This document shows positions 1 to 64,000 of a stretch of 64,000 nucleotides of DNA, one piece after another (positions within the stretch are counted from its first letter, which is position 1; each line of letters begins with the position of its first letter). Made by a program: the position numbers and the translations under genes. The stretch is from Eubacteriales bacterium (lineage in GTDB: Bacteria; Bacillota; Clostridia; Lachnospirales; Lachnospiraceae), in NCBI GenBank assembly GCA_030526005.1, contig JAUNDP010000001.1, positions 91,252 to 155,251 of the forward strand, read 5' to 3'. Under the pieces are notes generated by a model. The model saw only the letters and a list, made by a program, of their open reading frames with translations, was not told the DNA's origin and made no database searches.

Positions 1-252
1 TGCAGAATACCAAGTAAGAAACGGTTTCTTCCTCTGCGGATCAGCATTATTGGAATCATTGCGGGAGCAGTTGGAAATCTGATTGATCGGATATGGCATG
101 GATATGTGGTTGATTTTATCTATGTTGTGTTTATTGATTTCCCTGTATTTAACATCGCAGACTGCTATATTGTAGTTTCCATCATAAGTATGGCAATTTT
201 AATGCTGTTTGTCTACCGTGAGGAAGAATTAAAACATATTTTTGACAGATAA
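1..252 (+). CDS. lspA: Lipoprotein signal peptidase (signal peptidase II), C-terminal part
   Basis: Only the last 83 codons are present; the start lies before the window. LspA is the membrane aspartyl protease that removes signal peptides from prolipoproteins after diacylglycerol attachment. Both signature aspartates can be read: the GNLIDR motif and, further on, the FNIADC motif, each followed by hydrophobic stretches that fit the last transmembrane segments. The short basic tail ends with a TAA that overlaps the ribosome binding site of rluD, so the two genes are co-transcribed; lspA-rluD is a very common Firmicutes pair. Family assignment is firm; the N-terminal half cannot be judged. Confidence 0.93.
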   Translation, partial: CRIPSKKRFLPLRISIIGIIAGAVGNLIDRIWHGYVVDFIYVVFIDFPVFNIADCYIVVSIISMAILMLFVYREEELKHIFDR

Positions 253-262
253 AGGATACGAT

Positions 263-1177
263 ATGGAACATTATAATCTTACAATAACAGAAGAAAATTC
301 TGAAAAACGGATTGATCGTTTTTTATCTGAATATTTTTCGGATTACTCGCGGTCTTTTTTTCAAAAACTAATTAAAGAGAAGCAGATTCTGGTAAATCAG
401 AAAGAAATTAAGAGCAATTACAAACTGAATAGAGACGATATACTGGAAATTACGATTCCAGATCCAGAAGTCCTTGATGTGGAACCTCAAAATATTCCGC
501 TTGACATCTTATATGAAGATGACGATTTGATTGTAGTCAATAAACCAAAAGGAATGGTTGTTCATCCAAGCGCTGGTCACTATACGGATACACTTGTAAA
601 TGCCCTTTTATATCACTGTAAAGATCAGCTATCTGGGATTAATGGCATGATGCGTCCAGGAATCGTTCACCGTATTGATCAAAATACAACAGGATCTCTT
701 GTTGTATGTAAAAATGACTTTTCCCATAACAGTCTTGCTGAACAACTGAAAGAACATTCTATTACGAGACGTTATCGCGCGATCGTCCATGGAGTTTTGA
801 AAGAAGACGAAGGAACGATTGACCAGCCAATCGGACGTCATCCGATTGATCGAAAAAAAATGGCGGTTAATCTTAAAAATGGAAAGCGTGCTGTCACACA
901 TTATCGCGTATTAGAACGATTTCAAGGTTTTACTTACATTGAATGTCAGCTTGAGACCGGAAGAACACATCAGATTCGTGTTCACATGAGCAGTATTCAT
1001 CATCCTATTCTGGGCGATGATGTTTATGGACCGTCGAAATGTCCATATCGCTTACAAGGACAGACACTTCATGCTATGGTCATCGGATTTATTCATCCAA
1101 GAACAGGATCATATCTGGAGATCACAGCGCCATTGCCGTTATATTTTGAAGAACTTCTTTCAAAGCTGCGCAGATAG
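263..1177 (+). CDS. rluD: Ribosomal large-subunit pseudouridine synthase, RluA/RluD family
   Basis: 304-residue RNA-modifying enzyme. An N-terminal S4 RNA-binding domain (about residues 13-75) is followed by the pseudouridine synthase domain. VNKPKGMVVHP (92-102) and HRIDQNTTG (136-144) are family signatures; Asp139 is the expected catalytic residue. The family normally reads HRLDxxTSG, so Thr replaces Ser here, a mild change. The ATG at 263 is preferred to an upstream in-frame start at 242 because AAAGGA (251-256) sits 6 nt before it. By family it isomerises uridines of 23S rRNA; which sites is not visible. It is translationally close to lspA (11 nt after its stop). Confidence 0.93.
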   Translation: MEHYNLTITEENSEKRIDRFLSEYFSDYSRSFFQKLIKEKQILVNQKEIKSNYKLNRDDILEITIPDPEVLDVEPQNIPLDILYEDDDLIVVNKPKGMVVHPSAGHYTDTLVNALLYHCKDQLSGINGMMRPGIVHRIDQNTTGSLVVCKNDFSHNSLAEQLKEHSITRRYRAIVHGVLKEDEGTIDQPIGRHPIDRKKMAVNLKNGKRAVTHYRVLERFQGFTYIECQLETGRTHQIRVHMSSIHHPILGDDVYGPSKCPYRLQGQTLHAMVIGFIHPRTGSYLEITAPLPLYFEELLSKLRR

Positions 1178-1246
1178 GACTTCAAGTCTGGCGGATATGA
1201 AAAATCAGAAAATAGATGAATTTTTTGAAAAATTATAGGAAAATAG

Positions 1247-1275
1247 TGTACATTTCTTTGAGAATGATTTATAAT
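1247..1275 (+). promoter_or_regulatory. Sigma-A-type promoter for the cytidylate-kinase-like gene
   Basis: TGTACA (1247-1252), 17-bp spacer, TATAAT (1270-1275). The -10 is perfect and the -35 matches 4 of 6 positions. It lies in the 188-bp gap after rluD and about 90 bp before the next start. The leader contains a GC-rich ACAACAGCGC/CGCGTTGT imperfect inverted repeat near 1307-1330 with no U-tract, of unknown meaning. Confidence 0.55.
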
Positions 1276-1365
1276 ATACCATAGTTAATACGACATAACA
1301 GGAAACAACAGCGCCATATCGCGTTGTAGCTGGGGGAAAATAAATCCTGAAAGGAAGTGTAGCTT

Positions 1366-2004
1366 ATGAATAATGAAACAATTATTACAATCGGAAGACA
1401 ATTTGGCAGCGGCGGAAAAGAAATCGGAGAAAAACTGGCAGAAGCGCTGGGAATAAAATGCTATGATAAAGAATTGTTAAGCCGTGCCTCAAAAGAAAGT
1501 GGAATCTCACAGGAATTGTTTGAGAATCATGATGAAAAACCAACAAACAGCTTCTTATATTCCCTTGTGATGGATACGTATTCCATGGGATATTCATCTG
1601 CCACATTCAATGATATGCCATTGAATCATAAGGTGTTTTTGGCACAGTTTAATGCTATCAAGAAAATTGCAGATGAAGGTCCATGTGTTATCGTTGGAAG
1701 ATGTGCAGATTATGCGCTTGCAGAGTATAAAAATTGTATATCTGTATTTATCCATGCAAGCATGGATAACCGTATCAAACGAATTTCAGAAAAGTATCAG
1801 CTATCAGAGAACAAAGCAAAAGATTTAATTGTAAAAACAGATAAAAAGCGCGCCAATTATTATAATTATTATTCTAGCAAAAAATGGGGTGACGCCAGCA
1901 GTTATCATTTATGTATTGACAGTGGAATTTGCGGCATTGACGGCACGGTAGAAATGATACAGGAGTTTGTAAAACTGAAAGAAAAACAACGGGCAAAAAG
2001 ATAA
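1366..2004 (+). CDS. Cytidylate-kinase-like family protein
   Basis: 212 residues with an N-terminal P-loop, [12 protein letters not shown] (residues 10-21), typical of the cytidylate-kinase-like AAA family found in many Clostridia. It is a P-loop nucleotide kinase fold, but this group is distinct from the essential CMP kinase Cmk and its substrate is not established; some members occur beside stress or transport genes. The C-terminal part is rich in Lys and Tyr and includes a likely lid region around the [14 protein letters not shown] stretch. GGAAGTG lies just before the ATG. It has its own promoter and is followed 38 nt later by dtd, probably in one transcript. Function beyond phosphotransfer is not inferred. 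Confidence 0.75.
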
Positions 2005-2042
2005 AAGAACAGATGGAAAATAAAAATAGGCAGGGATCGAAT

Positions 2043-2489
2043 ATGAAATTTATAATTCAGCGTGTCACACACGCAACTGTGACAGTAGAAGAAAAAAGAG
2101 TTGGAGAGATTGAGAAAGGGTTTGTCGTTTTGATTGGCATTGGAAAAAACGACACTCAAAAAGAAGCAGATTATCTCGTAAAAAAACTGACAGGGCTGCG
2201 TATTTTTGAAGATGAATGCGGAAAAACAAATCGATCTCTGAAAGATGTAAATGGAAGTCTGCTACTGATCTCCCAATTTACTTTGTATGCAAACTGCAAA
2301 GCGGGCAATCGTCCAAGTTTTACAGAAGCAGGTAACCCTGAACAGGCAGAATTATTATATGAATATATTATTGCGGAATGCAGAAAAAAAATAGACGTTG
2401 TGGAAACTGGAATTTTCGGAGCGGATATGAAAGTGGAATTGTGCAATGACGGACCTTTCACCATTTTGTTGGAACAGGAGCCAGCATAA
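2043..2489 (+). CDS. dtd: D-aminoacyl-tRNA deacylase
   Basis: 148 residues, the usual DTD length. DTD hydrolyses D-amino acids (and glycine) mischarged on tRNA, keeping them out of proteins. The two active-site motifs at the dimer interface are visible: SQFTL (77-81) and NDGPFT (135-140), the latter corresponding to the NxGP(V)T motif. The ATG at 2043, with a GGCAGGGA-type ribosome binding site, gives the canonical start MKFIIQRV; an earlier in-frame ATG at 2013 would add ten unconserved residues. A D-amino-acid proofreading enzyme is notable in a genome that also makes D-Ser for its cell wall (vanG cluster), but DTD is nearly universal, so no special link is claimed. Confidence 0.95.
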
Positions 2490-2522
2490 TTGTGCAAAAT
2501 ATAACGACTGTATCTTTAATTT

Positions 2523-2551
2523 TTGACATTTCATGGAAAAACTGCTATAAT
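2523..2551 (+). promoter_or_regulatory. Consensus sigma-A promoter
   Basis: TTGACA (2523-2528), 17-bp spacer, TATAAT (2546-2551), with TGC directly before the -10 (extended -10). Six of six matches in both hexamers, one of the strongest promoters in the window. It drives the 129-residue unknown gene starting at 2626, leaving a leader of about 65 nt that ends in AAAGGAGG. Confidence 0.85.
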
Positions 2552-2625
2552 AATAAATTGTGGGTCTGAAAGCAGCATAATTTGTCTTTCGATCTAACAT
2601 ACCATAAGGTATAAAGGAGGAAACC

Positions 2626-3015
2626 ATGGCTAGTAAACGACTGAAAAAGAAGATGCAGAAGAGAAAAGACAACATAGAAAACATACTGGTTCATAGAGTG
2701 ATTGATCAGACTGAAAATATAGAAAAACAGATTGATCAAAATCCTGAAATTCAAAGTGTAAGAAAGGAGAGCAGTGCAATGGGAAAAGAGCAAGCACAGG
2801 AAAAGAAAAGCAGTTCCAAGAAAACTATGGTTTATTTTCAGTTCCAAGGAAAAGAAATTGAGGAGCAGGAAGTAATTGGAATGATTAAAAAAGTCTGGAA
2901 AGACGAAGGAAATATGATGAAGGACTTAAAAGAACTGTCTGTTTATATCAAAGCAGAAGAGTCAAAGGCGTACTATGTGATTAATGGAGAAATCAGTGGT
3001 TCAGTCGATTTATAA
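2626..3015 (+). CDS. Small lysine-rich protein, probably DUF6465-type
   Basis: 129 residues. The first 70 are highly charged (a KRLKKKMQKRKDN start, then Gln/Glu-rich) and probably disordered; the last 60 look folded, with a β-strand-like segment (MVYFQFQGKEI), an amphipathic helix (VIGMIKKVWKDE) and a terminal strand pair (LSVYIKAEESKAYYVIN). The C-terminal pattern ending in AYYVING resembles the DUF6465 family of Lachnospiraceae as I remember it; this is recall, not a search result. No function is known. Perfect SD (AAAGGAGG) and a consensus promoter suggest high expression, and a strong terminator follows directly, so it is monocistronic. Confidence 0.7.
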   Translation: MASKRLKKKMQKRKDNIENILVHRVIDQTENIEKQIDQNPEIQSVRKESSAMGKEQAQEKKSSSKKTMVYFQFQGKEIEEQEVIGMIKKVWKDEGNMMKDLKELSVYIKAEESKAYYVINGEISGSVDL

Positions 3016-3025
3016 TAATAAAAGA

Positions 3026-3067
3026 ATAAAAAAACTGCGGTCAATGTAATTTGCCGCAGTTTTTTTA
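3026..3067. terminator. Bidirectional rho-independent terminator
   Basis: Stem AAAAAACTGCGG / CCGCAGTTTTTT with a loop of about 12 nt. It ends the plus-strand gene at 3015 and the minus-strand bceB gene at 3071; U-tracts are present in both directions. Confidence 0.92.
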
Positions 3068-3070
3068 TTC

Positions 3071-5086
3071 TTAATCTTTCTTTTTGACAATACGATAATA
3101 CGTTTTCGCTGTAAGAAAATATACAATCAAATATAGAAATCCAAACAGAACAGCAGTGATGCCGGTACAGATACCAAACAGATGGAAATCTTTCAGCTTA
3201 AACAGCGTAAGCACCTGACATAAGGCTGGAAATGCGACAGCTGTATGCAGAAGAGACATTCCAAGCGGCAAGAAGAAGACAAGAATAATTTGGTGATGAA
3301 TCGCTTTTTTGATCTCCTGATCGCTCATACCGACTCTCTGCATAATAAGAAAACGTTCTTTATCTTCATATCCCTCTGTAACCTGTTTGTAATAGATAAT
3401 CAGAACAGTAGCAATAGCAAATACGGCTACAAAAAACAGACCAGCAAAAAAGATACTGCCATAAATCTGATAAAAATCTTCTCTGGCGGCTGAAAGCGTA
3501 TCTACTGTGGCAAGATGTTCGCAGTAATTTAGATAATAGTTTCTGAGTGCATTGATTTCATAATTTTCCGATGCCAGATTATAATCGGAAAGATCATAAT
3601 ATTGTATCAGTTCATAACTGTATGTCATATCAGAAAGTTCTGCTACTTTTCTCACATCGTTTAAACGATGAAAAAGCTGATTGAATACTTCTTGATTTGG
3701 CAGAATCAAAATCATCTTTTCTCCATGGTATTCATTTGAAAGAAAACGTTTCCATTCTTGTTCGATCTCTACTTTTTTTAAAGAAAAACTCCATTCATCG
3801 ATCTGAATTTCATCATATTGTGCGGTATCATCTTCTGTATAAAAAAATACTTCATTTTCTGTTCCGGATAAAGGATATCCCGTAATTTTTTCAAAATCTT
3901 CTCTCACAAAGCAGGAAAACCGTTCCATATTTTCATATGTCTGCTCCCATGCGGAGATAGAAAACTGACCTTTTGAATCCTCTACACATGTTAAATCCAT
4001 TCTCTGAAAGGTCACTTCATTCTCTACTTTCACGCCGGATTTAGCAGCATAGTCAGCCGCTATCTGGCTCATCCATTCAGGTGATACCGGTTCATCAAAA
4101 TAAGATGAAACAGCAACCTCTCTTATAAAACGACTTCTTAAAATACTTTCTTCTCCAAAAAACAAGCTTGTGCATGTGGATACTGTAATCAAAACAGCAG
4201 TTGAGAGAATACAGATCGTCGCAAGTCCAGCAGCATTTTGCTTCATACGGTAAATCATCCCTGATACAGCGATAAAATTGGAAGGACGATAAAAAAAAGA
4301 TTCTTTTCTGCGCAAGAATTTCAGCAATGAAATACTGCCGGTCAGCATAACGCCGAATGTGCCTAAAATCACAAGCAGAACTGCCGGCAAAAACAGAAGA
4401 AACGCTTCATCTGGAGAGACAATATTCCATGCTGTGAGATAGCCGCCAATAAGACACAAAAAAGAAAGAAATGCGAGGATACGGTGCGATCTCGGCTCTT
4501 TTTCTCCTTCATGGCTCTGACGCAGAAGATCAGCTGGGCTTGTTTTCGATACACTAAATAAATCATACAGCAATACGAGAGAAAAAATAAATGCAGAAAA
4601 AATGACTGTAGACAGTACAGAATCAAAAGGAATGCGAAATGTCAGCTCAGACGGGATGTGAACAATCTTTAAAAGCACAAGAAACATAAGCTGACTTAAA
4701 AGCGCTCCGCTTCCTACAGCGACTACTGTACAGAACGTACCTACCAGAATTACTTCAAAAAATAACATTGTCCGAATATGACGTTTTTCCATTCCTAAGA
4801 TACGATAAATACTAAATTCTTTTTTTCTTCTCTTTAATAAAAAGCTGTTGACATAGAAGAGAAAGATAACAGCTACAATGCGATACAGTAATGCACACAT
4901 ACAAAGAATCGATGACATTTTAGATGCCCCGCGTACTTCTCCTGTGCGGATCATATCTTCTACTGAGAGCAAGATATACAACAAAGCTAATGTGAAAGAG
5001 CAGCTGAATAAGTAAGGGAAATATAAAGTTTTATTCTTTCTGATTCCATCTGCTGCCATCTTAAAATACAGAAAAAAGTTATTCAT
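3071..5086 (-). CDS. Bce-type ABC transporter permease (FtsX-like)
   Basis: 671 residues, matching BceB-family length. Ten predicted membrane segments in the Bce pattern: one N-terminal helix, a three-helix FtsX-like block, a helix pair, then a large extracellular domain of about 220 residues (roughly 320-540) rich in acidic and aromatic residues, and a C-terminal three-helix FtsX block. Family members sense and free lipid-cycle intermediates from peptide antibiotics and pass the signal to a partner histidine kinase. The start ATG overlaps the end of the ATPase gene by 4 nt. Together with the ATPase, kinase and regulator next door it forms a complete Bce-type detoxification module; the actual drug cannot be read from sequence because the sensing domain is poorly conserved. 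Confidence 0.9.
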   Translation of the reverse strand: MNNFFLYFKMAADGIRKNKTLYFPYLFSCSFTLALLYILLSVEDMIRTGEVRGASKMSSILCMCALLYRIVAVIFLFYVNSFLLKRRKKEFSIYRILGMEKRHIRTMLFFEVILVGTFCTVVAVGSGALLSQLMFLVLLKIVHIPSELTFRIPFDSVLSTVIFSAFIFSLVLLYDLFSVSKTSPADLLRQSHEGEKEPRSHRILAFLSFLCLIGGYLTAWNIVSPDEAFLLFLPAVLLVILGTFGVMLTGSISLLKFLRRKESFFYRPSNFIAVSGMIYRMKQNAAGLATICILSTAVLITVSTCTSLFFGEESILRSRFIREVAVSSYFDEPVSPEWMSQIAADYAAKSGVKVENEVTFQRMDLTCVEDSKGQFSISAWEQTYENMERFSCFVREDFEKITGYPLSGTENEVFFYTEDDTAQYDEIQIDEWSFSLKKVEIEQEWKRFLSNEYHGEKMILILPNQEVFNQLFHRLNDVRKVAELSDMTYSYELIQYYDLSDYNLASENYEINALRNYYLNYCEHLATVDTLSAAREDFYQIYGSIFFAGLFFVAVFAIATVLIIYYKQVTEGYEDKERFLIMQRVGMSDQEIKKAIHHQIILVFFLPLGMSLLHTAVAFPALCQVLTLFKLKDFHLFGICTGITAVLFGFLYLIVYFLTAKTYYRIVKKKD

Positions 5087-5847
5087 GATAAAATCCCTCC
5101 CTGAGAGAGCAGAGTCAGCGTATTTGAGATTTCCTGATACATTTCTTCATTTGTGCGTGCTCCCTTGTAAATTTGATGGTATACCACGCCATCTTTCATA
5201 AATAAGACGCGGCCGGCATGACTTGCTGCCCGTATGCTGTGTGTGACCATCAAAATCGTCTGCCCCATTTGATTGATCCGTTCAAAAACCTGGAGCAGAT
5301 TTTCAGTTGCTCTTGAATCAAGCGCTCCTGTAGGTTCATCTGCAAGCAGCAGTTTGGGATTCGTAATTAATGCTCTGGCAGCAGCAGCACGCTGTTTTTG
5401 CCCTCCTGATACCTCATATGGATATTTTTTTAAGATATCTGAGATTCCAAGAATCTTTGCAAGCGGTTCTAATCGTTCTCTCATTTCAGGTACCTTTTTT
5501 CCTGACAGCACAAGAGGAAGAAAAATATTATCCTGAAGAGTAAATGTATCGAGCAGATTGAAATCCTGAAATACAAATCCCAAATTTTCTCTTCGGTAAG
5601 CAGCAAGACGGCGTTCTGACACAGCAGCAAGATTTTGACCATCAACAATAATTTCTCCGGAAGTAGGGCGGTCAAGCGAAGCCAGAAGATTTAATAATGT
5701 AGTCTTTCCGGACCCAGATTCCCCCATAATGGCTGCATATTCTCCTTGTTCTATTGAGAAAGTGACATCGGAAAGCGCCTCTACCTGATTGGAACTAAGA
5801 TGACTGACATAAACTTTCTTTAAATGATTAACTTCTAATATTTTCAT
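5083..5847 (-). CDS. Bce-type ABC transporter ATP-binding protein
   Basis: 254 residues. Complete ATPase signature: Walker A GESGSGKT (42-49), Q-loop Gln94, VSGGQ (146-150), Walker B LLLADEP (167-173) and the TGALDS D-loop. The MacB/BceA-type sequence places it with the FtsX-like permease encoded 4 nt into its 3' end. It should power removal of cell-wall-active peptides or similar compounds from lipid II or undecaprenyl carriers. It is preceded by a two-box regulated promoter at 5877-5943 that is a near copy of the promoters before the glycosyltransferase gene and vanG. SD is GGGAGG, spaced 6 nt before the ATG. Confidence 0.93.
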   Translation of the reverse strand: MKILEVNHLKKVYVSHLSSNQVEALSDVTFSIEQGEYAAIMGESGSGKTTLLNLLASLDRPTSGEIIVDGQNLAAVSERRLAAYRRENLGFVFQDFNLLDTFTLQDNIFLPLVLSGKKVPEMRERLEPLAKILGISDILKKYPYEVSGGQKQRAAAARALITNPKLLLADEPTGALDSRATENLLQVFERINQMGQTILMVTHSIRAASHAGRVLFMKDGVVYHQIYKGARTNEEMYQEISNTLTLLSQGGILS

Positions 5848-5876
5848 AGATACCTCCCTGTTTTTTTTCTGTCTCT

Positions 5877-5943
5877 ATTATAAAAAAAGAGAAATGTAAT
5901 TGCCATTGTTTTAGCTTACATTTCTCTTTGTTAATCTTACATT
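5877..5943 (-). promoter_or_regulatory. Activator-type promoter of bceAB with two response-regulator boxes
   Basis: Read on the minus strand: direct repeats AATGTAAG at 5936-5943 and 5915-5922 (21 bp apart), a 9-nt gap, -35 TGGCAA (5900-5905, only 3/6 to consensus), 17-bp spacer, -10 TATAAT (5877-5882). A weak -35 with upstream direct repeats two helical turns apart is what OmpR-class activators use. The same layout with identical spacings is found at 6681-6747 and 26148-26214. The TGTAA core also recalls the BceR half-site known from Bacillus. Confidence 0.8.
5881..5927 (-). terminator. Hairpin overlapping the bceA promoter, possible terminator
   Basis: Perfect 12-bp stem AGAGAAATGTAA (5888-5899) / TTACATTTCTCT (5916-5927), loop 16 nt, followed on the minus strand by seven T. 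It would terminate transcripts from the glycosyltransferase gene, and its DNA also contains the proximal regulator box, the -35 and the spacer of the bceA promoter. The second stem arm makes an inverted TTACA copy of the box. Confidence 0.65.
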
Positions 5944-5951
5944 GACGTCAC

Positions 5952-6632
5952 TTATGGAATTACAACTGCACCAAGTTCAGACATCTGGCGCAGAATCTGA
6001 TTTTTTCGCTGCTCTGCCAGGTCTGGATTTTGATTCAGATCATAGACAGATGGAGCATTTGGTATACCTGCCAATGTGATACATTCTTCCTCCGTCAGAT
6101 CTTGAACATCTTTTCCATAATAACCACGGCTTGCCTCTGCGATTCCATAATAGCCGCTTCCAAAATAGATTGAATTTACATATAAAGCAAAGATTTCCTC
6201 TTTTGAAAAAGTCTGCTCCATTTTAAATGCCAGAAACATTTCAGCCGCTTTACGTTTCAGCATTTTTTCCTGCGTCAGATATTGATTCTTGGCAAGCTGC
6301 TGTGTGATGGTACTTCCTCCTTCTACATAACTACCAGCAGCAATATCATGGATCACAGCGCGTCCAATGGCGATCAGATCAATACCGCAGTGTTTAAAAA
6401 AACGTTTATCTTCAGCGGCAATCACAGCTTTACAGTAGACATCAGGCAAATCGCTGTATGGTATGAAATCTTCTTTACTCTCAATCTCATGCGCCATTTC
6501 ATATAGATCTTTCTCTGCTAACTTTTCTTTTGCTGTTGTAATTCCGGAAATACCTAAAACACCTGCTGCCAGAAAACAGATGATCAGGAAAGAAAGAATC
6601 AACAGTTTAAAACACTTTTTTATCCATTTCAT
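5952..6632 (-). CDS. Monofunctional peptidoglycan glycosyltransferase (GT51)
   Basis: 226 residues: an N-terminal membrane anchor (about 9-31) and a GT51 domain, with no penicillin-binding transpeptidase domain. Signature motifs are AAEDKRFFKHCGID (72-85, catalytic Glu74), GGSTITQQLAKN (105-116), the RKAAEMFLAFKMEQ segment and YFGSGYYGI. It should polymerise lipid II into glycan strands outside the membrane, like MtgA/SgtB enzymes. The ATG at 6632 is chosen because AGGGGAG lies before it and the protein then begins with the membrane helix. It sits between the Bce-type regulators and transporter and has its own copy of their two-box promoter, which implies it is induced under envelope stress. 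Monofunctional GT51 enzymes are resistant to beta-lactams. Confidence 0.92.
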   Translation of the reverse strand: MKWIKKCFKLLILSFLIICFLAAGVLGISGITTAKEKLAEKDLYEMAHEIESKEDFIPYSDLPDVYCKAVIAAEDKRFFKHCGIDLIAIGRAVIHDIAAGSYVEGGSTITQQLAKNQYLTQEKMLKRKAAEMFLAFKMEQTFSKEEIFALYVNSIYFGSGYYGIAEASRGYYGKDVQDLTEEECITLAGIPNAPSVYDLNQNPDLAEQRKNQILRQMSELGAVVIP

Positions 6633-6680
6633 ATATGTTCTCCCCTTTTTCTTTTGTGTACAGTGAAATTTTCTAATATT

Positions 6681-6747
6681 AGTATAAAAGAAAGAACATG
6701 ATCGTGCCATTCTCTTAGCTTACATTTCTTATATCAAACCTTACATT
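6681..6747 (-). promoter_or_regulatory. Activator-type promoter of the glycosyltransferase gene
   Basis: Minus strand: AATGTAAG boxes at 6740-6747 and 6719-6726 (21 bp apart), 9-nt gap, -35 TGGCAC (6704-6709), 17-bp spacer, -10 TATACT (6681-6686). From the proximal box to the -35 the sequence is nearly identical to the bceA promoter (boxes followed by CTAA...AATGGCA). Confidence 0.8.
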
Positions 6748-6755
6748 TTAGTAAG

Positions 6756-7760
6756 TTATTCTTCAAGAAGCGGGGGATGGGACAGATCAAGACGGACAAT
6801 AGTTCCTATACGAACGTGTGACTCAATCGAAATGGTATGCCCCAGCAAATCTGCAACTTGTTTGCAAAGAGAAAGTCCTATTCCAGTGGAACGTTTCTGA
6901 ATCCGTCCATTATATCCGGTATATCCCCATTCAAAAATACGCGGAAGATCTTCTGGTAAAATACCGATACCCGTATCTTGTATTACCAGACAAGAAGGAA
7001 GTTTTTTATCCATATAAATAGAGATCGTTCCTTGCTCCGGCGTATATTTTATTGCATTTGTCAAAAATTGTTCGATCAGAAAACAAGTCCATTTTTCATC
7101 TGTAATTACCATGTCATCTAGATCTTTTAAATCTAAACGGATTTTTTTATAGATAAACAACGGCGCAATTTTTTTTACTACTTGTCTTACCATATCTGAG
7201 ATATTATATTTTGCAATATGCAGATCGTTTGTATGATCTTCCAGTCGCTGATATTGGAGCGCCATATCAACGTATTGTTCAACTTTTAACAGTTCCAGTT
7301 CAATCTGACCGCGTTTTATAGATTCTTCCTGTAAAAGGAGGCGGATTGCAGAGAGCGGTGTTTTTATCTGATGACTCCATAATGTATAATACGTTTGCGT
7401 TCTGGAGGATTCGTCCTCTGCTTTTTTTTGCTCTTCCTGCAACGATTGCTGAAGAGATCGAATCAATTCCTGATAAAGATTTTCTTCTTCTGTATATGCT
7501 TTTGGCAAGGTTAAAGAGGTATAATCTTTCTGTGAGCAGCAGCGTTTTAGCTGAAAAATGTTTTTCCTTTTCTGTATCCAGATCAGTCCTCCAAACAGCA
7601 GAACAGTTGTCGCTGACAGAATAAGAGCATAAATCAGAGGAGAAAAAGGCAAAGCGTACAGAAAGAAAATGGCTGTCCATTCTAACGTACAGATCAGCAT
7701 ACAAAGCAGAATCCAGATCTGTTTTTTTATAAAATAAAGTAATCTTCTCATTCTTCTCAT
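6756..7760 (-). CDS. BceS-like intramembrane-sensing histidine kinase
   Basis: 334 residues. Two transmembrane helices (about 14-35 and 43-62) with only a few residues between them and no extracellular sensor domain: the hallmark of kinases that sense through a partner BceAB transporter. A coiled linker leads to the dimerisation helix with SHQIKTPLSA (His130 phosphoacceptor), then the ATPase domain with an N-box (FLTNAIKYTPEQG), DTGIGI and TGIGLSLCKQ. It overlaps the response regulator by 4 nt (ATGA) and is therefore translationally coupled. It ends a few bases before the promoter of the glycosyltransferase gene. Confidence 0.93.
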   Translation of the reverse strand: MRRMRRLLYFIKKQIWILLCMLICTLEWTAIFFLYALPFSPLIYALILSATTVLLFGGLIWIQKRKNIFQLKRCCSQKDYTSLTLPKAYTEEENLYQELIRSLQQSLQEEQKKAEDESSRTQTYYTLWSHQIKTPLSAIRLLLQEESIKRGQIELELLKVEQYVDMALQYQRLEDHTNDLHIAKYNISDMVRQVVKKIAPLFIYKKIRLDLKDLDDMVITDEKWTCFLIEQFLTNAIKYTPEQGTISIYMDKKLPSCLVIQDTGIGILPEDLPRIFEWGYTGYNGRIQKRSTGIGLSLCKQVADLLGHTISIESHVRIGTIVRLDLSHPPLLEE

Positions 7761-8458
7761 TGCGGAGACTCCAGAAAATATCCCATTCCTTTTTTGGTTG
7801 CAATGATCGTTCCAAGACCGATACTTTCCAGTCTTTTTCTAAGCCTTGCCATGTTTACAGTCAGTGTATTATCGTCGATAAAATTGTCTGTCTCCCATAA
7901 TTTCTGAATTAATTCCTCGCGTGTCACAATTTTTCCTGCATATTCCATCAATGTCTGCATCAAACGAAATTCATTTTTTGACAGTTCAATCTGCTGATTG
8001 TTGAAATTTAAAACAGCTTCACTGAGATTCAAAGAAATACTGCCATAAAAGAGGATATCCGGATTTTTTCCAAAAGTATATGTTCTGCGCAACATAGCCT
8101 GAATTTTGGCAACAGCAACTTCCAATCGAAATGGTTTTACGATAAAATCATCTGCTCCCATATTTAATGCCATAACCTGGTTTAAATCGTCGCCTGCTGA
8201 GGATAAAAATACAACAGGGGTCTTGCTGATTTCTCTGATTTTATGACACCAGTAGTATCCGTCATAAAATGGAAGTGAGATATCCATTAGAACAAGATGA
8301 GGGCTGCAAGCACGGAATTCCTCCAGGACATTTTGAAAATCCTGAATCGGATAGACTGAAAAATTCCACCGTGTCAGCTGGCGGCTTAGCACTTCCACAA
8401 TAGAAGTGTCATCCTCCACAAGAAAAATACGATATCTTTCTTTTAATGTCTGATCCAT
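7757..8458 (-). CDS. BceR-like OmpR-family response regulator
   Basis: 233 residues: receiver domain with acidic pocket EDD (15-17) and phosphorylation site Asp59 (LMDISLP), conserved Lys in the VKPF motif, then an OmpR-type winged-helix DNA-binding domain (about 130-230) with the YFLESP end. ATG at 8458 is preferred over an in-frame start at 8509 because AAAGGAGT precedes it. It is the most likely binder of the AATGTAAG direct repeats in front of the glycosyltransferase and bceAB genes, judging by its position and the general gene-regulator proximity of Bce systems; binding has to be inferred. Confidence 0.93.
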   Translation of the reverse strand: MDQTLKERYRIFLVEDDTSIVEVLSRQLTRWNFSVYPIQDFQNVLEEFRACSPHLVLMDISLPFYDGYYWCHKIREISKTPVVFLSSAGDDLNQVMALNMGADDFIVKPFRLEVAVAKIQAMLRRTYTFGKNPDILFYGSISLNLSEAVLNFNNQQIELSKNEFRLMQTLMEYAGKIVTREELIQKLWETDNFIDDNTLTVNMARLRKRLESIGLGTIIATKKGMGYFLESPQ

Positions 8459-8596
8459 ATAGACTCCTTTCTTTTTGCTTTCTTTATGATATTTCTGGTA
8501 CAGATCCAAATCCAGTCCAGATTCCAGAATGTTTTCTGCGTTTTATTATACCAAAAAGAAAGCATGTATTCCAGACAAAATCCGTTTTAAAAAAGA

Positions 8597-8625
8597 TTGT
8601 CCTAAATTACAGGATATGGTACGAT
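8597..8625 (+). promoter_or_regulatory. Sigma-A promoter for the SagB-type gene
   Basis: TTGTCC (8597-8602), 17-bp spacer, TACGAT (8620-8625), 26 bp before the start codon at 8652, which has AAAAGGAGAG as ribosome binding site. Divergent from bceR. Confidence 0.7.
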
Positions 8626-8651
8626 GAAAGAAAAAGAAAAGGAGAGTAGTT

Positions 8652-9449
8652 ATGAATGAACAGACAAAATATCATTTGATGAAGCGCAGAGAAATCTTGA
8701 AAAGTTATTCTGCTCTGGATGCCGGATGGGAAGAGAGCGATGAATCTCAGTCAGTGGAGCAGCCAGAATTATTTTTAGAAAAATCGGATAATAGAATCGT
8801 TCTTCCGCCACATGAAGAAACACCGCTGTGTAATCTTTCTTTCACAGAGCTTTTAACGGCTCGTCAGAGCACACGATCATATGAGGATAAGGATATGACC
8901 ATGTCACAGCTTTCTTATCTTTTATGGGCAACACAGGGCGTACAAAAGGTGGTTGGGCGCAAGAAAAAAGCAGGATTCCGCACGGTACCGTCAGCCGGAT
9001 GCCGTCATGCGATAGAAACGTACCTTGTAATCAACCGTGTATCTGGGCTTCAGGCTGGATTATATCATTATCTGCCTTTGACACACGAATTGGAACTTCT
9101 GGATGAGCAATGTGATAAAAAGCTGGTGTTGGAAGCAGTGGAAGGTCAAAAATTTGCAGCAGAAGCGCCTGTTCTATTTTTATGGACGGCGGTTCCGTAT
9201 CGCATGGAATGGCGATATGTACAAAAAGCGATAAAGTATATCTTGCTGGATGCAGGCCATATTTGTGAAAATTTATATTTGGCGTGCGAAATGATTGGAT
9301 GCGGAGGATGTGCGATAGGGGCATACAACCAGGATGCAGCAGATGAATTGTTGATGCTTTCACCGGGACCTTCTGGAGAAAAAAGCTATGAATGTACTGT
9401 TTATGCGGCAGCAGTCGGTAGAAAAAAAGCGTCTGCAGAACAGAAATAG
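8652..9449 (+). CDS. SagB/ThcOx-type nitroreductase-family dehydrogenase
   Basis: 265 residues. The nitroreductase fold begins with the FMN-binding pattern TARQSTRSYEDKDMTMSQL and YLLWATQGV, followed by RTVPSAGCRHAIETYLVI and a C-terminal CAIGAYNQDAADELL. This architecture is that of SagB-type dehydrogenases, which in TOMM gene clusters oxidise azolines to azoles; stand-alone copies without cyclodehydratase partners, as here, are common in anaerobes and are likely general flavin-dependent reductases. No precursor peptide, SagC or SagD homologue is near. It is monocistronic with its own promoter. Exact substrate unknown. Confidence 0.85.
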   Translation: MNEQTKYHLMKRREILKSYSALDAGWEESDESQSVEQPELFLEKSDNRIVLPPHEETPLCNLSFTELLTARQSTRSYEDKDMTMSQLSYLLWATQGVQKVVGRKKKAGFRTVPSAGCRHAIETYLVINRVSGLQAGLYHYLPLTHELELLDEQCDKKLVLEAVEGQKFAAEAPVLFLWTAVPYRMEWRYVQKAIKYILLDAGHICENLYLACEMIGCGGCAIGAYNQDAADELLMLSPGPSGEKSYECTVYAAAVGRKKASAEQK

Positions 9450-9526
9450 CATTTTAAAAAGTGACGAAATCTTTTTGGCTTTTTCTTAATTTCTGGTAAA
9501 GATATGTCAAAATATCGTTTTTTTTG

Positions 9527-9555
9527 TTGACGCAGTTCTGAACGGATAGTAAAAT
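9527..9555 (+). promoter_or_regulatory. Sigma-A promoter for the C39-type peptidase gene
   Basis: TTGACG (9527-9532), 17-bp spacer, TAAAAT (9550-9555); about 67 bp before the ATG at 9623, which has GAGGAGGAA in front. Confidence 0.75.
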
Positions 9556-9622
9556 AGTAGAAGATTATCGGATAAAAAGTCAGATATGAAAACCGAAGAA
9601 ATGAATCAGAGGAGGAATTTGA

Positions 9623-10552
9623 ATGAGTAGTGGAAGAGGCAGAAAAAGAAAACGAAATAAGAAACATCCTTTTTATTTCGTTTTCTTTTTGGCACTCCTA
9701 TGTTGTATAGGTGGAGGATATTTTTTGATTCAAAAAAGTTCTTCCACTGTTCCAGATCCTGCTTTTGTGAGCTTGCCGGACGAAGATTCATCCCGTATGT
9801 CTGAGACGGAAGTTCAGGAGACTCAGGAAGCGCAAAATACCGTTCAGACAGAACAGATGGATGAATTGACAGCTTCTTTAAAGGAGATTGCTCAGACCTA
9901 CCCAGAGGCACAGACGATTTTAGATCATAAAGAGGATTATCCAGAAGACGTTTTAAAAATGCTGGCATTTAATGATGAGACACTGGAATTTGTCCTTGGA
10001 TATCCTGAAAAACATGGCATTCCAAGCGAAGCGTCCACAATCGGTACATTTGAATATGGTACCATTCCTCAATTATTTCAATGGGATGAAAGATGGGGAT
10101 ACCAAAGCTACGGCACAAGTGTAATTGCTGTAAATGGATGCGGTCCTACCGCTTTAGCTATGGTGGCAGCAGGACTGACCGGAGACGATTCCATTACGCC
10201 AGCCCGTGTAGCGGAATATGCGGAGGCTAACAATTATTACGTTGCCGGAGAGGGAACAAGTTGGAGTTTAATGTATGACGGATGTTATAATTTTGGTGTT
10301 GCCGGTACAGAACTGCAGTTGGTTGAGGATACGATCCGCAATGAACTTCTGATGGGGCACCCGATCATATGCAGTATGTGGCCCGGAGATTTCACAACAG
10401 ACGGCCATTTTATTGTATTAACAGAATGGACAGATGAAGGGATTAAAGTCAATGATCCAAACAGCAAGAGGAGAAGCGAACAGCTTTGGGATTACAGCAA
10501 GCTGGAAAGCCAGATCAGAAATCTGTGGTCTTATCATGCAGCGGAATATTGA
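9623..10552 (+). CDS. Membrane-anchored C39-like cysteine peptidase
   Basis: 309 residues: a very basic N-terminus, one transmembrane helix (about 17-37), an acidic Ser/Thr/Gln/Glu-rich linker, then a helical spacer and a papain-like C39 domain from about 145. Cys173 in NGCGPTALAM, His262 in DGHFIVL and the Asn277-Asp278 of VNDPN form the expected catalytic set. The topology puts the peptidase outside the cell. Proteins of this type are common in Clostridia and act on unknown extracellular or wall-associated substrates; unlike bacteriocin exporters there is no ABC transporter domain. The gene has its own promoter and a strong terminator. Confidence 0.85.
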   Translation: MSSGRGRKRKRNKKHPFYFVFFLALLCCIGGGYFLIQKSSSTVPDPAFVSLPDEDSSRMSETEVQETQEAQNTVQTEQMDELTASLKEIAQTYPEAQTILDHKEDYPEDVLKMLAFNDETLEFVLGYPEKHGIPSEASTIGTFEYGTIPQLFQWDERWGYQSYGTSVIAVNGCGPTALAMVAAGLTGDDSITPARVAEYAEANNYYVAGEGTSWSLMYDGCYNFGVAGTELQLVEDTIRNELLMGHPIICSMWPGDFTTDGHFIVLTEWTDEGIKVNDPNSKRRSEQLWDYSKLESQIRNLWSYHAAEY

Positions 10553-10590
10553 GAAAAAATAAATCTGGTTTGATTGTGATATCAATCGTC

Positions 10591-10633
10591 AAAAGAAGAA
10601 AAAGTAACCAAATATACTTTTTCTTCTTTTTTT
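10591..10633 (+). terminator. Rho-independent terminator after the C39-like gene
   Basis: Sixteen-bp perfect stem AAAAGAAGAAAAAGTA (10591-10606) / its complement (10615-10630), 8-nt loop, then further T. The A/T-rich stem can function in both directions. Confidence 0.8.
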
Positions 10634-10729
10634 GAGGAAATTCCTCTCTGTTTTTCAATAAGAAGATGTGGGAAGAAATTAACGTAATAATATTATGTAA
10701 ATTAAAAGCGTGGAGAAAAGGAGAAAAAT

Positions 10730-11089
10730 ATGGGTTGTCTCGGAAATTTATTATGGTTTTTATTAGGAGGCTGTCTTGGTGGGATTGCATGGTGCCTTGC
10801 AGGATGCCTTTGGTGTGTCACAATTATAGGGATTCCTGTGGGAATGCAGTGCTTTAAATTTGCAGGTCTTAGCTTTTTTCCGTTTGGGAAAGAAGTTGTA
10901 TACGGCGGTCATACAGGATCTCTTCTGTTGAATATTATATGGCTGATTGTTTCAGGAATTCCGCTTGCTGTCGGTTTTGCCATAGTTGGTATTATTTTGT
11001 GTATTACAATCATCGGGATTCCATTTGGAATGCAGCATTTTAAGTTAGCCAAGCTGGCTTTGATGCCATTTGGATCTGAAGTCCATTAA
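10730..11089 (+). CDS. YccF domain-containing inner-membrane protein
   Basis: 119 residues built from two repeats of the YccF domain: each has a hydrophobic helix pair followed by a TIIGIPxGMQxFK(L/F)A signature (first copy ITIIGIPVGMQ-type around residues 28-45, second copy around 84-104). About four membrane helices are predicted. The family is widespread and has no assigned biochemical function. AAAAGGAG precedes the ATG, and a strong bidirectional terminator lies directly behind. An upstream promoter is not convincing; TTAACG-17-TTAAAA (near 10680-10710) is the best candidate. Confidence 0.88.
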   Translation: MGCLGNLLWFLLGGCLGGIAWCLAGCLWCVTIIGIPVGMQCFKFAGLSFFPFGKEVVYGGHTGSLLLNIIWLIVSGIPLAVGFAIVGIILCITIIGIPFGMQHFKLAKLALMPFGSEVH

Positions 11090-11095
11090 AATCTG

Positions 11096-11143
11096 AAAAA
11101 AGGATCTCTTTCTTGTTTTAAATCAGGAGAGAGATCCTTTTTT
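11096..11143. terminator. Bidirectional terminator between yccF and the recombinase gene
   Basis: Stem AAAAAAGGATCTCTTTC / GAGAGAGATCCTTTTTT with a 13-nt loop. Serves the plus-strand yccF and the minus-strand tyrosine recombinase. Confidence 0.9.
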
Positions 11144-11178
11144 CAGGAAAGCTCAGGAAAGTGGAAGAGCAAGTGGAT

Positions 11179-12237
11179 TTAAGATTCACGAAGCTTTACA
11201 ACACGCGCTGCCATACGACGTTTTTCGTCTGACATAGCAGCATAGTGTTTTCGTGTCGTATTTACGTCTTTATGCCCTAAAACTTCAGCCACGAGATAAA
11301 TATCGCCTGTTCTCTGATAAAGAGCTGTACCGTAAGTACTGCGCAATTTATGCGGCGTGATTTTTTTTGTGGCAATGATCCCAGCCGTATACTTTTTTAC
11401 CATATTTTCGACAGCTTGTATCCCGATACGTTTATGTTGTGTAGACAGAAACAACGCCTGTTCATGTCCGCTCAGAGCAACCGCATTTTTTCGCTCATCC
11501 AGATAATCCCGAAGCGCCTGTTCTACTTCGGTTCCGAAATATACGACCATTTCGTTTCCTCCTTTTCGGATGATGCGAATGCCATTATTTTTGAAATCTA
11601 CATCCAAGATATCAAGTCCGACACATTCAGAAACACGGATGCCCGTTCCAAGAAGCAATGTGACAATAGCGATGTCTCGAAGTTTTGTCTTTTCATAATA
11701 TCGTTTTTTCTGACCGGTTAATTCATTGCCACAGTGTTCCATATATTCAAGAAGGGCAGCAGTCTCATCCTGATCAAGACGTACAATCGCTTTGTCATGC
11801 AGTTTAGGCATATTGATGAGAAGAGTAGGATTTTGAGTAATGAGCTGACGCTTATAAAAGTAGAGATAAAAGCTGCGCAGAGCAGACATTTTTCGTTTTA
11901 AACCACGTTCTTTGTTTATATGAAGTTCATTGTCAGATGACTCGTATACTTTTAAATATTCCTGATATTCTTCGATATCCACAACATCCAGCTGATCCAG
12001 AAGCGTGACTTTTAAATCTTGCATTGTATAATTTTTAAATGCCGGATTTTCAGATAAAAGATATCGGAAAAACAAACGAATATCATACGCGTAAGATATT
12101 CTTGTCTTTGTGGATGTCGTCGGTTCGATCGCTCGGAAATAATCTTTACAGAAAGGCGGCATGGTCTTTAAAATTTCTCTGAGACGAATGGTATTTTTTA
12201 TATCCATTTGTTCATGATAAGAGACGGATTTATTCAT
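11179..12237 (-). CDS. Tyrosine recombinase, XerS/XerC-like
   Basis: 352 residues. N-terminal SAM-like core-binding domain (about 20-145) and C-terminal catalytic domain with the complete set: Arg201 (GTGIRVSE), Lys225 (IRKGG), His296 and Arg299 (HKLRS), His322 (LGHKD) and nucleophile Tyr332 (KHYA). Length and the long N-terminal domain resemble the single-recombinase XerS type used for dimer resolution, but the family is also used by mobile elements; no phage or element genes surround it. It lies in a small block with lexA and a second, degenerate recombinase-fold protein, which suggests a chromosomal housekeeping role. It has its own promoter (12314-12341). Confidence 0.88.
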   Translation of the reverse strand: MNKSVSYHEQMDIKNTIRLREILKTMPPFCKDYFRAIEPTTSTKTRISYAYDIRLFFRYLLSENPAFKNYTMQDLKVTLLDQLDVVDIEEYQEYLKVYESSDNELHINKERGLKRKMSALRSFYLYFYKRQLITQNPTLLINMPKLHDKAIVRLDQDETAALLEYMEHCGNELTGQKKRYYEKTKLRDIAIVTLLLGTGIRVSECVGLDILDVDFKNNGIRIIRKGGNEMVVYFGTEVEQALRDYLDERKNAVALSGHEQALFLSTQHKRIGIQAVENMVKKYTAGIIATKKITPHKLRSTYGTALYQRTGDIYLVAEVLGHKDVNTTRKHYAAMSDEKRRMAARVVKLRES

Positions 12238-12277
12238 AAAAGCACTCCTTTTTCTATTTTTTTAATATCTATTGGAA

Positions 12278-12289
12278 AAACATGTGTTT
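12278..12289. promoter_or_regulatory. Possible LexA-like operator in the recombinase leader
   Basis: AAACATGTGTTT, a near-palindrome of the same form as AAACATTTGTTT in front of lexA (13826-13837). It lies about 20 bp downstream of the predicted start of transcription of the recombinase gene. Two differences from the Bacillus-type GAAC-N4-GTTC core; tentative. Confidence 0.3.
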
Positions 12290-12313
12290 GTCGTATAGAT
12301 CTTTCTCACTACT

Positions 12314-12341
12314 ATTGTATCTCAGACCGTATTTTTGTCAA
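12314..12341 (-). promoter_or_regulatory. Sigma-A promoter for the XerS-like recombinase
   Basis: Minus strand: TTGACA (12336-12341), 16-bp spacer, TACAAT (12314-12319). Perfect -35 and a good -10, about 70 bp before the start codon. Confidence 0.75.
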
Positions 12342-12362
12342 GTTTTTCTTATAAAAAACGGT

Positions 12363-12410
12363 AAAACCCCTCTGTATCCATGTTTATTCTGTGATACAGA
12401 GGGGTTTTAT
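12363..12410. terminator. Bidirectional terminator
   Basis: Perfect 16-bp stem AAAACCCCTCTGTATC (12363-12378) / GATACAGAGGGGTTTT (12393-12408), 14-nt loop. Ends the zinc-ribbon gene (minus strand) ahead of the recombinase promoter. Confidence 0.9.
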
Positions 12411-12422
12411 TTATCTTAAAAC

Positions 12423-13388
12423 TTATTTGTGACCTTTTCTTTGGAATATATTTTTGAATTTTCCAAACTCAGATCTTTTTTCATCGCCAAAAAACCATTC
12501 GTCGGAGTCATCATCCAGCATAGCTTCAAATTCACGATCCAGCTCAGAATCTTCATCAAAGACCGTATTTTTTCCGGATTTCTTTTTAGAAACTTTTTTT
12601 TCTGATTTTTCTGTGTGTCTGTCTTGTGTATGCTTTAAAAAATCTGTTTCAAGCGAAAGATCCTCATCCAGAAAATCCTCTTTCGTTTTCTCTTCTTCTT
12701 TTCTTTCTGGAGACATATATTTTTTTTGCTTTTTTATGAAAGAAAACTCTTCCCAGTCATCTTCATCGTCTTCTGCCTGCGAACGGGATGTTTTTTGCTC
12801 TGGCTGTTTTGGAATATCGTGAATGTCATTCTTGCTCTCTTCAAATAGTTCTTCCTGATCTTCTGTTCTTTCTCGACGTCTGCGGACTGTTTCCGGCTTT
12901 TCCTGTTTTTTCTTATTTTGACGTTTTTGAAGTCTTTTCTGATACTGAGCGAAATCAAAATCATCTTCCTCATCATAGACCTCGTCGTCATCATCCTCAA
13001 AGTTTGTCAAAAAGGATCTGTGCTTTTGAGAAGCTTTCTCTTCCTCTGCCCGCTCTCGTCTTTCTATCTTGCGTCTTTCGGGCCGTTTTGTCTCTGTTTC
13101 TGGTTTTTCCTCTAAAACTCGCCGTTTGCGAACAGGTCTCTCTTCTTTATCCAGTATATCGTCTGATTCTTCTGAAAAATCTTCTATTTTGTCTTTTTCA
13201 AGTTCTTCTTCTAAACTTTCCTCCTGATCAATTTCCACATAAAACATTTTTCCGCATCCGTGACAAAGGCATGGCAATATATTATCTTCCATGTCCTCTG
13301 GGTACATGGTAAATCCTTTGTCATGGCATTCCTTATTTGGACAGCGAATTGCGGCAACAAAACTGCCGAATTTTTCTCTCGTTGTCAT
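12423..13388 (-). CDS. Acidic, low-complexity protein with an N-terminal zinc ribbon
   Basis: 321 residues. Only the first 55 look folded: a zinc-ribbon-like pattern with Cys16-x4-Cys21 and Cys42-x2-Cys45 (plus Cys40). The rest is an extreme run of Glu, Asp, Lys and Arg with no predicted membrane segment, therefore probably disordered; repeated EEDD-type acidic patches alternate with basic KRRK patches. It is located between two recombinase-fold genes and lexA. No family name is recognised. Possibilities are a nucleic-acid- or protein-binding scaffold; nothing in the sequence decides this. Ribosome binding site GAGGAGA is suitable for the ATG at 13388. Confidence 0.7.
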   Translation of the reverse strand: MTTREKFGSFVAAIRCPNKECHDKGFTMYPEDMEDNILPCLCHGCGKMFYVEIDQEESLEEELEKDKIEDFSEESDDILDKEERPVRKRRVLEEKPETETKRPERRKIERRERAEEEKASQKHRSFLTNFEDDDDEVYDEEDDFDFAQYQKRLQKRQNKKKQEKPETVRRRRERTEDQEELFEESKNDIHDIPKQPEQKTSRSQAEDDEDDWEEFSFIKKQKKYMSPERKEEEKTKEDFLDEDLSLETDFLKHTQDRHTEKSEKKVSKKKSGKNTVFDEDSELDREFEAMLDDDSDEWFFGDEKRSEFGKFKNIFQRKGHK

Positions 13389-13634
13389 AGATTACTTGTC
13401 TCCTCTTTTCATTTACTTATGCTGATGCTCAAAATACGAATTTTAATCCATATTGATATCATTTCTGCTCCAAACATATCCGGTTTTTCGCTTTTACGCC
13501 AATACACTTTTTTTGCAGACATAACTTCCCGACCAGCTATCGGTACTTTCTCGAATATTATGTTATTTTATAACTTTTTCAGAGAGTTCCTACTTATTTT
13601 TTTGTTCATCTAAAATCGAAAATTACTCGGATTT

Positions 13635-13663
13635 ATTATAATACTTCTTTGAAAGTTCTTCAA
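13635..13663 (-). promoter_or_regulatory. Sigma-A promoter for the zinc-ribbon gene
   Basis: Minus strand: TTGAAG (13658-13663), 17-bp spacer, TATAAT (13635-13640). The start codon is about 245 bp downstream, so the transcript has a long untranslated leader. Confidence 0.65.
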
Positions 13664-13812
13664 CTGATTTTATCATAATTCATCGGATTGTTTTAGGCAT
13701 TTCTGCATATAAAGCCAGATTTTTACTTCTGTTTATCCAAAAAAAGAAAAGGATTATGCGAATATTTCCTTTTTTCTTTTTCTTACAATTTAAAGAACTA
13801 TTTATTCTGACA

Positions 13813-13864
13813 GAACAAATATTCTAAACATTTGTTTGAATTTTTACTATAGATATGATATAGT
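13813..13864 (+). promoter_or_regulatory. lexA promoter with SOS-box-like palindromes
   Basis: TTGAAT (13836-13841), 17-bp spacer, TATAGT (13859-13864). Two LexA-box-like sequences abut the -35: GAACAAATATTC (13813-13824; one mismatch from GAAC-N4-GTTC) and the perfect palindrome AAACATTTGTTT (13826-13837; two mismatches), which overlaps the -35. Autoregulation of lexA is the rule, so the position supports operator function; the exact LexA motif of this lineage is not known to me. Confidence 0.6.
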
Positions 13865-13890
13865 TAAAAAAAAGAGCTGGAGGTATACTT

Positions 13891-14514
13891 ATGGCGTATG
13901 GAAAAATAACAAAAAAACAGTCTGAAATTTTGGAATATATAAAAAATGAGATTTTAAACAGAGGCTTTCCACCTGCTGTTCGTGAAATATGTGATGCTGT
14001 TCATTTAAGATCTACTTCTTCGGTTCACTCCCATCTGGAATCACTCGAAAAAAATGGATATATAAGAAGAGACCCGACAAAGCCAAGAGCAATCGAGATT
14101 TTAGACGATAACTTTAATTTGGTTCGCCGCGAGATCATCAATGTGCCCGTCATGGGGAAAGTGGCTGCCGGATCTCCGATTCTTGCAGTTGAAAATGTAG
14201 ATGGATACTTTCCGATCCCTTCTGAATATATGCCAAAAGGAAAAACTACATTTATGCTGGAGGTAAAAGGAGAAAGCATGATTAATGCCGGCATTTTCAA
14301 TGGCGATAAAGTATTGGTACAGCAGCAGACAACTGCTGAAAACGGTGAAATGATTGTTGCTCTTGTGGAAGACTCCGCTACCGTAAAAACCTACTATAAA
14401 GAGGATGGCTATTATCGTCTTCAGCCGGAAAATGATCATATGTCTCCGATTATTGTCGATGGAGAATTAAAAATTCTCGGAAAGGTAATCGGTGTTTTTC
14501 GATTTTTTCAATGA
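13891..14514 (+). CDS. lexA: LexA repressor
   Basis: 207 residues, normal LexA length. N-terminal winged helix (about 1-65) with the STSSVHSHL recognition helix; self-cleavage site Ala93-Gly94 (VAAGSP); catalytic Ser129 (GESM) and Lys166 (ATVKTYY). LexA represses SOS genes and cleaves itself when RecA filaments form. GGAGG is 7 nt before the ATG. LexA-box-like palindromes overlap the promoter. Convergent with the degenerate recombinase-fold gene; the two 3' ends are separated by a 39-bp perfect palindrome. Confidence 0.97.
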   Translation: MAYGKITKKQSEILEYIKNEILNRGFPPAVREICDAVHLRSTSSVHSHLESLEKNGYIRRDPTKPRAIEILDDNFNLVRREIINVPVMGKVAAGSPILAVENVDGYFPIPSEYMPKGKTTFMLEVKGESMINAGIFNGDKVLVQQQTTAENGEMIVALVEDSATVKTYYKEDGYYRLQPENDHMSPIIVDGELKILGKVIGVFRFFQ

Positions 14515-14557
14515 AAATGTTGCTGGTTCTGAAAAAGCAAAGATTCGGTATTTATAG

Positions 14558-14596
14558 CATATGAGTTTACATAATTTTTTTATGTAAACTCATATG
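14558..14596. repeat. 39-bp perfect palindrome with dif-like arms
   Basis: Seventeen-bp arms (14558-14574 and 14580-14596) around a TTTTT centre. The inner 11 bases of each arm read TTATGTAAACT outward, which equals the XerD-side arm of the Bacillus-type dif site as I remember it; the centre is 5 nt instead of 6. It lies between lexA and a recombinase-fold gene. Neither strand has a proper U-tract directly after the stem, so it is not a typical terminator, although a bidirectional terminator of convergent genes is the alternative. Confidence 0.85.
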
Positions 14597-14614
14597 GCTT
14601 TTAACCTATCTTTT

Positions 14615-15520
14615 TTATCTTTCGGGCGGAAGAACAATCATCTTAATCAAATTTGTAGCATTTTCTTTGATATCTGTCTGAAAATCGTCATTTTCATACC
14701 GTTTTATGTGCATTTGAGTAATCCGTATCTGCTCCGCCACCTGATCGTCTTTTGCCCCATACGCGTATAATGTGCCGGCGTAAGCGCTTCTTAAATCCAT
14801 CGCACTGTAATCAGAAACCCCTGCCTTTTTTGTGATTTTACGCATCATACGGTGAAGATACATCGTATTTAATGGATTCCCTCTGCCATTAAAAAAATAA
14901 TACTCATGATCCTCTCTTGTTTTCTCATAACGCTTCAAAATTTCAGCCACATCCTGTGGGATATAGACAACTTCTTTTTTTTCACGCAGAATCAGATATC
15001 TTTCTCCTTCTTTTTCTACAAAATCCCCTGGTTTTATGGCACAGACATCTGTAGAAAGCAATCCCATCCGATAAAACAGAACTAAAATTGCGTATGTCAT
15101 ATCATCTTCTTCTGCTGCCCTTAACATTTTATCAAGATCTTCAATCGGAAAAACTTCTTTTACGCTATCCTCTTTGTCAAAATAGATGAGATAACTGTAA
15201 AAATAATCTTGAAAAGAACTTGGTATCTCATAATCATCTTTTTGCTGTAATATAAAGTCTGCAAAGGCGTGCAGCTCTTTTAGCTTTTTCTCCAGCGTCT
15301 TGCTCCGTATCTGCTGATCTTCCACTCTTTTTTTCATCGTTTGATAATATTGCTCTGCATCCTGTTGCTGTATAGCCAGAAAATCTTTCTGTATGATATC
15401 AAGAAATTCGTTTAAATCTCCAAAATAAGTCTCACTCGTCTTATCGTTTCGAAAATGACGAGTAAATCTCTCCCAGATCATAGTTGTTGTGACTGACAAG
15501 TAAACACTTGGCTCCCTCAT
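14615..15520 (-). CDS. Degenerate tyrosine-recombinase-fold protein
   Basis: 301 residues, recognisable as the phage-integrase fold: N-terminal helical domain (to about 120) and a C-terminal domain in which the motif order can be aligned with the recombinase at 11179. Aligned catalytic positions: first Arg is lost (MGLLSTD, Leu155 region), the HxxR His is Met241 with Arg244 kept (MDLRS), the LGH His is Ile267, and Tyr275 (KRYEN) is kept. With three catalytic residues missing it is unlikely to recombine DNA on its own; it may bind DNA or a partner recombinase. The frame is intact over 301 codons, so it appears to be under selection rather than a decaying pseudogene. Start is preceded by an AAGGTG-type site. 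Confidence 0.75.
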   Translation of the reverse strand: MREPSVYLSVTTTMIWERFTRHFRNDKTSETYFGDLNEFLDIIQKDFLAIQQQDAEQYYQTMKKRVEDQQIRSKTLEKKLKELHAFADFILQQKDDYEIPSSFQDYFYSYLIYFDKEDSVKEVFPIEDLDKMLRAAEEDDMTYAILVLFYRMGLLSTDVCAIKPGDFVEKEGERYLILREKKEVVYIPQDVAEILKRYEKTREDHEYYFFNGRGNPLNTMYLHRMMRKITKKAGVSDYSAMDLRSAYAGTLYAYGAKDDQVAEQIRITQMHIKRYENDDFQTDIKENATNLIKMIVLPPER

Positions 15521-15604
15521 AAAAGCACCTTCTTTCCAAAAGAAATCAAAATTTATAATACAACCATTGTATCATAAAACATTTTTCGTAAAAATACAAC
15601 TTTC

Positions 15605-15636
15605 AAAAAAACGGCACAGCTTCTGCTGCACCGTTT
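15605..15636 (-). terminator. Terminator of the obgE-yhbY-nadD-yqeK-rsfS operon
   Basis: Minus strand stem ACGGTGCAGC / GCTGTGCCGT with two G-U pairs, AGAA loop, then seven T-type positions. 36 bp after rsfS. Confidence 0.85.
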
Positions 15637-15671
15637 CCATCTCTTATAGTATTTTTTAAATTTCTTATCTG

Positions 15672-16037
15672 TTATTCTCTTTCCAGTTCTTCCAATGTCA
15701 TTGTTTTGCCATCTCTCCAAATACGTTCTAAATCATAGAAAAGACGGTTTTCCGAATCAAAAACATGGACGATAACATCGCCGTAATCCAATAAGATCCA
15801 GTTTGCAGTCTGATATCCCTCTACCTGTTTTGCAGGATGTCCAGCCTTTGTCAATTTCTCGTCTACATTGTCAACAAGAGCCTGTACTTGATTTTTATTT
15901 GTACCGCTGGCAATAATAAAATAATCAGCAAGAACAGATACCTCTTGGATATCAATGATCGTAATATCTACTGCTTTCTTTTCATCTAATGCTTCATAGG
16001 CAATTTTTGCCATTTCTTTTGATATAAGATGTCCCAT
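15672..16037 (-). CDS. rsfS: Ribosome silencing factor
   Basis: 121 residues, complete. RsfS (Iojap family) binds ribosomal protein L14 and blocks subunit joining during nutrient limitation. Family pattern KKAVDITIIDIQEVSVLADYF-like start, FIIASGTNKNQVQAL and the WILLDYGDVIVHVF block are readable (quoted in parts only). It follows yqeK directly (the ATG of rsfS is adjacent to the yqeK stop), matching the usual nadD-yqeK-rsfS order of Firmicutes, and ends the operon. Confidence 0.95.
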   Translation of the reverse strand: MGHLISKEMAKIAYEALDEKKAVDITIIDIQEVSVLADYFIIASGTNKNQVQALVDNVDEKLTKAGHPAKQVEGYQTANWILLDYGDVIVHVFDSENRLFYDLERIWRDGKTMTLEELERE

Positions 16038-16622
16038 TTAGCTCTCCCCTTTTCTTTTTTTATAATAATCATAAGCCATTTTTGTCATAGGATCTAAGAC
16101 CTCTTCCTGTTTGCTTAAATATTCCAGCGTATCGTGCAAAATAAGATACATGGTCTCATCAAGATCCCGAAAAGCCATTTCGCGGATGAAAGGAAGATTT
16201 AATGCCTTGCTGCGCATCGGCTCAATATAATCCGCAATATATACAATCTTTTCCAAACGGCTCATCTGTGGCTTTCCTGTCGTATGATAACGAATTGCGT
16301 TTAAAATCTCTTCTTCTTCCACACCATATTTCTTATCCGCAAGATATGCCCCAAGCTTTGCGTGGAGCAGAAAAGGATTTTTATATTCGGCTTCCGATAC
16401 TTCGATCCCATTCTTTTCACAAATTTTTAACTTTTTATCGTTTGGCATACACTTCGCACAGTCATGAAGCAGCCCTGCAATTTGAGCACGAAGCAATTCT
16501 TCGCCATGTGCCATGGCAAGCGCCGCACACATATACATAACGCCTATGGTATGTGTATAACGATCCTCGTCCATATACTTTTTCACTTTTTTCTGCATTT
16601 TCTTTAAGTTATAGGACTTCAT
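16038..16622 (-). CDS. yqeK: HD-domain Ap4A hydrolase-type protein YqeK
   Basis: 194 residues. HD-superfamily phosphohydrolase: His of RYTHTIGV, the HD pair in LLHDCAKCM, later HAKLGA and the YIADYIEPMR signature. YqeK members cleave diadenosine tetraphosphate symmetrically, a role shown for Firmicutes homologues. An in-frame start at 16709 exists, but the ATG at 16622 is better: it begins the conserved region (MKSYNLKKMQ), has GAGGGTG before it and overlaps the end of nadD by only 14 nt. Confidence 0.93.
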   Translation of the reverse strand: MKSYNLKKMQKKVKKYMDEDRYTHTIGVMYMCAALAMAHGEELLRAQIAGLLHDCAKCMPNDKKLKICEKNGIEVSEAEYKNPFLLHAKLGAYLADKKYGVEEEEILNAIRYHTTGKPQMSRLEKIVYIADYIEPMRSKALNLPFIREMAFRDLDETMYLILHDTLEYLSKQEEVLDPMTKMAYDYYKKRKGES

Positions 16623-17250
16623 CTGTTTCACACCCTCTATATAGATTTCTCTTTTGAATATATTCATCCACAGCATCCGGTACATAATAACGGATAGGTT
16701 TTCCATCATTTAACCAACTGCGAATCATTTGAGAAGAAATATCAATATTTGACGTATCCAGCTTCTCAATTTTTGCTTTATATTTTTTAGAAAGTTCCTG
16801 TATCTTATCATCGAATCTTGCCGTATGGACATGATCACGGATCGCAACAACAATCGTACAGAGACGGCAAATCTGTTCTGGCTCTTTCCACTCTTCGAGT
16901 TGGAACAAAGAATCTGCACCCATGATAAAATAATATTCTGTATCAGGATGAGATTTCGTCAAACGCTGCAGTGTCTCTTTCGTATAATTAAACCCTTTCC
17001 CATTCATTTCTTCAAATGACAGTTCAAAATGAGGATTAGAAGAAATGGCGCGTCTGACCATTTCTACTCTCTCTTCATTCGTGGCACGCCCTTTACGGTT
17101 CAGTTTATGAGGTGGATTTCCCGAAGGCATAAATAATACTTTATCCAGCTTAAATTGCTGATATGCACTTTCTCCAAGAATCAAATGACCGATATGAATT
17201 GGATCAAACGTTCCTCCCATGATTCCGATTTTCTTTTTAAGTGCTGCCAT
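16609..17250 (-). CDS. nadD: Nicotinate-nucleotide adenylyltransferase
   Basis: 213 residues. Nucleotidylyltransferase fold with GGTFDPIHIGH (13-23) at the ATP-binding site and the ISSQMIRSWL motif (ISSTxIR) near the C-terminus. Catalyses NaMN + ATP to NaAD in NAD synthesis. It is the second to last group of the obgE operon, 14 nt upstream of yhbY's stop and overlapping yqeK. Confidence 0.96.
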   Translation of the reverse strand: MAALKKKIGIMGGTFDPIHIGHLILGESAYQQFKLDKVLFMPSGNPPHKLNRKGRATNEERVEMVRRAISSNPHFELSFEEMNGKGFNYTKETLQRLTKSHPDTEYYFIMGADSLFQLEEWKEPEQICRLCTIVVAIRDHVHTARFDDKIQELSKKYKAKIEKLDTSNIDISSQMIRSWLNDGKPIRYYVPDAVDEYIQKRNLYRGCETDEVL

Positions 17251-17264
17251 ATGTTCATACCCCT

Positions 17265-17558
17265 TTACTTTGGAAGAACAATCTTTTTCTTGTCGTCTTT
17301 TCCAGCACGATACAGTACAATCTTCTTTCCAATTACCTGAACAACCTCTGAATGTGTACGTTCTGCTGCGATCTGTGCCAGCGCCTTAGGATCATCAAGA
17401 CAATTCTGTAACACATGAATTTTAATCAATTCTCTTGCCGCAAGTGCTTCGTCAATCGCTGCTGTATTTTCTGGGGTCAGACTTGATTTTCCGATCTGCA
17501 GAATCGGGTCCATGGTCATTGCCAGACTCTTTAAATATGCTCGTTGTTTACTTGTCAT
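17265..17558 (-). CDS. yhbY: CRM-domain RNA-binding protein YhbY
   Basis: 97 residues, a single CRM domain. The start MTSKQRAYLKSLAM and the central QIGKSSLTPE block plus VQVIGKKIVLYR are typical. YhbY associates with pre-50S particles and assists ribosome assembly. It is encoded between obgE and nadD, as in many Firmicutes, with other ribosome-maturation genes (rsfS, obgE) in the same operon. Confidence 0.95.
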   Translation of the reverse strand: MTSKQRAYLKSLAMTMDPILQIGKSSLTPENTAAIDEALAARELIKIHVLQNCLDDPKALAQIAAERTHSEVVQVIGKKIVLYRAGKDDKKKIVLPK

Positions 17559-17579
17559 CTTTTTCTCCTGTTTTCAATC

Positions 17580-18875
17580 TTATTTATAATAATCAAACTG
17601 AAGACCATACATTCTTACTGTATCTCCTTCTTCAATACCGGCTTTCTCTAATTCTTCCAAAATACCGCTCTCTTTTAAGAACTTCTGGAAGAAAGTAAAT
17701 CCTTTTTCAGAATCCAAATTCGTATAACCTAACATTTTTTCGATCTTAGGCCCTTCCACAATATAAGTATGTTCTTCTTCCGAAGATTTTGTCACAGTAT
17801 AAGGAAGATCCATCTGGATATCAAATTCATCTGGAAAGTATTCCTGTTCAAACACTACTGTTTCATCCGGAACCTGATCCAATAATTCTCTCACATAATA
17901 CAATAATTCCTTGATACCCTTTCCGGTGACTGCTGAAATAGGGAATACACGAATTCCCTGCGGTTCAAATTCCTCTTTTAATTTCTGAATCGGATCATTT
18001 TCGCCATCCTGATAGATCGCATCAATTTTATTTGCAGCGATTACTTGAGGACGTTTTGCAATCTCTTCTTTATATGCGACAAGTTCCTGATTAATCTTAT
18101 GGATATCCTCAATCGGATCACGTCCTTCCGTGGATGCGGCATCCACGATATGAATCAATACTTTTGTACGCTCAATATGGCGCAGAAATTCATGACCGAG
18201 TCCGATGCCCTCTGAAGCGCCCTCTATTAATCCTGGAATATCTGCGATTACAAATCCTTTTCCGCCATCTAAATCTACCACACCAAGATTTGGTGTCAGC
18301 GTGGTAAAATGATAATTTGCAATTTTAGGACGCGCATTGCTGACTCTGGAAAGGAAAGTAGATTTTCCAACATTTGGGAATCCGACTAATCCTACATCTG
18401 CAATCACCTTTAATTCCAGATTTACCCAAAGTTCCTTGCCTGGTTTTCCAGGCTGCGCATACTTTGGAACCTGCATTGTTGCCGTAGCATAGTGCATATT
18501 TCCAAGTCCGCCTTTTCCACCTTTTAAGATCACTTTTCTGCGATTTTCTCCAGACATGTCAGCGATCACGCGATTAGATTCCGCCTCTTTGATAATTGTT
18601 CCCTCTGGAACTTTCAGTACAATATCACTTCCATTTGCACCATGACACCGTTTTTTCTTTCCTTCTTCACCGTCTTGGGCACAAAATTTCCCTCTATGAC
18701 GAAAATCTGCCAGTGTATTCAATCCTTCATCCACTTCAAAGATTACATCACCGCCTTTTCCGCCGTCACCTCCGTCCGGACCTCCTGCTGCCACAAAAAG
18801 CTCTCTTCGGAAACTTACATGGCCGTCACCGCCTTTTCCAGAACGAATAAAAATCCTTGCTCTGTCTGCAAACAT
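17580..18875 (-). CDS. obgE: Obg-family ribosome-assembly GTPase
   Basis: 431 residues with the three Obg parts: the glycine-rich N-terminal Obg domain (KGGDGHVSFRRE, many GG turns), a GTPase domain with G1 GFPNVGKST, G3 DIPG and G4 NKID, and a C-terminal OCT domain (about 355-431). The ATG at 18875 with AGGTGAG in front gives the canonical MFADRARIFI start; an in-frame start at 18938 would add an unconserved extension. It is needed for 50S assembly and stringent response in other bacteria. Separated from rpmA by a terminator, so it heads its own operon. Confidence 0.97.
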   Translation of the reverse strand: MFADRARIFIRSGKGGDGHVSFRRELFVAAGGPDGGDGGKGGDVIFEVDEGLNTLADFRHRGKFCAQDGEEGKKKRCHGANGSDIVLKVPEGTIIKEAESNRVIADMSGENRRKVILKGGKGGLGNMHYATATMQVPKYAQPGKPGKELWVNLELKVIADVGLVGFPNVGKSTFLSRVSNARPKIANYHFTTLTPNLGVVDLDGGKGFVIADIPGLIEGASEGIGLGHEFLRHIERTKVLIHIVDAASTEGRDPIEDIHKINQELVAYKEEIAKRPQVIAANKIDAIYQDGENDPIQKLKEEFEPQGIRVFPISAVTGKGIKELLYYVRELLDQVPDETVVFEQEYFPDEFDIQMDLPYTVTKSSEEEHTYIVEGPKIEKMLGYTNLDSEKGFTFFQKFLKESGILEELEKAGIEEGDTVRMYGLQFDYYK

Positions 18876-18965
18876 ATTCTCACCTGCCTGTTTTTTCTTA
18901 TTTTTAGTATGAAACGCCGCTTGCCATTCTAAACACAAAAAATTACAATTTTGTAGTCTGCCGAT

Positions 18966-19003
18966 TAAAAAAATGGCTTCAAACCAATCTGATTTGAAGC
19001 CAC
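18966..19003 (-). terminator. Terminator of the rplU-prp-rpmA operon
   Basis: Minus strand stem GGCTTCAAA / TTTGAAGCC around a short loop, followed by seven T. It lies just after the rpmA stop. Confidence 0.88.
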
Positions 19004-19008
19004 ACGTT

Positions 19009-19299
19009 CTATTCTTCTACTGCTACCGGAACGATAGAAACCTGTTTTTTGTCTCTGCCTTTTCTCTCAAACTTTACAACACCGTCAACTAATGCGAATA
19101 AAGTATCATCTCCGCCGCGTCCTACGTTTACGCCTGGATGAATCTTTGTTCCACGCTGTCTGTAAAGGATATTTCCAGCTTTTACAAACTGTCCGTCTGC
19201 TCTTTTCGCACCTAATCTCTTGGATTCGGAATCTCTACCGTTTTTTGTAGAACCAACTCCCTTTTTATGAGCGAAAATCTGAAGGTTCATATTTAACAT
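19009..19299 (-). CDS. rpmA: 50S ribosomal protein L27 with cleavable N-terminal leader
   Basis: 96 residues. L27 core with [17 protein letters not shown] and [10 protein letters not shown]. Like other Firmicutes L27 it starts with a short extension ([10 protein letters not shown]) before HKKGVG; in Staphylococcus aureus the matching leader must be removed by the protease Prp to expose the N-terminus that reaches the peptidyl transferase centre. The expected cut is after Ala10. Prp itself is encoded directly upstream. Confidence 0.98.
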
Positions 19300-19302
19300 G
19301 TC

Positions 19303-19623
19303 CTACACCTCCTCGAATATGATGTTCATATATTCATTTCCGTAATTTTTCTGAATATCCTGCAAGCCAAGTATCATAGAATCCATCAGCAAAGCAGTCT
19401 CCTTTGAGACTGTCCCGTCCAAAATCAATTCTACCAGCCCATCTCCTTGTCTCACTGCGAAATGATCCGAGGTGAAAGCTTCAATCGAATTAATCGTATT
19501 TACTGTCAGCACAGATACGGCAGCACAGATAATATCATATCCTTCCTCTGCATATCCTGCATGACCTTTTGAGACAAAACCTGCATACTGATTCTCTTTT
19601 CTATGAATGATAATCTCTATCAT
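19303..19623 (-). CDS. prp: Ribosomal-processing cysteine protease Prp
   Basis: 106 residues. Catalytic His21 (KGHAGYAEEG) and Cys33 (DIICAAVS) match the Prp family, which cleaves the N-terminal leader of L27 and some phage proteins. Gene position between rplU and rpmA is the conserved Firmicutes order. The gene is 3 nt from rpmA and 6 nt from rplU. Confidence 0.96.
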   Translation of the reverse strand: MIEIIIHRKENQYAGFVSKGHAGYAEEGYDIICAAVSVLTVNTINSIEAFTSDHFAVRQGDGLVELILDGTVSKETALLMDSMILGLQDIQKNYGNEYMNIIFEEV

Positions 19624-19629
19624 AATGGA

Positions 19630-19935
19630 TTAACCATTGATTTTTTCAATCTTAACCTGAGTATACTGCTGTCTGTGACCGTTTTTCTTATGATATCCGG
19701 TTTTGCTTTTATATTTGTAAACAATCACTTTTTTCGCTTTTGCATTCTTAACAACACTAGCTGTTACGGTTGCACCTGCAACGTCTGCACCAACTTTCAG
19801 ACCGTCATTGCTTACTGCGAGAACGTTATCAAAAGTAACAGTTTCTCCAGCTTCCACTCCCAGCTTTTCTACGTTAATGATATCGCCTTCGGCTACTTTG
19901 TACTGTTTACCACCTGTTGCAATAATTGCGTACAT
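19630..19935 (-). CDS. rplU: 50S ribosomal protein L21
   Basis: 101 residues, typical length. Starts [14 protein letters not shown] and ends with the family's [11 protein letters not shown] region. The ATG at 19935 follows AGGAGGTG by 8 nt; an in-frame GTG nine bases earlier lies inside that ribosome binding site distance and is less likely. It is first in the rplU-prp-rpmA operon behind a consensus promoter and a probable L21 autoregulatory leader. Confidence 0.97.
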
Positions 19936-20014
19936 ATGGCACACCTCCTATTATCATTACTCGCCAAATACGGTGACCAGATCTCTGATCCTTAAACCTC
20001 TTTGTGCGGCATAC
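19936..20014 (-). ncRNA. Probable L21 leader (autoregulatory 5' UTR)
   Basis: About 80-nt leader between the promoter and rplU. On the minus strand it contains GCCGCACAAAGAGG, a GATC-AGA-GATC hairpin and CTGGTCACC followed by TTGGCGAGTAA, resembling the conserved core of the Firmicutes L21 leader RNA as I recall it. Such leaders bind L21 and lower expression of the operon. Identification is by memory of the motif and by location; a covariance search was not possible. Confidence 0.6.
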
Positions 20015-20020
20015 GATTGA

Positions 20021-20049
20021 ATTGTACTATATTATTCCGATTACGTCAA
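20021..20049 (-). promoter_or_regulatory. Sigma-A promoter of rplU-prp-rpmA
   Basis: Minus strand: TTGACG (20044-20049), 17-bp spacer, TACAAT (20021-20026). Just downstream of the rng stop codon. Confidence 0.85.
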
Positions 20050-20068
20050 CGGATTTTTTGTAAATTTT

Positions 20069-21256
20069 TTAACTTTTTTGTCCTAGCTGCTCAGAAAGGG
20101 ATTTCTTGACCTTTTTTCGCGTGATTTCTACTAATCCAAGACGTGTCATATCCACCAGTGTGGTTTTGACTGGATCCTGATTTAAGAAGTTTTCCAAATA
20201 CCGCATCAGTTCTCTGCGATCGTTTTCCTGTTCCAGGTTGATAAAGTCTACAACGATAATTCCTGAAATATTTCTGAGACGAAGCTGTCTGGCAATCTCT
20301 GCTGCTGCTTCCTTATTAATCTTTAAAAACGTTTCCTGCTGTTCTTTCTTTGCGATACATTTCCCAGTGTTGACATCAATCACTGTCATAGCCTCTGTGG
20401 GCTGAATCACAAGATAAGCGCCTGATTTCATCCAGACACGTTCTTTTTGAGCATTTTCCAGCTCTCTCTCCAAATTGTAAAGTTTTGAAAGAGGCAGCAG
20501 GTCGTCTTGATAGAAAGAAACTTTGCATGGATGTTCAGACTGCTGCTTATATTGTACAATCTCTTCATAAAAATCAGGCTGATCGGTGATAATCTCTTCT
20601 GTATTTTTATGATATCTGTTTTTTAAAACCTGTGTACAATAGGAATCATTTTTCATCAGTATGCTAAAGCAGGTGCGAAACGGTGCATTTTTGACGATTG
20701 CCTCATATTTTTTTGAAAGTTCTGCTGCTTCTGAAAGAAAAAGTTCTTCGGATACATTCGCCGCGTTTGTGCGTACAATCCATCCATATGTCTCATTTTC
20801 AAAAGGAACGATCCACTCGCGCAGTCTTTTTTTACAGCCGCTGTCCAATTTAGAAGACAATCCAATTCTTGTATTTCCATGAGTTAAGACAAGATATTGA
20901 CCTGTCAGGCAAAAGTCGGCAGTAAGTCCCGGGGCTTTTGTTTTAATTCCTTCTTTTTTTACTTGTACCAGCAGTTCATCCTGCGCCACAAGACGATTAG
21001 ATGGAATTTTAGAGGTATAGACAGCATTTTTTGCCTCTTCCAGAGGAAGATAACACATCATTCCCGGCGCAATTTCCACAAAGGCCGCCTGAATATTTTT
21101 TACGACATTTTTTACCTTGCCGATATAGATATTTCCAAGAATAGTATCTTTTTCCGCACCGCATTCCAGCTGAACACATTGATCCTCCTCAAAAAAAGCA
21201 GTCACTGTGCTTCCATGTATCCTTGTAAAAATTAATTTACTATGCAATCTCTTCAC
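20069..21256 (-). CDS. Ribonuclease E/G family endoribonuclease
   Basis: 395 residues, shorter than E. coli RNase G (about 490). S1-like RNA-binding part near the start (ILGNIYIGKVKNVVKNIQAAFV region), 5' sensor/RNase H region, and the catalytic DNase I-like part with both metal-binding aspartates in VIDVNTGK and VVDFINLE. The conserved CPxCxGxG zinc-link at the C-terminus of larger RNase E/G proteins is absent; the protein ends shortly after the ITRKKVKKSL block (E. coli-type ...MTRKR). It acts in 5'-end-dependent RNA decay or rRNA processing. It overlaps the DUF2344 gene by 17 nt. Confidence 0.92.
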   Translation of the reverse strand: MKRLHSKLIFTRIHGSTVTAFFEEDQCVQLECGAEKDTILGNIYIGKVKNVVKNIQAAFVEIAPGMMCYLPLEEAKNAVYTSKIPSNRLVAQDELLVQVKKEGIKTKAPGLTADFCLTGQYLVLTHGNTRIGLSSKLDSGCKKRLREWIVPFENETYGWIVRTNAANVSEELFLSEAAELSKKYEAIVKNAPFRTCFSILMKNDSYCTQVLKNRYHKNTEEIITDQPDFYEEIVQYKQQSEHPCKVSFYQDDLLPLSKLYNLERELENAQKERVWMKSGAYLVIQPTEAMTVIDVNTGKCIAKKEQQETFLKINKEAAAEIARQLRLRNISGIIVVDFINLEQENDRRELMRYLENFLNQDPVKTTLVDMTRLGLVEITRKKVKKSLSEQLGQKS

Positions 21257-21956
21257 CTAAATCTTCCAATGAAACAAATTGTCTCTTTTCTTCTGTTCCA
21301 ACATCAGCATACATTTCCATCCGATGTACCAAAAGAGAAAACGGCTGCTGTTCTGCATGGAGCCATTGTGCGAATGCTTCCATAACCAGCTCTGGTTTGA
21401 TATTCGTAACGCTTCCGGCACATAGTTGCATAAATACTCCGTCCTCTTTTTGTTCTAATTTGTAAATATATGGACGGATATCCATCTCTTTTTCTGATTT
21501 TTTTGTCTTTTTCACAATCACAATCTGTTCCTGACGGTAAAATTCCAGAAGTTTTTCCTGCCAATTCGGGCAAGGAGCCTTTCCATCCCGATAGGAGACA
21601 AAGTAGTCTGCTGCCGCAACTAAAGACATCGCTTTGTTTGCTTTGTCCTGCGGAACCTGACGAAAAGAAAGAATTTTGATTCCATCCACCATCACATGGT
21701 TTAAACGGTTTACAGCTTCTTCTGAAGAAATTGTGCCATGAATCTCAATATCAAAATACTCCCCATCGCTTGTCAGACCAACTCCGAGAGGAGAAGCAAA
21801 TGACATAACCATGTGAGGGCTGAATCCTTCCGTATAGACAATATCCAGATCGGCCCGGCGGATTGCTTTCTGAAAATAGCGCATAATGTCCAAATGTCCG
21901 ATAAATTTCATTGCTCCATGTTTTGAAAATTTAATTCTGATTTTCAATACAGACAC
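21240..21956 (-). CDS. TIGR03936/DUF2344 family protein
   Basis: 238 residues. Family start RIKFSKHGAMKFIGHLDIMRYFQ with the TEGFSPHMVMSFASPLGVGLTSDGEY block (quoted here as separate known patterns, positions about 4-75). This domain is usually encoded next to, or fused with, the TIGR03960 radical SAM protein and near rng/rplU in Clostridia; the same order is seen here. Biochemical role is not established; RNA modification has been proposed from context. It overlaps both neighbours (26 nt with the radical SAM gene, 17 nt with rng). Confidence 0.9.
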   Translation of the reverse strand: MSVLKIRIKFSKHGAMKFIGHLDIMRYFQKAIRRADLDIVYTEGFSPHMVMSFASPLGVGLTSDGEYFDIEIHGTISSEEAVNRLNHVMVDGIKILSFRQVPQDKANKAMSLVAAADYFVSYRDGKAPCPNWQEKLLEFYRQEQIVIVKKTKKSEKEMDIRPYIYKLEQKEDGVFMQLCAGSVTNIKPELVMEAFAQWLHAEQQPFSLLVHRMEMYADVGTEEKRQFVSLEDLGEEIA

Positions 21957-23796
21957 CTCCCTTGTACTGTGCCGCGCCGCATCCGGAACATTTCATGCGA
22001 CAGTTTGGCGTTACGTTCTCCTGCTTTGCTCTTTCCCATTCGCGCTGCAAAAATTTCTTTGTGACACCGATATCTATAAAATCCCACGGAAGAAGTTCCT
22101 GTACATCACGTTCTCTTGTCGTATAGAAATCAAGATCGAGATCTGTCTGAGAAAATGCTTTTTGCCAGTATTCATAGTGAAATGTCTCTGACCATGCATC
22201 ATACAATGCTCCATTTTTGTATGCCGCAAGAATCGTCTTCCCTACTCTTCTGTCACCTCTTGCAAGCAGTCCTTCTAAGACAGTAACATCTGCCTCATGC
22301 CAGTTATAACGGATACTTTTGTGGTTCAACTGGTCTTTTACTTCATGATTTACAATCTTGGCTTTGCCCAAAAACTGATCTTTTGTATTCATAGCAGCCC
22401 ACTGGAATGGAGTAAACGGTTTTGGAACAAAAAAGGAAGTGCTGACAGTAATCTGGCATTTTCCATTTCTCTTATCTTTTGGTATCTCATAATATCTTCT
22501 GGCAATCCGATCGGCAAGATGAGCAATCTCTTTTATATCGTCCTCTGTCTCTGTCGGAAGTCCCAGCATGAAATAAAGCTTTACTTTATTCCATCCGCCA
22601 TCAAATGCTTCTTTTGCTCCATCAAGAATCACTTCTTCTGTCAGACCTTTATTGATTACATCACGCAGTCTCTGAGATCCGGCTTCCGGCGCAAATGTCA
22701 GGCTGCTTTTTTTCACATCCTGTACTTTACTCATCACATCAAGAGAAAACGCATCAATGCGCAGGGAAGGCAGAGAAATATTGACCCCTTTCTTTCCAAA
22801 CTCTTCAATCAGAAAATTTACAATTCCTTCTAAATCAGAATAATCACTGGAACTTAGAGAACTGAGAGAAATTTCCTCATGTCCCGTATTTTTCAGCATT
22901 TCATACGCATATTCTTTTAACATTTCAAGAGAGCGCTCTCTTGTCGGACGGTACAGCATTCCAGCCTGACAGAACCGGCAGCCTCGGATACAGCCCCTCT
23001 GGATTTCCAGCACTACACGATCCTGTGTCACTTTGATAAACGGAACGACAGGCGCCTTTGGATAATAGGTATTTGTGACATCCATCACAATCTGTTTTTC
23101 AATCTTTTTTGGTACTTCTTCATATTTTGGCGTAAAAGCACACAGCATCCCATGTTCGTCATAGGAAGCCTCATATAAAGATGGCACATAGATACCCGGA
23201 ATCTGGGCAGCAGATCTTAAAAATTCTGCTCTTGTCTTTTTCTCCTGTTTCATCTTTTTATATAAATCAATCAGAGCAAAATATTGCGTCTCACCCTCTC
23301 CGATATAAAACAAGTCAAAAAAGTCAGCCAGTGGCTCCGGATTGTAAGCACAAGGCCCTCCACCGATCACAATAGGATCTTCTTCTGTACGATCTTTTGA
23401 TAAAATTGGAATCTGACTCAAATCCAAAATCTGCAAGATATTTGTATAACACATTTCATACTGAATGGTGATGCCTAAAAAATCAAATTGTTTGATTGGG
23501 TCCTGACTCTCAAGCGCAAATAATGGAATGTGTTCCTCTCGCATAATCCGGTCGAGATCAGTCCATGGAGAGTATACACGTTCACAATAAATATCATCTC
23601 TTCTATTTAACATATCATATAAAATCTGAATGCCTAAATGAGACATTCCGATTTCATAGACATCCGGAAAACACATGGCAAAACGGACATCAATTTCAGA
23701 TACATCTTTTACGATAGAATTTACTTCATTCCCAATATATCTTGCCGGTTTTTCTATTTTCAGCAATATTTCATCACTTAAAGCTAGTTTTCTCAT
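21931..23796 (-). CDS. TIGR03960-family radical SAM protein with B12-binding-type N-terminus
   Basis: 621 residues. N-terminal B12-binding-like domain (ALCFPDVYEIGMSHLG-type start, about 40-150), central radical SAM barrel with the cluster motif GCIRGCRFCQAG (C-x3-C-x2-C), TGHEEISLSSLSSSDY, and a C-terminal cysteine-rich tail CRMKCSGCGAAQYKGGVC that may bind a second metal centre. Related to YgiQ/MiaB-like enzymes. The co-transcribed DUF2344 protein and RNase G suggest an RNA-related modification, but the reaction is unknown. Has its own promoter at 23842-23870. Confidence 0.9.
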   Translation of the reverse strand: MRKLALSDEILLKIEKPARYIGNEVNSIVKDVSEIDVRFAMCFPDVYEIGMSHLGIQILYDMLNRRDDIYCERVYSPWTDLDRIMREEHIPLFALESQDPIKQFDFLGITIQYEMCYTNILQILDLSQIPILSKDRTEEDPIVIGGGPCAYNPEPLADFFDLFYIGEGETQYFALIDLYKKMKQEKKTRAEFLRSAAQIPGIYVPSLYEASYDEHGMLCAFTPKYEEVPKKIEKQIVMDVTNTYYPKAPVVPFIKVTQDRVVLEIQRGCIRGCRFCQAGMLYRPTRERSLEMLKEYAYEMLKNTGHEEISLSSLSSSDYSDLEGIVNFLIEEFGKKGVNISLPSLRIDAFSLDVMSKVQDVKKSSLTFAPEAGSQRLRDVINKGLTEEVILDGAKEAFDGGWNKVKLYFMLGLPTETEDDIKEIAHLADRIARRYYEIPKDKRNGKCQITVSTSFFVPKPFTPFQWAAMNTKDQFLGKAKIVNHEVKDQLNHKSIRYNWHEADVTVLEGLLARGDRRVGKTILAAYKNGALYDAWSETFHYEYWQKAFSQTDLDLDFYTTRERDVQELLPWDFIDIGVTKKFLQREWERAKQENVTPNCRMKCSGCGAAQYKGGVCIENQN

Positions 23797-23841
23797 ATTT
23801 TTCCTTTCTCGGTTTCATACTATATTGAATGAATCTTTTTT

Positions 23842-23870
23842 ATTATATCGAGTTTAAACAAAAAGTTCAA
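23842..23870 (-). promoter_or_regulatory. Sigma-A promoter of the radical SAM/DUF2344/rng operon
   Basis: Minus strand: TTGAAC (23865-23870), 17-bp spacer, TATAAT (23842-23847), about 45 bp before the start codon. Confidence 0.75.
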
Positions 23871-23979
23871 CGGTTTAGCAACGTTAAAGTGCACAAGATT
23901 TTTTTATTTTATTTTTCTCTTCTTTTTTATTTTCTGTCAGGTCAGACATAAGAATGTTCTGGTTCATCTTGATTTCTTC

Positions 23980-23988
23980 TGCTATAAT
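23980..23988 (+). promoter_or_regulatory. Extended -10 promoter of vanRS
   Basis: TGCTATAAT, a full extended -10 element; the -35 region (TGGTTC at 23960-23965) is poor. It lacks the ATGTAAG repeats found before vanG, so vanRS may be expressed at a basal constitutive level. Confidence 0.55.
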
Positions 23989-24041
23989 AGAAAATATAAT
24001 AAAAAAAGCGAAGATTAAAAATTAGAAATGAGGAGAGAATT

Positions 24042-24740
24042 TTGCCAAATATTTTACTTGTGGATGATGAGCAAGCCATTGCCGATTTAATCGAGGTTTA
24101 CTTAAAAAATGAAAATTTTACAGTGTATAAATACTACACTGGTCTGGAAGCGCTCCATTGCATTGATACAATACCGATTGATCTTGCCATTTTAGATCTC
24201 ATGCTTCCGGATATTGACGGACTCACAATCTGCCAGAAAATCAGAGAACATTATACATTCCCCATTTTAATGCTGACAGCAAAAGATGGTGAGATTGACC
24301 AGATCAATGGTTTTGCTCTCGGCGCAGATGACTATATCACAAAACCATTTCGTCCTCTGGAATTAATCGCCAGAGTGAAAGCAAATCTGCGCCGTGTCAC
24401 CTGTTATAACCAGTCAGAAAAATCAAGAGTAGGATCTTCGCTGCTCAGTGTGCGAGGTCTTTCCATCAATGCAGAAAGTCATGAATGTTTTCTGAATGAA
24501 CGCCCTTTGTCACTGACTCCTACCGAATTTGAAATTTTAAAAATTTTATGCGAAAATCTTGGAAAAGTCGTCAGCTCTGAAGAATTATTTCAAAGAGTCT
24601 GGAAAGAAAAATATTATGAGAATGCTTCAAATACAGTGATGGTTCATATTCGCCATATCCGTGCAAAGATGAAAGAATCTGCTGAACGTCCAAAATATAT
24701 AAAAACAGTATGGGGAGTGGGGTATAAAATCGATGAATAA
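24042..24740 (+). CDS. vanR: VanR-type response regulator of the vanG cluster
   Basis: 232 residues. Receiver domain with VDDE (7-10) and phosphoacceptor Asp52 (LDLMLPDIDG), conserved Lys in ITKPF, and OmpR-type winged helix ending in WGVGYKIDE. Start codon is TTG at 24042, chosen because GAGGAGAG lies 6 nt before it and MPNILLVDDE is the conserved N-terminus; no ATG is possible without losing the receiver's first strand. It overlaps vanS by 8 nt. By location it should activate the vanG promoter; the ATGTAAG boxes there are identical to those of the bce module, so binding by the BceR-like protein is also possible. Confidence 0.92.
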   Translation: MPNILLVDDEQAIADLIEVYLKNENFTVYKYYTGLEALHCIDTIPIDLAILDLMLPDIDGLTICQKIREHYTFPILMLTAKDGEIDQINGFALGADDYITKPFRPLELIARVKANLRRVTCYNQSEKSRVGSSLLSVRGLSINAESHECFLNERPLSLTPTEFEILKILCENLGKVVSSEELFQRVWKEKYYENASNTVMVHIRHIRAKMKESAERPKYIKTVWGVGYKIDE

Positions 24741-25854
24741 AAAGAAAACCTTTTTTACACCGCTAAAAGTCATCGGCGGCGTTTTTTTATTTGTTCTGTT
24801 TATTGAATATCTGTTTGATCATGTTTTTAACGGTGTTTTTGTTGAATGGTTTGCAAGCAATTTTACATGGACGGAAACAGACTATGCCGGAAATATAGAT
24901 ACCAGCATAAACTGGAATGCTTTAACCGGTTTTTTGACAATGGCATTTTTCCTTTTTTGTCTTGTGCTTGCATTTGCCGTTTCCTTTTTAAAAAAGCAGC
25001 AGGCGAAAAGGACAAAGCGTGAAGTCATTGAGACATTTTCTGATCAACTAGATCAGTTTTTAGAAAAAAATGGAGATCTTTCTGTTTTTTCAAAAGATTT
25101 TTCTTCCATCAGTCTGCCGATCAGTAAACTTCAAAAAAATTCTTTGGAGAAGGAACGCCTTTTGGAACAGGAAATGCAGCAGAAAAATGATTTGATTACC
25201 TATCTGGCACATGATTTAAAGACACCGCTTGCTTCTGTGATTGGATATCTTTGTCTCTTGGATGAAACTCCAGATTTACCGGCTGATCTTCGAGAAAAAT
25301 ATATTGGAATCACACTTGAAAAATCATATCGTCTGGAACAGCTGATCAATGAATTTTTTGAGATCACACGGTATAATCTGCACAAAATTGTTATCACACC
25401 AGGCAAAATTCATATTAAGCAGATGCTGCTGCAAATGGCTGATGAGTTCTTCCCTATTTTAGAAGCAGATAAAAAGAAAATTACCGTTGACGCTCCAGAC
25501 GATTTTGTATTTGTAGGGGATGCGGATAAGTTAGCCAGAGTATTTAACAATATTTTAAAAAATGCGGCATCTTACAGTGATCCCCAAACAACGATTCAAA
25601 TTAAAGTAACGCCTGAAAAAGAAAATGTCAAAATTTCTTTTACAAATGAAGGAACTCCTATCCCAGCTCACTTGTGTCAGACAATCTTTGAAAAATTTTA
25701 TCGTCTAGACAGTTCCAGATCAAGCAAAACAGGAGGTTCTGGACTTGGACTGGCGATTGCAAAAGAGATTGTCACAGCTCATCATGGTGTTATAGAGGTA
25801 AAAAGTAATCCTCAATGCACTGTTTTTACTGTAACACTGCCAATCCATCAATAA
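24733..25854 (+). CDS. vanS: VanS-type sensor histidine kinase of the vanG cluster
   Basis: 373 residues. Two membrane helices (about 11-31 and 65-87) bounding a short extracellular loop of about 35 residues, HAMP-like linker, dimerisation helix with LAHDLKTPL (His160), and the ATPase domain with NILKNAASY (N-box) and GSGLGLAIAKE (G2 box). The family senses glycopeptides or wall damage and phosphorylates VanR. Sequence and size resemble VanS of vanG/vanC-type clusters rather than the long-loop VanS of vanB. Confidence 0.9.
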   Translation: MNKKKTFFTPLKVIGGVFLFVLFIEYLFDHVFNGVFVEWFASNFTWTETDYAGNIDTSINWNALTGFLTMAFFLFCLVLAFAVSFLKKQQAKRTKREVIETFSDQLDQFLEKNGDLSVFSKDFSSISLPISKLQKNSLEKERLLEQEMQQKNDLITYLAHDLKTPLASVIGYLCLLDETPDLPADLREKYIGITLEKSYRLEQLINEFFEITRYNLHKIVITPGKIHIKQMLLQMADEFFPILEADKKKITVDAPDDFVFVGDADKLARVFNNILKNAASYSDPQTTIQIKVTPEKENVKISFTNEGTPIPAHLCQTIFEKFYRLDSSRSSKTGGSGLGLAIAKEIVTAHHGVIEVKSNPQCTVFTVTLPIHQ

Positions 25855-25861
25855 AAAACAA

Positions 25862-25881
25862 CGAATCAAATATTTGATTCG
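25862..25881. repeat. 20-bp perfect palindrome after vanS
   Basis: CGAATCAA/TTGATTCG arms around ATAT, 7 bp after the vanS stop, followed by ATTTTAT. Could be a weak terminator of the vanRS transcript or a protein-binding site. Confidence 0.6.
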
Positions 25882-25912
25882 ATTTTATCAATAAAATTTT
25901 TAAATTTTCTAT

Positions 25913-25997
25913 CCCCCCTCGTATAGTGTTAAGGGCATAACTGAAACTTTCAGACCGTTTCGTGCCATTTCATTTGCGAGGGGATTTTTTCTTTTTT
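25913..25997 (+). ncRNA. Structured RNA element ending in a terminator
   Basis: Outer stem CCCCTCG (25915-25921) / CGAGGGG (25977-25983) followed by ATTTTTTCTTTTTT. Inside, a long hairpin: GGCAT (25934-25938) with GTGCC (25962-25966), a 4-nt bulge, and GAAAC (25943-25947) with GTTTC (25957-25961). Internal loops of about 10-12 nt lie on each side. It could be the 3' end of the vanRS transcript, an attenuator, or a small RNA; no promoter specific to it is clear. I do not recognise a known family. Confidence 0.55.
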
Positions 25998-26147
25998 ATT
26001 TCTGTGCCCATTTTTTGTTGTTCGGAAATTTATTACATTTCCATAAGGAAATCTTAAGGCGTTTGGCAGATTCCTGCAAGAACTGTTTCTTCTTTTTCTG
26101 ATAGGATAAGTCTTGTAAAAAATCCTATGTGACAAAAAAATGACATC

Positions 26148-26214
26148 TATGTAAGATTTTAAAATGAAAATGTAAGACAAAACGATGTCAGTTTTTTCAA
26201 AGATTTTTTATAAT
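26148..26214 (+). promoter_or_regulatory. Activator-type promoter of vanG-vanXY-vanT
   Basis: Direct repeats TATGTAAG (26148-26155) and AATGTAAG (26169-26176), 21 bp apart; 9-nt gap; -35 TGTCAG (26186-26191, weak); 17-bp spacer; -10 TATAAT (26209-26214). All spacings equal those of the two promoters in the bce module, and the stretch from the proximal box to the -35 (AATGTAAG..AAAAC.ATG.CA) is shared with bceA. Leader to vanG is about 20 nt. Confidence 0.85.
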
Positions 26215-26241
26215 AAAAGAAAAAAGAAGGGGTACTTATTT

Positions 26242-27291
26242 ATGATAAATCATAAGAAAACAATCGCCATTTTATTTGGAGGAAAATCAAGCGAATATGC
26301 TGTTTCTCTGCAGTCTGCTGCCGCAGTGATACGGGCAATCAATCAAGAAAAATATAATCTGTTTCTGATAGGAATCGATCCATCTGGACAATGGTTCCAT
26401 TTTAAAGGAGAGGTCAGTCAGATTGAAGCAGATACATGGAAATCTGATGCCATTCCAGCTTTTATTTCTCCCGATCCATCTGTCCATGGTATTTTAGAGC
26501 AGTCAGAATCTGGCATCTTTGCCTATCCTATTGACGCTGCCTTTCCAATTCTGCATGGAAAAAACGGAGAAGATGGAACAATACAGGGGCTTTTGGAACT
26601 TGCCGGTATTCCCTGTATCGGATGTGGACTGCTTTCAAGCGCACTGTGCATGGATAAAGACCGCGCCCATAAACTTGCCTTTCTTGCAGGAGTAAACGTT
26701 CCGCGCTGTATTAAAGTAGATAAAATCGGAACAGATGAACAGATGAGGCAGCAGGCAAAAGAACTGTCTTATCCAATCTTTGTAAAACCGATTCATGCCG
26801 GTTCTTCGTTTGGCATCACAAAAGTTGTAAAAGAAGAAGAACTGATGTCTGCTGTTGCCACAGCATTTACTTATGATACAGAAGTCATTTTAGAAGAAGC
26901 GATCGAAGGATTTGAAGTTGGATGTGCAATTATTGGAAAGGACAAACTGCAAACAGGAGAGATAGATGAAATTGAATTGTCGGAAGGTTTCTTTGATTTC
27001 ACAGAAAAGTATACGCTTAAGACCTCAAAAATTCATATGCCTGCAAGAATAGACGCTGAAACAGCAAACTTGATTAAAAAGACAGCTTGTCTGTTATATC
27101 GTACGCTCGGATGTTCTGGTTTTGCAAGGGTGGATCTGTTTGTAACACCTGAAAAAGAAATTTATTTTAATGAAATTAATACGATTCCGGGATTTACTTC
27201 TCACAGCCGCTTTCCCAATATGATGCGCGGGGCAGGTTATACTTTTGAAGCACTTGTCGAAAAACTGATTGAACAGGAGGTATCATCATGA
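26242..27291 (+). CDS. vanG: D-alanine--D-serine ligase, VanG type
   Basis: 349 residues, the usual VanG length. ATP-grasp ligase: GGKSSEYAVSL at the N-terminus, LHGKNGEDGTIQG, KPIHAGSSFGI, and NEINTIPGFTSHSRFPNM at the C-terminal metal site. The ω-loop reads EKYTLKTSK (Glu255-Lys256-Tyr257), the form found in D-Ala-D-Ser ligases of the VanG/VanC/VanE group and not in D-Ala-D-Lac enzymes. The product gives peptidoglycan precursors ending in D-Ser, with lowered vancomycin affinity. ATG at 26242 (after AAGAAGGGG) is preferred to an in-frame start at 26185, which lies inside the promoter. The stop overlaps the vanXY start by 4 nt. Confidence 0.95.
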   Translation: MINHKKTIAILFGGKSSEYAVSLQSAAAVIRAINQEKYNLFLIGIDPSGQWFHFKGEVSQIEADTWKSDAIPAFISPDPSVHGILEQSESGIFAYPIDAAFPILHGKNGEDGTIQGLLELAGIPCIGCGLLSSALCMDKDRAHKLAFLAGVNVPRCIKVDKIGTDEQMRQQAKELSYPIFVKPIHAGSSFGITKVVKEEELMSAVATAFTYDTEVILEEAIEGFEVGCAIIGKDKLQTGEIDEIELSEGFFDFTEKYTLKTSKIHMPARIDAETANLIKKTACLLYRTLGCSGFARVDLFVTPEKEIYFNEINTIPGFTSHSRFPNMMRGAGYTFEALVEKLIEQEVSS

Positions 27292-27872
27292 ATCATAGAG
27301 CAAATTTTTATTTACAGTTGGTTTCTCCCGACCATCCAGTTGAATTAGTCCCTGCTGATCAGGATCTGATTCCAGCCTTTAAAGCGTTCCCAGATATTTT
27401 AATGGAACGTTATGCTGCCTTTGCATTGCAGGCTCTCATAAACAGATTACATGCAGATGGTCAGATTGTGCCCGTCAGCGGTTTTCGCACGCAGCAGGAA
27501 CAACAAAAAATATGGGATGACACGGTAAAACAGAGTGGTCTGGCTTATACGAAAAAATATGTTGCTATTCCAGGATGCAGTGAACATCAGACAGGTCTTG
27601 CGATTGATCTTGCGTTAAATAAAGAAAAAATAGATTTTATCTGTCCATCTTTTCCAAATGAAGGAGTCTGCCGTCAATTTCAGCAGCTGGCGCCTTTCTA
27701 TGGATTTATTCTGCGATATCCAGAAGGGAAAGAGCAAGTCACTAAGATTGGATGGGAACCATGGCATTTTCGTTATGTTGGAACACCTCATGCACAGATT
27801 ATTTCAGCGCATAATCTTACTTTAGAAGAATATCTGCTGCATACTTATATTTCGAAAGCGTGTGCCAGATGA
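27288..27872 (+). CDS. vanXY: D,D-dipeptidase/D,D-carboxypeptidase VanXY
   Basis: 194 residues, M15B metallopeptidase. Zinc ligands His100 and Asp107 in SEHQTGLAID and His160 in EPWHF; catalytic Glu157. VanXY enzymes hydrolyse D-Ala-D-Ala and remove the terminal D-Ala from pentapeptide precursors, clearing the drug's normal target so the D-Ser form dominates. Size is like VanXY of vanC/vanG clusters. AGGAGG precedes the ATG at 27288, and the gene is overlapped by 4 nt on both sides (ATGA junctions with vanG and vanT), indicating tight coupling. Confidence 0.94.
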   Translation: MNHRANFYLQLVSPDHPVELVPADQDLIPAFKAFPDILMERYAAFALQALINRLHADGQIVPVSGFRTQQEQQKIWDDTVKQSGLAYTKKYVAIPGCSEHQTGLAIDLALNKEKIDFICPSFPNEGVCRQFQQLAPFYGFILRYPEGKEQVTKIGWEPWHFRYVGTPHAQIISAHNLTLEEYLLHTYISKACAR

Positions 27873-28900
27873 AAGAGCAGAAATATCCGGCAATGGACTG
27901 GATGAGAATGATCTGTGCTTTTTTGGTGGTAGCGATTCATACTTCTGTTCTTTCCTCGTTTTCTGAGACAGCGGATTTTTTTCTGACAGGAATTGTCTGT
28001 CGAATTGCAGTTCCATTTTTCTTTATGGTATCAGGATTTTTTCTGATGCCTAAAATAGCATCCCGTTTTTCTTCTGTCATAAAAACAGAAAAGAAACTGC
28101 TTGTCATGTACATGGCATCTGTTTTACTGTATCTTCCGCTGAATATTTATGCAGGACAGTACTTTTTTAAAGATCTTCCTTCCTTTTTTCGGGCATTCTT
28201 TTTGGATGGAACCTTTTACCATCTATGGTACTTTCCGGCAGCAGCAGAGGGAATTTTGCTTCTTGGACTGATGCAGCGCTTGTTTTCCAGAAAAATCTGT
28301 ATGTTTTTTTGCATTCTTCTGTATCTCATTGGTCTTGGGGGCGACAGTTATTATGGAATAATCAAAGATATTCCATTGCTTCAATCATTTTATGATACTT
28401 ATTTTCAAATCGGAACGTATACAAGAAATGGATTCTTTTTTGCACCTGTATTTCTTTGCCTGGGCTGGATTTTATCAGATACCAGAAACAGATTATTTTT
28501 TCCGCACGCAAAGAAAATTTCATTGGTTTCTTTTGCACTGCTCATCGCAGAGGGATGGCTGCTGCATACATTTCAGATACCGCGCCATGACAGTATGTAT
28601 CTGTATCTGCTTCCATGTATGTATGGAATATTTTCTGTGCTTACAGCTATTCCATGCAGCAGTCAGATCTCTTTCCGAAAGATTTCAATGTTCATCTATA
28701 TCATCCATCCCTGGGTGATTGTACTCGTGCGTGCTTTTTCTGGTTTTCTTCATCTGGATTCCTTCTTTGTAAATCAAAGTTTGATTCATTTTCTTGCAGT
28801 ATCCGGTATATCTTATACTTTGGCGGTGATTTTATGGAAAATACAACAAAAAATTTTGAACAAAAAAAACATGAAATTTTTCGTACCTGGGCGGAATTAG
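27869..28900 (+). CDS. vanT: VanT membrane (acyltransferase-3-like) domain as separate reading frame
   Basis: 343 residues corresponding to the N-terminal membrane half of VanT. About ten transmembrane helices; start KYPAMDWMRMICAFLVVAIH is typical of acyltransferase-3-like VanT N-domains, thought to bring in L-serine or anchor the racemase. In known VanT this part is fused to the racemase. Here the frame ends at a TAG (28898-28900), 67 nt inside the racemase gene. The zero frame holds AAC AAA AAA AAC near its end; A_AAA_AAC at 28864-28870 is a canonical -1 slippery heptamer, and a -1 shift there would restore the usual fusion. ATG at 27869 overlaps the vanXY stop; SD weak. Confidence 0.85.
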   Translation: MKEQKYPAMDWMRMICAFLVVAIHTSVLSSFSETADFFLTGIVCRIAVPFFFMVSGFFLMPKIASRFSSVIKTEKKLLVMYMASVLLYLPLNIYAGQYFFKDLPSFFRAFFLDGTFYHLWYFPAAAEGILLLGLMQRLFSRKICMFFCILLYLIGLGGDSYYGIIKDIPLLQSFYDTYFQIGTYTRNGFFFAPVFLCLGWILSDTRNRLFFPHAKKISLVSFALLIAEGWLLHTFQIPRHDSMYLYLLPCMYGIFSVLTAIPCSSQISFRKISMFIYIIHPWVIVLVRAFSGFLHLDSFFVNQSLIHFLAVSGISYTLAVILWKIQQKILNKKNMKFFVPGRN

Positions 28901-30003
28901 ACTTAAATGCTTTGCGGCAGAATGTCTCTGAGATAAAAAAGATTTTGCCTGACAGCTGTCAGATTATGGCTGTGGTAAAAGCAAATGCATATGGTCATGG
29001 AGATGTGCTCATTTCCAGTCATTTAAATCAGATGGGTATTTATTCCTTTGCTGTAGCTACATTAGAAGAGGCAATTCATCTGCGCAAATTTGGCATAGAA
29101 GGCAGTATATTAATTCTTGGATATACGCCTGCTCTCTATGCACCGGAGCTGATGCAGTATGATTTGACACAGACTGTCGCAGATTTTTCTCATGCACAGG
29201 AACTTGCAAAGACAAAGATTCCTGTAAAAGTTGAAATTAAAATCGATACAGGAATGCATCGCCTTGGCATTACGCCGGAACATAACGAAGAAATTGTGTC
29301 TTTATTCTCTATTCCGACTTTTTCTGTCTGCGGAATGTATACACATTTATGCGTCGCTGACAGTCAGGAGCCAGAAGATGTTGCGTTTTCCAAAAAGCAG
29401 CTGAAATCTTTTGCATATCTTACAGATCTGCTCGAGGCAGCAGGCATCGCTCTGCCGCCTCTGCATGTACAAAGCAGCTATGGGGTTTTAAATTATCCTT
29501 TTTTAAAATATGATTTTGCACGAATTGGAATTCTATTGTATGGCTGTCACAGCCAGTTTGAAGAATCCTGTCTTATGAATCCTGATGTACGACCTGTTCT
29601 TTCGCTGTACAGTCATGTTGCACTGATTCGTGAAGTGGAAGAAGGAGACACCGTTGGATATGGCAGAACTTATAAAGCAAAAAGAAAAAGACATTTGGCT
29701 GTGATACCAGTTGGATATGCAGATGGATACCCTCGATCGTTATCCAATCGAGGGTATGTTTTAATTCACGGACAGCGTGCCAGAATTGTAGGCCGTATCT
29801 GCATGGATCAAATGATCGCAGATGTTACGGCGATTGAAAATGTCTGCGTTGGTGATCGCGTTACGTTAATTGGAAAGGATGGAAGAGACAGAATTTATGC
29901 CGAAGAACTTGCCGCACTTTCCAAAACCATTACAAATGAATTGCTCAGCCGATTAGGCTCCAGAATTACCCGTGTATTGCTTATTGATAAAAAATTTGAG
30001 TAA
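28834..30003 (+). CDS. vanT: VanT serine racemase domain as separate reading frame
   Basis: 389 residues, alanine-racemase fold (PLP). Lys in AVVKANAYGHG binds PLP; GYGRTYKAKR carries the catalytic Tyr; GYADGYPRSLSNRG is a family motif. Asn368 in TITNELLSRLG replaces the Tyr that contacts substrate in alanine racemases (TIxYE), the change reported to give VanT its serine racemase activity. ATG at 28834 has GGCGGTGAT 7 nt before it, nearly the full anti-SD complement, so independent translation is likely; a longer in-frame start at 28615 has no such site. It is in the -1 frame relative to the membrane domain. It supplies D-Ser to VanG. The 3' end overlaps hflC (opposite strand) by 23 nt. Confidence 0.9.
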   Translation: MENTTKNFEQKKHEIFRTWAELDLNALRQNVSEIKKILPDSCQIMAVVKANAYGHGDVLISSHLNQMGIYSFAVATLEEAIHLRKFGIEGSILILGYTPALYAPELMQYDLTQTVADFSHAQELAKTKIPVKVEIKIDTGMHRLGITPEHNEEIVSLFSIPTFSVCGMYTHLCVADSQEPEDVAFSKKQLKSFAYLTDLLEAAGIALPPLHVQSSYGVLNYPFLKYDFARIGILLYGCHSQFEESCLMNPDVRPVLSLYSHVALIREVEEGDTVGYGRTYKAKRKRHLAVIPVGYADGYPRSLSNRGYVLIHGQRARIVGRICMDQMIADVTAIENVCVGDRVTLIGKDGRDRIYAEELAALSKTITNELLSRLGSRITRVLLIDKKFE

Positions 30004-30847
30004 TCGGCGAGTTTTCATCTAAAATGATCGTTTTATTCTCACCTTTTATGGATACTTTCAATGCATCAAGGCTTCTTACAAAAGAGTAAAAGTCCTGTTT
30101 ATCTTCATCATTGTAAGCATCTGCTAAGATTTTCATATACTGCGCATCTCCTTCAGATCGGATAATTTCAGAGTTTTTTTCTGCTTCAGACAGAATCAGC
30201 TCTACTTCCTGATCTGTAGAGTTGCGAATCACCTGCGCTTCTGCTTCCCCTTGTGCTTTATATGTTGCGGCCATATTATCGCGCTCTGATATCATACGCT
30301 CATAGACAGAATCTTTGTTATCAGCAGGCAGATCAAGCTGTTTTGTCTCTACTTCAATCAGATGAATCCCATATGATTCCAGACTGTTTCCGATATGAGC
30401 AAGAATTTTTTCTTGCAGTTCTCCATCGCGGCTTGTGATAACTTCATCCTGATTCATATTACTGATCACATTTTTCGTTGCATTATAAATAGCAGTATTC
30501 AGACGACTCTCTGCATTACTGATTGAAGAATTTAAAGTTTGTGCAAACTTTAAAGGGTCTGAAATCTGCCATAAAGCGTAACAGTCTGTAATCATTGTTT
30601 TTTTATCCTTTGTGATGACATCGGACGGCTGCAAGTCAAACAGAAGGATTTCTTTCGGAAGCGTATCGGTACTTTGAATAAATGGAACTTTGAAACTAAC
30701 GCCCGCATCTTTTACTACATGACTTACTTTCCCAAACTGACGTACCAATTTATATTCATTTTCAGCAGTCACAACAACACTGGAAAGTGCTGTGATACAT
30801 AGAACAACTGCTGTTGCTCCAATAATAATTTTCTTTTTTTTCATCAT
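29981..30847 (-). CDS. hflC: HflC-like SPFH/prohibitin-family membrane protein
   Basis: 288 residues: N-terminal signal-anchor helix (about 6-26), SPFH domain starting with EYKLVRQFGKVSHVVKDAGVSFKVPFIQS-type sequence, long helical region with the AEAEAQVIRNSTDQEVELILSEAEK-type coiled coil, and a short C-terminus. HflC and HflK form a large membrane cage around the FtsH protease and regulate it. The gene is 86 bp downstream of hflK. ftsH itself is not in the window. The end overlaps the racemase gene on the other strand. Confidence 0.9.
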   Translation of the reverse strand: MMKKKKIIIGATAVVLCITALSSVVVTAENEYKLVRQFGKVSHVVKDAGVSFKVPFIQSTDTLPKEILLFDLQPSDVITKDKKTMITDCYALWQISDPLKFAQTLNSSISNAESRLNTAIYNATKNVISNMNQDEVITSRDGELQEKILAHIGNSLESYGIHLIEVETKQLDLPADNKDSVYERMISERDNMAATYKAQGEAEAQVIRNSTDQEVELILSEAEKNSEIIRSEGDAQYMKILADAYNDEDKQDFYSFVRSLDALKVSIKGENKTIILDENSPITQIFYQ

Positions 30848-30933
30848 ATTTTATCGGACATTCCTGATGCCATGTCCTCTCCTTTCTGATTATTCAAATG
30901 ATATTTGATACAGATAAGATAAAAAAATTTTCT

Positions 30934-31974
30934 TTATTTTTTAGCTTTTTGTTCTTCTGATGCTTTTTTCTCTGTTTCCTCTGATTTTTCTTCTGATTCT
31001 TGGATGAAAGATTCAACAGGAAGTATTTTTTGAATGCCATCGCTGCCGTCGATAATCAGTTTGACATCTGGAAGCACTTCCTCCATTGCTTCATAAAACA
31101 TTCGTTTCTTTGTGACCTCAGGATTTTTTTGATACTCATCGTATAATGCGTTCATTCTTGCCGCCTGCGCCGTTGCCTGGTTAATTTGCTGCTGTTTGTA
31201 CACTTCTGCTTCTTTTAGAATCTGGTCTGCTTTTGCTTTTGCATCTGGAATTTTTTCATTTTTATATTTGTTTGCATTATTTAAAGCAGTTTCTTTTCCC
31301 TGCTTTGCATTTTCAACTGCTTTAAATGCCTGCATAACTTCAGATGTAGGTGGTTCTGAGTCTTGAATTGTAATGTTGACAAGCTGAAGTCCTATTTGAT
31401 TTTGATCCAGTTCACGAATCAGCATTTCTTTGATATTTGCCTGAATCTCATTTTTTCCTGTTGTCAGCACACTGTCCACATCATATCCTGCAATCACTGT
31501 TCGTATACAGCGCTGAGCCATATTGCGCAGCACACTTTCTGGATCTTTGCTGGAATAAAGATACTGTACAGGATCAGACACTTGGTATTCAATGAAAAAA
31601 TCAACGTTGACAAAGTTATAATCAGCTGTAATCATCATAGCCTCGTCGTCAACATAATCTCCAGATACAATTTCATATCCAATAGGAATTCCTTTGATTG
31701 TGGTGTTGACTTTTTTTACTTCCTGGATAAAAGGAATTTTAAAATGAAGTCCGGCATCTGTTACTGCTTTTGCTTTTCCCAATGTTATCAAAACAGCCTG
31801 TTCCTGCTCTTTAATCTGATAAAATGAATTAAGCCCAACTATGGTAAGAACGGCAATGCCGGCTGTCCATCCAATTATTTTCTTTCCTTTTTTTACAGTA
31901 CATTTTCTACTTCTGTCTGAATCTGCTCTGTCAGAAGAACGCTTTCTTCTTTGAAATGGATTATTCATATTCAT
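30934..31974 (-). CDS. hflK: HflK-like SPFH/prohibitin-family membrane protein
   Basis: 346 residues: basic N-terminus with NPFQRRKR, transmembrane helix (about 32-52), SPFH domain (QAVLITLGKAKAVTDAGLHFKIPF region), coiled coil rich in Lys/Ala/Gln, and a charged low-complexity C-terminus (EESEEKSEETEKKASEE). Partner of HflC in the FtsH-associated HflKC complex. Order hflK-hflC is the conserved one. Some clostridial members are of uncertain function, so the name rests on similarity in architecture. Confidence 0.9.
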   Translation of the reverse strand: MNMNNPFQRRKRSSDRADSDRSRKCTVKKGKKIIGWTAGIAVLTIVGLNSFYQIKEQEQAVLITLGKAKAVTDAGLHFKIPFIQEVKKVNTTIKGIPIGYEIVSGDYVDDEAMMITADYNFVNVDFFIEYQVSDPVQYLYSSKDPESVLRNMAQRCIRTVIAGYDVDSVLTTGKNEIQANIKEMLIRELDQNQIGLQLVNITIQDSEPPTSEVMQAFKAVENAKQGKETALNNANKYKNEKIPDAKAKADQILKEAEVYKQQQINQATAQAARMNALYDEYQKNPEVTKKRMFYEAMEEVLPDVKLIIDGSDGIQKILPVESFIQESEEKSEETEKKASEEQKAKK

Positions 31975-32117
31975 AAAATCCCTCTCTCTTTCTAATTTTA
32001 ACTCGGAATACTGTTTATATGGATAATACTGTTTGTCATTTTTTAAACAATTTCCTCAAATTTTAGGATTTTTTGATGATTTTATAAAACCATAACAAAA
32101 AAAATTTATTTGGCATT

Positions 32118-32157
32118 ATAAAAAAACCTGATTTATTTTTCAATCAGGGTTTTTTTA
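32118..32157 (-). terminator. Terminator of the GH3 gene
   Basis: Stem AAAAAACCTGATT / AATCAGGGTTTTTT with short loop; seven T on the minus strand. 8 bp after the GH3 stop. Confidence 0.9.
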
Positions 32158-32164
32158 TAATTTC

Positions 32165-35100
32165 TTATTTTACTTTAATCTCAAATGATGCGCCGCTCTT
32201 TTCATAGATTTCTTCTGAACTTGCTGTCAAAATCTTTAAGGTCTGGGACTTGTCAGCAGTAAATTTCACTTCAAATACTGCTTTTCCTAATTTTACTTTG
32301 CGTGTACTGGAAGTCTCAAGTGTTGCTGTTCCGTTTGATAATTGGATAAATTCTACATAAGAAGGCGCTGTAATCTTCACCGTTACTTCATCGCCAGCCT
32401 GGATTTCTTCCGAGATTATCTCAGCTGTCACAGTCTCTTCTGTGAGATCGTCTGTCTCAGGAGCAGCAGATGCGTTGTAGGAAACGGTTGCTCCGCTGTT
32501 TTCAAACATACCATCTTTTTCTGTATATACAAGCAAAATTTCATTTTCTGTTTCTTTTGCTGTAAATGATACATTCCAGCGACCGTCTTCCAGTTTTTCT
32601 GCTGCTGCATTTGCGCTTTTTCCATCTGTATCAAATAATTTAATATCTGTGATATCTTCTTTTGATGTCACAGTCACATCAACGGTATCGCCTGCCACGA
32701 TTGTGTCATCTTCCACAACAGCCGTTGTGTCAATATAATTGCTCATGGAACTTGTCTTTAAGACTGCTTCCATCATACGGCATACATTTTCCTGAAGCTG
32801 TGCCACACTGACGGTATCCATTGGATCTTCATTATTGACACAGTATTCAAAATAATCTACCTGAGAATATGGCATAAGCAGTTCGCATCCGGCGCTGAAT
32901 GTTGCGCCTACAGTTGACTGATATCTCCAGTCTGTAACGTATACGCCGTTAAATCCCCACTCGCCTCGTGTAATATTTGTCATCAGCTCTCGGCTTGCTG
33001 CACAGTACTGACCATTGACACGGTTATACGCCGGCATAATGGAATACGGATCTGCTTCTTTTACTGTAATCTCAAATGGTTTCAGATAGATTTCACGGAT
33101 TGCACGTTCACTTGCAATCGTATCTACAAATTTTCGATTGCTCTCTTCGTTGTTCAAAGCAAAATGCTTCACGCATACACCGCCGCCTGTTCCGGCTTCG
33201 TCTTTCTGAGACTGAATATATTTACAAATTGCAGCAGCTTCTTTTCCTGCCAGAAGAGGATCTTCTGAATAATATTCAAAATTACGTCCTATTAAAGGAT
33301 TTCTATGGATATTGATGCCAGGCGCCAGCCACCAGTCAATATCAAATTCGATCATTTCTCTTCCGATCATGTCTCCCATCACTTCCAACAGTTCCACATT
33401 CCATGAGCAGGCTGTTGCAGATGCGTTTGGAAAACGGGTAGCATTATTTTCTTCAATTACTGTACCGTCTTCATCTTTGATTTCACGGGTGATACGAATA
33501 CCGGCCGGACCGTCTGCCATGACGATGGATGGAATACCATATTCTGGAATGCTGTTTGTGATACCGCCTGATCCGCTATATTCTCTTGATTTTGCAACAA
33601 TATCTTCCTGACCGGTCAGGCATCCTGTGGACAGTGTCAACAATTCTTCTGTATCTAACTGTGATACAAATTCTTCCACTGTAATTGTTTCGTCATAAAC
33701 AGCCTGCAATTTGAATGTTGTTTCTGGATAAGCATTTTTTAATTCTTCTGTCACAATCTCAGGAATTTCTGATGCTTCAACAATCGTAAAACTATCTTTT
33801 GTCATAGAAAATGACGGCGCATTTTCAATTTCTTCCTGTTCTGTGTCATATGTGATCGGTGTATGTCCTTCTTTGCTTAATTCCTCTGGCAATGTTTTTT
33901 TTGCATTTTCTGTCATACCCAACTGATTTGTAAGCTGTTCTGTCAATATTTGTTCTTTTAAATCAGCTTTTGCTGCAACTTTTGTATTTCTGGAAGAATT
34001 TCCTACACGGAATAAGTACTGTCCCGGATCAACAACATAAGCTGCTTTTTCTTCACTGTAGGAGGACAGATCTGACGTTGAAAAACGGATCGTCACTGTC
34101 TGGGATTCGCCAGGAGCCAGTTCTTTTGTCTTCTGAAATCCTGCCAGTTCCTGATATGGCTTTTCAAGTTCTTCTGAATCAGGAGCAGAAAAATAAACCT
34201 GAACAACTTCTTTTCCAGCCAGATCTCCTGTGTTTGTAACCTTAGCTGTCACAACAATCTCATTTGTCTCTTCATCAATAGAAAACTTTTCCTCGGTGAT
34301 CTCAAATGTCGTATAGGACATTCCATATCCAAATTCATATGCGACATCCATTCCAAATGTGTCAAAATAACGGTAGCCTACATAGATGCCTTCTTCATAG
34401 TAAACACATGGAGTGTTTTCATCTATGACAGCTGTGTACTGTTTTCCGCCGTTCAAAGCAGGATCCAGATTAAATTGCTTCGGATGATACAGTCCTGCAT
34501 TTTGCATTGGATCAAGACCATATGTCTTATATGTATTGGATGCTATGAATGGAATTAAACCATCTTTTGCTGTATTTTCATATGTATTTTGAGATACCTC
34601 TGTTGTCTGTTCCCCATGATGCCAGTTTGCAAAATTCTGAGAAGAATAATGGTCTTCAAAATGATATGCCCATGTATCATTCAGTTTTCCGGATGGATTT
34701 ACTTTTCCTGTCAAAACGTCAACAAGTGCATATCCTGATTCTGATCCTGGAAGCCATGATGCTAAAATGGCATCTGCACCTGTTTCAAGTACAGCCGATA
34801 TATCTGTTGTGCTTGACGTATTGTAAACAACGATTACCTGATCAAAATACTGATTCAGCAATTCTAACGTCTTTAATTCTGCATCATATAGATTGTATTG
34901 TGCTTTCATCAGATTTTCTTCTTCAGAGCTTAATACACGATCTGCATTTTCAGATCCTGTTCTTGTAATTACGAAAACAGCCTTATTGTTTCGCTCGGCA
35001 GCAGCCTGAATCTCAGATTCTTCAATTTCTTTTGTTACAAAATCATTTGTCAGATTTGTTTCCGAAGCTGCATAGGAATACAATTCTTCTATTCTGGAAT

Positions 35101-35452
35101 CCAGAGTGATTCCATACTGTGGAAATAACTCTTTCATTCCCTCATAGAATGATACATTTCTTTTGTTATTTACATTTCCTGATCCAGTTCCGCCAAAGCA
35201 TGTCATACAGGCACCACGTCCAAATACTGCTACAGAATCGCCTTCCTTGAGAGGAAGAACGTTATTTTCATTTTTTAAAAGTACCATTCCTTCCGATGCA
35301 ATTTGTCTGGAAATCTGCATTCCAAATTCTTCACGCTCTGAGTTTGATGCGGCTATTGCCACAGATGCTGAAATTCCAGTTCCTCCAGCAGATAACATCG
35401 CTGCTGTCAGCACAAATGTAACGGTCTTTTTTAAAGCTGATTTTTTTGTCAT
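32165..35452 (-). CDS. Secreted glycoside hydrolase family 3 β-glycosidase, permuted domain order
   Basis: 1095 residues. Signal peptide (about 1-35, ending ASVAIAASN). The GH3 'C-terminal' α/β sandwich comes first (SEGMVLLKNENNVLPL, about 45-330), then a fibronectin-III-like domain (about 385-480), then the TIM barrel (GPAGIRI, PGINIHRNPLIGRNFEYYSEDP) with nucleophile Asp841 in YVTDWRY. This reversed order is known from ruminococcal and Butyrivibrio β-glucosidases. The C-terminus has two similar β-sandwich modules (about 900-1000 and 1010-1095), each ending in a KSGA/NSGA motif. No LPXTG sortase signal, so probably released. Substrate unknown; the two-component trio upstream may control it. 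GGAGGT lies before the ATG. Confidence 0.93.
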   Translation of the reverse strand: MTKKSALKKTVTFVLTAAMLSAGGTGISASVAIAASNSEREEFGMQISRQIASEGMVLLKNENNVLPLKEGDSVAVFGRGACMTCFGGTGSGNVNNKRNVSFYEGMKELFPQYGITLDSRIEELYSYAASETNLTNDFVTKEIEESEIQAAAERNNKAVFVITRTGSENADRVLSSEEENLMKAQYNLYDAELKTLELLNQYFDQVIVVYNTSSTTDISAVLETGADAILASWLPGSESGYALVDVLTGKVNPSGKLNDTWAYHFEDHYSSQNFANWHHGEQTTEVSQNTYENTAKDGLIPFIASNTYKTYGLDPMQNAGLYHPKQFNLDPALNGGKQYTAVIDENTPCVYYEEGIYVGYRYFDTFGMDVAYEFGYGMSYTTFEITEEKFSIDEETNEIVVTAKVTNTGDLAGKEVVQVYFSAPDSEELEKPYQELAGFQKTKELAPGESQTVTIRFSTSDLSSYSEEKAAYVVDPGQYLFRVGNSSRNTKVAAKADLKEQILTEQLTNQLGMTENAKKTLPEELSKEGHTPITYDTEQEEIENAPSFSMTKDSFTIVEASEIPEIVTEELKNAYPETTFKLQAVYDETITVEEFVSQLDTEELLTLSTGCLTGQEDIVAKSREYSGSGGITNSIPEYGIPSIVMADGPAGIRITREIKDEDGTVIEENNATRFPNASATACSWNVELLEVMGDMIGREMIEFDIDWWLAPGINIHRNPLIGRNFEYYSEDPLLAGKEAAAICKYIQSQKDEAGTGGGVCVKHFALNNEESNRKFVDTIASERAIREIYLKPFEITVKEADPYSIMPAYNRVNGQYCAASRELMTNITRGEWGFNGVYVTDWRYQSTVGATFSAGCELLMPYSQVDYFEYCVNNEDPMDTVSVAQLQENVCRMMEAVLKTSSMSNYIDTTAVVEDDTIVAGDTVDVTVTSKEDITDIKLFDTDGKSANAAAEKLEDGRWNVSFTAKETENEILLVYTEKDGMFENSGATVSYNASAAPETDDLTEETVTAEIISEEIQAGDEVTVKITAPSYVEFIQLSNGTATLETSSTRKVKLGKAVFEVKFTADKSQTLKILTASSEEIYEKSGASFEIKVK

Positions 35453-35576
35453 ACCTTATACCTCCATTTTCCCTCTGTTTTTTTCTGTTCTAAAAGGATA
35501 AAATGATTGTATCGTATATTTATGCTTTTTTCATTTCACCAGAACGACTGATTTTTATAAAATACCGACTTTTTTT

Positions 35577-36341
35577 TCAAAATTCAGACTTATGGCAGTC
35601 ATTATGATGGCGATTCCGATAATCAAGCGGTGTGAATCCCGTCACTTGTTTAAATACAGTTGAAAAATACGGTGTGTTTTTAAATCCGGCTGCTTCCGCA
35701 ATCTGTGTAATTGTAAATTCAGAGTAATCCAGTAATTTTTGAGCTTCCAAGATCCGTCTGTATTTAATATATTCTGAGAGTGATCTGCCCGTATCTTCTT
35801 TTAACATTCTGGACAGATAATCTGGATTGACATGGACTGCATCTGCTACCAGCTGACGGTTTAAATCCTCTGACAGATGATCTTCAATATATTTCTGCGC
35901 TTTTTTTATCATTGAGGTGTGAGAAACTTGCTGTGAATCAATCGAATAAAGTTCAGGAAAGTCTTTCCCTTTTCTTTTATCCAATGCTTTTTTTATAATC
36001 TGCTGAATATTTTCGCGTGTGACCGGTTTTAGCAGATATCCGTCAACGCCTAATTCGATTGCCTCCTGTGCAAATTCAAAGCTTGGATAACTTGTAATAA
36101 TAATACGAATACAGCTGATATTTTTCTCTTCCATCTTGGAAAGCAAAGATAACCCACTTCCATTTTGCATTTTAATATCTGTAAATAAAAGATCTATTTT
36201 TTCATTTTCCATAATGTGCAAAGCCTGGTCTCTGCTGTATGCTGAAAATACCTTTTCAATTCCAATCCATTCTTCTTGTTCCAGCATTTTTACAATGCCC
36301 CGAACAATCGGTAATTCATCATCTACTACCAATATATTCAT
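35577..36341 (-). CDS. YesN-type AraC-family response regulator
   Basis: 254 residues. Receiver domain with VDDE and phosphoacceptor Asp55 (LLFTDIKM), short linker, and two helix-turn-helix motifs of the AraC type (about 155-254) ending with the GFKNTPYFSTVFKQVTGFTPLDYR pattern of family members (positions about 215-245). Such YesN/YesM pairs regulate carbohydrate uptake and hydrolysis. The gene overlaps the solute-binding protein gene by 23 nt and lies upstream of the GH3 gene, which it may activate. Confidence 0.93.
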   Translation of the reverse strand: MNILVVDDELPIVRGIVKMLEQEEWIGIEKVFSAYSRDQALHIMENEKIDLLFTDIKMQNGSGLSLLSKMEEKNISCIRIIITSYPSFEFAQEAIELGVDGYLLKPVTRENIQQIIKKALDKRKGKDFPELYSIDSQQVSHTSMIKKAQKYIEDHLSEDLNRQLVADAVHVNPDYLSRMLKEDTGRSLSEYIKYRRILEAQKLLDYSEFTITQIAEAAGFKNTPYFSTVFKQVTGFTPLDYRNRHHNDCHKSEF

Positions 36342-37818
36342 TTTCTTTTCTCCATCTTTTATATTGCTGCTGCGCTTCCTTTTCTACTTTTTCCATACCG
36401 GCATCATAAAGCGCCTCTAAAAATTCAGGCAAATACTTTTGCGGTTCCAGATTTCCTGTTTCCAATCCAAAAGCATACTGATCAATCACTTTCTGCATGG
36501 CTGAAAGTTCATTTTTACAGGATGTTCCATCAAACTGGAATCCGAGATTATCCGACCGATATGCGATATCATTAAATTCCTGTGTCTTCTGCCATATATC
36601 TGCCGAATCCTTTCCCCATGGAAGACACAAGTATTGATTTGGCACTTCCCATCCTACAGAAGAATAGTACGTTTTTTCTTTATCAATCGGAATGGCATTT
36701 CCTCTCTCATCAATCTGATAATTTTCTCCCTCGACTCCATAATTCAGCAGATTCATTGCCTCCTGACTCGTATACATGAAATTTAACAGTTCCATTGCCT
36801 CTTTTGGATATTCACAAAACCGTGAGATAGACCAGGAACAAGTTGTTTTATCTGCTGAAGTCAAAAAAGGTTTTGTCAAAATCCAAGCTTCCATATCATA
36901 TCCGCATTTCATGCTCTCCTGTGTGTCTACGCCTGGTTTATAGTGACAAAAATATCCCAATAATTCTTGATTTTTCACGAGATCACTTGATGGGATATCT
37001 TGCAAAAAGCATTGATCAGGCAGCCATCCATTTTGTTTCCATTTGTAAAAAAAAGTCACCAGATTTTTGTATTCTTCTGTTTTATATAAAATTTGTGGTG
37101 AATGATCATCCCCATAGTTCATTAAACAAAGACCGGCGCTTCCAACAGGCAGCCATGTATAATATCGGTTTAAAAAACTCCGGTCTGGACGAGACGGCGC
37201 AATGAAAGCCATTTCCAGTTCCAAATTTGAAATTTGATTTAAAATTTTATCAAGTTCTTCTATCGAGGACGCCTTTTTTGTAATCCCACATTTTTCCAGA
37301 ATATCTTTTCTGATTACAACACATGATGATTCTGCAACATCTCCTTTGTTAGGAAGTTTCAAGATTTTTCCATCTATTTTCCCTAAAGAAAGTTCTTCTT
37401 CTGAAAATAGTTCTAATATTCCTTTTCCGTTCGTCTTTAAAAGTTCATCCAAAGGAAGCAGATTTTCATGATCTGAAAAAGGAGCGCCCAGTATATTTGG
37501 AAAAACATCAAATGAAATTCCTTCATTTCTCATCATTGTCACTGTCGCGTTTTTTGCGGAACTTAAAATACCGATCAGATTGACATGAATCCCCAGTTCT
37601 TCTTCTGTAAGACGATCAAATTCTTTTCCGACTTTTTCAAAATCCTCTGGAATAGATGTCCAAAATACAAATGGCACATTCAATGTAATATTTCCGTGAA
37701 CTTCTTCTTTCTTTTCACTTTTCGTCATATTTGAAGTGAGAAGAAATTGTATTGTGATACCAGAAAAGATAAGCAAGATGACAATGCAGAAAATTAAATA
37801 TTTTTTCTTCCTTTTCAT
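36319..37818 (-). CDS. Membrane-anchored ABC-type sugar-binding protein
   Basis: 499 residues. N-terminal membrane anchor (about 5-29) without a lipobox cysteine, then a family 1 solute-binding fold: the NVPFVFWTSIPEDFEKVGKEF start, FPNILGAPFSDHENLLPLDELL and PKEAMELLNFMYTSQEAMNLLNYGVEG are typical of YtcQ/LplA-like proteins. It is encoded between the YesM-type kinase and the AraC-type regulator, with no permease or ATPase genes nearby. This suggests it acts as an extracellular ligand sensor for the kinase rather than as part of a transporter, but a distant permease is possible. Confidence 0.88.
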   Translation of the reverse strand: MKRKKKYLIFCIVILLIFSGITIQFLLTSNMTKSEKKEEVHGNITLNVPFVFWTSIPEDFEKVGKEFDRLTEEELGIHVNLIGILSSAKNATVTMMRNEGISFDVFPNILGAPFSDHENLLPLDELLKTNGKGILELFSEEELSLGKIDGKILKLPNKGDVAESSCVVIRKDILEKCGITKKASSIEELDKILNQISNLELEMAFIAPSRPDRSFLNRYYTWLPVGSAGLCLMNYGDDHSPQILYKTEEYKNLVTFFYKWKQNGWLPDQCFLQDIPSSDLVKNQELLGYFCHYKPGVDTQESMKCGYDMEAWILTKPFLTSADKTTCSWSISRFCEYPKEAMELLNFMYTSQEAMNLLNYGVEGENYQIDERGNAIPIDKEKTYYSSVGWEVPNQYLCLPWGKDSADIWQKTQEFNDIAYRSDNLGFQFDGTSCKNELSAMQKVIDQYAFGLETGNLEPQKYLPEFLEALYDAGMEKVEKEAQQQYKRWRKENEYIGSR

Positions 37819-37855
37819 AAATACAACCTTTCATTTTCCAAAGCTTTTCCTGTTT

Positions 37856-39391
37856 TTAATACTGGTTTTCACTGTTCGAAATCCCATCTATCGGCAGCAG
37901 AATTTCTATCAATGCGCCATGAAATCTGCCATTTGAGAGTTCAAGCTTTCCTTTTCCATCATAAAGCGCAGCGATTCTTTCGCGAACATTCGAGATTCCG
38001 ATATGCGTTTTCTTATCGTGAGATAATGTTTCACCTTTTCTTAATTTTTCTAGTATATCCGTTTCAAATCCTCCTGCATTATCCTCGATTAAGATTTTGA
38101 TATAGTCTTTCTCTTCTATTTTTATAGAAAAAGCAGATATAAAAATACATATTTTTTCATCCTCGATTTTTGCATGTTTCATAGAATTTTCTACAAATGT
38201 CTGTATGGATAAAATAGGAATCATACAGTCCTCTAATTCAGGAGGAATTGAAATTTTGCAGGAAAAATTCGGTCCAAAACGTATTCTTTGCATTGCCATA
38301 TAATTTTTGATATGGTAAATTTCATCTTTCAGACAAATAAAATCAGCGCTGTTTAACAGATAGCGAATATGATTCGCCAGATAGACAATCATATCTTCTG
38401 CTGATTTAATTTCTCCAACATACAGAAAGCTTAAAATATTGCTTAAAGAATTTAAAAAGAAATGCGGTTTAATCTGAAGCTTTAATAATTGTCCCTTCAG
38501 ACGCTCTTTTAAAATTCTTTCTTCATATACTTTTCGGTTTAATGTTTCTATGCGCAAAATTGCTTTATAGAGCAATAAAATATAAATGACTGTAATTATT
38601 AATGCAGCTACACCCAAAAACAAAAAGATCCATAAGATATGGCGCACAGAAGAGATCATATTTTCTCTCTCAATCAGAAGTGATAATCCAAACTCCTCTT
38701 TTTCAAAATACTGAGTGATCATTAAATATTGGGATTCTAATTGTTTAATCTGCGTCTCTTCTGCATCTTTTGTCAAAAATATAATTTTATTATCTCCTTT
38801 TTCACGATATTCCTGAAAAAGATTTAAAAATTTATCACTCCAGATCCATACGCCAAATAAAAAGTCGTCCTGCCGAACGCTGCAATTTAAAAATTCGTAA
38901 GAATCTGCTTCTAAAACCTGCCATCCATCCTCAAATGGATTTCGTTCTGGATGTAATGTTTCTGACCACATTGCAATTTTATTTCTGGCCAGACTTTGTA
39001 TGGAGTAATCACTTTTTGGATTGATTAGAAAAAATGGCTTGTCATCTTGAATCAAATAAATTCCATCAATTTCCGGATATAGGTCAAAAATATGTTCCCA
39101 TTCATCTCTCAAAGACAATTTCGCTCGAAAAATTTTTTCTTGTTCTGTTGACTGTAAATCTTTTAGCACTTCTTTTTTTAATCCATTATTTGCAATCATC
39201 AGTCTGCAAGAATCTAAGCTTTTTTCAATTTCAGTCATATAATGAGAAAGGTAATTTTCATTTGTTTCTCTTGTATTTTCATTTAGAACTTTTAATAGCA
39301 AAAAAATTCCGCAGACAGAAAAAATAATCAGAAAGCTAAGTAAAAGAATTGGAAGTCCTAACAATTTTTTTCGCAATTTTTCTTCTCGCAT
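37856..39391 (-). CDS. YesM-type sensor histidine kinase
   Basis: 511 residues. Two transmembrane helices (about 12-35 and about 262-287) flank a Cache-like extracellular domain of about 220 residues; after a linker comes the HisKA-type domain of family PF06580 with QIKPHFFLNSLSNIL and an HATPase domain (ENSMKHAKIED, IGISNVRERIAALYDG). Starts at the ATG at 39391 with AGAGGGG ahead. It is the first gene of the kinase/binding protein/regulator operon. A promoter TTGTAT-17-TAAAAT lies at 39507-39535. Confidence 0.93.
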   Translation of the reverse strand: MREEKLRKKLLGLPILLLSFLIIFSVCGIFLLLKVLNENTRETNENYLSHYMTEIEKSLDSCRLMIANNGLKKEVLKDLQSTEQEKIFRAKLSLRDEWEHIFDLYPEIDGIYLIQDDKPFFLINPKSDYSIQSLARNKIAMWSETLHPERNPFEDGWQVLEADSYEFLNCSVRQDDFLFGVWIWSDKFLNLFQEYREKGDNKIIFLTKDAEETQIKQLESQYLMITQYFEKEEFGLSLLIERENMISSVRHILWIFLFLGVAALIITVIYILLLYKAILRIETLNRKVYEERILKERLKGQLLKLQIKPHFFLNSLSNILSFLYVGEIKSAEDMIVYLANHIRYLLNSADFICLKDEIYHIKNYMAMQRIRFGPNFSCKISIPPELEDCMIPILSIQTFVENSMKHAKIEDEKICIFISAFSIKIEEKDYIKILIEDNAGGFETDILEKLRKGETLSHDKKTHIGISNVRERIAALYDGKGKLELSNGRFHGALIEILLPIDGISNSENQY

Positions 39392-39506
39392 AATTCCCAA
39401 TTCCCCTCTTTACTCGCACATCCCCCGTCTAAAGCCAGGTTCTCTGCCATTAGGCGTTTTTCTATAAATAGACCAAATACTTTTTTAAACGTCTTATTTT
39501 ATTTAT

Positions 39507-39535
39507 ATTTTATCAAAAATGACTCTTGAATACAA
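39507..39535 (-). promoter_or_regulatory. Presumed promoter of the kinase/binding protein/regulator operon
   Basis: Minus strand: TTGTAT (39530-39535), 17-bp spacer, TAAAAT (39507-39512). Leader about 110 nt. Confidence 0.5.
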
Positions 39536-39639
39536 CTTATTTGAATTATAGAATGTTTTGGTTTTTCGTATTTTGTTTTGATTAATTTTTGGTTTTTGTT
39601 ATTAGTATATATCATACGATAACATTATAGGAGGGGAAA

Positions 39640-39657
39640 ATACAAAAATTTTTGTAT
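39640..39657. repeat. 18-bp perfect A/T palindrome
   Basis: ATACAAAAATTTTTGTAT. Located about 105 bp upstream of the kinase promoter; possibly an operator or a small hairpin. Confidence 0.6.
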
Positions 39658-39703
39658 CCTTTCATCTATAAGACTATGTCAAAATTCCTCAACTTCAAAA
39701 ATT

Positions 39704-39759
39704 AAAAAAACACTTTTGGGCAATTTATAAAATAACGCGACCCCAAAAGTGTTTTTTTT
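39704..39759. terminator. Bidirectional terminator
   Basis: Stem AAAAACACTTTTGGG / CCCCAAAAGTGTTTTT with a 20-nt loop, U-tract on each strand. Ends the small membrane protein gene on the minus strand. Confidence 0.88.
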
Positions 39760-39761
39760 CA

Positions 39762-39908
39762 CTACTCTTCTTTTTCTTTTCTCAAAATCCAATCCAGACC
39801 TTTAATTGCTGCATCAATAAAAAACAATAAAACAGACAGCGGCAAAAAGCAGATCAATAATCCCAATAATTTTAAATAAAATATACCTTTATTTTGCTTT
39901 TTTTCCAT
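39762..39908 (-). CDS. Small membrane protein, 48 residues
   Basis: Read directly from the minus strand. MEKKQNKGIFYLKLLG begins the product, followed by one strongly hydrophobic segment (LLICFLPLSVLLFFI), then AAIKGLDWILRKEKEE and TAG. A single membrane helix with basic N-terminus. GAAGGG lies 8 nt before the ATG at 39908; another in-frame ATG at 39914 is possible. A strong terminator follows the stop by 2 nt. These three features support a real gene. No family recognised. Confidence 0.6.
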   Translation of the reverse strand: MEKKQNKGIFYLKLLGLLICFLPLSVLLFFIDAAIKGLDWILRKEKEE

Positions 39909-40086
39909 ATACATTTCCCTTCTTAATCACTTATACTCTCTTTTTTTGTTTCTGCTTTTTTATTTTAACAAAAAATATTTTAAAAATCCTTTCATTTTCC
40001 TAACACATTCTTTTCTGAGATGACAATTTTGTAAGGATTCTTCTTTCTTAATTATCATCAAATTTCTTTTTTTTGAAATCAAAATA

Positions 40087-40112
40087 GGATACTGCTCTCA
40101 TTTGCAGTATCC
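40087..40112. terminator. Hairpin after the 116-residue membrane protein gene
   Basis: GGATACTGC (40087-40095) / GCAGTATCC (40104-40112), 8-nt loop; minus-strand continuation TATTTTGATTT is a modest U-tract. Ends the his transcript. Confidence 0.65.
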
Positions 40113-40132
40113 TCTATGAAATCGCCCTTTTT

Positions 40133-40483
40133 TTATTTATTTTTCTGCTCCTCTTCTGTTTTTTCACTTCCAAAAGAAAACCATTCTTTCTCTTCTGCTT
40201 GTTCGCCGATATTTTGGATCGTCTCTCCGATCTGATTCATAACCTGGCTTACTGCCTTATTTCCACTTGCCTGCCCAAGTAAAATTGCTGCCATTATAAG
40301 AAACAGAATTCCCCTCCAGATACCGCTTCCGCTTTCTGTGTCTTCCTCCCCACTGTTTTCATTTAAATGTTCTATTTTTTCTTGTTCAAAAATACCATGA
40401 TTTACTTTTTCTTGATTTTCATTTGAAATTTCACGAAGACGTCTGATTTCTTCCTGCATCTGTGATGTCTGATACATTTCCAT
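40133..40483 (-). CDS. Small single-pass membrane protein of unknown function
   Basis: 116 residues: acidic/Gln-rich N-terminal half with coiled-coil tendency (MQEEIRRLREISNENQEKV), one membrane helix (GILFLIMAAILLGQAS, about 67-82), then a short amphipathic stretch (VMNQIGETIQNIGEQ) and a charged tail. It is last in the his operon direction, 71 nt after the HisIE gene, but nothing ties it to histidine synthesis. ATG at 40483 (AAGAGG before it) preferred over an in-frame GTG at 40513. No family recognised. Confidence 0.65.
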   Translation of the reverse strand: MEMYQTSQMQEEIRRLREISNENQEKVNHGIFEQEKIEHLNENSGEEDTESGSGIWRGILFLIMAAILLGQASGNKAVSQVMNQIGETIQNIGEQAEEKEWFSFGSEKTEEEQKNK

Positions 40484-40554
40484 CCGATCTGCCTCTTTTT
40501 TCTTTTTCTTCACTATATGCTGAAAAAGTCAGAATCATGTCCTCACATATTTTC

Positions 40555-41868
40555 TTAGCGATCTGCAAGTTCTCTTGTGATATCTTCCCAGGTCACTCCC
40601 TTTTCGCACATCAGCACCATCACATGATATAAAAAGTCAGAAATCTCATATTTAATTTCCTCCGGATTTGGATTTTTGGCGGCAATTACTATTTCTGTTG
40701 CCTCCTCTCCTACCTTTTTCAGTATTTTGTCTATACCTTTTTCAAACAGATAATTTGTGTAAGATCCTTCCTTCGGATGTTTTTTTCTGTCTTCGATTAC
40801 GCTGTATACTTGTTCGAATACCTTCATCGGATTTGTTTCATGGTATTCTTTTTTTACCAGATTTCTGTAAAAACAGCTTCTGTTTCCCGTATGACACGCT
40901 GCACCGATCTGCGCTACTTTTGCAAGAATCGTATCCTGATCGCAGTCAATCAGCAGCTGTTTTACATATTGAATATGACCGCTTGTCATCCCTTTCATCC
41001 AAAGCTCCTGTCTGCTTCTGCTGAAATAAGTCATCCTTCCTGTACGGATTGTTGTCTCAAATGCTTCTTTGTTCATATAAGCGAGCATCAGCACCTCTTC
41101 TGTCTTGTAATCCTGCACAATCACTGGAATCAAGCCGTCTCCGTTTAATTTAAATTCTTCAAATTTCATGCTGCTTTCAAACGTATTGACACAGATCCCT
41201 TCTCCTTTTGCCTTGTATTTTAGTTCCATAAAATCCGTCTCTTCTGCAGATATCGTCTTACAGCAAATTCCATTTATCTGTTCTGATTTTAAACAATCCC
41301 ACATTTCTTCTTCTGATTTTTCTCCCATGAAAACGGGCAAAATCCTCTGCTCTGTGCAAATCTGTGTAAAATCACATTTTGATTCTTCTGGGACAAGATA
41401 TACAATTTCACTTGCAAACGTCTCTATTTTCTCTCTGTATCTTTTTAAAGTTTCCTCGTCTCTGAGACATACTGCTATTTTTTCCTTTCCAAATCGTCTG
41501 GAAACTTCTTCTGTCAGCTCTATATTACTGTCTTTTTCATAATTTAAAAATACTTTGCGGCATCCTGCATAGATCAGTTTTTTTACATCTTCTGCCCGCT
41601 TGATATTCCCTCCTCCTATAAGTGGAATATCCACATTTCTGGAAATTTCTTTTATTATTCCAATGGACTGTTCATGTTCTGCATCACTGTCTGACAAATC
41701 GAAAATTAAAATCTCATCGGCTCCATTATCGCTGTATGATTTGGCAATTTTACATCCATCGCCATCACTCATCTTATTTGACGCCCCAAAATCAGTCACC
41801 GCTTTTCCTTCTTTTATAAATAAGTACGGTACAAATTTCTTCTGCACAATGTTTCTCTCCTCTCTCAT
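40555..41868 (-). CDS. hisIE: HisIE (phosphoribosyl-AMP cyclohydrolase/phosphoribosyl-ATP pyrophosphatase) fused to a degenerate HisF-like domain
   Basis: 437 residues instead of about 200. Residues 1-215 resemble HisF/His[36 protein letters not shown] and [18 protein letters not shown], but the catalytic Asp at the CLD position is Phe (PYLF) and the second acid is not found, so this part is probably non-catalytic. Residues about 228-330 are HisI ([29 protein letters not shown] with zinc Cys) and about 345-437 HisE ([12 protein letters not shown]). It performs the second and third steps of histidine synthesis. Overlaps hisB by 4 nt. hisA, hisF, hisH and hisC are not in this cluster. Confidence 0.9.
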
Positions 41869-42452
41869 AGACTTCCTTTTGTGGAAAGCACATCCTGAAT
41901 CCGCGGATCATATGATACCGCTTCATCTAACGCTTTTCCAAAAGCTTTAAACAGCGCTTCCATCATATGATGATTATTTCCGGGAGTCAGTATCTTTAAG
42001 TGGAGATTCATCATTGCCGCGTAGGAAACAGCATAAAAAAACTCCTTTGCCATCTCTGTCTCCATTTCTCCCAGACGTTCTGTCGTAAATTCTGCGTCAA
42101 AGGACAGGTAAGGGCGGCCGCACAGATCAATGGCTGACAAAACAAGGACTTCATCCATCGGCAATATGATATCTCCATACCGTCTGATTCCTTTTTTATC
42201 ACGCAGCGCTTCTCTCACTGCCTGTCCCAAAACAATTCCTGTATCTTCTATCGTATGGTGGGAATCTACAAAGAGATCTCCTTTTACGCTCACAGACAGA
42301 TCAAACAGTCCATGACGCGCAAATCCCTCCAACATATGATTAAAAAATCCGATCCCTGTATTTATTTGTGCCTTTCCACTGCCATCTAAATTTATCGTCA
42401 ATTCAATTTCTGTCTCTTTTGTCCTTCGCAAAACCGTTGCTGTTCTCTCCAT
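41865..42452 (-). CDS. hisB: Imidazoleglycerol-phosphate dehydratase
   Basis: 195 residues, the monofunctional length. Metal-binding motifs HHTIED and [12 protein letters not shown] are readable, plus the SxDGRPYLSF-like [11 protein letters not shown]. Dehydrates imidazole glycerol phosphate to the acetol phosphate. The operon order hisZ-hisG-hisD-hisB-hisIE is clear; 12 nt separate it from hisD. Confidence 0.97.
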
Positions 42453-42464
42453 TTTTTCACCTCT

Positions 42465-43760
42465 TTATTCCTCTTTAAAACGCACCTGAATAGAATTTGC
42501 ATGTGCCGTCAGCTGTTCTGACTTTGCAAACTGTATAATATCTTTGTGAATCGGCTCCAGCGCCTCTTTTGAATAATAGATAATACTTGATTTTTTGATA
42601 AAATCATCAACGCCAAGCGGTGAAAAAAACTTTGCTGTCCCGTTTGTAGGAAGCACATGATTTGGTCCTGCAAAGTAGTCCCCAAGCGGTTCACTGCTGT
42701 ACTCTCCAATAAAAATTGCGCCTGCGTTCTCAATCTTTGTCATAACCTCAAATGGATCCTTTGTCACAATTTCCAGATGTTCTGATGCAATTTCATTTGC
42801 GGCTGCAATCGCTTCTTTCATATTTTCTGCTACAAGGATAAAGCCATACTGGTCAAGCGATTTCTGAATGATTTCTCTTCTGGAAAGTACTTTTAAAAAT
42901 TCTTCGATTTCTTCGGATACCTTTTTTGCCAATTCCTGACTTGTCGTAATTAAAATTGCCGATGCCATCTCATCGTGTTCTGCCTGAGATAACAAATCTG
43001 CTGCAACATATTTTGGTTTTGCGCTTTCATCTGCAAGAACTAAAATTTCGCTCGGTCCTGCAATGGAATCAATATTGACATATCCATATACCGCTTTCTT
43101 TGCCAGAGCTACATAGATATTTCCAGGCCCTACAATCTTATCTACTTTTGGAATACTCTCTGTTCCAAAAGCCAAAGCTGCGATTGCCTGCGCTCCCCCT
43201 GCTTTATAGATTGCATCGGCGCCGGCTTCTTTCGCCGCGACAAGGGTAGATGGATTTACTTTTCCATCTTTTCCAGGCGGTGTTGTCATGATAATCTGCC
43301 CTACGCCCGCTACTTTTGCAGGGATAATATTCATAAGTACAGAAGATGGATATACTGCTTTTCCTCCTGGCACATAAACGCCAATTCTCTTTAGCGGCGT
43401 AACCTTCTGCCCCAGCAGTGAACCGTCTGGCTGACTGTCAAACCAACTGTACTGGCGCTGTTTTTCATGATAAATTCGGATGTTGACAGCTGCCTTTCTG
43501 ATGACATCTAAAAGAGAAGGATCTACTTTTTCATATGCTTCTGCGATCTCTTCTTCTGTCACCAAAACAGTATTTTCTGTGATTTCCACACCGTCAAATT
43601 TTTTTGTATATTCAAAAACTGCCTCATCTTTTTTGACTTTGACATCTTCTATAATTTTCTGGACGCTTGCTTCAAATTTTCCATAATTGTTCGGGCTTCT
43701 CTTCAGCAAATGATCCAGCAGATCTTTTCTCGTCTCCTCTGTCAGTTTTACTATTCTCAT
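42465..43760 (-). CDS. hisD: Histidinol dehydrogenase
   Basis: 431 residues. VPGGKAVYPSSVLMN, GPGNIYVALAKK, GPSEILVLAD and AEHDEMASAILIT are diagnostic; the zinc- and substrate-binding His/Asp/Glu residues lie in SEHLEIVTKD and GPNHVLPTNG. Last two oxidations of histidine synthesis. The ATG at 43760, with AAGGAGAG before it, is better than an in-frame ATG at 43778 inside that site. Confidence 0.97.
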   Translation of the reverse strand: MRIVKLTEETRKDLLDHLLKRSPNNYGKFEASVQKIIEDVKVKKDEAVFEYTKKFDGVEITENTVLVTEEEIAEAYEKVDPSLLDVIRKAAVNIRIYHEKQRQYSWFDSQPDGSLLGQKVTPLKRIGVYVPGGKAVYPSSVLMNIIPAKVAGVGQIIMTTPPGKDGKVNPSTLVAAKEAGADAIYKAGGAQAIAALAFGTESIPKVDKIVGPGNIYVALAKKAVYGYVNIDSIAGPSEILVLADESAKPKYVAADLLSQAEHDEMASAILITTSQELAKKVSEEIEEFLKVLSRREIIQKSLDQYGFILVAENMKEAIAAANEIASEHLEIVTKDPFEVMTKIENAGAIFIGEYSSEPLGDYFAGPNHVLPTNGTAKFFSPLGVDDFIKKSSIIYYSKEALEPIHKDIIQFAKSEQLTAHANSIQVRFKEE

Positions 43761-43818
43761 ATCACTCTCTCCTTCCATCAGACTATAACTGTCCCGATTG
43801 TCTTTTTTGATCTTCCAT

Positions 43819-44457
43819 TTACGGCAGTACTTGCTTTAAATCATTTAAAATTTTTGTGATTCGTTCATTCTCCATTCTCATACTGACTTGATTCACAACC
43901 ACTCGCGCAGATAATGGACATACTTCCTCTAAAACTTCCAGACCATTTTCTCTCAGTGTCGATCCTGTCTCAACAATATCCACAATCACTTCTGCTAATC
44001 CTACAATCGGAGCCAATTCAATAGAACCATTCAATTTAATGATTTCTACTGTCTGATGTTTTTTATTATAAAAATAGTCTTTGGCAATATTAGGATATTT
44101 TGTCGCCACGCGAATCAGTTCCTGATGTTTTAGCAATTCTTTGGCCGATTCCGGCCCGCAAACACACATCCTGCATTTTCCATATCCTAAATCCAACACC
44201 TCATAAAGTTTTCTCTGTTCTTCTAAAATCGTATCTTTCCCTACAATGCCGATATCTGCTGCCCCATATTCCACATAAGTCGGAACATCTGGTCCTTTTG
44301 AGAGAAAAAATTTTAATTTCATCTCTTCATTCGTAAAAATCAGTTTTCTTGAGGAAGGATCTTTCATCTCTTCACATGTAATCCCAATTTTCTCAAACAG
44401 TTCCATCGTCTTTTGTGCAAGACGTCCCTTTCCAAGCGCTATCGTTAAATATCTCAT
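43819..44457 (-). CDS. hisG: ATP phosphoribosyltransferase, short form (catalytic subunit)
   Basis: 212 residues, the short HisG that lacks the C-terminal regulatory domain and requires His[12 protein letters not shown] at the start, [15 protein letters not shown], and [20 protein letters not shown]-binding region. First committed step of histidine synthesis. It is encoded directly behind hisZ with a 4-nt overlap. Confidence 0.97.
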
Positions 44458-45725
44458 TTTTCTTCCTCCATCAATGCCTTGACTGTTCCCGTTTTCTGCA
44501 TTCCAGACATGAGATCTTTCATCACCGCTTTTTGTTCCTCTGTCATCACAACAATGCGTCGAATTTGATTTCTTTTTGCCATCTCTTCATATTCTTCTAT
44601 GCTTTTTCCATCTTTTTTTAAGGTCATTTCCACATTTTTTCCGAGATTTCTATAATATCTGGCTAGCTGTATCGCAGACGATCTCGTGGAATCTTGATAT
44701 AAGATCATTGTGCTCGAATGTTCTACCTCCACCTCTAATTTCTGACGTGACAGCGCTGTCAAAAGCTGATCAATCACAACAACAAATCCAATAGACGGAA
44801 CGTCTTTTCCAAAATGCTGAATCAAATGATCATACCGCCCTCCTTTTACAATCGCTTCTCCTGTTCCAAATGTATATCCTCGGAAAATTACGCCTGTATA
44901 ATATCCATAGCCGTTCATCATTCCCAGGTCGAAAGAAATATATTCCTCACATCCATAGCTGCATAATACTTCATATAGCCTGCGCAGACGACACAGTCCA
45001 AGATATGCTGTATTATTTTTTTTCACCAGCCTCTCAGCGCAGTCCAGAACTTCAATCGTTCCAAACAGCTGAGGCAATGTCAGAAGTCCCTCTTTTAATT
45101 CTTCTTTTATATTTAAAGCAGACAAAAGCTCCTCTGCCCCAAAATAATTCTTATTCGCAATCAGCATCTGAAGTTCTTCTTTTTCTTCTTCTGAAATATT
45201 TGCTTCTTCCAGCAGACTTTGGAGAAATCCGGCATATCCTACGCTGATTTGAAATTCTTTTAATCCTGCCTTGAGCAATGTGTCCACAACCATTGCCACA
45301 ATTTCTGCGTCTGCGTCCACACGGTCATCTCCGATTAATTCTGCCCCAAGCTGCGTCGTCTCTTTTAATCTTCCCTGATAGCTGGAATTATTGATAAATG
45401 TATTGCCGACATAGCAAAGACGTACAGCCAAATCCTCCTCCGCAAAATATTTGGCAAATGCTCTTGCCACAGACGGCGTGATATCTGGTCTTAAAACAAG
45501 AGTATTTCCTTCCCTGTCAAAAAATTTATATAAATCCTTTGATGGAATTGTCCCGATTTCTTTCCCAAAAACATCAAAGTATTCAAACGTCGGCGTCTCT
45601 ATATCGCGGTATCCATACCGTTTTAATACATTGTGCAGATTGTTCTGCAATGTCAGTTTCTTTTCACATTCTTCTTTATAGCGATCTCTGACACCTTCTG
45701 GTATATGCAGTAATTGCCGTTTCAT
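44454..45725 (-). CDS. hisZ: ATP phosphoribosyltransferase regulatory subunit
   Basis: 423 residues, histidyl-tRNA-synthetase paralogue. IPEGVRDRY, the class II synthetase motif region [16 protein letters not shown] and [13 protein letters not shown], and [16 protein letters not shown]. The C-terminal anticodon-binding region of HisS is reduced and lies next to hisG, so HisZ is preferred to HisS. It forms a hetero-octamer with short HisG and gives histidine feedback control. Confidence 0.92.
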
Positions 45726-45815
45726 TTTCTCATTCCTTTCATGATAGACACACTCATTTCACTTTATGGCTTTAGTGTGATACTATATTATTACAGTGCA
45801 TTAAATATGTTGTAA

Positions 45816-45844
45816 ATTATAGCGAAGCACTGAAAAAAAGTCAA
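45816..45844 (-). promoter_or_regulatory. Promoter of the his operon
   Basis: Minus strand: TTGACT (45839-45844), 17-bp spacer, TATAAT (45816-45821). An inverted repeat CAGTGC/GCACTG (45794-45799 and 45827-45832) brackets the -10 and start region and may be an operator. No T-box leader is visible in the short 80-nt leader. Confidence 0.75.
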
Positions 45845-46374
45845 TCCCTCAATTCCAGATCTTTTGCAATTCCATCCAGATATGGAATTAAAATTCCCTT
45901 CTTATTTTCTAAAAAAAAGGAAGGATCTAATTCCTCATATCGGAAACTTTTCCTTCCTCCTTCTTTCGCGCGATTCCAGAACCTGCGCATTTGTCTGTAG
46001 CTCAGATAGTACAACTCATTGCGTTTTGCAAATAAAATCAAAAAAAAGGAGATTCCGCCCTGACGCTCAAATTGTTCCATAAATGTGACTTGATGTTCAT
46101 GAATGTTTTGCAGGGCAAACGTATCACTGTGACATTCTTTTGCGTCAAAGCAGACTGGTATGCCCTGCACAGCGCCGATATAATCTACCGTACTTTTCTG
46201 ATCAAAATACGCAAGCGTAATATGGTGCCGTTCTTTGTCAATCTTGATGGGGGTAATCGGGGTAGGAATCTTCTGAATCAAAGCCAGACCTTTTTCCAGA
46301 TACTGTTCGTTTGAGCGATTAATCAGCTCTTCCAACATAGATCCTCGCAGACCTCTTGAATTCCATGTTCCCAT
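45841..46374 (-). CDS. recU: Holliday junction resolvase RecU
   Basis: 177 residues. Nuclease motifs STVDYIG and FDAKE with downstream HQVTFMEQFERQGGISFFLI are the RecU signature (the acid pair and Lys form the active site). RecU cleaves four-way junctions together with RuvAB in Firmicutes. The his promoter's -35 overlaps its last codons. Upstream rluA-family gene ends 11 nt before its start. Confidence 0.95.
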   Translation of the reverse strand: MGTWNSRGLRGSMLEELINRSNEQYLEKGLALIQKIPTPITPIKIDKERHHITLAYFDQKSTVDYIGAVQGIPVCFDAKECHSDTFALQNIHEHQVTFMEQFERQGGISFFLILFAKRNELYYLSYRQMRRFWNRAKEGGRKSFRYEELDPSFFLENKKGILIPYLDGIAKDLELRD

Positions 46375-46385
46375 TTTTCTTCTCC

Positions 46386-47351
46386 TTAATCTTCCAGATC
46401 TTTTAAGATCTTTTGAAACTGTTCCGGCAAAGGTGCATAAAAAACCTTTCCTGACAAATATGAAAATTTTTCTTCCAATGCTGGCAGTTCAAGTCGCACA
46501 CAGTGCAGCAGCTGATTTGTCAGACGATATCGTTCCCTGCATTGTCTGTTCAGCTTCTCATCCCCATACTTTGTATCCCCTAAAAGAGGATGTCCAATGC
46601 TTGCCAGATGTGCCCGAATCTGGTGAGATCGCCCTGTGATTAATTCAACTTCCAGATAAGTATACTGTGGAAATACTTTCAGAGGACGATATGAAGTGCA
46701 AATCCATGATGCGCCTTCTGACTGCTCTTTCTCGACAAACACTTGATTTCTCTTTTCTTCTTTTCTTAGATATCCTTCTATCTTTTGTTCTTTTGAAATC
46801 TGTCCCTTCACGATGCAGCGGTAATATTTATGTACCGTTCTGTCTTTAAAAATTCCAGACAGCATCTGCAGCCCTGCGATCGTCTTTCCCGCTACTACAA
46901 TGCCGCTCGTATTACGATCCAGCCTGTTGCATATAGACGGTTGAAATCGTACAAGATCTTGCTGTGTCAGTTCTTTTTTTTCCAGCAGATAAGAGATAAT
47001 ATATTCGTTTAGGGAAACATCCTCTGCTTTTGCTTTCTGTGAAAGCATTCCAGCCGGTTTATTTACAAAAAGAATTTGATCATCTTCGTATAGAATCTCC
47101 AATTTCTTCTTTTTTTGTGGAAGTCTTTTCTTTTCCTGAAAATTTTCAATCGTCTCGTCCGACAGATACAGGGAAACGCAGTCTCCTTCCTTTAATTTTT
47201 CATTTCCCTGTACTTTCTTTCCGTTTATGACAATATTTTTCTTTCTCATCATTTTATAGAAAAAGCTTTTTGGGGCCTTTTCCATATATTTTGCAAGCCA
47301 TTTATCCAGACGCTGTCCTGCCTCTTTTTCGCTGATAGTAAGTTGGCGCAT
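46386..47351 (-). CDS. RluA-family pseudouridine synthase (RluC/RluD-like)
   Basis: 321 residues: N-terminal S4 domain (RLDKWLAKYMEKAPKS, NGKKVQGN) and synthase domain with VNKPAGMLSQ, NRLDRNTSGIVVAGK (catalytic Asp in RLDRNTSG) and GRSHQIRAHLASIGHPLLGD. A second RluA-family enzyme besides rluD; it probably modifies other 23S positions. In a minus-strand run of tRNA/rRNA and housekeeping genes, 11 nt from recU. Confidence 0.93.
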   Translation of the reverse strand: MRQLTISEKEAGQRLDKWLAKYMEKAPKSFFYKMMRKKNIVINGKKVQGNEKLKEGDCVSLYLSDETIENFQEKKRLPQKKKKLEILYEDDQILFVNKPAGMLSQKAKAEDVSLNEYIISYLLEKKELTQQDLVRFQPSICNRLDRNTSGIVVAGKTIAGLQMLSGIFKDRTVHKYYRCIVKGQISKEQKIEGYLRKEEKRNQVFVEKEQSEGASWICTSYRPLKVFPQYTYLEVELITGRSHQIRAHLASIGHPLLGDTKYGDEKLNRQCRERYRLTNQLLHCVRLELPALEEKFSYLSGKVFYAPLPEQFQKILKDLED

Positions 47352-47364
47352 TTTTTTTCCTTTC

Positions 47365-47988
47365 TTATAATGAAATTGCCAAAATCGTATGGCACATTAA
47401 TTCTTCTCTAGAGAGATCTGGATAGGTCTCATCTGGTACAAATTTTATTCCTTTTTTCAGTTCTTCTGACCGTTTGTTGAGCTGATCCATTCGCTCTGTA
47501 AACTTTTTCAAATCTTTTATAATCTTGACATGCACTCCATAAAAATGGTTCTTCTGCAGGATATTTGCAATATGTTTCTCTACAAATGCCGTGTCTGCTT
47601 TCTCATCCTGTGTGTAGCCGATCACTTCATTTCCACAAATCGCAATCGCTGCGATCGGCGTATTTTTTTCATATGCTGTGACTGTCATCTCATATGCTGT
47701 GACAAGTGTTCCTTCATGTTTTTGAATCGTCTCATACAGTTCTTTTGAGATTGGTTTCTGTAAAAACAGCATCACCAAGTTTACCGTCCATTTACATGCT
47801 GGAAGGCATCCTACAATCGCAATCATCGTAAACAAATTTTTTCTCGTTCCTGTCTGCCACAGTCCTGTAAAAAACAGAAGAAGAGGCGCTGCATATAAAA
47901 TTGCTGTAAGCAGCATCTGTTTCTTTCTTTGTGCTTTTAGATATCCAAATTTTCCTTTCTGTACATTTTTAATGCTTTGCCGCTGCAT
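47365..47988 (-). CDS. Uncharacterised membrane protein
   Basis: 207 residues: two N-terminal membrane helices (about 25-42 and 50-75), then a cytoplasmic domain of about 125 residues with strands AIAICGNEVIGYTQD and VHVKIIKDLKKF and a helical end. AAAGGA is 9 nt before the ATG, and the first 52 nt overlap the end of the SDR gene. No family name is recognised. It lies between an SDR and a pseudouridine synthase; context gives no function. Confidence 0.65.
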   Translation of the reverse strand: MQRQSIKNVQKGKFGYLKAQRKKQMLLTAILYAAPLLLFFTGLWQTGTRKNLFTMIAIVGCLPACKWTVNLVMLFLQKPISKELYETIQKHEGTLVTAYEMTVTAYEKNTPIAAIAICGNEVIGYTQDEKADTAFVEKHIANILQKNHFYGVHVKIIKDLKKFTERMDQLNKRSEELKKGIKFVPDETYPDLSREELMCHTILAISL

Positions 47989-48773
47989 TGTCTGTCATCC
48001 TTTCTTTTTTCCATGTTTATCAAAATAGATGTAATTACTGAGTGCGGGATCAGTTTTGTCAGCACATACCATATTTTCATCCAAATTCCATAAATCGAGA
48101 TCGTCTTTCCTGATCTGCTGTCATGCAAGGCTTTTTCTACTACTTTCTCAGGATCGCATAAAAACCAATTTTTAAATGCCGGTCTTTTTTCTTCTCTCTC
48201 TGCATTTTCAAAAAACGGGGGATCCACCGGCCCTGGACATACGGCTGTCACAGTAATCTTTCTTCTGCTAAGTTCAGCGCTCAGGGTTCTGCTAAAGCTA
48301 AGTCCATATGCCTTTGTCGCAGCATAAACGCCAAATCCAGGCTGAGGCGCAAATGCAGATGAGGAGACAAGTTCAATCACCCTGCTTCCCTCTCTCAGGT
48401 ATGGAAGAGAATATAATGTCACTGCAGTCATCCCTGTACAGTTAAGCATCGTCTCTTTGATCTGATCTTCTGCCAAAATTTTATCCATGCGTCCTAAATA
48501 TCCGATCCCTGCACAGTGAATCAGCAGACAGATTCTAGGATTTTCTTCCTTTAATTTTTCTCTGTAAATTTTTTGATCCTTTTCTTTTGCCATATCAAGA
48601 GGAAGAATGCGCAGTGGAATTGGAGTCTGAGGCAATTTTCTCAGTTCGTTTTCTCTGCGTGCGATCACCCAGATTTCCTGAATCTTTTTATACTTTTTCT
48701 GAATCTGACATACAAATTCTCTTCCCATTCCTGAAGATGCCCCTGTGACAACTGCAATTCTCACTTCTCTCAC
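47937..48773 (-). CDS. Short-chain dehydrogenase/reductase
   Basis: 278 residues. Rossmann fold with [11 protein letters not shown] (cofactor glycine motif), HCAGIGYLG (NAG-like), catalytic Ser of [21 protein letters not shown] (YxxxK) and PGPVDPPF. The C-terminal 70 residues include a hydrophobic segment ([21 protein letters not shown]) that may attach the protein to membrane, resembling DltE/YqjQ-type SDRs. Substrate unknown. Overlaps the YgiQ gene by 4 nt and the downstream membrane protein gene by 52 nt. Confidence 0.9.
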
Positions 48774-50701
48774 CTCTGTTTCTTTTTATGGACATTCCGT
48801 ATCGTCTTCTTTTTCTTTGGGATTTCCTGTTTTTCACGTTTTCCTGCTGCGTTTTGTCTTGGCTGCGTTCCATTGTGTCCTGATATTTTTCCAGCCATAT
48901 TTCCTCTTTTTGGACGGATCAGACAATGTTTATCAAAGCCGATCAGATCCGTACGTCCTGCTAAATTTAAAGCTTCGCAGACAAGATCATAATTTTTCGG
49001 ATTCCGATATTGAATCAGAGCCCTCTGCATTGCCTTTTCATGCGGATTGACTGGAACATATACTTTTTCCATTGTTCGTGGATCTACCCCTGTATAATAC
49101 ATACAGGTAGAGATCGTAGACGGTGTCGGATAGAAATCTTGTACCTGCTCCGGCATATAACCAAGGTCACGCAGATATTCTGCCAGAGCAACTGCCTCTT
49201 TCATTGTGGAACCTGGATGAGAAGACATCAGATATGGAACAAGATATTGATTTTTCCCAAGTTTTTTATTCCATGCTCTATATTTTGCAGTAAATTTTTC
49301 ATATACGCTGTTCTCTGGTTTTCCCATCTTTGACAGCACTTCATCGCAGATATGTTCCGGCGCTACTTTTAATTGTCCACTGATATGATGCTCCACCAGT
49401 TCTCTAAAAAAGCTTTCATCCTTATCATAAATCAGATAGTCAAATCGTATGCCGGAGCGGACAAATACCTTTTTTACATTTGGCAGTTCTCTCAGTTTCC
49501 GAAGCAATTTCAGATAATCACTGTGATCTACCACCAAATTTTTACATGGTTTTGGAAACAGACACTGTTTTGTCGGACAAACACCTTTTTTTAACTGCTT
49601 CTGACACGCAGGCTGTCTGAAATTGGCTGTCGGTCCTCCTACATCATGGATATATCCTTTAAAATCAGGCTCCCAGATAAACTTTTTCGCTTCTGCAAGG
49701 ATCGATTCATGGCTTCTTGTCTGAATAATTCTTCCCTGATGAAAGGTCAAAGCACAGAAACTGCAGCCTCCAAAGCAACCTCGATTGCTGACAAGGCTGA
49801 ATTTTACTTCCTCAATCGCCGGAACTCCACCGGCCTCATCATAAATTGGATGCCATGTTCTTTGATATGGCAAAGCATAAATCCGGTCCATCTCTGTCTG
49901 AGAAAGAGGTTTTGACGGTGGATTTTGAACGATAAACATCTTTTGTCCATACGGTTCCACTAATCTTTTTGCAGAGAATGGATCGGTATTGCAGTACTGT
50001 GTGTAAAAACTCTGCGCATACGTTTTCTTTTCTTTTTTCAATTCTTCGTAGGAAGGAAGCAGTTCATAATCATAGACACTGTCCAGATGGCGCGTCTTAA
50101 AAACGGTTCCATCCACATAAGTCAGATCCTGAATTGCTATTCCACTGTCCAGTGCCTCTGCAATCTGTAAAAGAGAACGTTCCCCCATTCCATATGAAAT
50201 CAAATCCGCTCCTGAATCCAGCAAAATAGATCGTTTCAGGGAGTCAGACCAGTAATCATAGTGCGCCAGCCTCCTCAGGCTTGCCTCAATTCCTCCGATA
50301 ATAATCGGAACTTTTCCATATGCTTGCCTTATCAGCCCACAGTAAGCAATCGTGGCATTATCGGGACGCTTTCCCATCACACCTCCTGGTGAAAATGCAT
50401 CCGTCTGACGCCTTTTCTTCGATACACTATAGTGGTTTACCATGGAATCCATGTTGCCAGCTGAGACGAGAAATGCAAGCCTTGGACATCCTAATGCTTT
50501 AATGCTTTCTTTGTTTTTCCAGTCTGGCTGCGCTAAGATTCCAACCTTATATCCGTTTGCTTCCAAAAGCCGTCCCAGCAATGCATGGGCAAAAGAGGGA
50601 TGGTCTACATACGCATCTCCCGTCACATAGACAAAATCGAGCTGTTCTATGCCGCGTTCTTTTAAATCCTCCATACAGATCGGCAAAAAATTATTTTTCA
50701 T
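48770..50701 (-). CDS. YgiQ-family radical SAM protein
   Basis: 643 residues. YgiQ family: N-terminal [27 protein letters not shown]-type block, cluster motif [17 protein letters not shown] (C-x3-C-x2-C), and [15 protein letters not shown] and CLFPKPCKN cysteine sites. The last 50 residues are Lys/Arg-rich. The biochemical role of YgiQ is unknown. ATG at 50701, with GGAGG 5 nt before it, is used; an in-frame start at 50728 lies upstream of that site. Confidence 0.92.
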
Positions 50702-50751
50702 CTTTTCCTCCAACCGCGCTTTTTTCACGCCGTTCTTTCTTTTTTCTATTG

Positions 50752-51444
50752 TTATTGGACGCTGTCACCTGCGTCTTTTTTCAGTATTTCATATGTATTT
50801 CTCAATATTTGATTGTAATCCTGTATATAATAATCTGCAAGAGAGCGGATCGTTCTCTCCTGATCTCTTGAAAATTCGTCCTCTACCGCACATACCTCCA
50901 TGCCAGCGTTTTTTCCTGCCATAATCCCCATCGGTACATCCTCAAATACAAGGCACTGTGACGGCTCTGTATTTAGCTCCTGTGCAGCTTTTAAATAGAC
51001 ATCCGGAGCAGGTTTCCCTTTCGGGACACTGCATCCTGTACATACAAAGTCAATATATTGTTCCAGATGGAGAGATTCAGCTGCCGCTTTTACGAGATCC
51101 ATGCTGTTGCTTGTGGCGATTGCCGTGCGAATGTTTCTTTTTCTGAGTTCTTTTAAAAAAGATTCCGCTCCTGGCTTATAAGTCACTTGTGTCCTGTATT
51201 TTTCTGCCGTCATCTCATACCAGTCCTGTTTAATTTCCTCCACACTTTGCTTTAGAGCAAATCGTTCTTTAAAATATATGGCTGTCTCTGTATAACTCTT
51301 TCCTTCAATCTCTCTTTGCAGCCGCAAAGGCAGCGCAATCCCAAACCGTCCCAAATATTCCACATCAATCTGTTTCCACATCCACATGGAATCCAGCAAT
51401 GTTCCATCCATATCAAAAATGACTGCTTTTTTCCCTGTCAGCAT
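50752..51444 (-). CDS. HAD-superfamily hydrolase (phosphoglucomutase/phosphatase-like)
   Basis: 230 residues. Motif [11 protein letters not shown] (nucleophile Asp), motif II ATSN, motif III Lys in [11 protein letters not shown] and motif [19 protein letters not shown]. Cap domain of the β-phosphoglucomutase type between motifs I and II. Likely a sugar-phosphate phosphatase or mutase; substrate not assignable. 3 nt before the pseudouridine synthase stop, so same transcript. Confidence 0.9.
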
Positions 51445-51447
51445 TTT

Positions 51448-52167
51448 TTAACGTCCTTTCTTTAATTCTGCAATTTCTTCTCTGCTCAAACGACGATATG
51501 TTCCTTTCTCCAGAGATTCTTCCAAAATAAGCGGTCCCATAGAAATACGTTTTAAATACAGCACTTTTTTCCCGACTGCCTCAAACATTCTTTTAATCTG
51601 ATGATATCGTCCTTCGTAAATAGTGATTTCCACCTCTGAAATCTCTCCTATATTTAACGGAACCAATTTGGCCGGAAGCGTCTTTTCCTCATCCCCAATA
51701 TCAATTCCTTCCAGAAAGGCTTTCACATCTGTCTCATCGACTTTTCCCTCTATTTTGGCATAGTACGTCTTATCTACATGTTTTCTGGGAGATAACAGTC
51801 TATGTGCCAGATCTCCATCATTTGTGATCAGCAAAAGGCCTTCTGTATCTTTGTCCAGCCGTCCTACTGGAAACAAATCACGGCACTGGGGTTCTTTCAG
51901 ATAATCCAACACCGTTTTTTCTTTCTCATCTTTTGTGGCGCTGACACATCCTGCTGGCTTATGAAACAAAAAGTAGGACATCTCTTCATAAAAAACTTGT
52001 TTTCCTGACACAGAAATAATATCGCTGACCGGATCTATTTTTTGTTCTGGCTTTTTGCAGCCGCTGCCATTAAGCGTCACTTCTCCTCTTCTCATTAATT
52101 CTTTTACTTCGCTTCTCGTCCCGATTCCTGCTGCCGCTAAAAATTTATCCAGTCTCATCTTCCCCAT
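51448..52167 (-). CDS. RsuA-family 16S/23S rRNA pseudouridine synthase
   Basis: 239 residues: S4 domain (MRLDKFLAAAGIGTRSEV) and synthase domain with VGRLDKDTEGLLLITNDGDL (catalytic Asp) and YEGRYHQIKRMFEAVGKKVLYLKR. RsuA/RluB/RluE/RluF group; site unknown. Start ATG at 52167 overlaps the methyltransferase stop by one base and has GGAGG 8 nt before it; a longer in-frame start at 52254 lies within the upstream gene. Confidence 0.92.
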   Translation of the reverse strand: MGKMRLDKFLAAAGIGTRSEVKELMRRGEVTLNGSGCKKPEQKIDPVSDIISVSGKQVFYEEMSYFLFHKPAGCVSATKDEKEKTVLDYLKEPQCRDLFPVGRLDKDTEGLLLITNDGDLAHRLLSPRKHVDKTYYAKIEGKVDETDVKAFLEGIDIGDEEKTLPAKLVPLNIGEISEVEITIYEGRYHQIKRMFEAVGKKVLYLKRISMGPLILEESLEKGTYRRLSREEIAELKKGR

Positions 52168-53543
52168 CACTGAATCCTCCATCCTGCATAATATTTGTTG
52201 CGAAGGGTTCCATTTACCATCTTTGCCCATCCAAGCGGATAACCATCGACACAAATCAGCACAAATCCTTTTTTATACGGACAATCCTCCGCTTCGATCG
52301 TCTCTCCTTTCAGATATCGGATCACTCTCATATCATCTGCGCTCATGGAGAACGACTGTGTGAACTCCTCCATTTTCAGGTACATGGCAAGCGCCTGACT
52401 CGGTTCAAAACGATTTTTTGCAGCTTCTCCCAGATACAGCCCTGTTCTTAAGAAACGCAGTCCTCTGATTTTCTCCAACCCATCCGGAAGTAAATAAAGC
52501 TTTCCATCATAATTCGTCACATTTCTTTTCGATAGGAATGGAATTTTAATCTGTTCAAAAAAGGCTTCTGTCTCTTTTGAAAATGAAATCTCATTTTTCC
52601 GTCTTATTTTACTTTTCTTAATTTCTTCTTCCCCGTTCTGTTCCTTTTTCAGCAGCGCTGCAAAATGACCTTCTCCCTCTGCCTTATGAGGCCACATCCG
52701 AACACATTGTTCCATATCCTGATTTTTTGTTTCCTGTGTCCGTCCATGTGAAAAGCCTTCTTTCCATTCTTCTAACGGTTCAATCGAAAAATCCGCATGA
52801 TGATCCAGAAAAAACTGAATATTTTTTTCATTTTCTTCCGGATCAAATGTACAAGTCGAGTAAACGACCTTTCCACCCGGTTTCAGCATTTTGGCAGCCG
52901 TTTCTAAAATATTTTTCTGAATTTCCGCATAATAAGAAGGACCCTTTTCCATCCAGTCAGCTGCCATCGATGAATCTTTTCGAAACATTCCTTCACCGGA
53001 ACACGGAGCATCAATCAAAATTTTATCAAAAAAGTGCGGAAAATAGGAAAGCAATTTTTCAGGTGTTTCACTTGTGACCAGTATATTTCCTATTCCAAAT
53101 AATTCCAGATTCTTTAAGAGTCCTTTTGCCCTAGAGTTGCTGATATCATTTGCAACAAGCAAACCTTCTCTTCCCAGCTTTGCCCCAAGTTCCGTTGCCT
53201 TTCCTCCCGGCGCCGCACATAAATCCAGAACATTTTCTCCTGAAGAAACAGGTAAAATTCCTGCCGGAATCATTGCACTTGGCTCCTGTACATAATAAAG
53301 TCCTGCAAAGTAATGTGGATGCCTTGTGACTGCTTCTTTTTCATCATAATAAAATCCATTTTCTGTCCATGGAATTTTTCGCAGGTGAAACGGCGTAATA
53401 TTCAAAAATTTTTCTACTGAAATCTTGGACGTGTTGACACGCAGCCCATGTACTCTCTCTTTTTCATAGCTTTTTTCATAAAAAGGATATTCTTCCCCCA
53501 GTAATTGTCTCATCTTTTCTAAAAATGGTTCTGGTAGCTTCAT
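52167..53543 (-). CDS. RsmF/NOP2-family rRNA (cytosine-C5) methyltransferase
   Basis: 458 residues. SAM-binding LDLCAAPGGKATELGA, catalytic cysteines in DAPCSGEGMF and YSTCTFDPEENE, and a C-terminal RNA-binding extension with the ECDYPYKKGFVLICVDGYPLGWAKMV-like pattern typical of the YebU/RsmF group. Modifies a 16S rRNA cytosine in relatives. It is co-transcribed with RsuA-like and HAD genes. Confidence 0.92.
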   Translation of the reverse strand: MKLPEPFLEKMRQLLGEEYPFYEKSYEKERVHGLRVNTSKISVEKFLNITPFHLRKIPWTENGFYYDEKEAVTRHPHYFAGLYYVQEPSAMIPAGILPVSSGENVLDLCAAPGGKATELGAKLGREGLLVANDISNSRAKGLLKNLELFGIGNILVTSETPEKLLSYFPHFFDKILIDAPCSGEGMFRKDSSMAADWMEKGPSYYAEIQKNILETAAKMLKPGGKVVYSTCTFDPEENEKNIQFFLDHHADFSIEPLEEWKEGFSHGRTQETKNQDMEQCVRMWPHKAEGEGHFAALLKKEQNGEEEIKKSKIRRKNEISFSKETEAFFEQIKIPFLSKRNVTNYDGKLYLLPDGLEKIRGLRFLRTGLYLGEAAKNRFEPSQALAMYLKMEEFTQSFSMSADDMRVIRYLKGETIEAEDCPYKKGFVLICVDGYPLGWAKMVNGTLRNKYYAGWRIQ

Positions 53544-53560
53544 GTATCTTTCTCCTGTCT

Positions 53561-54382
53561 TTAATTTTTTATCCCTTTATGCTCTATAGACTGAGCGCGA
53601 TATCCTTGTGCAATGATATCCAGCTCTGTGTGAAATTTCTTCAGTTGTTCCAGATCACCTAATTCGTAAATTTTATAAAATTCATCCTGAATCTTTAAAA
53701 TTTCTCTTTTATTTGCAAGATAATATAGATTGTGAATCGTATTTAAAATATCTTCCACCAGACTCTCCTGAATCATCAAAGAATTCTGAGCATCCATAAT
53801 TTCGCTACGCACGGTAGACATTTCATGATCCAGCACAATAATAGCATCCGCTGCCTTTGTCAGTCGTTCACGGATATGATCCGGAATATTTTTTTCATAT
53901 TTGTACTGCAAAGAGTGCTCAATCGTAGACCAGAAATTCATTCCCAGTGTCCGGATCTGGATCTCTGCCTGAATCTTTCTTGTTCCCTCCAGCGTCTCAA
54001 TCGGATAATAGACAATCATATGGTAGCTCCGATATCCGCTGTCTTTTATATTTGTGATATAATCCCGTTCCTCCTTCACTTCCATATCGTTTCTGGCTCG
54101 TATAATCTCAACGACTTTCTGAATATCTTCTACAAACTGACAGATAATACGAATGCCTGCGATGTCTTCTACTTTGTCTTCCATCTCATCTATTTCAATT
54201 TTTTTCTTTTTCATTTTATTTAAAATGCTGGAAACCGATTTTACCCTTCCTGTCACCTGCTCAATCGGTGAATATAGCCCTTGCTGTTTATGTTCCTGAA
54301 TTAAATGTTCAAATTTTACAGTTAATTCCTTAACAGCGAGTTCGTATGGATCTAATCTCTTTTTCCACAGTTGTATTTCCAT
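53561..54382 (-). CDS. Small alarmone synthetase, GTP pyrophosphokinase (RelQ-like)
   Basis: 273 residues, synthetase-only (no HD hydrolase domain). RelA/SpoT synthetase domain with KVEDIAGIRIICQFV, DSGYRSYHMIVYYP (substrate-binding Tyr/Arg) and EIQIRTLGMNFW. C-terminal helical extension. It makes (p)ppGpp constitutively or on induction, for example by cell-wall stress in B. subtilis (YjbM). In line with the wall-stress content of the window, but no shared promoter is seen. Confidence 0.92.
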   Translation of the reverse strand: MEIQLWKKRLDPYELAVKELTVKFEHLIQEHKQQGLYSPIEQVTGRVKSVSSILNKMKKKKIEIDEMEDKVEDIAGIRIICQFVEDIQKVVEIIRARNDMEVKEERDYITNIKDSGYRSYHMIVYYPIETLEGTRKIQAEIQIRTLGMNFWSTIEHSLQYKYEKNIPDHIRERLTKAADAIIVLDHEMSTVRSEIMDAQNSLMIQESLVEDILNTIHNLYYLANKREILKIQDEFYKIYELGDLEQLKKFHTELDIIAQGYRAQSIEHKGIKN

Positions 54383-54436
54383 AAAAGCTTCTCTCCTTTG
54401 TTTCTCGGACTTCTGATTCTTATCTGGATGAATCTG

Positions 54437-55276
54437 TTATATTTCATTTTTGTCTGCCAGAAATCGCAGAATCCAATAGGGATTTATGCTCATTTCTTCC
54501 ATTCTATCTGTCTGTATATAGATTCCAAGATGAAGATGGACGTCAAATTTTCCCATTGTATTTTCTTTCGTTCCATATCCTGTATCTCCCATATATCCTA
54601 ACAGATCGCCTGCTTTTACCTCATCGCCGACAGCAAACTCTTCTGCATAGGAAGATAAGTGTGCATAGTAGAAATATCCTCCGTGTTCTGAACGGATTCC
54701 AATTCTCCAGCCTCCTTTTTCCAGCCATCCGATCTTTTCCACAACGCCGTCTGTCATGCTGACTACGCGGTAATAATCTCTGACATTCTCAGGCGGCATC
54801 AAATCTGTCCCTTCATGACCTCTTTCTCCTCCATATGTGCGTGCAAACATCCATGAATTTTCAAATACCATTTTTTTCTCTCCATTTTGAATGGGGAAGC
54901 ACTCCAGATCATCCCATATAGCACGACAACTCTGCTTTAAGTTGGAAAAAATCCCCTTTTTTCTCTTTGTGTAAAAAAGATCCCACGTTTCAAGCGTCTG
55001 TGCCGTCATCTCTTCTTCATGCCCCCTCATCTGAAAGCGAAATACAGGAAGAAAAACTGCGATCTGTTCTCCTATCGAATACCCTGTCTCTTTCTCTAAT
55101 TCTTTCATTCGCCGAAGAAGATTAACCGAAAGCTCCATCTGACGGAATTGCTCGCTTTCTTCACTGTACGGGATCAGATTTCCTGCTTTTTTGTTCTGAT
55201 CTAAATAATGAAAAAGCAGACATACAAGGCTTAAAACAAGTACCCATATAATAATACGATCCATTTTTCTTTTCAT
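54437..55276 (-). CDS. Membrane-anchored M23 family metallopeptidase
   Basis: 279 residues: N-terminal membrane helix (about 7-25), extracellular helical region and a LytM-type domain with zinc ligands His/Asp in GHEGTDL and HLHLG, and HAHLSSYA-like YYAHLSSYAEEF. Expected to cleave or remodel peptidoglycan stem peptides. Divergent to the YlbJ-like gene, with 143 bp between. Sporulation SpoIIQ-like role is possible but not shown. Confidence 0.88.
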   Translation of the reverse strand: MKRKMDRIIIWVLVLSLVCLLFHYLDQNKKAGNLIPYSEESEQFRQMELSVNLLRRMKELEKETGYSIGEQIAVFLPVFRFQMRGHEEEMTAQTLETWDLFYTKRKKGIFSNLKQSCRAIWDDLECFPIQNGEKKMVFENSWMFARTYGGERGHEGTDLMPPENVRDYYRVVSMTDGVVEKIGWLEKGGWRIGIRSEHGGYFYYAHLSSYAEEFAVGDEVKAGDLLGYMGDTGYGTKENTMGKFDVHLHLGIYIQTDRMEEMSINPYWILRFLADKNEI

Positions 55277-55431
55277 TATGCAGCTGCCTCTTTATTCTTA
55301 AGCCAGTATATGCGCTCTCTTCGTTTCCTCATTCCCTTCCTTTTCGCAGATAAAGAAATAATGGAAGCATCCACATTTTTTTTTGAAATCTCTCATAAAA
55401 TGTTAAAAATAACAGGAGGATGTTTTATTTT

Positions 55432-56358
55432 ATGAAACGTTTTTTCTCTGCGCTTCTTTTGTTTTCTCTTCTCTTTTATGTTTTTTCTCATCCTTCCGAC
55501 GCTTTTGTCGCTGCGCAGTCAGGGCTTCATCTATGGTTCGACACCCTGATTCCCACTCTGCTTCCGACTATGATTTTTTCAAATCTTCTTGTTCAGCTTG
55601 ACCTTGTAACATGTCTTGTCCGTTTTTTTGCTCCTGTTACAGCCCGTCTTCTGCATCTGAGTACATATGGCACTTATGCGCTTCTCATCGGTTTTTTATG
55701 TGGATTTCCTATGGGTGCAAAGACCATCAGCGATCTGGAACGAAACGGACAGCTTTCAAGGCAAGAAGCTTCCTATCTGCTGCCTTTTGTCAACAATGTC
55801 AGTCCTATGTTTTTGATGAATATTGTTGTCTTTCAAACGTTGAAAGATGGTTCTTATTTGATGCCTACACTTCTGATTGTATATGGAGCTCCCATCATTT
55901 ATGGGATTCTCACAAATCAGTCCTATCGTCGAACTGTATCGTCTGTGGATACGGTATATAAAAAACAGGCATCAAAAATTCAAGTTCGTTTTGAACTGAT
56001 CGATGCCTGTATCATGAACGCGGTATTTACTATTCTGAAACTGGGAAGCTATGTCATCCTTTTTTCCATTCTTTCCCGCCTCATACAGTCATTTCCGACC
56101 GCAAACATATTTCTTCAATCCTTTTTTGTAAGCAGCATGGAATTGACAAACGGGATCGCCTTCATCGGAACACAGTCTTTTCCCTTTACACAAAAATATT
56201 TTTTTCTATGTATGATTTGTGTATGGGGAGGATTCTGTGCGCTTGCGCAGACTCAAAGCGTACTGTCATCCAGTTCACTCTCTATCGGCGCCTACTTAAA
56301 GGCCCGAATCATGATCTGCCTGATTGCCTGCCTGCTTACCTGTTGTTTTCTTTTTTAA
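55432..56358 (+). CDS. YlbJ-like integral membrane protein (nucleoside-recognition family)
   Basis: 308 residues with about eight membrane helices; the GFLCGFPMGAKTISDLERNGQLSRQEASYL and NNVSPMFLMN motifs are those of the Gate/nucleoside-recognition domain of YlbJ, which is needed for spore cortex formation in Bacillus. ATG at 55432 is chosen because GGAGG (55415-55419) is 12 nt before it; an ATG at 55420 directly abuts that site. Ortholog status with sporulation YlbJ is inferred from family only. Confidence 0.8.
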   Translation: MKRFFSALLLFSLLFYVFSHPSDAFVAAQSGLHLWFDTLIPTLLPTMIFSNLLVQLDLVTCLVRFFAPVTARLLHLSTYGTYALLIGFLCGFPMGAKTISDLERNGQLSRQEASYLLPFVNNVSPMFLMNIVVFQTLKDGSYLMPTLLIVYGAPIIYGILTNQSYRRTVSSVDTVYKKQASKIQVRFELIDACIMNAVFTILKLGSYVILFSILSRLIQSFPTANIFLQSFFVSSMELTNGIAFIGTQSFPFTQKYFFLCMICVWGGFCALAQTQSVLSSSSLSIGAYLKARIMICLIACLLTCCFLF

Positions 56359-56420
56359 ACGTATTCTTTTTATGCGGCAGAAAGTTTAGAGCTTCTCCTG
56401 TCGCATAAAAACCATTGCTA

Positions 56421-57011
56421 TTATTCTTCTTCCTCTTCATCCTCTTCTTCCGGTATATAGCTGCTTGGTGCTTCCTGAGGAGAAAGCTCCTGTCTGTTCT
56501 TATTTACAATATCATAACAGGACTGAATCGAATTCAAAAATGTCTCATATTTCGCCCCTGCTGTTTCCATTGTATGTGCCATGATTTTCTCCAGATTTTC
56601 CAGCATCTCGTCTGTATAGGAGATTGCGCTCATCCGGATACTGTTTGCATCGTTTGTCGCATTGTCGATGATCTCCTGGGCCTGTTTCTGTGCGCGCTCC
56701 AGCAATTCTTCCGCATGTTCCTGCGCCATACGCATCACTTCATTTTCGCTGACCAGCTGCTGTGCTTTTGCAGTGGCTTCCGCGATCTCTGCCTCAGCTC
56801 TGTTCTTTGCATCCTGAATAATCGAGTCTTTATTGCTGATAATCTTCTGATACCGTTTGATTTCATCCGGCGTCTTCATTCGCAGCTCACACAGAAGTTC
56901 TTCCAATTCTTCTTTATTTACAACAATCTTTGTCGTAGACAAAGGCTGAAATTTGCAACTGTCTATATAATCTTTTATTTCTTCGATAATCTGTTCTATT
57001 CTGCTGCTCAT
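56421..57011 (-). CDS. Coiled-coil protein of unknown function (V-ATPase-subunit-like or DivIVA-like)
   Basis: 196 residues. Long Lys/Glu/Ala-rich coiled coil (about 60-145: DAKNRAEAEIAEATAKAQQ..., ERAQKQAQEIIDNATNDAN) and a C-terminal acidic tail of Glu. It resembles subunit E/H-type or DivIVA-like proteins. Located just before coaD (14 nt), a position kept in several Lachnospiraceae, as I recall. Function unknown. A convergent ylbJ-like gene ends 62 bp away; the TATGCGGCAG/CTGTCGCATA inverted repeat at 56370-56408 may stop both transcripts. Confidence 0.75.
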   Translation of the reverse strand: MSSRIEQIIEEIKDYIDSCKFQPLSTTKIVVNKEELEELLCELRMKTPDEIKRYQKIISNKDSIIQDAKNRAEAEIAEATAKAQQLVSENEVMRMAQEHAEELLERAQKQAQEIIDNATNDANSIRMSAISYTDEMLENLEKIMAHTMETAGAKYETFLNSIQSCYDIVNKNRQELSPQEAPSSYIPEEEDEEEEE

Positions 57012-57025
57012 TTTGTCATCTCTCC

Positions 57026-57517
57026 TTAATTTTTCTTCTTCTCTGCTATTTTATGAAAAACCTGATCTACTACTGTAGCAGGCACAAATTTTGAAATATC
57101 TCCTCCATAGGAAGCTACTTCTTTCACTGTCGTAGAACTTAAGTAAGCATACTGCAGACTTGTTGTCAGAAAAATCGTATCAATCCCTGGATTCATAATT
57201 CGATTCGTCTGTGCCATTTGCAACTCATACTCAAAATCTGTAATTGCCCGCAGTCCTCTGACGATAAATCCTGCTCCCATTTCCTTTGCAAAATCAACGG
57301 ATAATCCCGAAAAAGCCTGAATACGCACGTTTGAAATATCTTTTGTGGCATCCATTAATAGTTTAACACGTTCTTCGGCAGAAAACAACGGTGTTTTTGC
57401 ACTGTTGTTTAAAACTCCTACAATCAGTTCATCTACTAAATCCGCTGATCTTCGTATTACATCTAAATGTCCGAAAGTGACAGGGTCAAAACTGCCTGGA
57501 TAGACTGCTCTTCTCAT
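57026..57517 (-). CDS. coaD: Phosphopantetheine adenylyltransferase
   Basis: 163 residues. Nucleotidylyltransferase with [16 protein letters not shown] and the [18 protein letters not shown] motif containing the second conserved block. Fourth step of coenzyme A synthesis. Gap of 38 nt to rsmD upstream, same operon (rsmD-coaD is a common Firmicutes pair). Confidence 0.97.
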
Positions 57518-57555
57518 ATGTTCCTCCTCACCGGCAATCTTTTCATTGCCTAGTT

Positions 57556-58110
57556 CTATACTCTTTTTTTCAGAAATACATGTTCATTTGTTTTATATTT
57601 TTTTCTCTTCTCCACTTCAAATCCCATCTCTTCTGCATATGCAAAGGATGTATTCAAAGACGCCTCCACAATCAAAAGGGTATCCTCATTTGCAAGGGCA
57701 GAATCTTTTAAATAATCGAGTACCTGTTCTTCTAAATTTTTATTATAAGGAGGGTCCATAAAAATCAGATCAAATGGCTCTTCCGATTCCAGTTTTCTAA
57801 GTGCGGTCAGCACATCACAGCATAATACCCGCGCATCTTTTTCTAACTTTGTAAATTTCAGATTATCTGTAATACATGCCGCTGCCTTTCGATCACTTTC
57901 CACAAACACCGCTTCTTTGGCTCCTCTGCTTAAAGCCTCTATTCCAATCCCTCCGCTGCCGCTAAAAAGATCGAGAAAGCGACAGCCTTCCAGATCGTTT
58001 TGCAGCATATTAAATAAAGTTTCTTTAATTCTGTCTGTCGTCGGTCTTGTGTCCATCCCTGCAACTGTTTTCAGTGGAAGACGTCTTGCTTTTCCTGCTA
58101 TCACTCTCAT
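57556..58110 (-). CDS. rsmD: 16S rRNA (guanine-N2)-methyltransferase RsmD
   Basis: 184 residues. [21 protein letters not shown] site, and [12 protein letters not shown] with the catalytic DPPY motif. Modifies G966 in E. coli numbering. ATG at 58110, with AAGGA before it, gives the normal [13 protein letters not shown] start; an in-frame start at 58188 lies within the promoter region. Confidence 0.95.
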
Positions 58111-58143
58111 ATACTTTTCCTTCTCTATTTTAATTTCCCTGTT

Positions 58144-58173
58144 ATTATAGTGTTTTCTTTTTAAAGATGTCAA
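58144..58173 (-). promoter_or_regulatory. Promoter of rsmD-coaD
   Basis: Minus strand: TTGACA (58168-58173), 18-bp spacer, TATAAT (58144-58149). Both hexamers perfect. A TTGTATACAA palindrome (58179-58188) lies just upstream of the -35; the same sequence is at the (Re)-citrate synthase promoter. Confidence 0.8.
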
Positions 58174-58178
58174 TATTT

Positions 58179-58188
58179 TTGTATACAA
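58179..58188. promoter_or_regulatory. TTGTATACAA palindrome, GntR/FadR-type half-site pair
   Basis: Perfect 10-bp palindrome upstream of the rsmD promoter. Identical core to the site at 63437-63448. Its link to the GntR protein encoded at 61232 is only by sequence identity. Confidence 0.4.
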
Positions 58189-58347
58189 TTTCCTGTTTTT
58201 TCATCATCTTTTTTTGCATTTTAAAAAAGAAAGCAGATTTAAGGGTAGAAATTATGGACAGAATAGCGTATAATGATTTTTTAATGCGGTGATTTCATCC
58301 ATTTTGAATATCACAAGAAACCTTATACAAAAAAGACGAAGGAGAAA

Positions 58348-59814
58348 ATGATGAAGAGAATAGGTTTTGACAATGAAAAATATTTAAAAATGCAGTCTGC
58401 CCACATCAAAGAGCGTATTGGACATTTTGACAACAAACTTTATCTTGAATTCGGCGGAAAATTATTTGACGACTATCATGCTTCCCGTGTTCTTCCTGGA
58501 TTTGAGCCTTCCAGCAAACTTCAAATGTTAATGCAGCTTGCTGATCACGCTGAAATTGTCATTGCCATCAGTGCAGCTGATATTGAAAAAAATAAAGTGC
58601 GTGGAGATCTTGGAATCACTTATGACGTCGAAGTGATGCGCCTGATTGATATCTATCATCAAAAAGGGCTGTATGTGGGAAGCGTTGTGATTACCCAATA
58701 TTCCGGGCAGAGCAGCGCTGACCTTTTTAAAGCAAAATTAGAAAAAAAAGGAATCAAAGTTTATCTGCACTATATGATTTCCGGATATCCTCATAATGTT
58801 TCTCTTATCGTCAGCAAAGACGGCTATGGAAAAAACGATTATATCGAAACTTCAAGACCACTTGTTGTGATTACTGCTCCTGGACCTGGAAGCGGAAAGA
58901 TGGCCACCTGTCTGTCACAGCTTTATCATGAACATTTACGCGGTGTCCGCGCCGGATATGCAAAATTTGAGACTTTCCCTGTCTGGAATCTTCCGCTGAA
59001 GCATCCGGTCAATCTTGCATATGAGGCAGCAACTGCCGATTTAAACGACGTCAATATGATTGATCCATTTCATCTCGAAACGTATGGTATTACTACTGTC
59101 AATTACAATCGTGATGTGGAAATCTTTCCTGTCCTTAGTGCAATTTTTGAACGGATTTATGGCGAAAGTCCATATAAATCTCCTACGGATATGGGAGTTA
59201 ATATGGCTGGAAATTGTATTATTGATGACGCTGTATGTCAGGAAGCTTCCCGCCAGGAAATCATCCGCCGCTACTATGACGCCTTAAATAAACTGGCTGA
59301 TGACCGCACAAATGAACAGGAAGTCTTTAAGATTGAAATGATCATGAGTCAGGCAAAGATCACAAAAGAGTATCGCAAAGTAGTCAAAGCAGCTTTGGAT
59401 CTTGCAGAGGAAGAAGGTGCTCCTGCAGCTGCGATTGAGTTAGCGGACGGAAGAATTGAATATGGAAAGACTTCTGCTCTTCTTGGTCCATGTGCTGCTA
59501 TGATTTTAAACGCTTTAAAAGCGCTTGCTAATATTGATCACAAAATTCATCTGATCTCTCCCCTTGCGATTGAGCCAATTCAGGATTTAAAGACAACATA
59601 TCTTGGAAGTAAAAATCCCCGTCTTCATGTAGACGAGATCCTGATTGCACTTTCCATCAGCGCAGCTACGGACCAAAATGCCAAACTTGCTCTGGAACAG
59701 CTTCCTCTGCTGCAGGGCGCTCAGGTTCATTGTTCTTCCCGCCTGGCTGCTATTGACATTGGAACATTAAAGAAATTAGGACTTCAAGTCACAATGGAAC
59801 CTACTTTTTCATAA
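58348..59814 (+). CDS. DUF1846 domain-containing protein
   Basis: 488 residues, the full family length. Conserved motifs FGGKLFDDYHASRVLPGF near the N-terminus and VVITAPGPGSGKMATCLSQLYHEH with a P-loop-like GPGSGK. Family structures show a two-domain ligand-binding protein whose substrate is not known. AAGGAG precedes two adjacent ATG codons (58348, 58351). It is monocistronic, ended by a strong terminator. Confidence 0.93.
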   Translation: MMKRIGFDNEKYLKMQSAHIKERIGHFDNKLYLEFGGKLFDDYHASRVLPGFEPSSKLQMLMQLADHAEIVIAISAADIEKNKVRGDLGITYDVEVMRLIDIYHQKGLYVGSVVITQYSGQSSADLFKAKLEKKGIKVYLHYMISGYPHNVSLIVSKDGYGKNDYIETSRPLVVITAPGPGSGKMATCLSQLYHEHLRGVRAGYAKFETFPVWNLPLKHPVNLAYEAATADLNDVNMIDPFHLETYGITTVNYNRDVEIFPVLSAIFERIYGESPYKSPTDMGVNMAGNCIIDDAVCQEASRQEIIRRYYDALNKLADDRTNEQEVFKIEMIMSQAKITKEYRKVVKAALDLAEEEGAPAAAIELADGRIEYGKTSALLGPCAAMILNALKALANIDHKIHLISPLAIEPIQDLKTTYLGSKNPRLHVDEILIALSISAATDQNAKLALEQLPLLQGAQVHCSSRLAAIDIGTLKKLGLQVTMEPTFS

Positions 59815-59834
59815 TTTTTGAAATTTAAAAAGCA

Positions 59835-59900
59835 GAAAAAACTGCCGGCGCTCAGGAACCTCTCTGACAGAGGGGCTCCTTGTCTGCCGGCAGTTTTTTT
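59835..59900. terminator. Bidirectional terminator between DUF1846 and icd
   Basis: Stem AAAAACTGCCGGC / GCCGGCAGTTTTT with an inner hairpin AGGAACCTCT/AGAGGGGCTCCT, then seven T. Serves both convergent genes. Confidence 0.92.
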
Positions 59901-60036
59901 ATTTTCTAATATCACATACCTATCATTTCTTTTTCTAAGAGATCCGCCAGATTCTTATCCTCTTACTGTCTCTTGCCATCAAAATAATGTCTTTTATACT
60001 CTTGCTCAGATTGTCTGAATGGTCGCCTGTCTTCGC

Positions 60037-61245
60037 TTACATCATTTTTTCCAGATTCTCACGGATTGCACAGATAAATTCTTTGCTGTTTAAGACGGTT
60101 GGATTTGGCATCGTTGTAATCAAAGCAAGATCTTTTGTCATTTTTCCTTCTTCGATTGTCTGAATTGTTGCCTGTTCCAGTTTATCCGCAAATGCCATCA
60201 GATCCTTTAATCCATCCAGTTCTCCTCTTTTTCTGAGAGCGCCTGTCCATGCAAAAATGGTTGCAACAGAATTTGTAGATGTTTCTTCCCCGTTTAAATG
60301 CTTATAGTAATGTCTCTGTACTGTTCCATGAGCTGCTTCGTATTCAAAGTTTCCATCTGGAGAGACAAGGACAGATGTCATCATGGCAAGAGATCCAAAA
60401 GCAGAAGAAATCATATCGCTCATGACATCTCCATCATAATTTTTACATGCCCAGATCATTCCGCCTTCTGACTTCATAATTCTTGCCACCGCATCGTCAA
60501 TCAATGTATAAAAGTATGTGATGCCTGCTTTCTCAAACTGTTCTTTATATTCATTTTCATAGATTTCCTGAAAAATATCTTTAAACGTATGGTCATACTT
60601 TTTGGAAATCGTATCTTTTGTAGAAAACCACAAATCCTGCTTCTGATCAAGAGCATAGTTAAAACAGCTGCGTGCGAAGCTTGTGATTGAAGCATCCAGA
60701 TTGTGCATTCCCTGAAGCACTCCGCTTCCTTTAAAATCAGCAATCGTCTCTTTTATTTGTGTTCCGTCTTCTGCTGTATAGACAAGTTCTGCTTTTCCTG
60801 GTCCCGGAACACGAATCTCTGATGCCTTATATACATCTCCATATGCGTGACGTGCGATTGTAATTGGTCGTTTCCAGTTTTTTACACACGGTTCAATCCC
60901 TTTTACTACAATCGGCGTGCGGAATACCGTTCCGTCTAAAATAGCACGGATTGTACCATTTGGGCTTTTCCACATTTCTTTTAAATCATACTCTTTCACT
61001 CTTGCAGCATTTGGAGTGATCGTTGCGCATTTGACAGCAACGCCATATTTTTTATTCGCATAGGCGCTGTCATATGTCACCTGATCATCTGTCTCATCTC
61101 TGTGTTTTAATCCAAGGTCATAATATTCTGTGCGCAGTTCTACAAACGGATTCAGCAGTTCATCTTTGATCATCTGCCATAAAATACGAGTCATTTCATC
61201 TCCATCCATCTCTACTAATGGTGTTGTCATTTTAATCTTTTCCAT
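60037..61245 (-). CDS. icd: NADP-dependent isocitrate dehydrogenase
   Basis: 402 residues, the homodimeric eukaryote-like type [40 protein letters not shown] and [10 protein letters not shown] (metal-binding Asp) and [15 protein letters not shown] are diagnostic. Converts isocitrate to 2-oxoglutarate. It overlaps the upstream GntR gene by 14 nt and is in one operon with the citrate-synthase-like gene, giving two of the three enzymes from acetyl-CoA plus oxaloacetate to glutamate precursor; aconitase is not in the window. Confidence 0.95.
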
Positions 61246-61945
61246 TTGTCTCCTCCTGTTTTTCTACAATTTTCTCTATTTGATGATTTTTTACATTCTG
61301 CATGGTATTCAGCACATGAAGTGTGGCAAGCTGATCGGCACGATCCGGATCTTTTGATCGAATTGCCTGCGCAATCGCTTCATGTTCCTTCGTTGATTTT
61401 TCTGCCCTTTTCTGTTCAGCCAGAGAAGTCTTCCTCACGCGCTGAACATAATGGTGAAAATCTTTTAACAAATGTTCTAAAATTTCACTTCCACATGCTT
61501 CATACAATACTTCATGAAACTTACTGTCCAATGTAAACAGCTGTTCATAATGGCTGTGCTGTTCATGATACTTCGACAGAAAAATAATTTCATCTAACTG
61601 CTCTAACTGTTCTTTTTGAATCGCATCTGCTGCCATTCTGGCGCATAAGCCTTCCAGTCTGGCACGAATGCTATAAATATCAAGCACATCTTTTGCTGAA
61701 ATTCCAGAGACATATGCTCCTTTATTCGGGATGATCCGAACAAGGCCTTCTAATTCCAGCTGACGCAGTGCCTCTCTGACCGGTGTTCGGCTGACACCCA
61801 GCTCCTCCCCTAGTGCTACCTCTCTTAACTCTTCATTTGGTTTTAATTTTCCCGATAAAATATCTTCCCGGATACGATTAAATACTCTTCCGCGCAGAGA
61901 ATATTTATCTTCTTTTTGTTCTGTTAAACTATTCACTCTATTCAC
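61232..61945 (-). CDS. GntR/FadR-family transcriptional regulator
   Basis: 237 residues: N-terminal winged helix (about 16-83, [31 protein letters not shown]) and a C-terminal FCD ligand-binding domain with metal-binding His/Asp residues ([25 protein letters not shown]). It lies between the citrate-synthase-like gene and icd. Likely operator is the palindrome ATTGTATACAAT at the operon's promoter, because the sequence fits FadR-subfamily sites of form TnGTnnnACnA. Probable autoregulation through a citrate, 2-oxoglutarate or related signal; ligand not predicted. Confidence 0.93.
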
Positions 61946-61953
61946 CTCAGAGC

Positions 61954-63351
61954 TTATCTCTGAATCATCTCCCGATTTAATTTTTCAGAGCATTTCTCAA
62001 TGATCTTTATCAATTCTTCATCTGTCATCACTGTGACACGTCCTTCTTCATACTCTTTATCCACGCAAGCTTTCACTTTGGCAATCAGAGGGTCATTTTT
62101 GTCTACTTTCTCTGCATCGTTCAGATGAAAATACGCATTGATCCAGTGCGCGATTCCGGCAAGTCCGGAAGTGTTTGATACAGATACAAGCACAGGGCGG
62201 TTTAAAAATTTATCCGTATCAAAGATATTATAAATCTCTTCATTTTTTAACAATCCGTCTGCATGAATACCAGCTCTTGTCACATTGAAATTCTTTCCGA
62301 CAAACGGCGTTCTTGACGGGATATGGTATCCAATCTCTTTCTCGTAATATTCTGCCATTTCCGTGATCACTCTCGTGTCCATACCCCCAAGGTCTCCTCT
62401 CAACTGGGCATATTCAAACACCATTGCTTCTAAAGGTGTATTTCCTGTGCGCTCTCCGATTCCAAACAAAGAACAGTTGACGCCGCAGGCTCCATACAGC
62501 CATGCCGTCGTTGAATTGCTGACTGCTTTATAGAAATCATTATGTCCATGCCATTCAATCAATTCGCTTGGAACGCCAGCGTGCGTCATAATTCCATAGA
62601 TAATGCCCTGCACAGAACGTGGAATCACAGCTCCTGCGTAATTGACTCCATATCCCATTGTATCACAGCAACGTACTTTAATTGGAATCTTATACTGTTC
62701 CATCAATTTCATCAATTCCACACAGAATGGAATCACATATCCGTAAATATCTGCTCTTGTAATATCTTCCAGATGGCATCTTGGGCTGATTCCTGTCTCA
62801 AGACATTCTTTTACGATTGTCAGATAATGTTCCATTGCCTGCCGTCTGTCCATTTTCATCTTATAAAAAATATGATAGTCGGAACAGCTGACTAAAATTC
62901 CTGTTTCCTTCATGCCAATTTCTTTCACCAGCTCAAAGTCTTTTTTATTTGCGCGAATCCAGCTTGTCACTTCTGGAAATTTGTATCCCCTCTCCATACA
63001 TTTATAGACCGCATCTCTGTCTTTTTTGCTGTAAAGGAAAAATTCACACTGACGAATTTTACCGTTTGGTCCTCCCAAGCGATGCATATAATCATATAAT
63101 GTCACAATCTGCTCTGTCGTATATGGCGCTCTTGACTGCTGTCCATCACGAAATGTTGTGTCTGTAATCCATATATCATTTGGCATATGGTGCGGCACAA
63201 TACGATCATTGAATGCAATTTTAGGTATTTCGCTGTAAGGAAACAGATTTCGAAACACATTTGGTGTTTCTACATCTACTAAATGATACATATGCTCTTC
63301 CAGCTGCAGCAAATTTGTATGCTGATCCATCATAACTCGTCTGTTTTCCAT
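61954..63351 (-). CDS. Probable (Re)-citrate synthase (HMG-CoA lyase-like/homocitrate-synthase fold)
   Basis: 465 residues. DRE-TIM barrel: DTTFRDGQQSRAPYT (catalytic/metal start), CDTMGYGVNYAG, GHNDFYKAVSNS and NCSLFGIGERTGNTPLEAMVFEYAQ are shared with isopropylmalate and homocitrate synthases. Unlike those enzymes there is no LeuA allosteric domain, and the gene is followed by GntR and icd, so a role in making citrate is likely. (Re)-citrate synthases known from clostridia have this family, length and neighbourhood; si-type GltA is not in the window. Leader has a consensus promoter with palindromic operator. Confidence 0.85.
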   Translation of the reverse strand: MENRRVMMDQHTNLLQLEEHMYHLVDVETPNVFRNLFPYSEIPKIAFNDRIVPHHMPNDIWITDTTFRDGQQSRAPYTTEQIVTLYDYMHRLGGPNGKIRQCEFFLYSKKDRDAVYKCMERGYKFPEVTSWIRANKKDFELVKEIGMKETGILVSCSDYHIFYKMKMDRRQAMEHYLTIVKECLETGISPRCHLEDITRADIYGYVIPFCVELMKLMEQYKIPIKVRCCDTMGYGVNYAGAVIPRSVQGIIYGIMTHAGVPSELIEWHGHNDFYKAVSNSTTAWLYGACGVNCSLFGIGERTGNTPLEAMVFEYAQLRGDLGGMDTRVITEMAEYYEKEIGYHIPSRTPFVGKNFNVTRAGIHADGLLKNEEIYNIFDTDKFLNRPVLVSVSNTSGLAGIAHWINAYFHLNDAEKVDKNDPLIAKVKACVDKEYEEGRVTVMTDEELIKIIEKCSEKLNREMIQR

Positions 63352-63436
63352 AATTCTCTCACCTGTTCCTATCCCGTCTGATTTTTCTTGACAGATATCT
63401 TTTCTGCCATTTTACCGTTACGTTTTATTTTGTATT

Positions 63437-63465
63437 ATTGTATACAATTATACTTTTTCTGTCAA
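63437..63465 (-). promoter_or_regulatory. Promoter with palindromic operator, (Re)-citrate synthase operon
   Basis: Minus strand: TTGACA (63460-63465), 17-bp spacer, TACAAT (63437-63442). The 12-bp perfect palindrome ATTGTATACAAT (63437-63448) covers the -10, well placed for repression by the GntR protein of the same operon. Confidence 0.8.
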
Positions 63466-63475
63466 GAAAATTTTT

Positions 63476-64000
63476 CTATTCTTCTGTCTCTTCCTCCTTT
63501 GCCCATCCAAATGCGTAAGTCACTGCTCTTTTCCATCCATTTAATTTCTTTTTACGCACTTCCTCCTGCATATGTGGATAAAAAATACGATTTTCTTTCC
63601 AGTTTTTGCGAAGATCTTCCATCTCTTTCCAGCATCCTACTGCAAGTCCTGCCAGATAAGCCGCTCCCATCGCAGTCGTCTCCACGCAATAAGGTCTGGA
63701 AACAGGAACCTGCATAATATCTGATTGAAACTGCATCAAAAGATTATTCGCGCTTGCTCCTCCGTCCACTTTAATATTTTGAATTTCAATTCCAGAATCC
63801 GCCTCCATTGCTTTTAGTACATCATATGTCTGATATGCAATGGACTCTAAAGTAGCCCGAGCAATATGATTTTTATTTACTCCTCTCGTGATCCCTACAA
63901 TCGTACCTCTTGCATACTGATCCCAGTAAGGCGCCCCAAGACCGGTAAATGCCGGAACTACATAGCATCCGTTGCTGTCATCCACTGCTTTTGCCAGATA
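63476..64000 (-). CDS. glpK: Glycerol kinase, C-terminal part
   Basis: About 175 C-terminal residues; the gene continues beyond the window. FGGY kinase family: [31 protein letters not shown]-type block (first part quoted), [17 protein letters not shown] (ADP-binding) and [12 protein letters not shown] are the glycerol kinase pattern. Phosphorylates glycerol for lipid synthesis or catabolism. The stop lies 11 bp before the promoter of the citrate-synthase operon, which reads away from it on the same strand. Confidence 0.93.

Follow-up and report, generated by a model that had tools for sequence, protein, structure and literature searches.

The window, by which we mean the whole stretch of 64,000 nucleotides analysed here, from a Lachnospiraceae bacterium of gut type, carries a vanG operon on the forward strand, and a Bce-type module with a peptidoglycan glycosyltransferase (PGT) gene on the reverse strand. 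The vanG operon and its control region comprise the following features, G002 being a genome of the same genus:

24042–24740, forward strand: vanR (NCBIfam vanR_ACDEGLN, 370.7 bits, cut-off 350)
24733–25854, forward strand: vanS-like kinase gene (HK_VanS_ACDEFG, 314.7 bits, below the cut-off of 400)
26041–26063, forward strand: candidate VanR tandem site of promoter P1, with an 11-bp period, degenerate (matrix score 9.2, P 0.006; 6 mismatches, P 0.04; alignment with G002)
26102–26107, forward strand: candidate −10 of the putatively inherited P1, TAGGAT (TATGAT in G002), placed by alignment
26140–26220, forward strand: P2 of vanG, a BceR-type promoter with boxes, poor −35 and −10 (genome-wide profile E 1.9e-10; weight matrix 38.3)
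26141–26155, forward strand: P2 box 1, TGACA-TCTA-TGTAA-G (from the sequence and the family consensus)
26170–26176, forward strand: P2 box 2, ATGTAAG, a direct repeat 21 bp after box 1 (from the sequence and pattern search)
26185–26190, forward strand: poor −35 of P2, ATGTCA (from the sequence)
26209–26214, forward strand: −10 of P2, a perfect TATAAT (from the sequence)
26242–27291, forward strand: vanG, D-Ala-D-Ser ligase (NF000091, 539.7 bits, cut-off 495)
27288–27872, forward strand: vanXY-like D,D-peptidase gene (230.6 bits, below the cut-off of 250)
27860–28900, forward strand: membrane part of vanT (vanT-CELN positions 4–335 of 697, 265.4 bits, below the cut-off of 900)
28615–30003, forward strand: racemase part of VanT, a separate overlapping ORF with its likely start further in (Pfam Ala_racemase N and C)

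The predicted role of the operon is to modify the target of vancomycin in the cell wall. VanXY and VanT appear to be divergent homologues, called by gene order and domains; VanT is split (27860–30003), with both parts adjacent in G002 and in a second relative, G023, too. The only terminator-like sites in the vanS–vanG gap form a weak hairpin at 25862–25881, one per strand.

The reverse-strand features, listed from the regulator gene onwards, are:

7757–8458, reverse strand: BceR-type response regulator (recognition helix like those of BceRs from other bce loci)
6756–7760, reverse strand: BceS-type kinase (in other genera, homologues are encoded between bceR and bceA; of the curated families shown, none reached its cut-off)
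6674–6755, reverse strand: BceR-type promoter of the PGT gene (E 2.5e-14)
5952–6632, reverse strand: PGT, monofunctional by length (Pfam Transgly, 212 bits; TIGR02070, 148.8, below the cut-off of 182.65)
5870–5951, reverse strand: BceR-type promoter of bceA (E 2.8e-14)
5083–5847, reverse strand: bceA (identity mostly 60–71%, in one case 48%, to ATPases that follow this promoter in other genera)
3071–5086, reverse strand: bceB, FtsX permease (domain search)

The Bce module is complete, with BceR, BceS, BceA and BceB together, and homologues occur in the same order in other genera; in the other-genus bce loci seen, no PGT gene lies between bceS and bceA.

As the initial annotation had claimed, the vanG promoter repeats the boxes of the bce-type promoters: ATGTAAG stands on the forward strand at 26149–26155, within box 1 (TATGTAAG being bases 26148–26155), and again 21 bp on at 26170–26176, where the second box reads AATGTAAG. 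The 21/9/17 spacing given there for these promoters differs only in placing the hexamer one base away; with ATGTCA or ATGGCA as the −35, the bceA, PGT and vanG promoters all have gaps of 21/8/18. The alignment of family promoters has the consensus CTTACA-N4-TGTAAG, a second TGTAAG 20–21 bp on, then ATGGC and the −10. P2 agrees with the family bceA promoters in the distance to the second TGTAAG, in its poor −35 and in the near-fixed distance of the −10, and departs from the consensus in TGACA for TTACA, in A for C after box 2, and in ATGTCA for ATGGCA; box 1 matches the inverted repeat TTACA-N4-TGTAA at all but one base. TNACA-N4-TGTAA is the general BceR motif. The first box of the family consensus matches Bce-type operators in print, namely AnnTTACnAnnnnGTnAG, which agrees with box 1 (available part of PMC10858260), and the TTACAA-N2-TTGTAA operator of Streptococcus mutans BceR (available part of PMC11034029), which argues that the boxes are of BceR type.

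These sites are rare in the assembly to which the window belongs (2.51 Mb, 68 contigs). ATGTAAG-N14-ATGTAAG occurs three times, always in the window, upstream of bceA, the PGT gene and vanG. When the gap is widened to N12..16 the window still holds three matches, against a shuffle mean of 0.01, and the whole assembly the same three, against none for the reversed-pattern control. One mismatch in the double ATGTAAG brings in no further site in the whole assembly; two bring in 23, for a total of 26 against 51 in the reversed control, so the reversed pattern has at least as many such sites. The looser TGTAAG-N13..17-TGTAAG adds one assembly site, which lies outside the window on contig C50, upstream of a second bceAB operon (TTGTAAG/ATGTAAG, 20-bp spacing). 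A 51-bp weight matrix, built on 24 promoters from outside the window (22 distinct), ranks the three window sites first, at 47.6, 45.6 and, for vanG, 38.3; the next match scores 4.1, and the maximum over 100 Markov sequences of 64 kb was 8.96. A sequence profile of 38 promoters from outside the window (34 from other genera, one from G001, two from G002 and that of C50) finds C50 (1.6e-16), PGT (2.5e-14), bceA (2.8e-14) and vanG (1.9e-10), followed by a fifth match at 0.126; 150 of 2164 first-look candidates were scored in this search, and the pattern searches agree on the four sites. With four sites in the assembly by profile, the case of a motif scattered over hundreds of unrelated places, named in advance as telling against a regulon, does not apply.

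Of the four sites, that of vanG scores lowest, with 41.8 bits where the others have 54 to 61. Because the training sites had been picked by their boxes, we scored separately the columns outside the ATGTAAG boxes, training on 11 loci of 29. On this measure vanG scores 10.8, the 11 bce promoters score 9.5 to 42.5 in leave-one-out, and 19 double boxes from 18 other loci reach at most −11.3; the non-core columns of vanG thus group with the bce promoters, at their low end, and not with chance double boxes. A chance origin of the vanG double box is rejected by the pattern counts, shuffles, reversed controls and weight matrix.

Across 394 sampled genomes of the family Lachnospiraceae, searched with stricter filters and with 11 candidates scored per genome, the profile has matches in 193 at E ≤ 0.01. 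Downstream genes were examined for 150 listed sites (E ≤ 2.6e-9), a tally that includes the 38 profile-training promoters, which match by construction: 123 are bceA-like (the best window-protein match starting at most 420 bp downstream, E ≤ 1e-5, being bceA), 3 bceB, 9 PGT, 4 VanZ-RDD and 1 vanG, the last being the window's own. The other 10 sites precede small membrane proteins, a DUF1093 protein (a family we take to be the same as YxeA) or no assigned gene. The alignment behind the profile already contained seven of the nine PGT promoters and many of those of bceA. Neither of the two DNA patterns from which the promoter set was started makes any demand on the downstream gene, and the second gives 23 sites in 21 of the 394 genomes (reversed control, 0): 18 before bceA, 1 before vanG, 1 before a small membrane protein and 3 lacking promoter context. 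In this family, the box is associated with bceA. What emerges from the analysis is a sharply defined Bce-type promoter for Lachnospiraceae, whose putative targets away from bceAB repeatedly include PGT and VanZ-RDD genes; the VanZ-RDD genes lie directly behind BceR-type promoters in four genomes (G017, G341, G243 and G180; loci L338, L343, L360 and L378), two being assigned by Pfam and two by likeness.

Small predicted membrane proteins of about 56–68 residues are encoded behind BceR-type promoters at L192, L368, L369, L381, L384, L387 and L392; a Pfam search of those at L368, L369, L381 and L387 gave none at family cut-off. L211 and L367 have BceR-type sites with no evident same-strand gene downstream, followed in both by an opposite-strand gene of 390–391 codons. 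A third, more distant Bce-type locus, on contig C58 (L175:5469–5600), has TGTAAC boxes at 21-bp spacing, which suggests a shifted specificity. The bceA-type promoters also contain a co-varying palindrome, GGGAAATG...CATTTCCC, that spans box 2 and the −35/−10 spacer. Among the 100 of 126 promoters (L271–L396) with a recognisable second box, the complementarity of a promoter's own arms averages 6.99 of 8, against 5.78 (sd 0.07) with arms swapped; the window bceA promoter has 8 of 8 and P2 has 6 of 8, which is not significant (P 0.22). This palindrome could be a specificity address between paralogous systems.

The PGT gene had been counted as part of an unusual trio, but the box also stands upstream of PGT genes in other genomes of the family. 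It is present at 10 of 30 PGT loci taken from the best family matches, those of the window and G002 being among the ten, and absent by profile from the remaining 20; PGT promoters from other genomes were kept out of the profile used here. No bceR or bceS homologue was seen in the PGT loci outside the window, which span 2.4–3.7 kb. Two loci without a box have an ABC-type gene beside the PGT gene, BceA-like (45%) at L258 and an ABC ATPase (29%) at L250, and in G251 the PGT gene lies about 5 kb from a Bce-type site. The box-bearing loci elsewhere indicate that, in this family, PGT genes lying apart from bceRSAB are repeatedly Bce targets. It is vanG, not PGT, that is the new element among Bce targets.

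One explanation offered at the outset for the vanG site was a DNA specificity shared by VanR and BceR. The recognition helices differ (DNTLTVNMARLRKRL in BceR, SNTVMVHIRHIRAKM in VanR), and the VanR helix is identical in G002, whose vanG has no box. The proposed helix comparison gives a shared specificity no support; the window BceR helix matches those of BceRs whose bceA promoters have the box. The box was also considered as a general feature of vanG promoters, and this was rejected: the Bce profile, run at E ≤ 1 over 945 kb from 90 vanG loci (L033–L120, L180 and L181, including duplicates such as G002, G023 and copies, and a few loci with little upstream DNA), found only the window's own site, and reading by eye of the 170 bp before vanG in 76 of 80 loci (all but L048, L082, L099 and L109, where vanG is near a contig start) found no box.

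VanR-type sites were sought with the tandem consensus (T/C)CGTANGAAA(T/A)T at 11-bp period, taken from the available part of PMC4405338. In the 43 of the 80 loci that have upstream a VanS and a VanR of at least 50% identity, such a repeat was present at P ≤ 0.02 in 31 vanG upstream regions and not in the other 12, with a mean best mismatch of 4.6 versus 8.5 in shuffles (50 letter, not dinucleotide, shuffles each). A matrix was made from 26 distinct sites chosen for few mismatches, whose training scores run from 15.5 to 33.8. It gives 8.3 (P 0.016) at the G002 site aligned with that of the window and 10.3 (0/500 shuffles) upstream of G023 vanG; these scores and that of the window are all below every training site. 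By mismatch count the aligned G002 site has P 0.545 and G023 has its best count elsewhere (P 0.085), the aligned sites in these two genomes being found by the matrix only. Given the low matrix scores, and mismatch counts that are marginal in the window and not significant in G002, the VanR site is a candidate, degenerate in the clade. Its retention at 26041–26063, upstream of P2, leaves unsupported the earlier argument that one of the regulators must otherwise ignore its nearest operon. The vanRS promoter of the window (23797–24041) has no ATGTAAG pair and no detectable VanR-type site (matrix −2.6, P 0.59), whereas the vanRS promoters of relatives carry one (G002, 14.9, P 0.002; G023, 11.8, 0/500), so VanR autoregulation has possibly been lost here.

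We consider it probable that the vanG operon is read from tandem promoters, a candidate inherited VanR-type P1 and a BceR-type P2. That P2 is of BceR type, rather than a site shared by VanR and BceR, follows from the different VanR helix, from G002, and from the operon's own candidate VanR site about 100 bp upstream; together, P2 and that upstream candidate suggest tandem promoters. The relative G002 lacks the BceR-type P2, and P1 seems to be the inherited, VanR-type element. The claim that a single regulator may serve all three operons survives in the form that bceAB, the PGT gene and vanG plausibly answer to one BceR-type specificity; the same promoter is detected by profile at all three. 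From this one genome we infer binding, activation, inducer and physiological effect as follows. On meeting a lipid II-directed peptide antibiotic, BceAB would activate BceS; phosphorylated BceR, the window's own or its C50 paralogue, would bind the TGACA-N4-TGTAA box and the ATGTAAG repeat 21 bp downstream and recruit RNA polymerase to P2, with its good −10 and poor −35. Pump, glycan polymerase and D-Ala-D-Ser operon would be induced together, and VanRS would add its own input to the vanG operon through P1. The arrangement suggests that two different alarms could switch on the vanG operon.

The window and G002 can be aligned across the VanR site and the old −10; beyond these, the window has extra sequence that holds P2. 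From the VanR site to the start codon there are 201 bp in the window and 117 bp in G002, a difference of 84 bp, or about one such promoter; in G023, which has no box, the distance is 200 bp, so an insertion is supported by G002 alone. Of the five promoters compared, P2 is closest to that of the window bceA (67% identity, versus 59% to C50), with which it shares TGAC.TC.ATGTAAGATT and the 21-bp spacing, and this likeness makes it possible that P2 was copied from the bceA promoter. A fuller scenario, less likely than not, is that a Bce promoter was copied in front of vanG, that vanRS lost its autoregulation by VanR and that the old −10 decayed. Control of vanG would in this way have shifted for the most part from VanRS, which senses vancomycin, to BceAB, which senses flux, and precursor remodelling would chiefly answer to lipid II-binding peptides, not glycopeptides.

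The affinity of P2 to the window bceA promoter also argues against the C50 BceR paralogue, in place of the window BceR or equally with it, as the regulator acting on P2. The C50 helix, ENTLTVNMARLRKKL, is nearly the same as that of the window BceR; in G002, moreover, a PGT site has 21-bp spacing and the bceA site of the BceR most similar to that of the window (53%) has 20 bp, so that spacing may be tolerated. We regard an assignment to C50 as unlikely, if the best placed of the alternatives. It is more doubtful still that P2 is a degenerate or silent relic, kin to Bce promoters and without regulatory effect: it is the weakest of the four sites and occurs in one genome only, but both boxes, the spacing and the perfect TATAAT are intact, its non-core columns score like bce promoters, and a purine-rich AAGAAGGGG suited to ribosome binding lies ahead of the vanG start. 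Least probable by our estimate, and rejected as an account of P2, is a VanR site, with the VanR of this lineage binding ATGTAAG repeats and perhaps cross-regulating the bce genes. In its favour, vanR adjoins vanG, GTAAG-like cores occur in both specificities, and direct repeats are a frequent target of OmpR-family regulators. Against it, the closest match to the VanR tandem motif in the P2 region still misses 7 of 22 positions (whole-intergenic shuffles average 8.07), none of the three best VanR-matrix matches upstream of the window vanG falls in P2, a VanR-type site is present upstream of it, the vanRS promoter lacks the ATGTAAG pair, G002 combines the identical helix with a boxless vanG, and the box precedes bceA-like genes in many genomes.

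If the tandem-promoter reading is correct, a gut commensal could be driven by peptide antibiotics (bacteriocins or bacitracin-like compounds), with no vancomycin present, to a target change of the glycopeptide type; within one genus, a van operon would then have come under a different regulator.

The initial annotation knew of no described regulon of this composition. This holds for the van operon, none being found under a BceR-type regulator in the open-licence full-text literature, where a single paper, PMC8227053, names both BceR and vanG, but not for the remainder: the promoter is also present before PGT genes elsewhere in the family, and Bce-type control of distant envelope genes is published (available part of PMC10858260). 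vanG is thus a new target, in one genome, for a known kind of regulon. The BceR, PsdR and ApsR regulators of Lacticaseibacillus paracasei similarly belong to BceRS–BceAB-type modules with a TTAC-type operator, control the non-adjacent derAB, mprF and dlt, and include a paralogue that cross-regulates; in the part of PMC10858260 available, their targets include no D-Ala-D-Ser operon, whereas the second TGTAAG box 20–21 bp downstream is nearly constant here. The Lactococcus lactis YsaDCB/TCS-G module (available part of PMC7438565) adjoins the VanZ-domain protein YsaA and includes a YxeA-like YsaD, recalling the VanZ-RDD and DUF1093 genes behind BceR-type promoters in this family, but ysaA has its own putative promoter, and that part describes neither control of ysaA by TCS-G nor a D-Ala-D-Ser ligase operon. 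Staphylococcus aureus GraR is likewise BceR-like with dispersed envelope targets, but its palindrome, ACAAATTTGT, differs, and no van operon is among its targets as described in the available part of PMC3128592. The PYG promoter of Enterococcus faecalis BM4518, finally, resembles the vanG locus of the window in its vanG-type genes and in being bound by VanR at directly repeated 12-bp motifs; at that single promoter, VanU, a repressor, overlaps with three VanR motifs (available part of PMC4405338), whereas the window has one tandem VanR-type candidate site and a separate BceR-type promoter.
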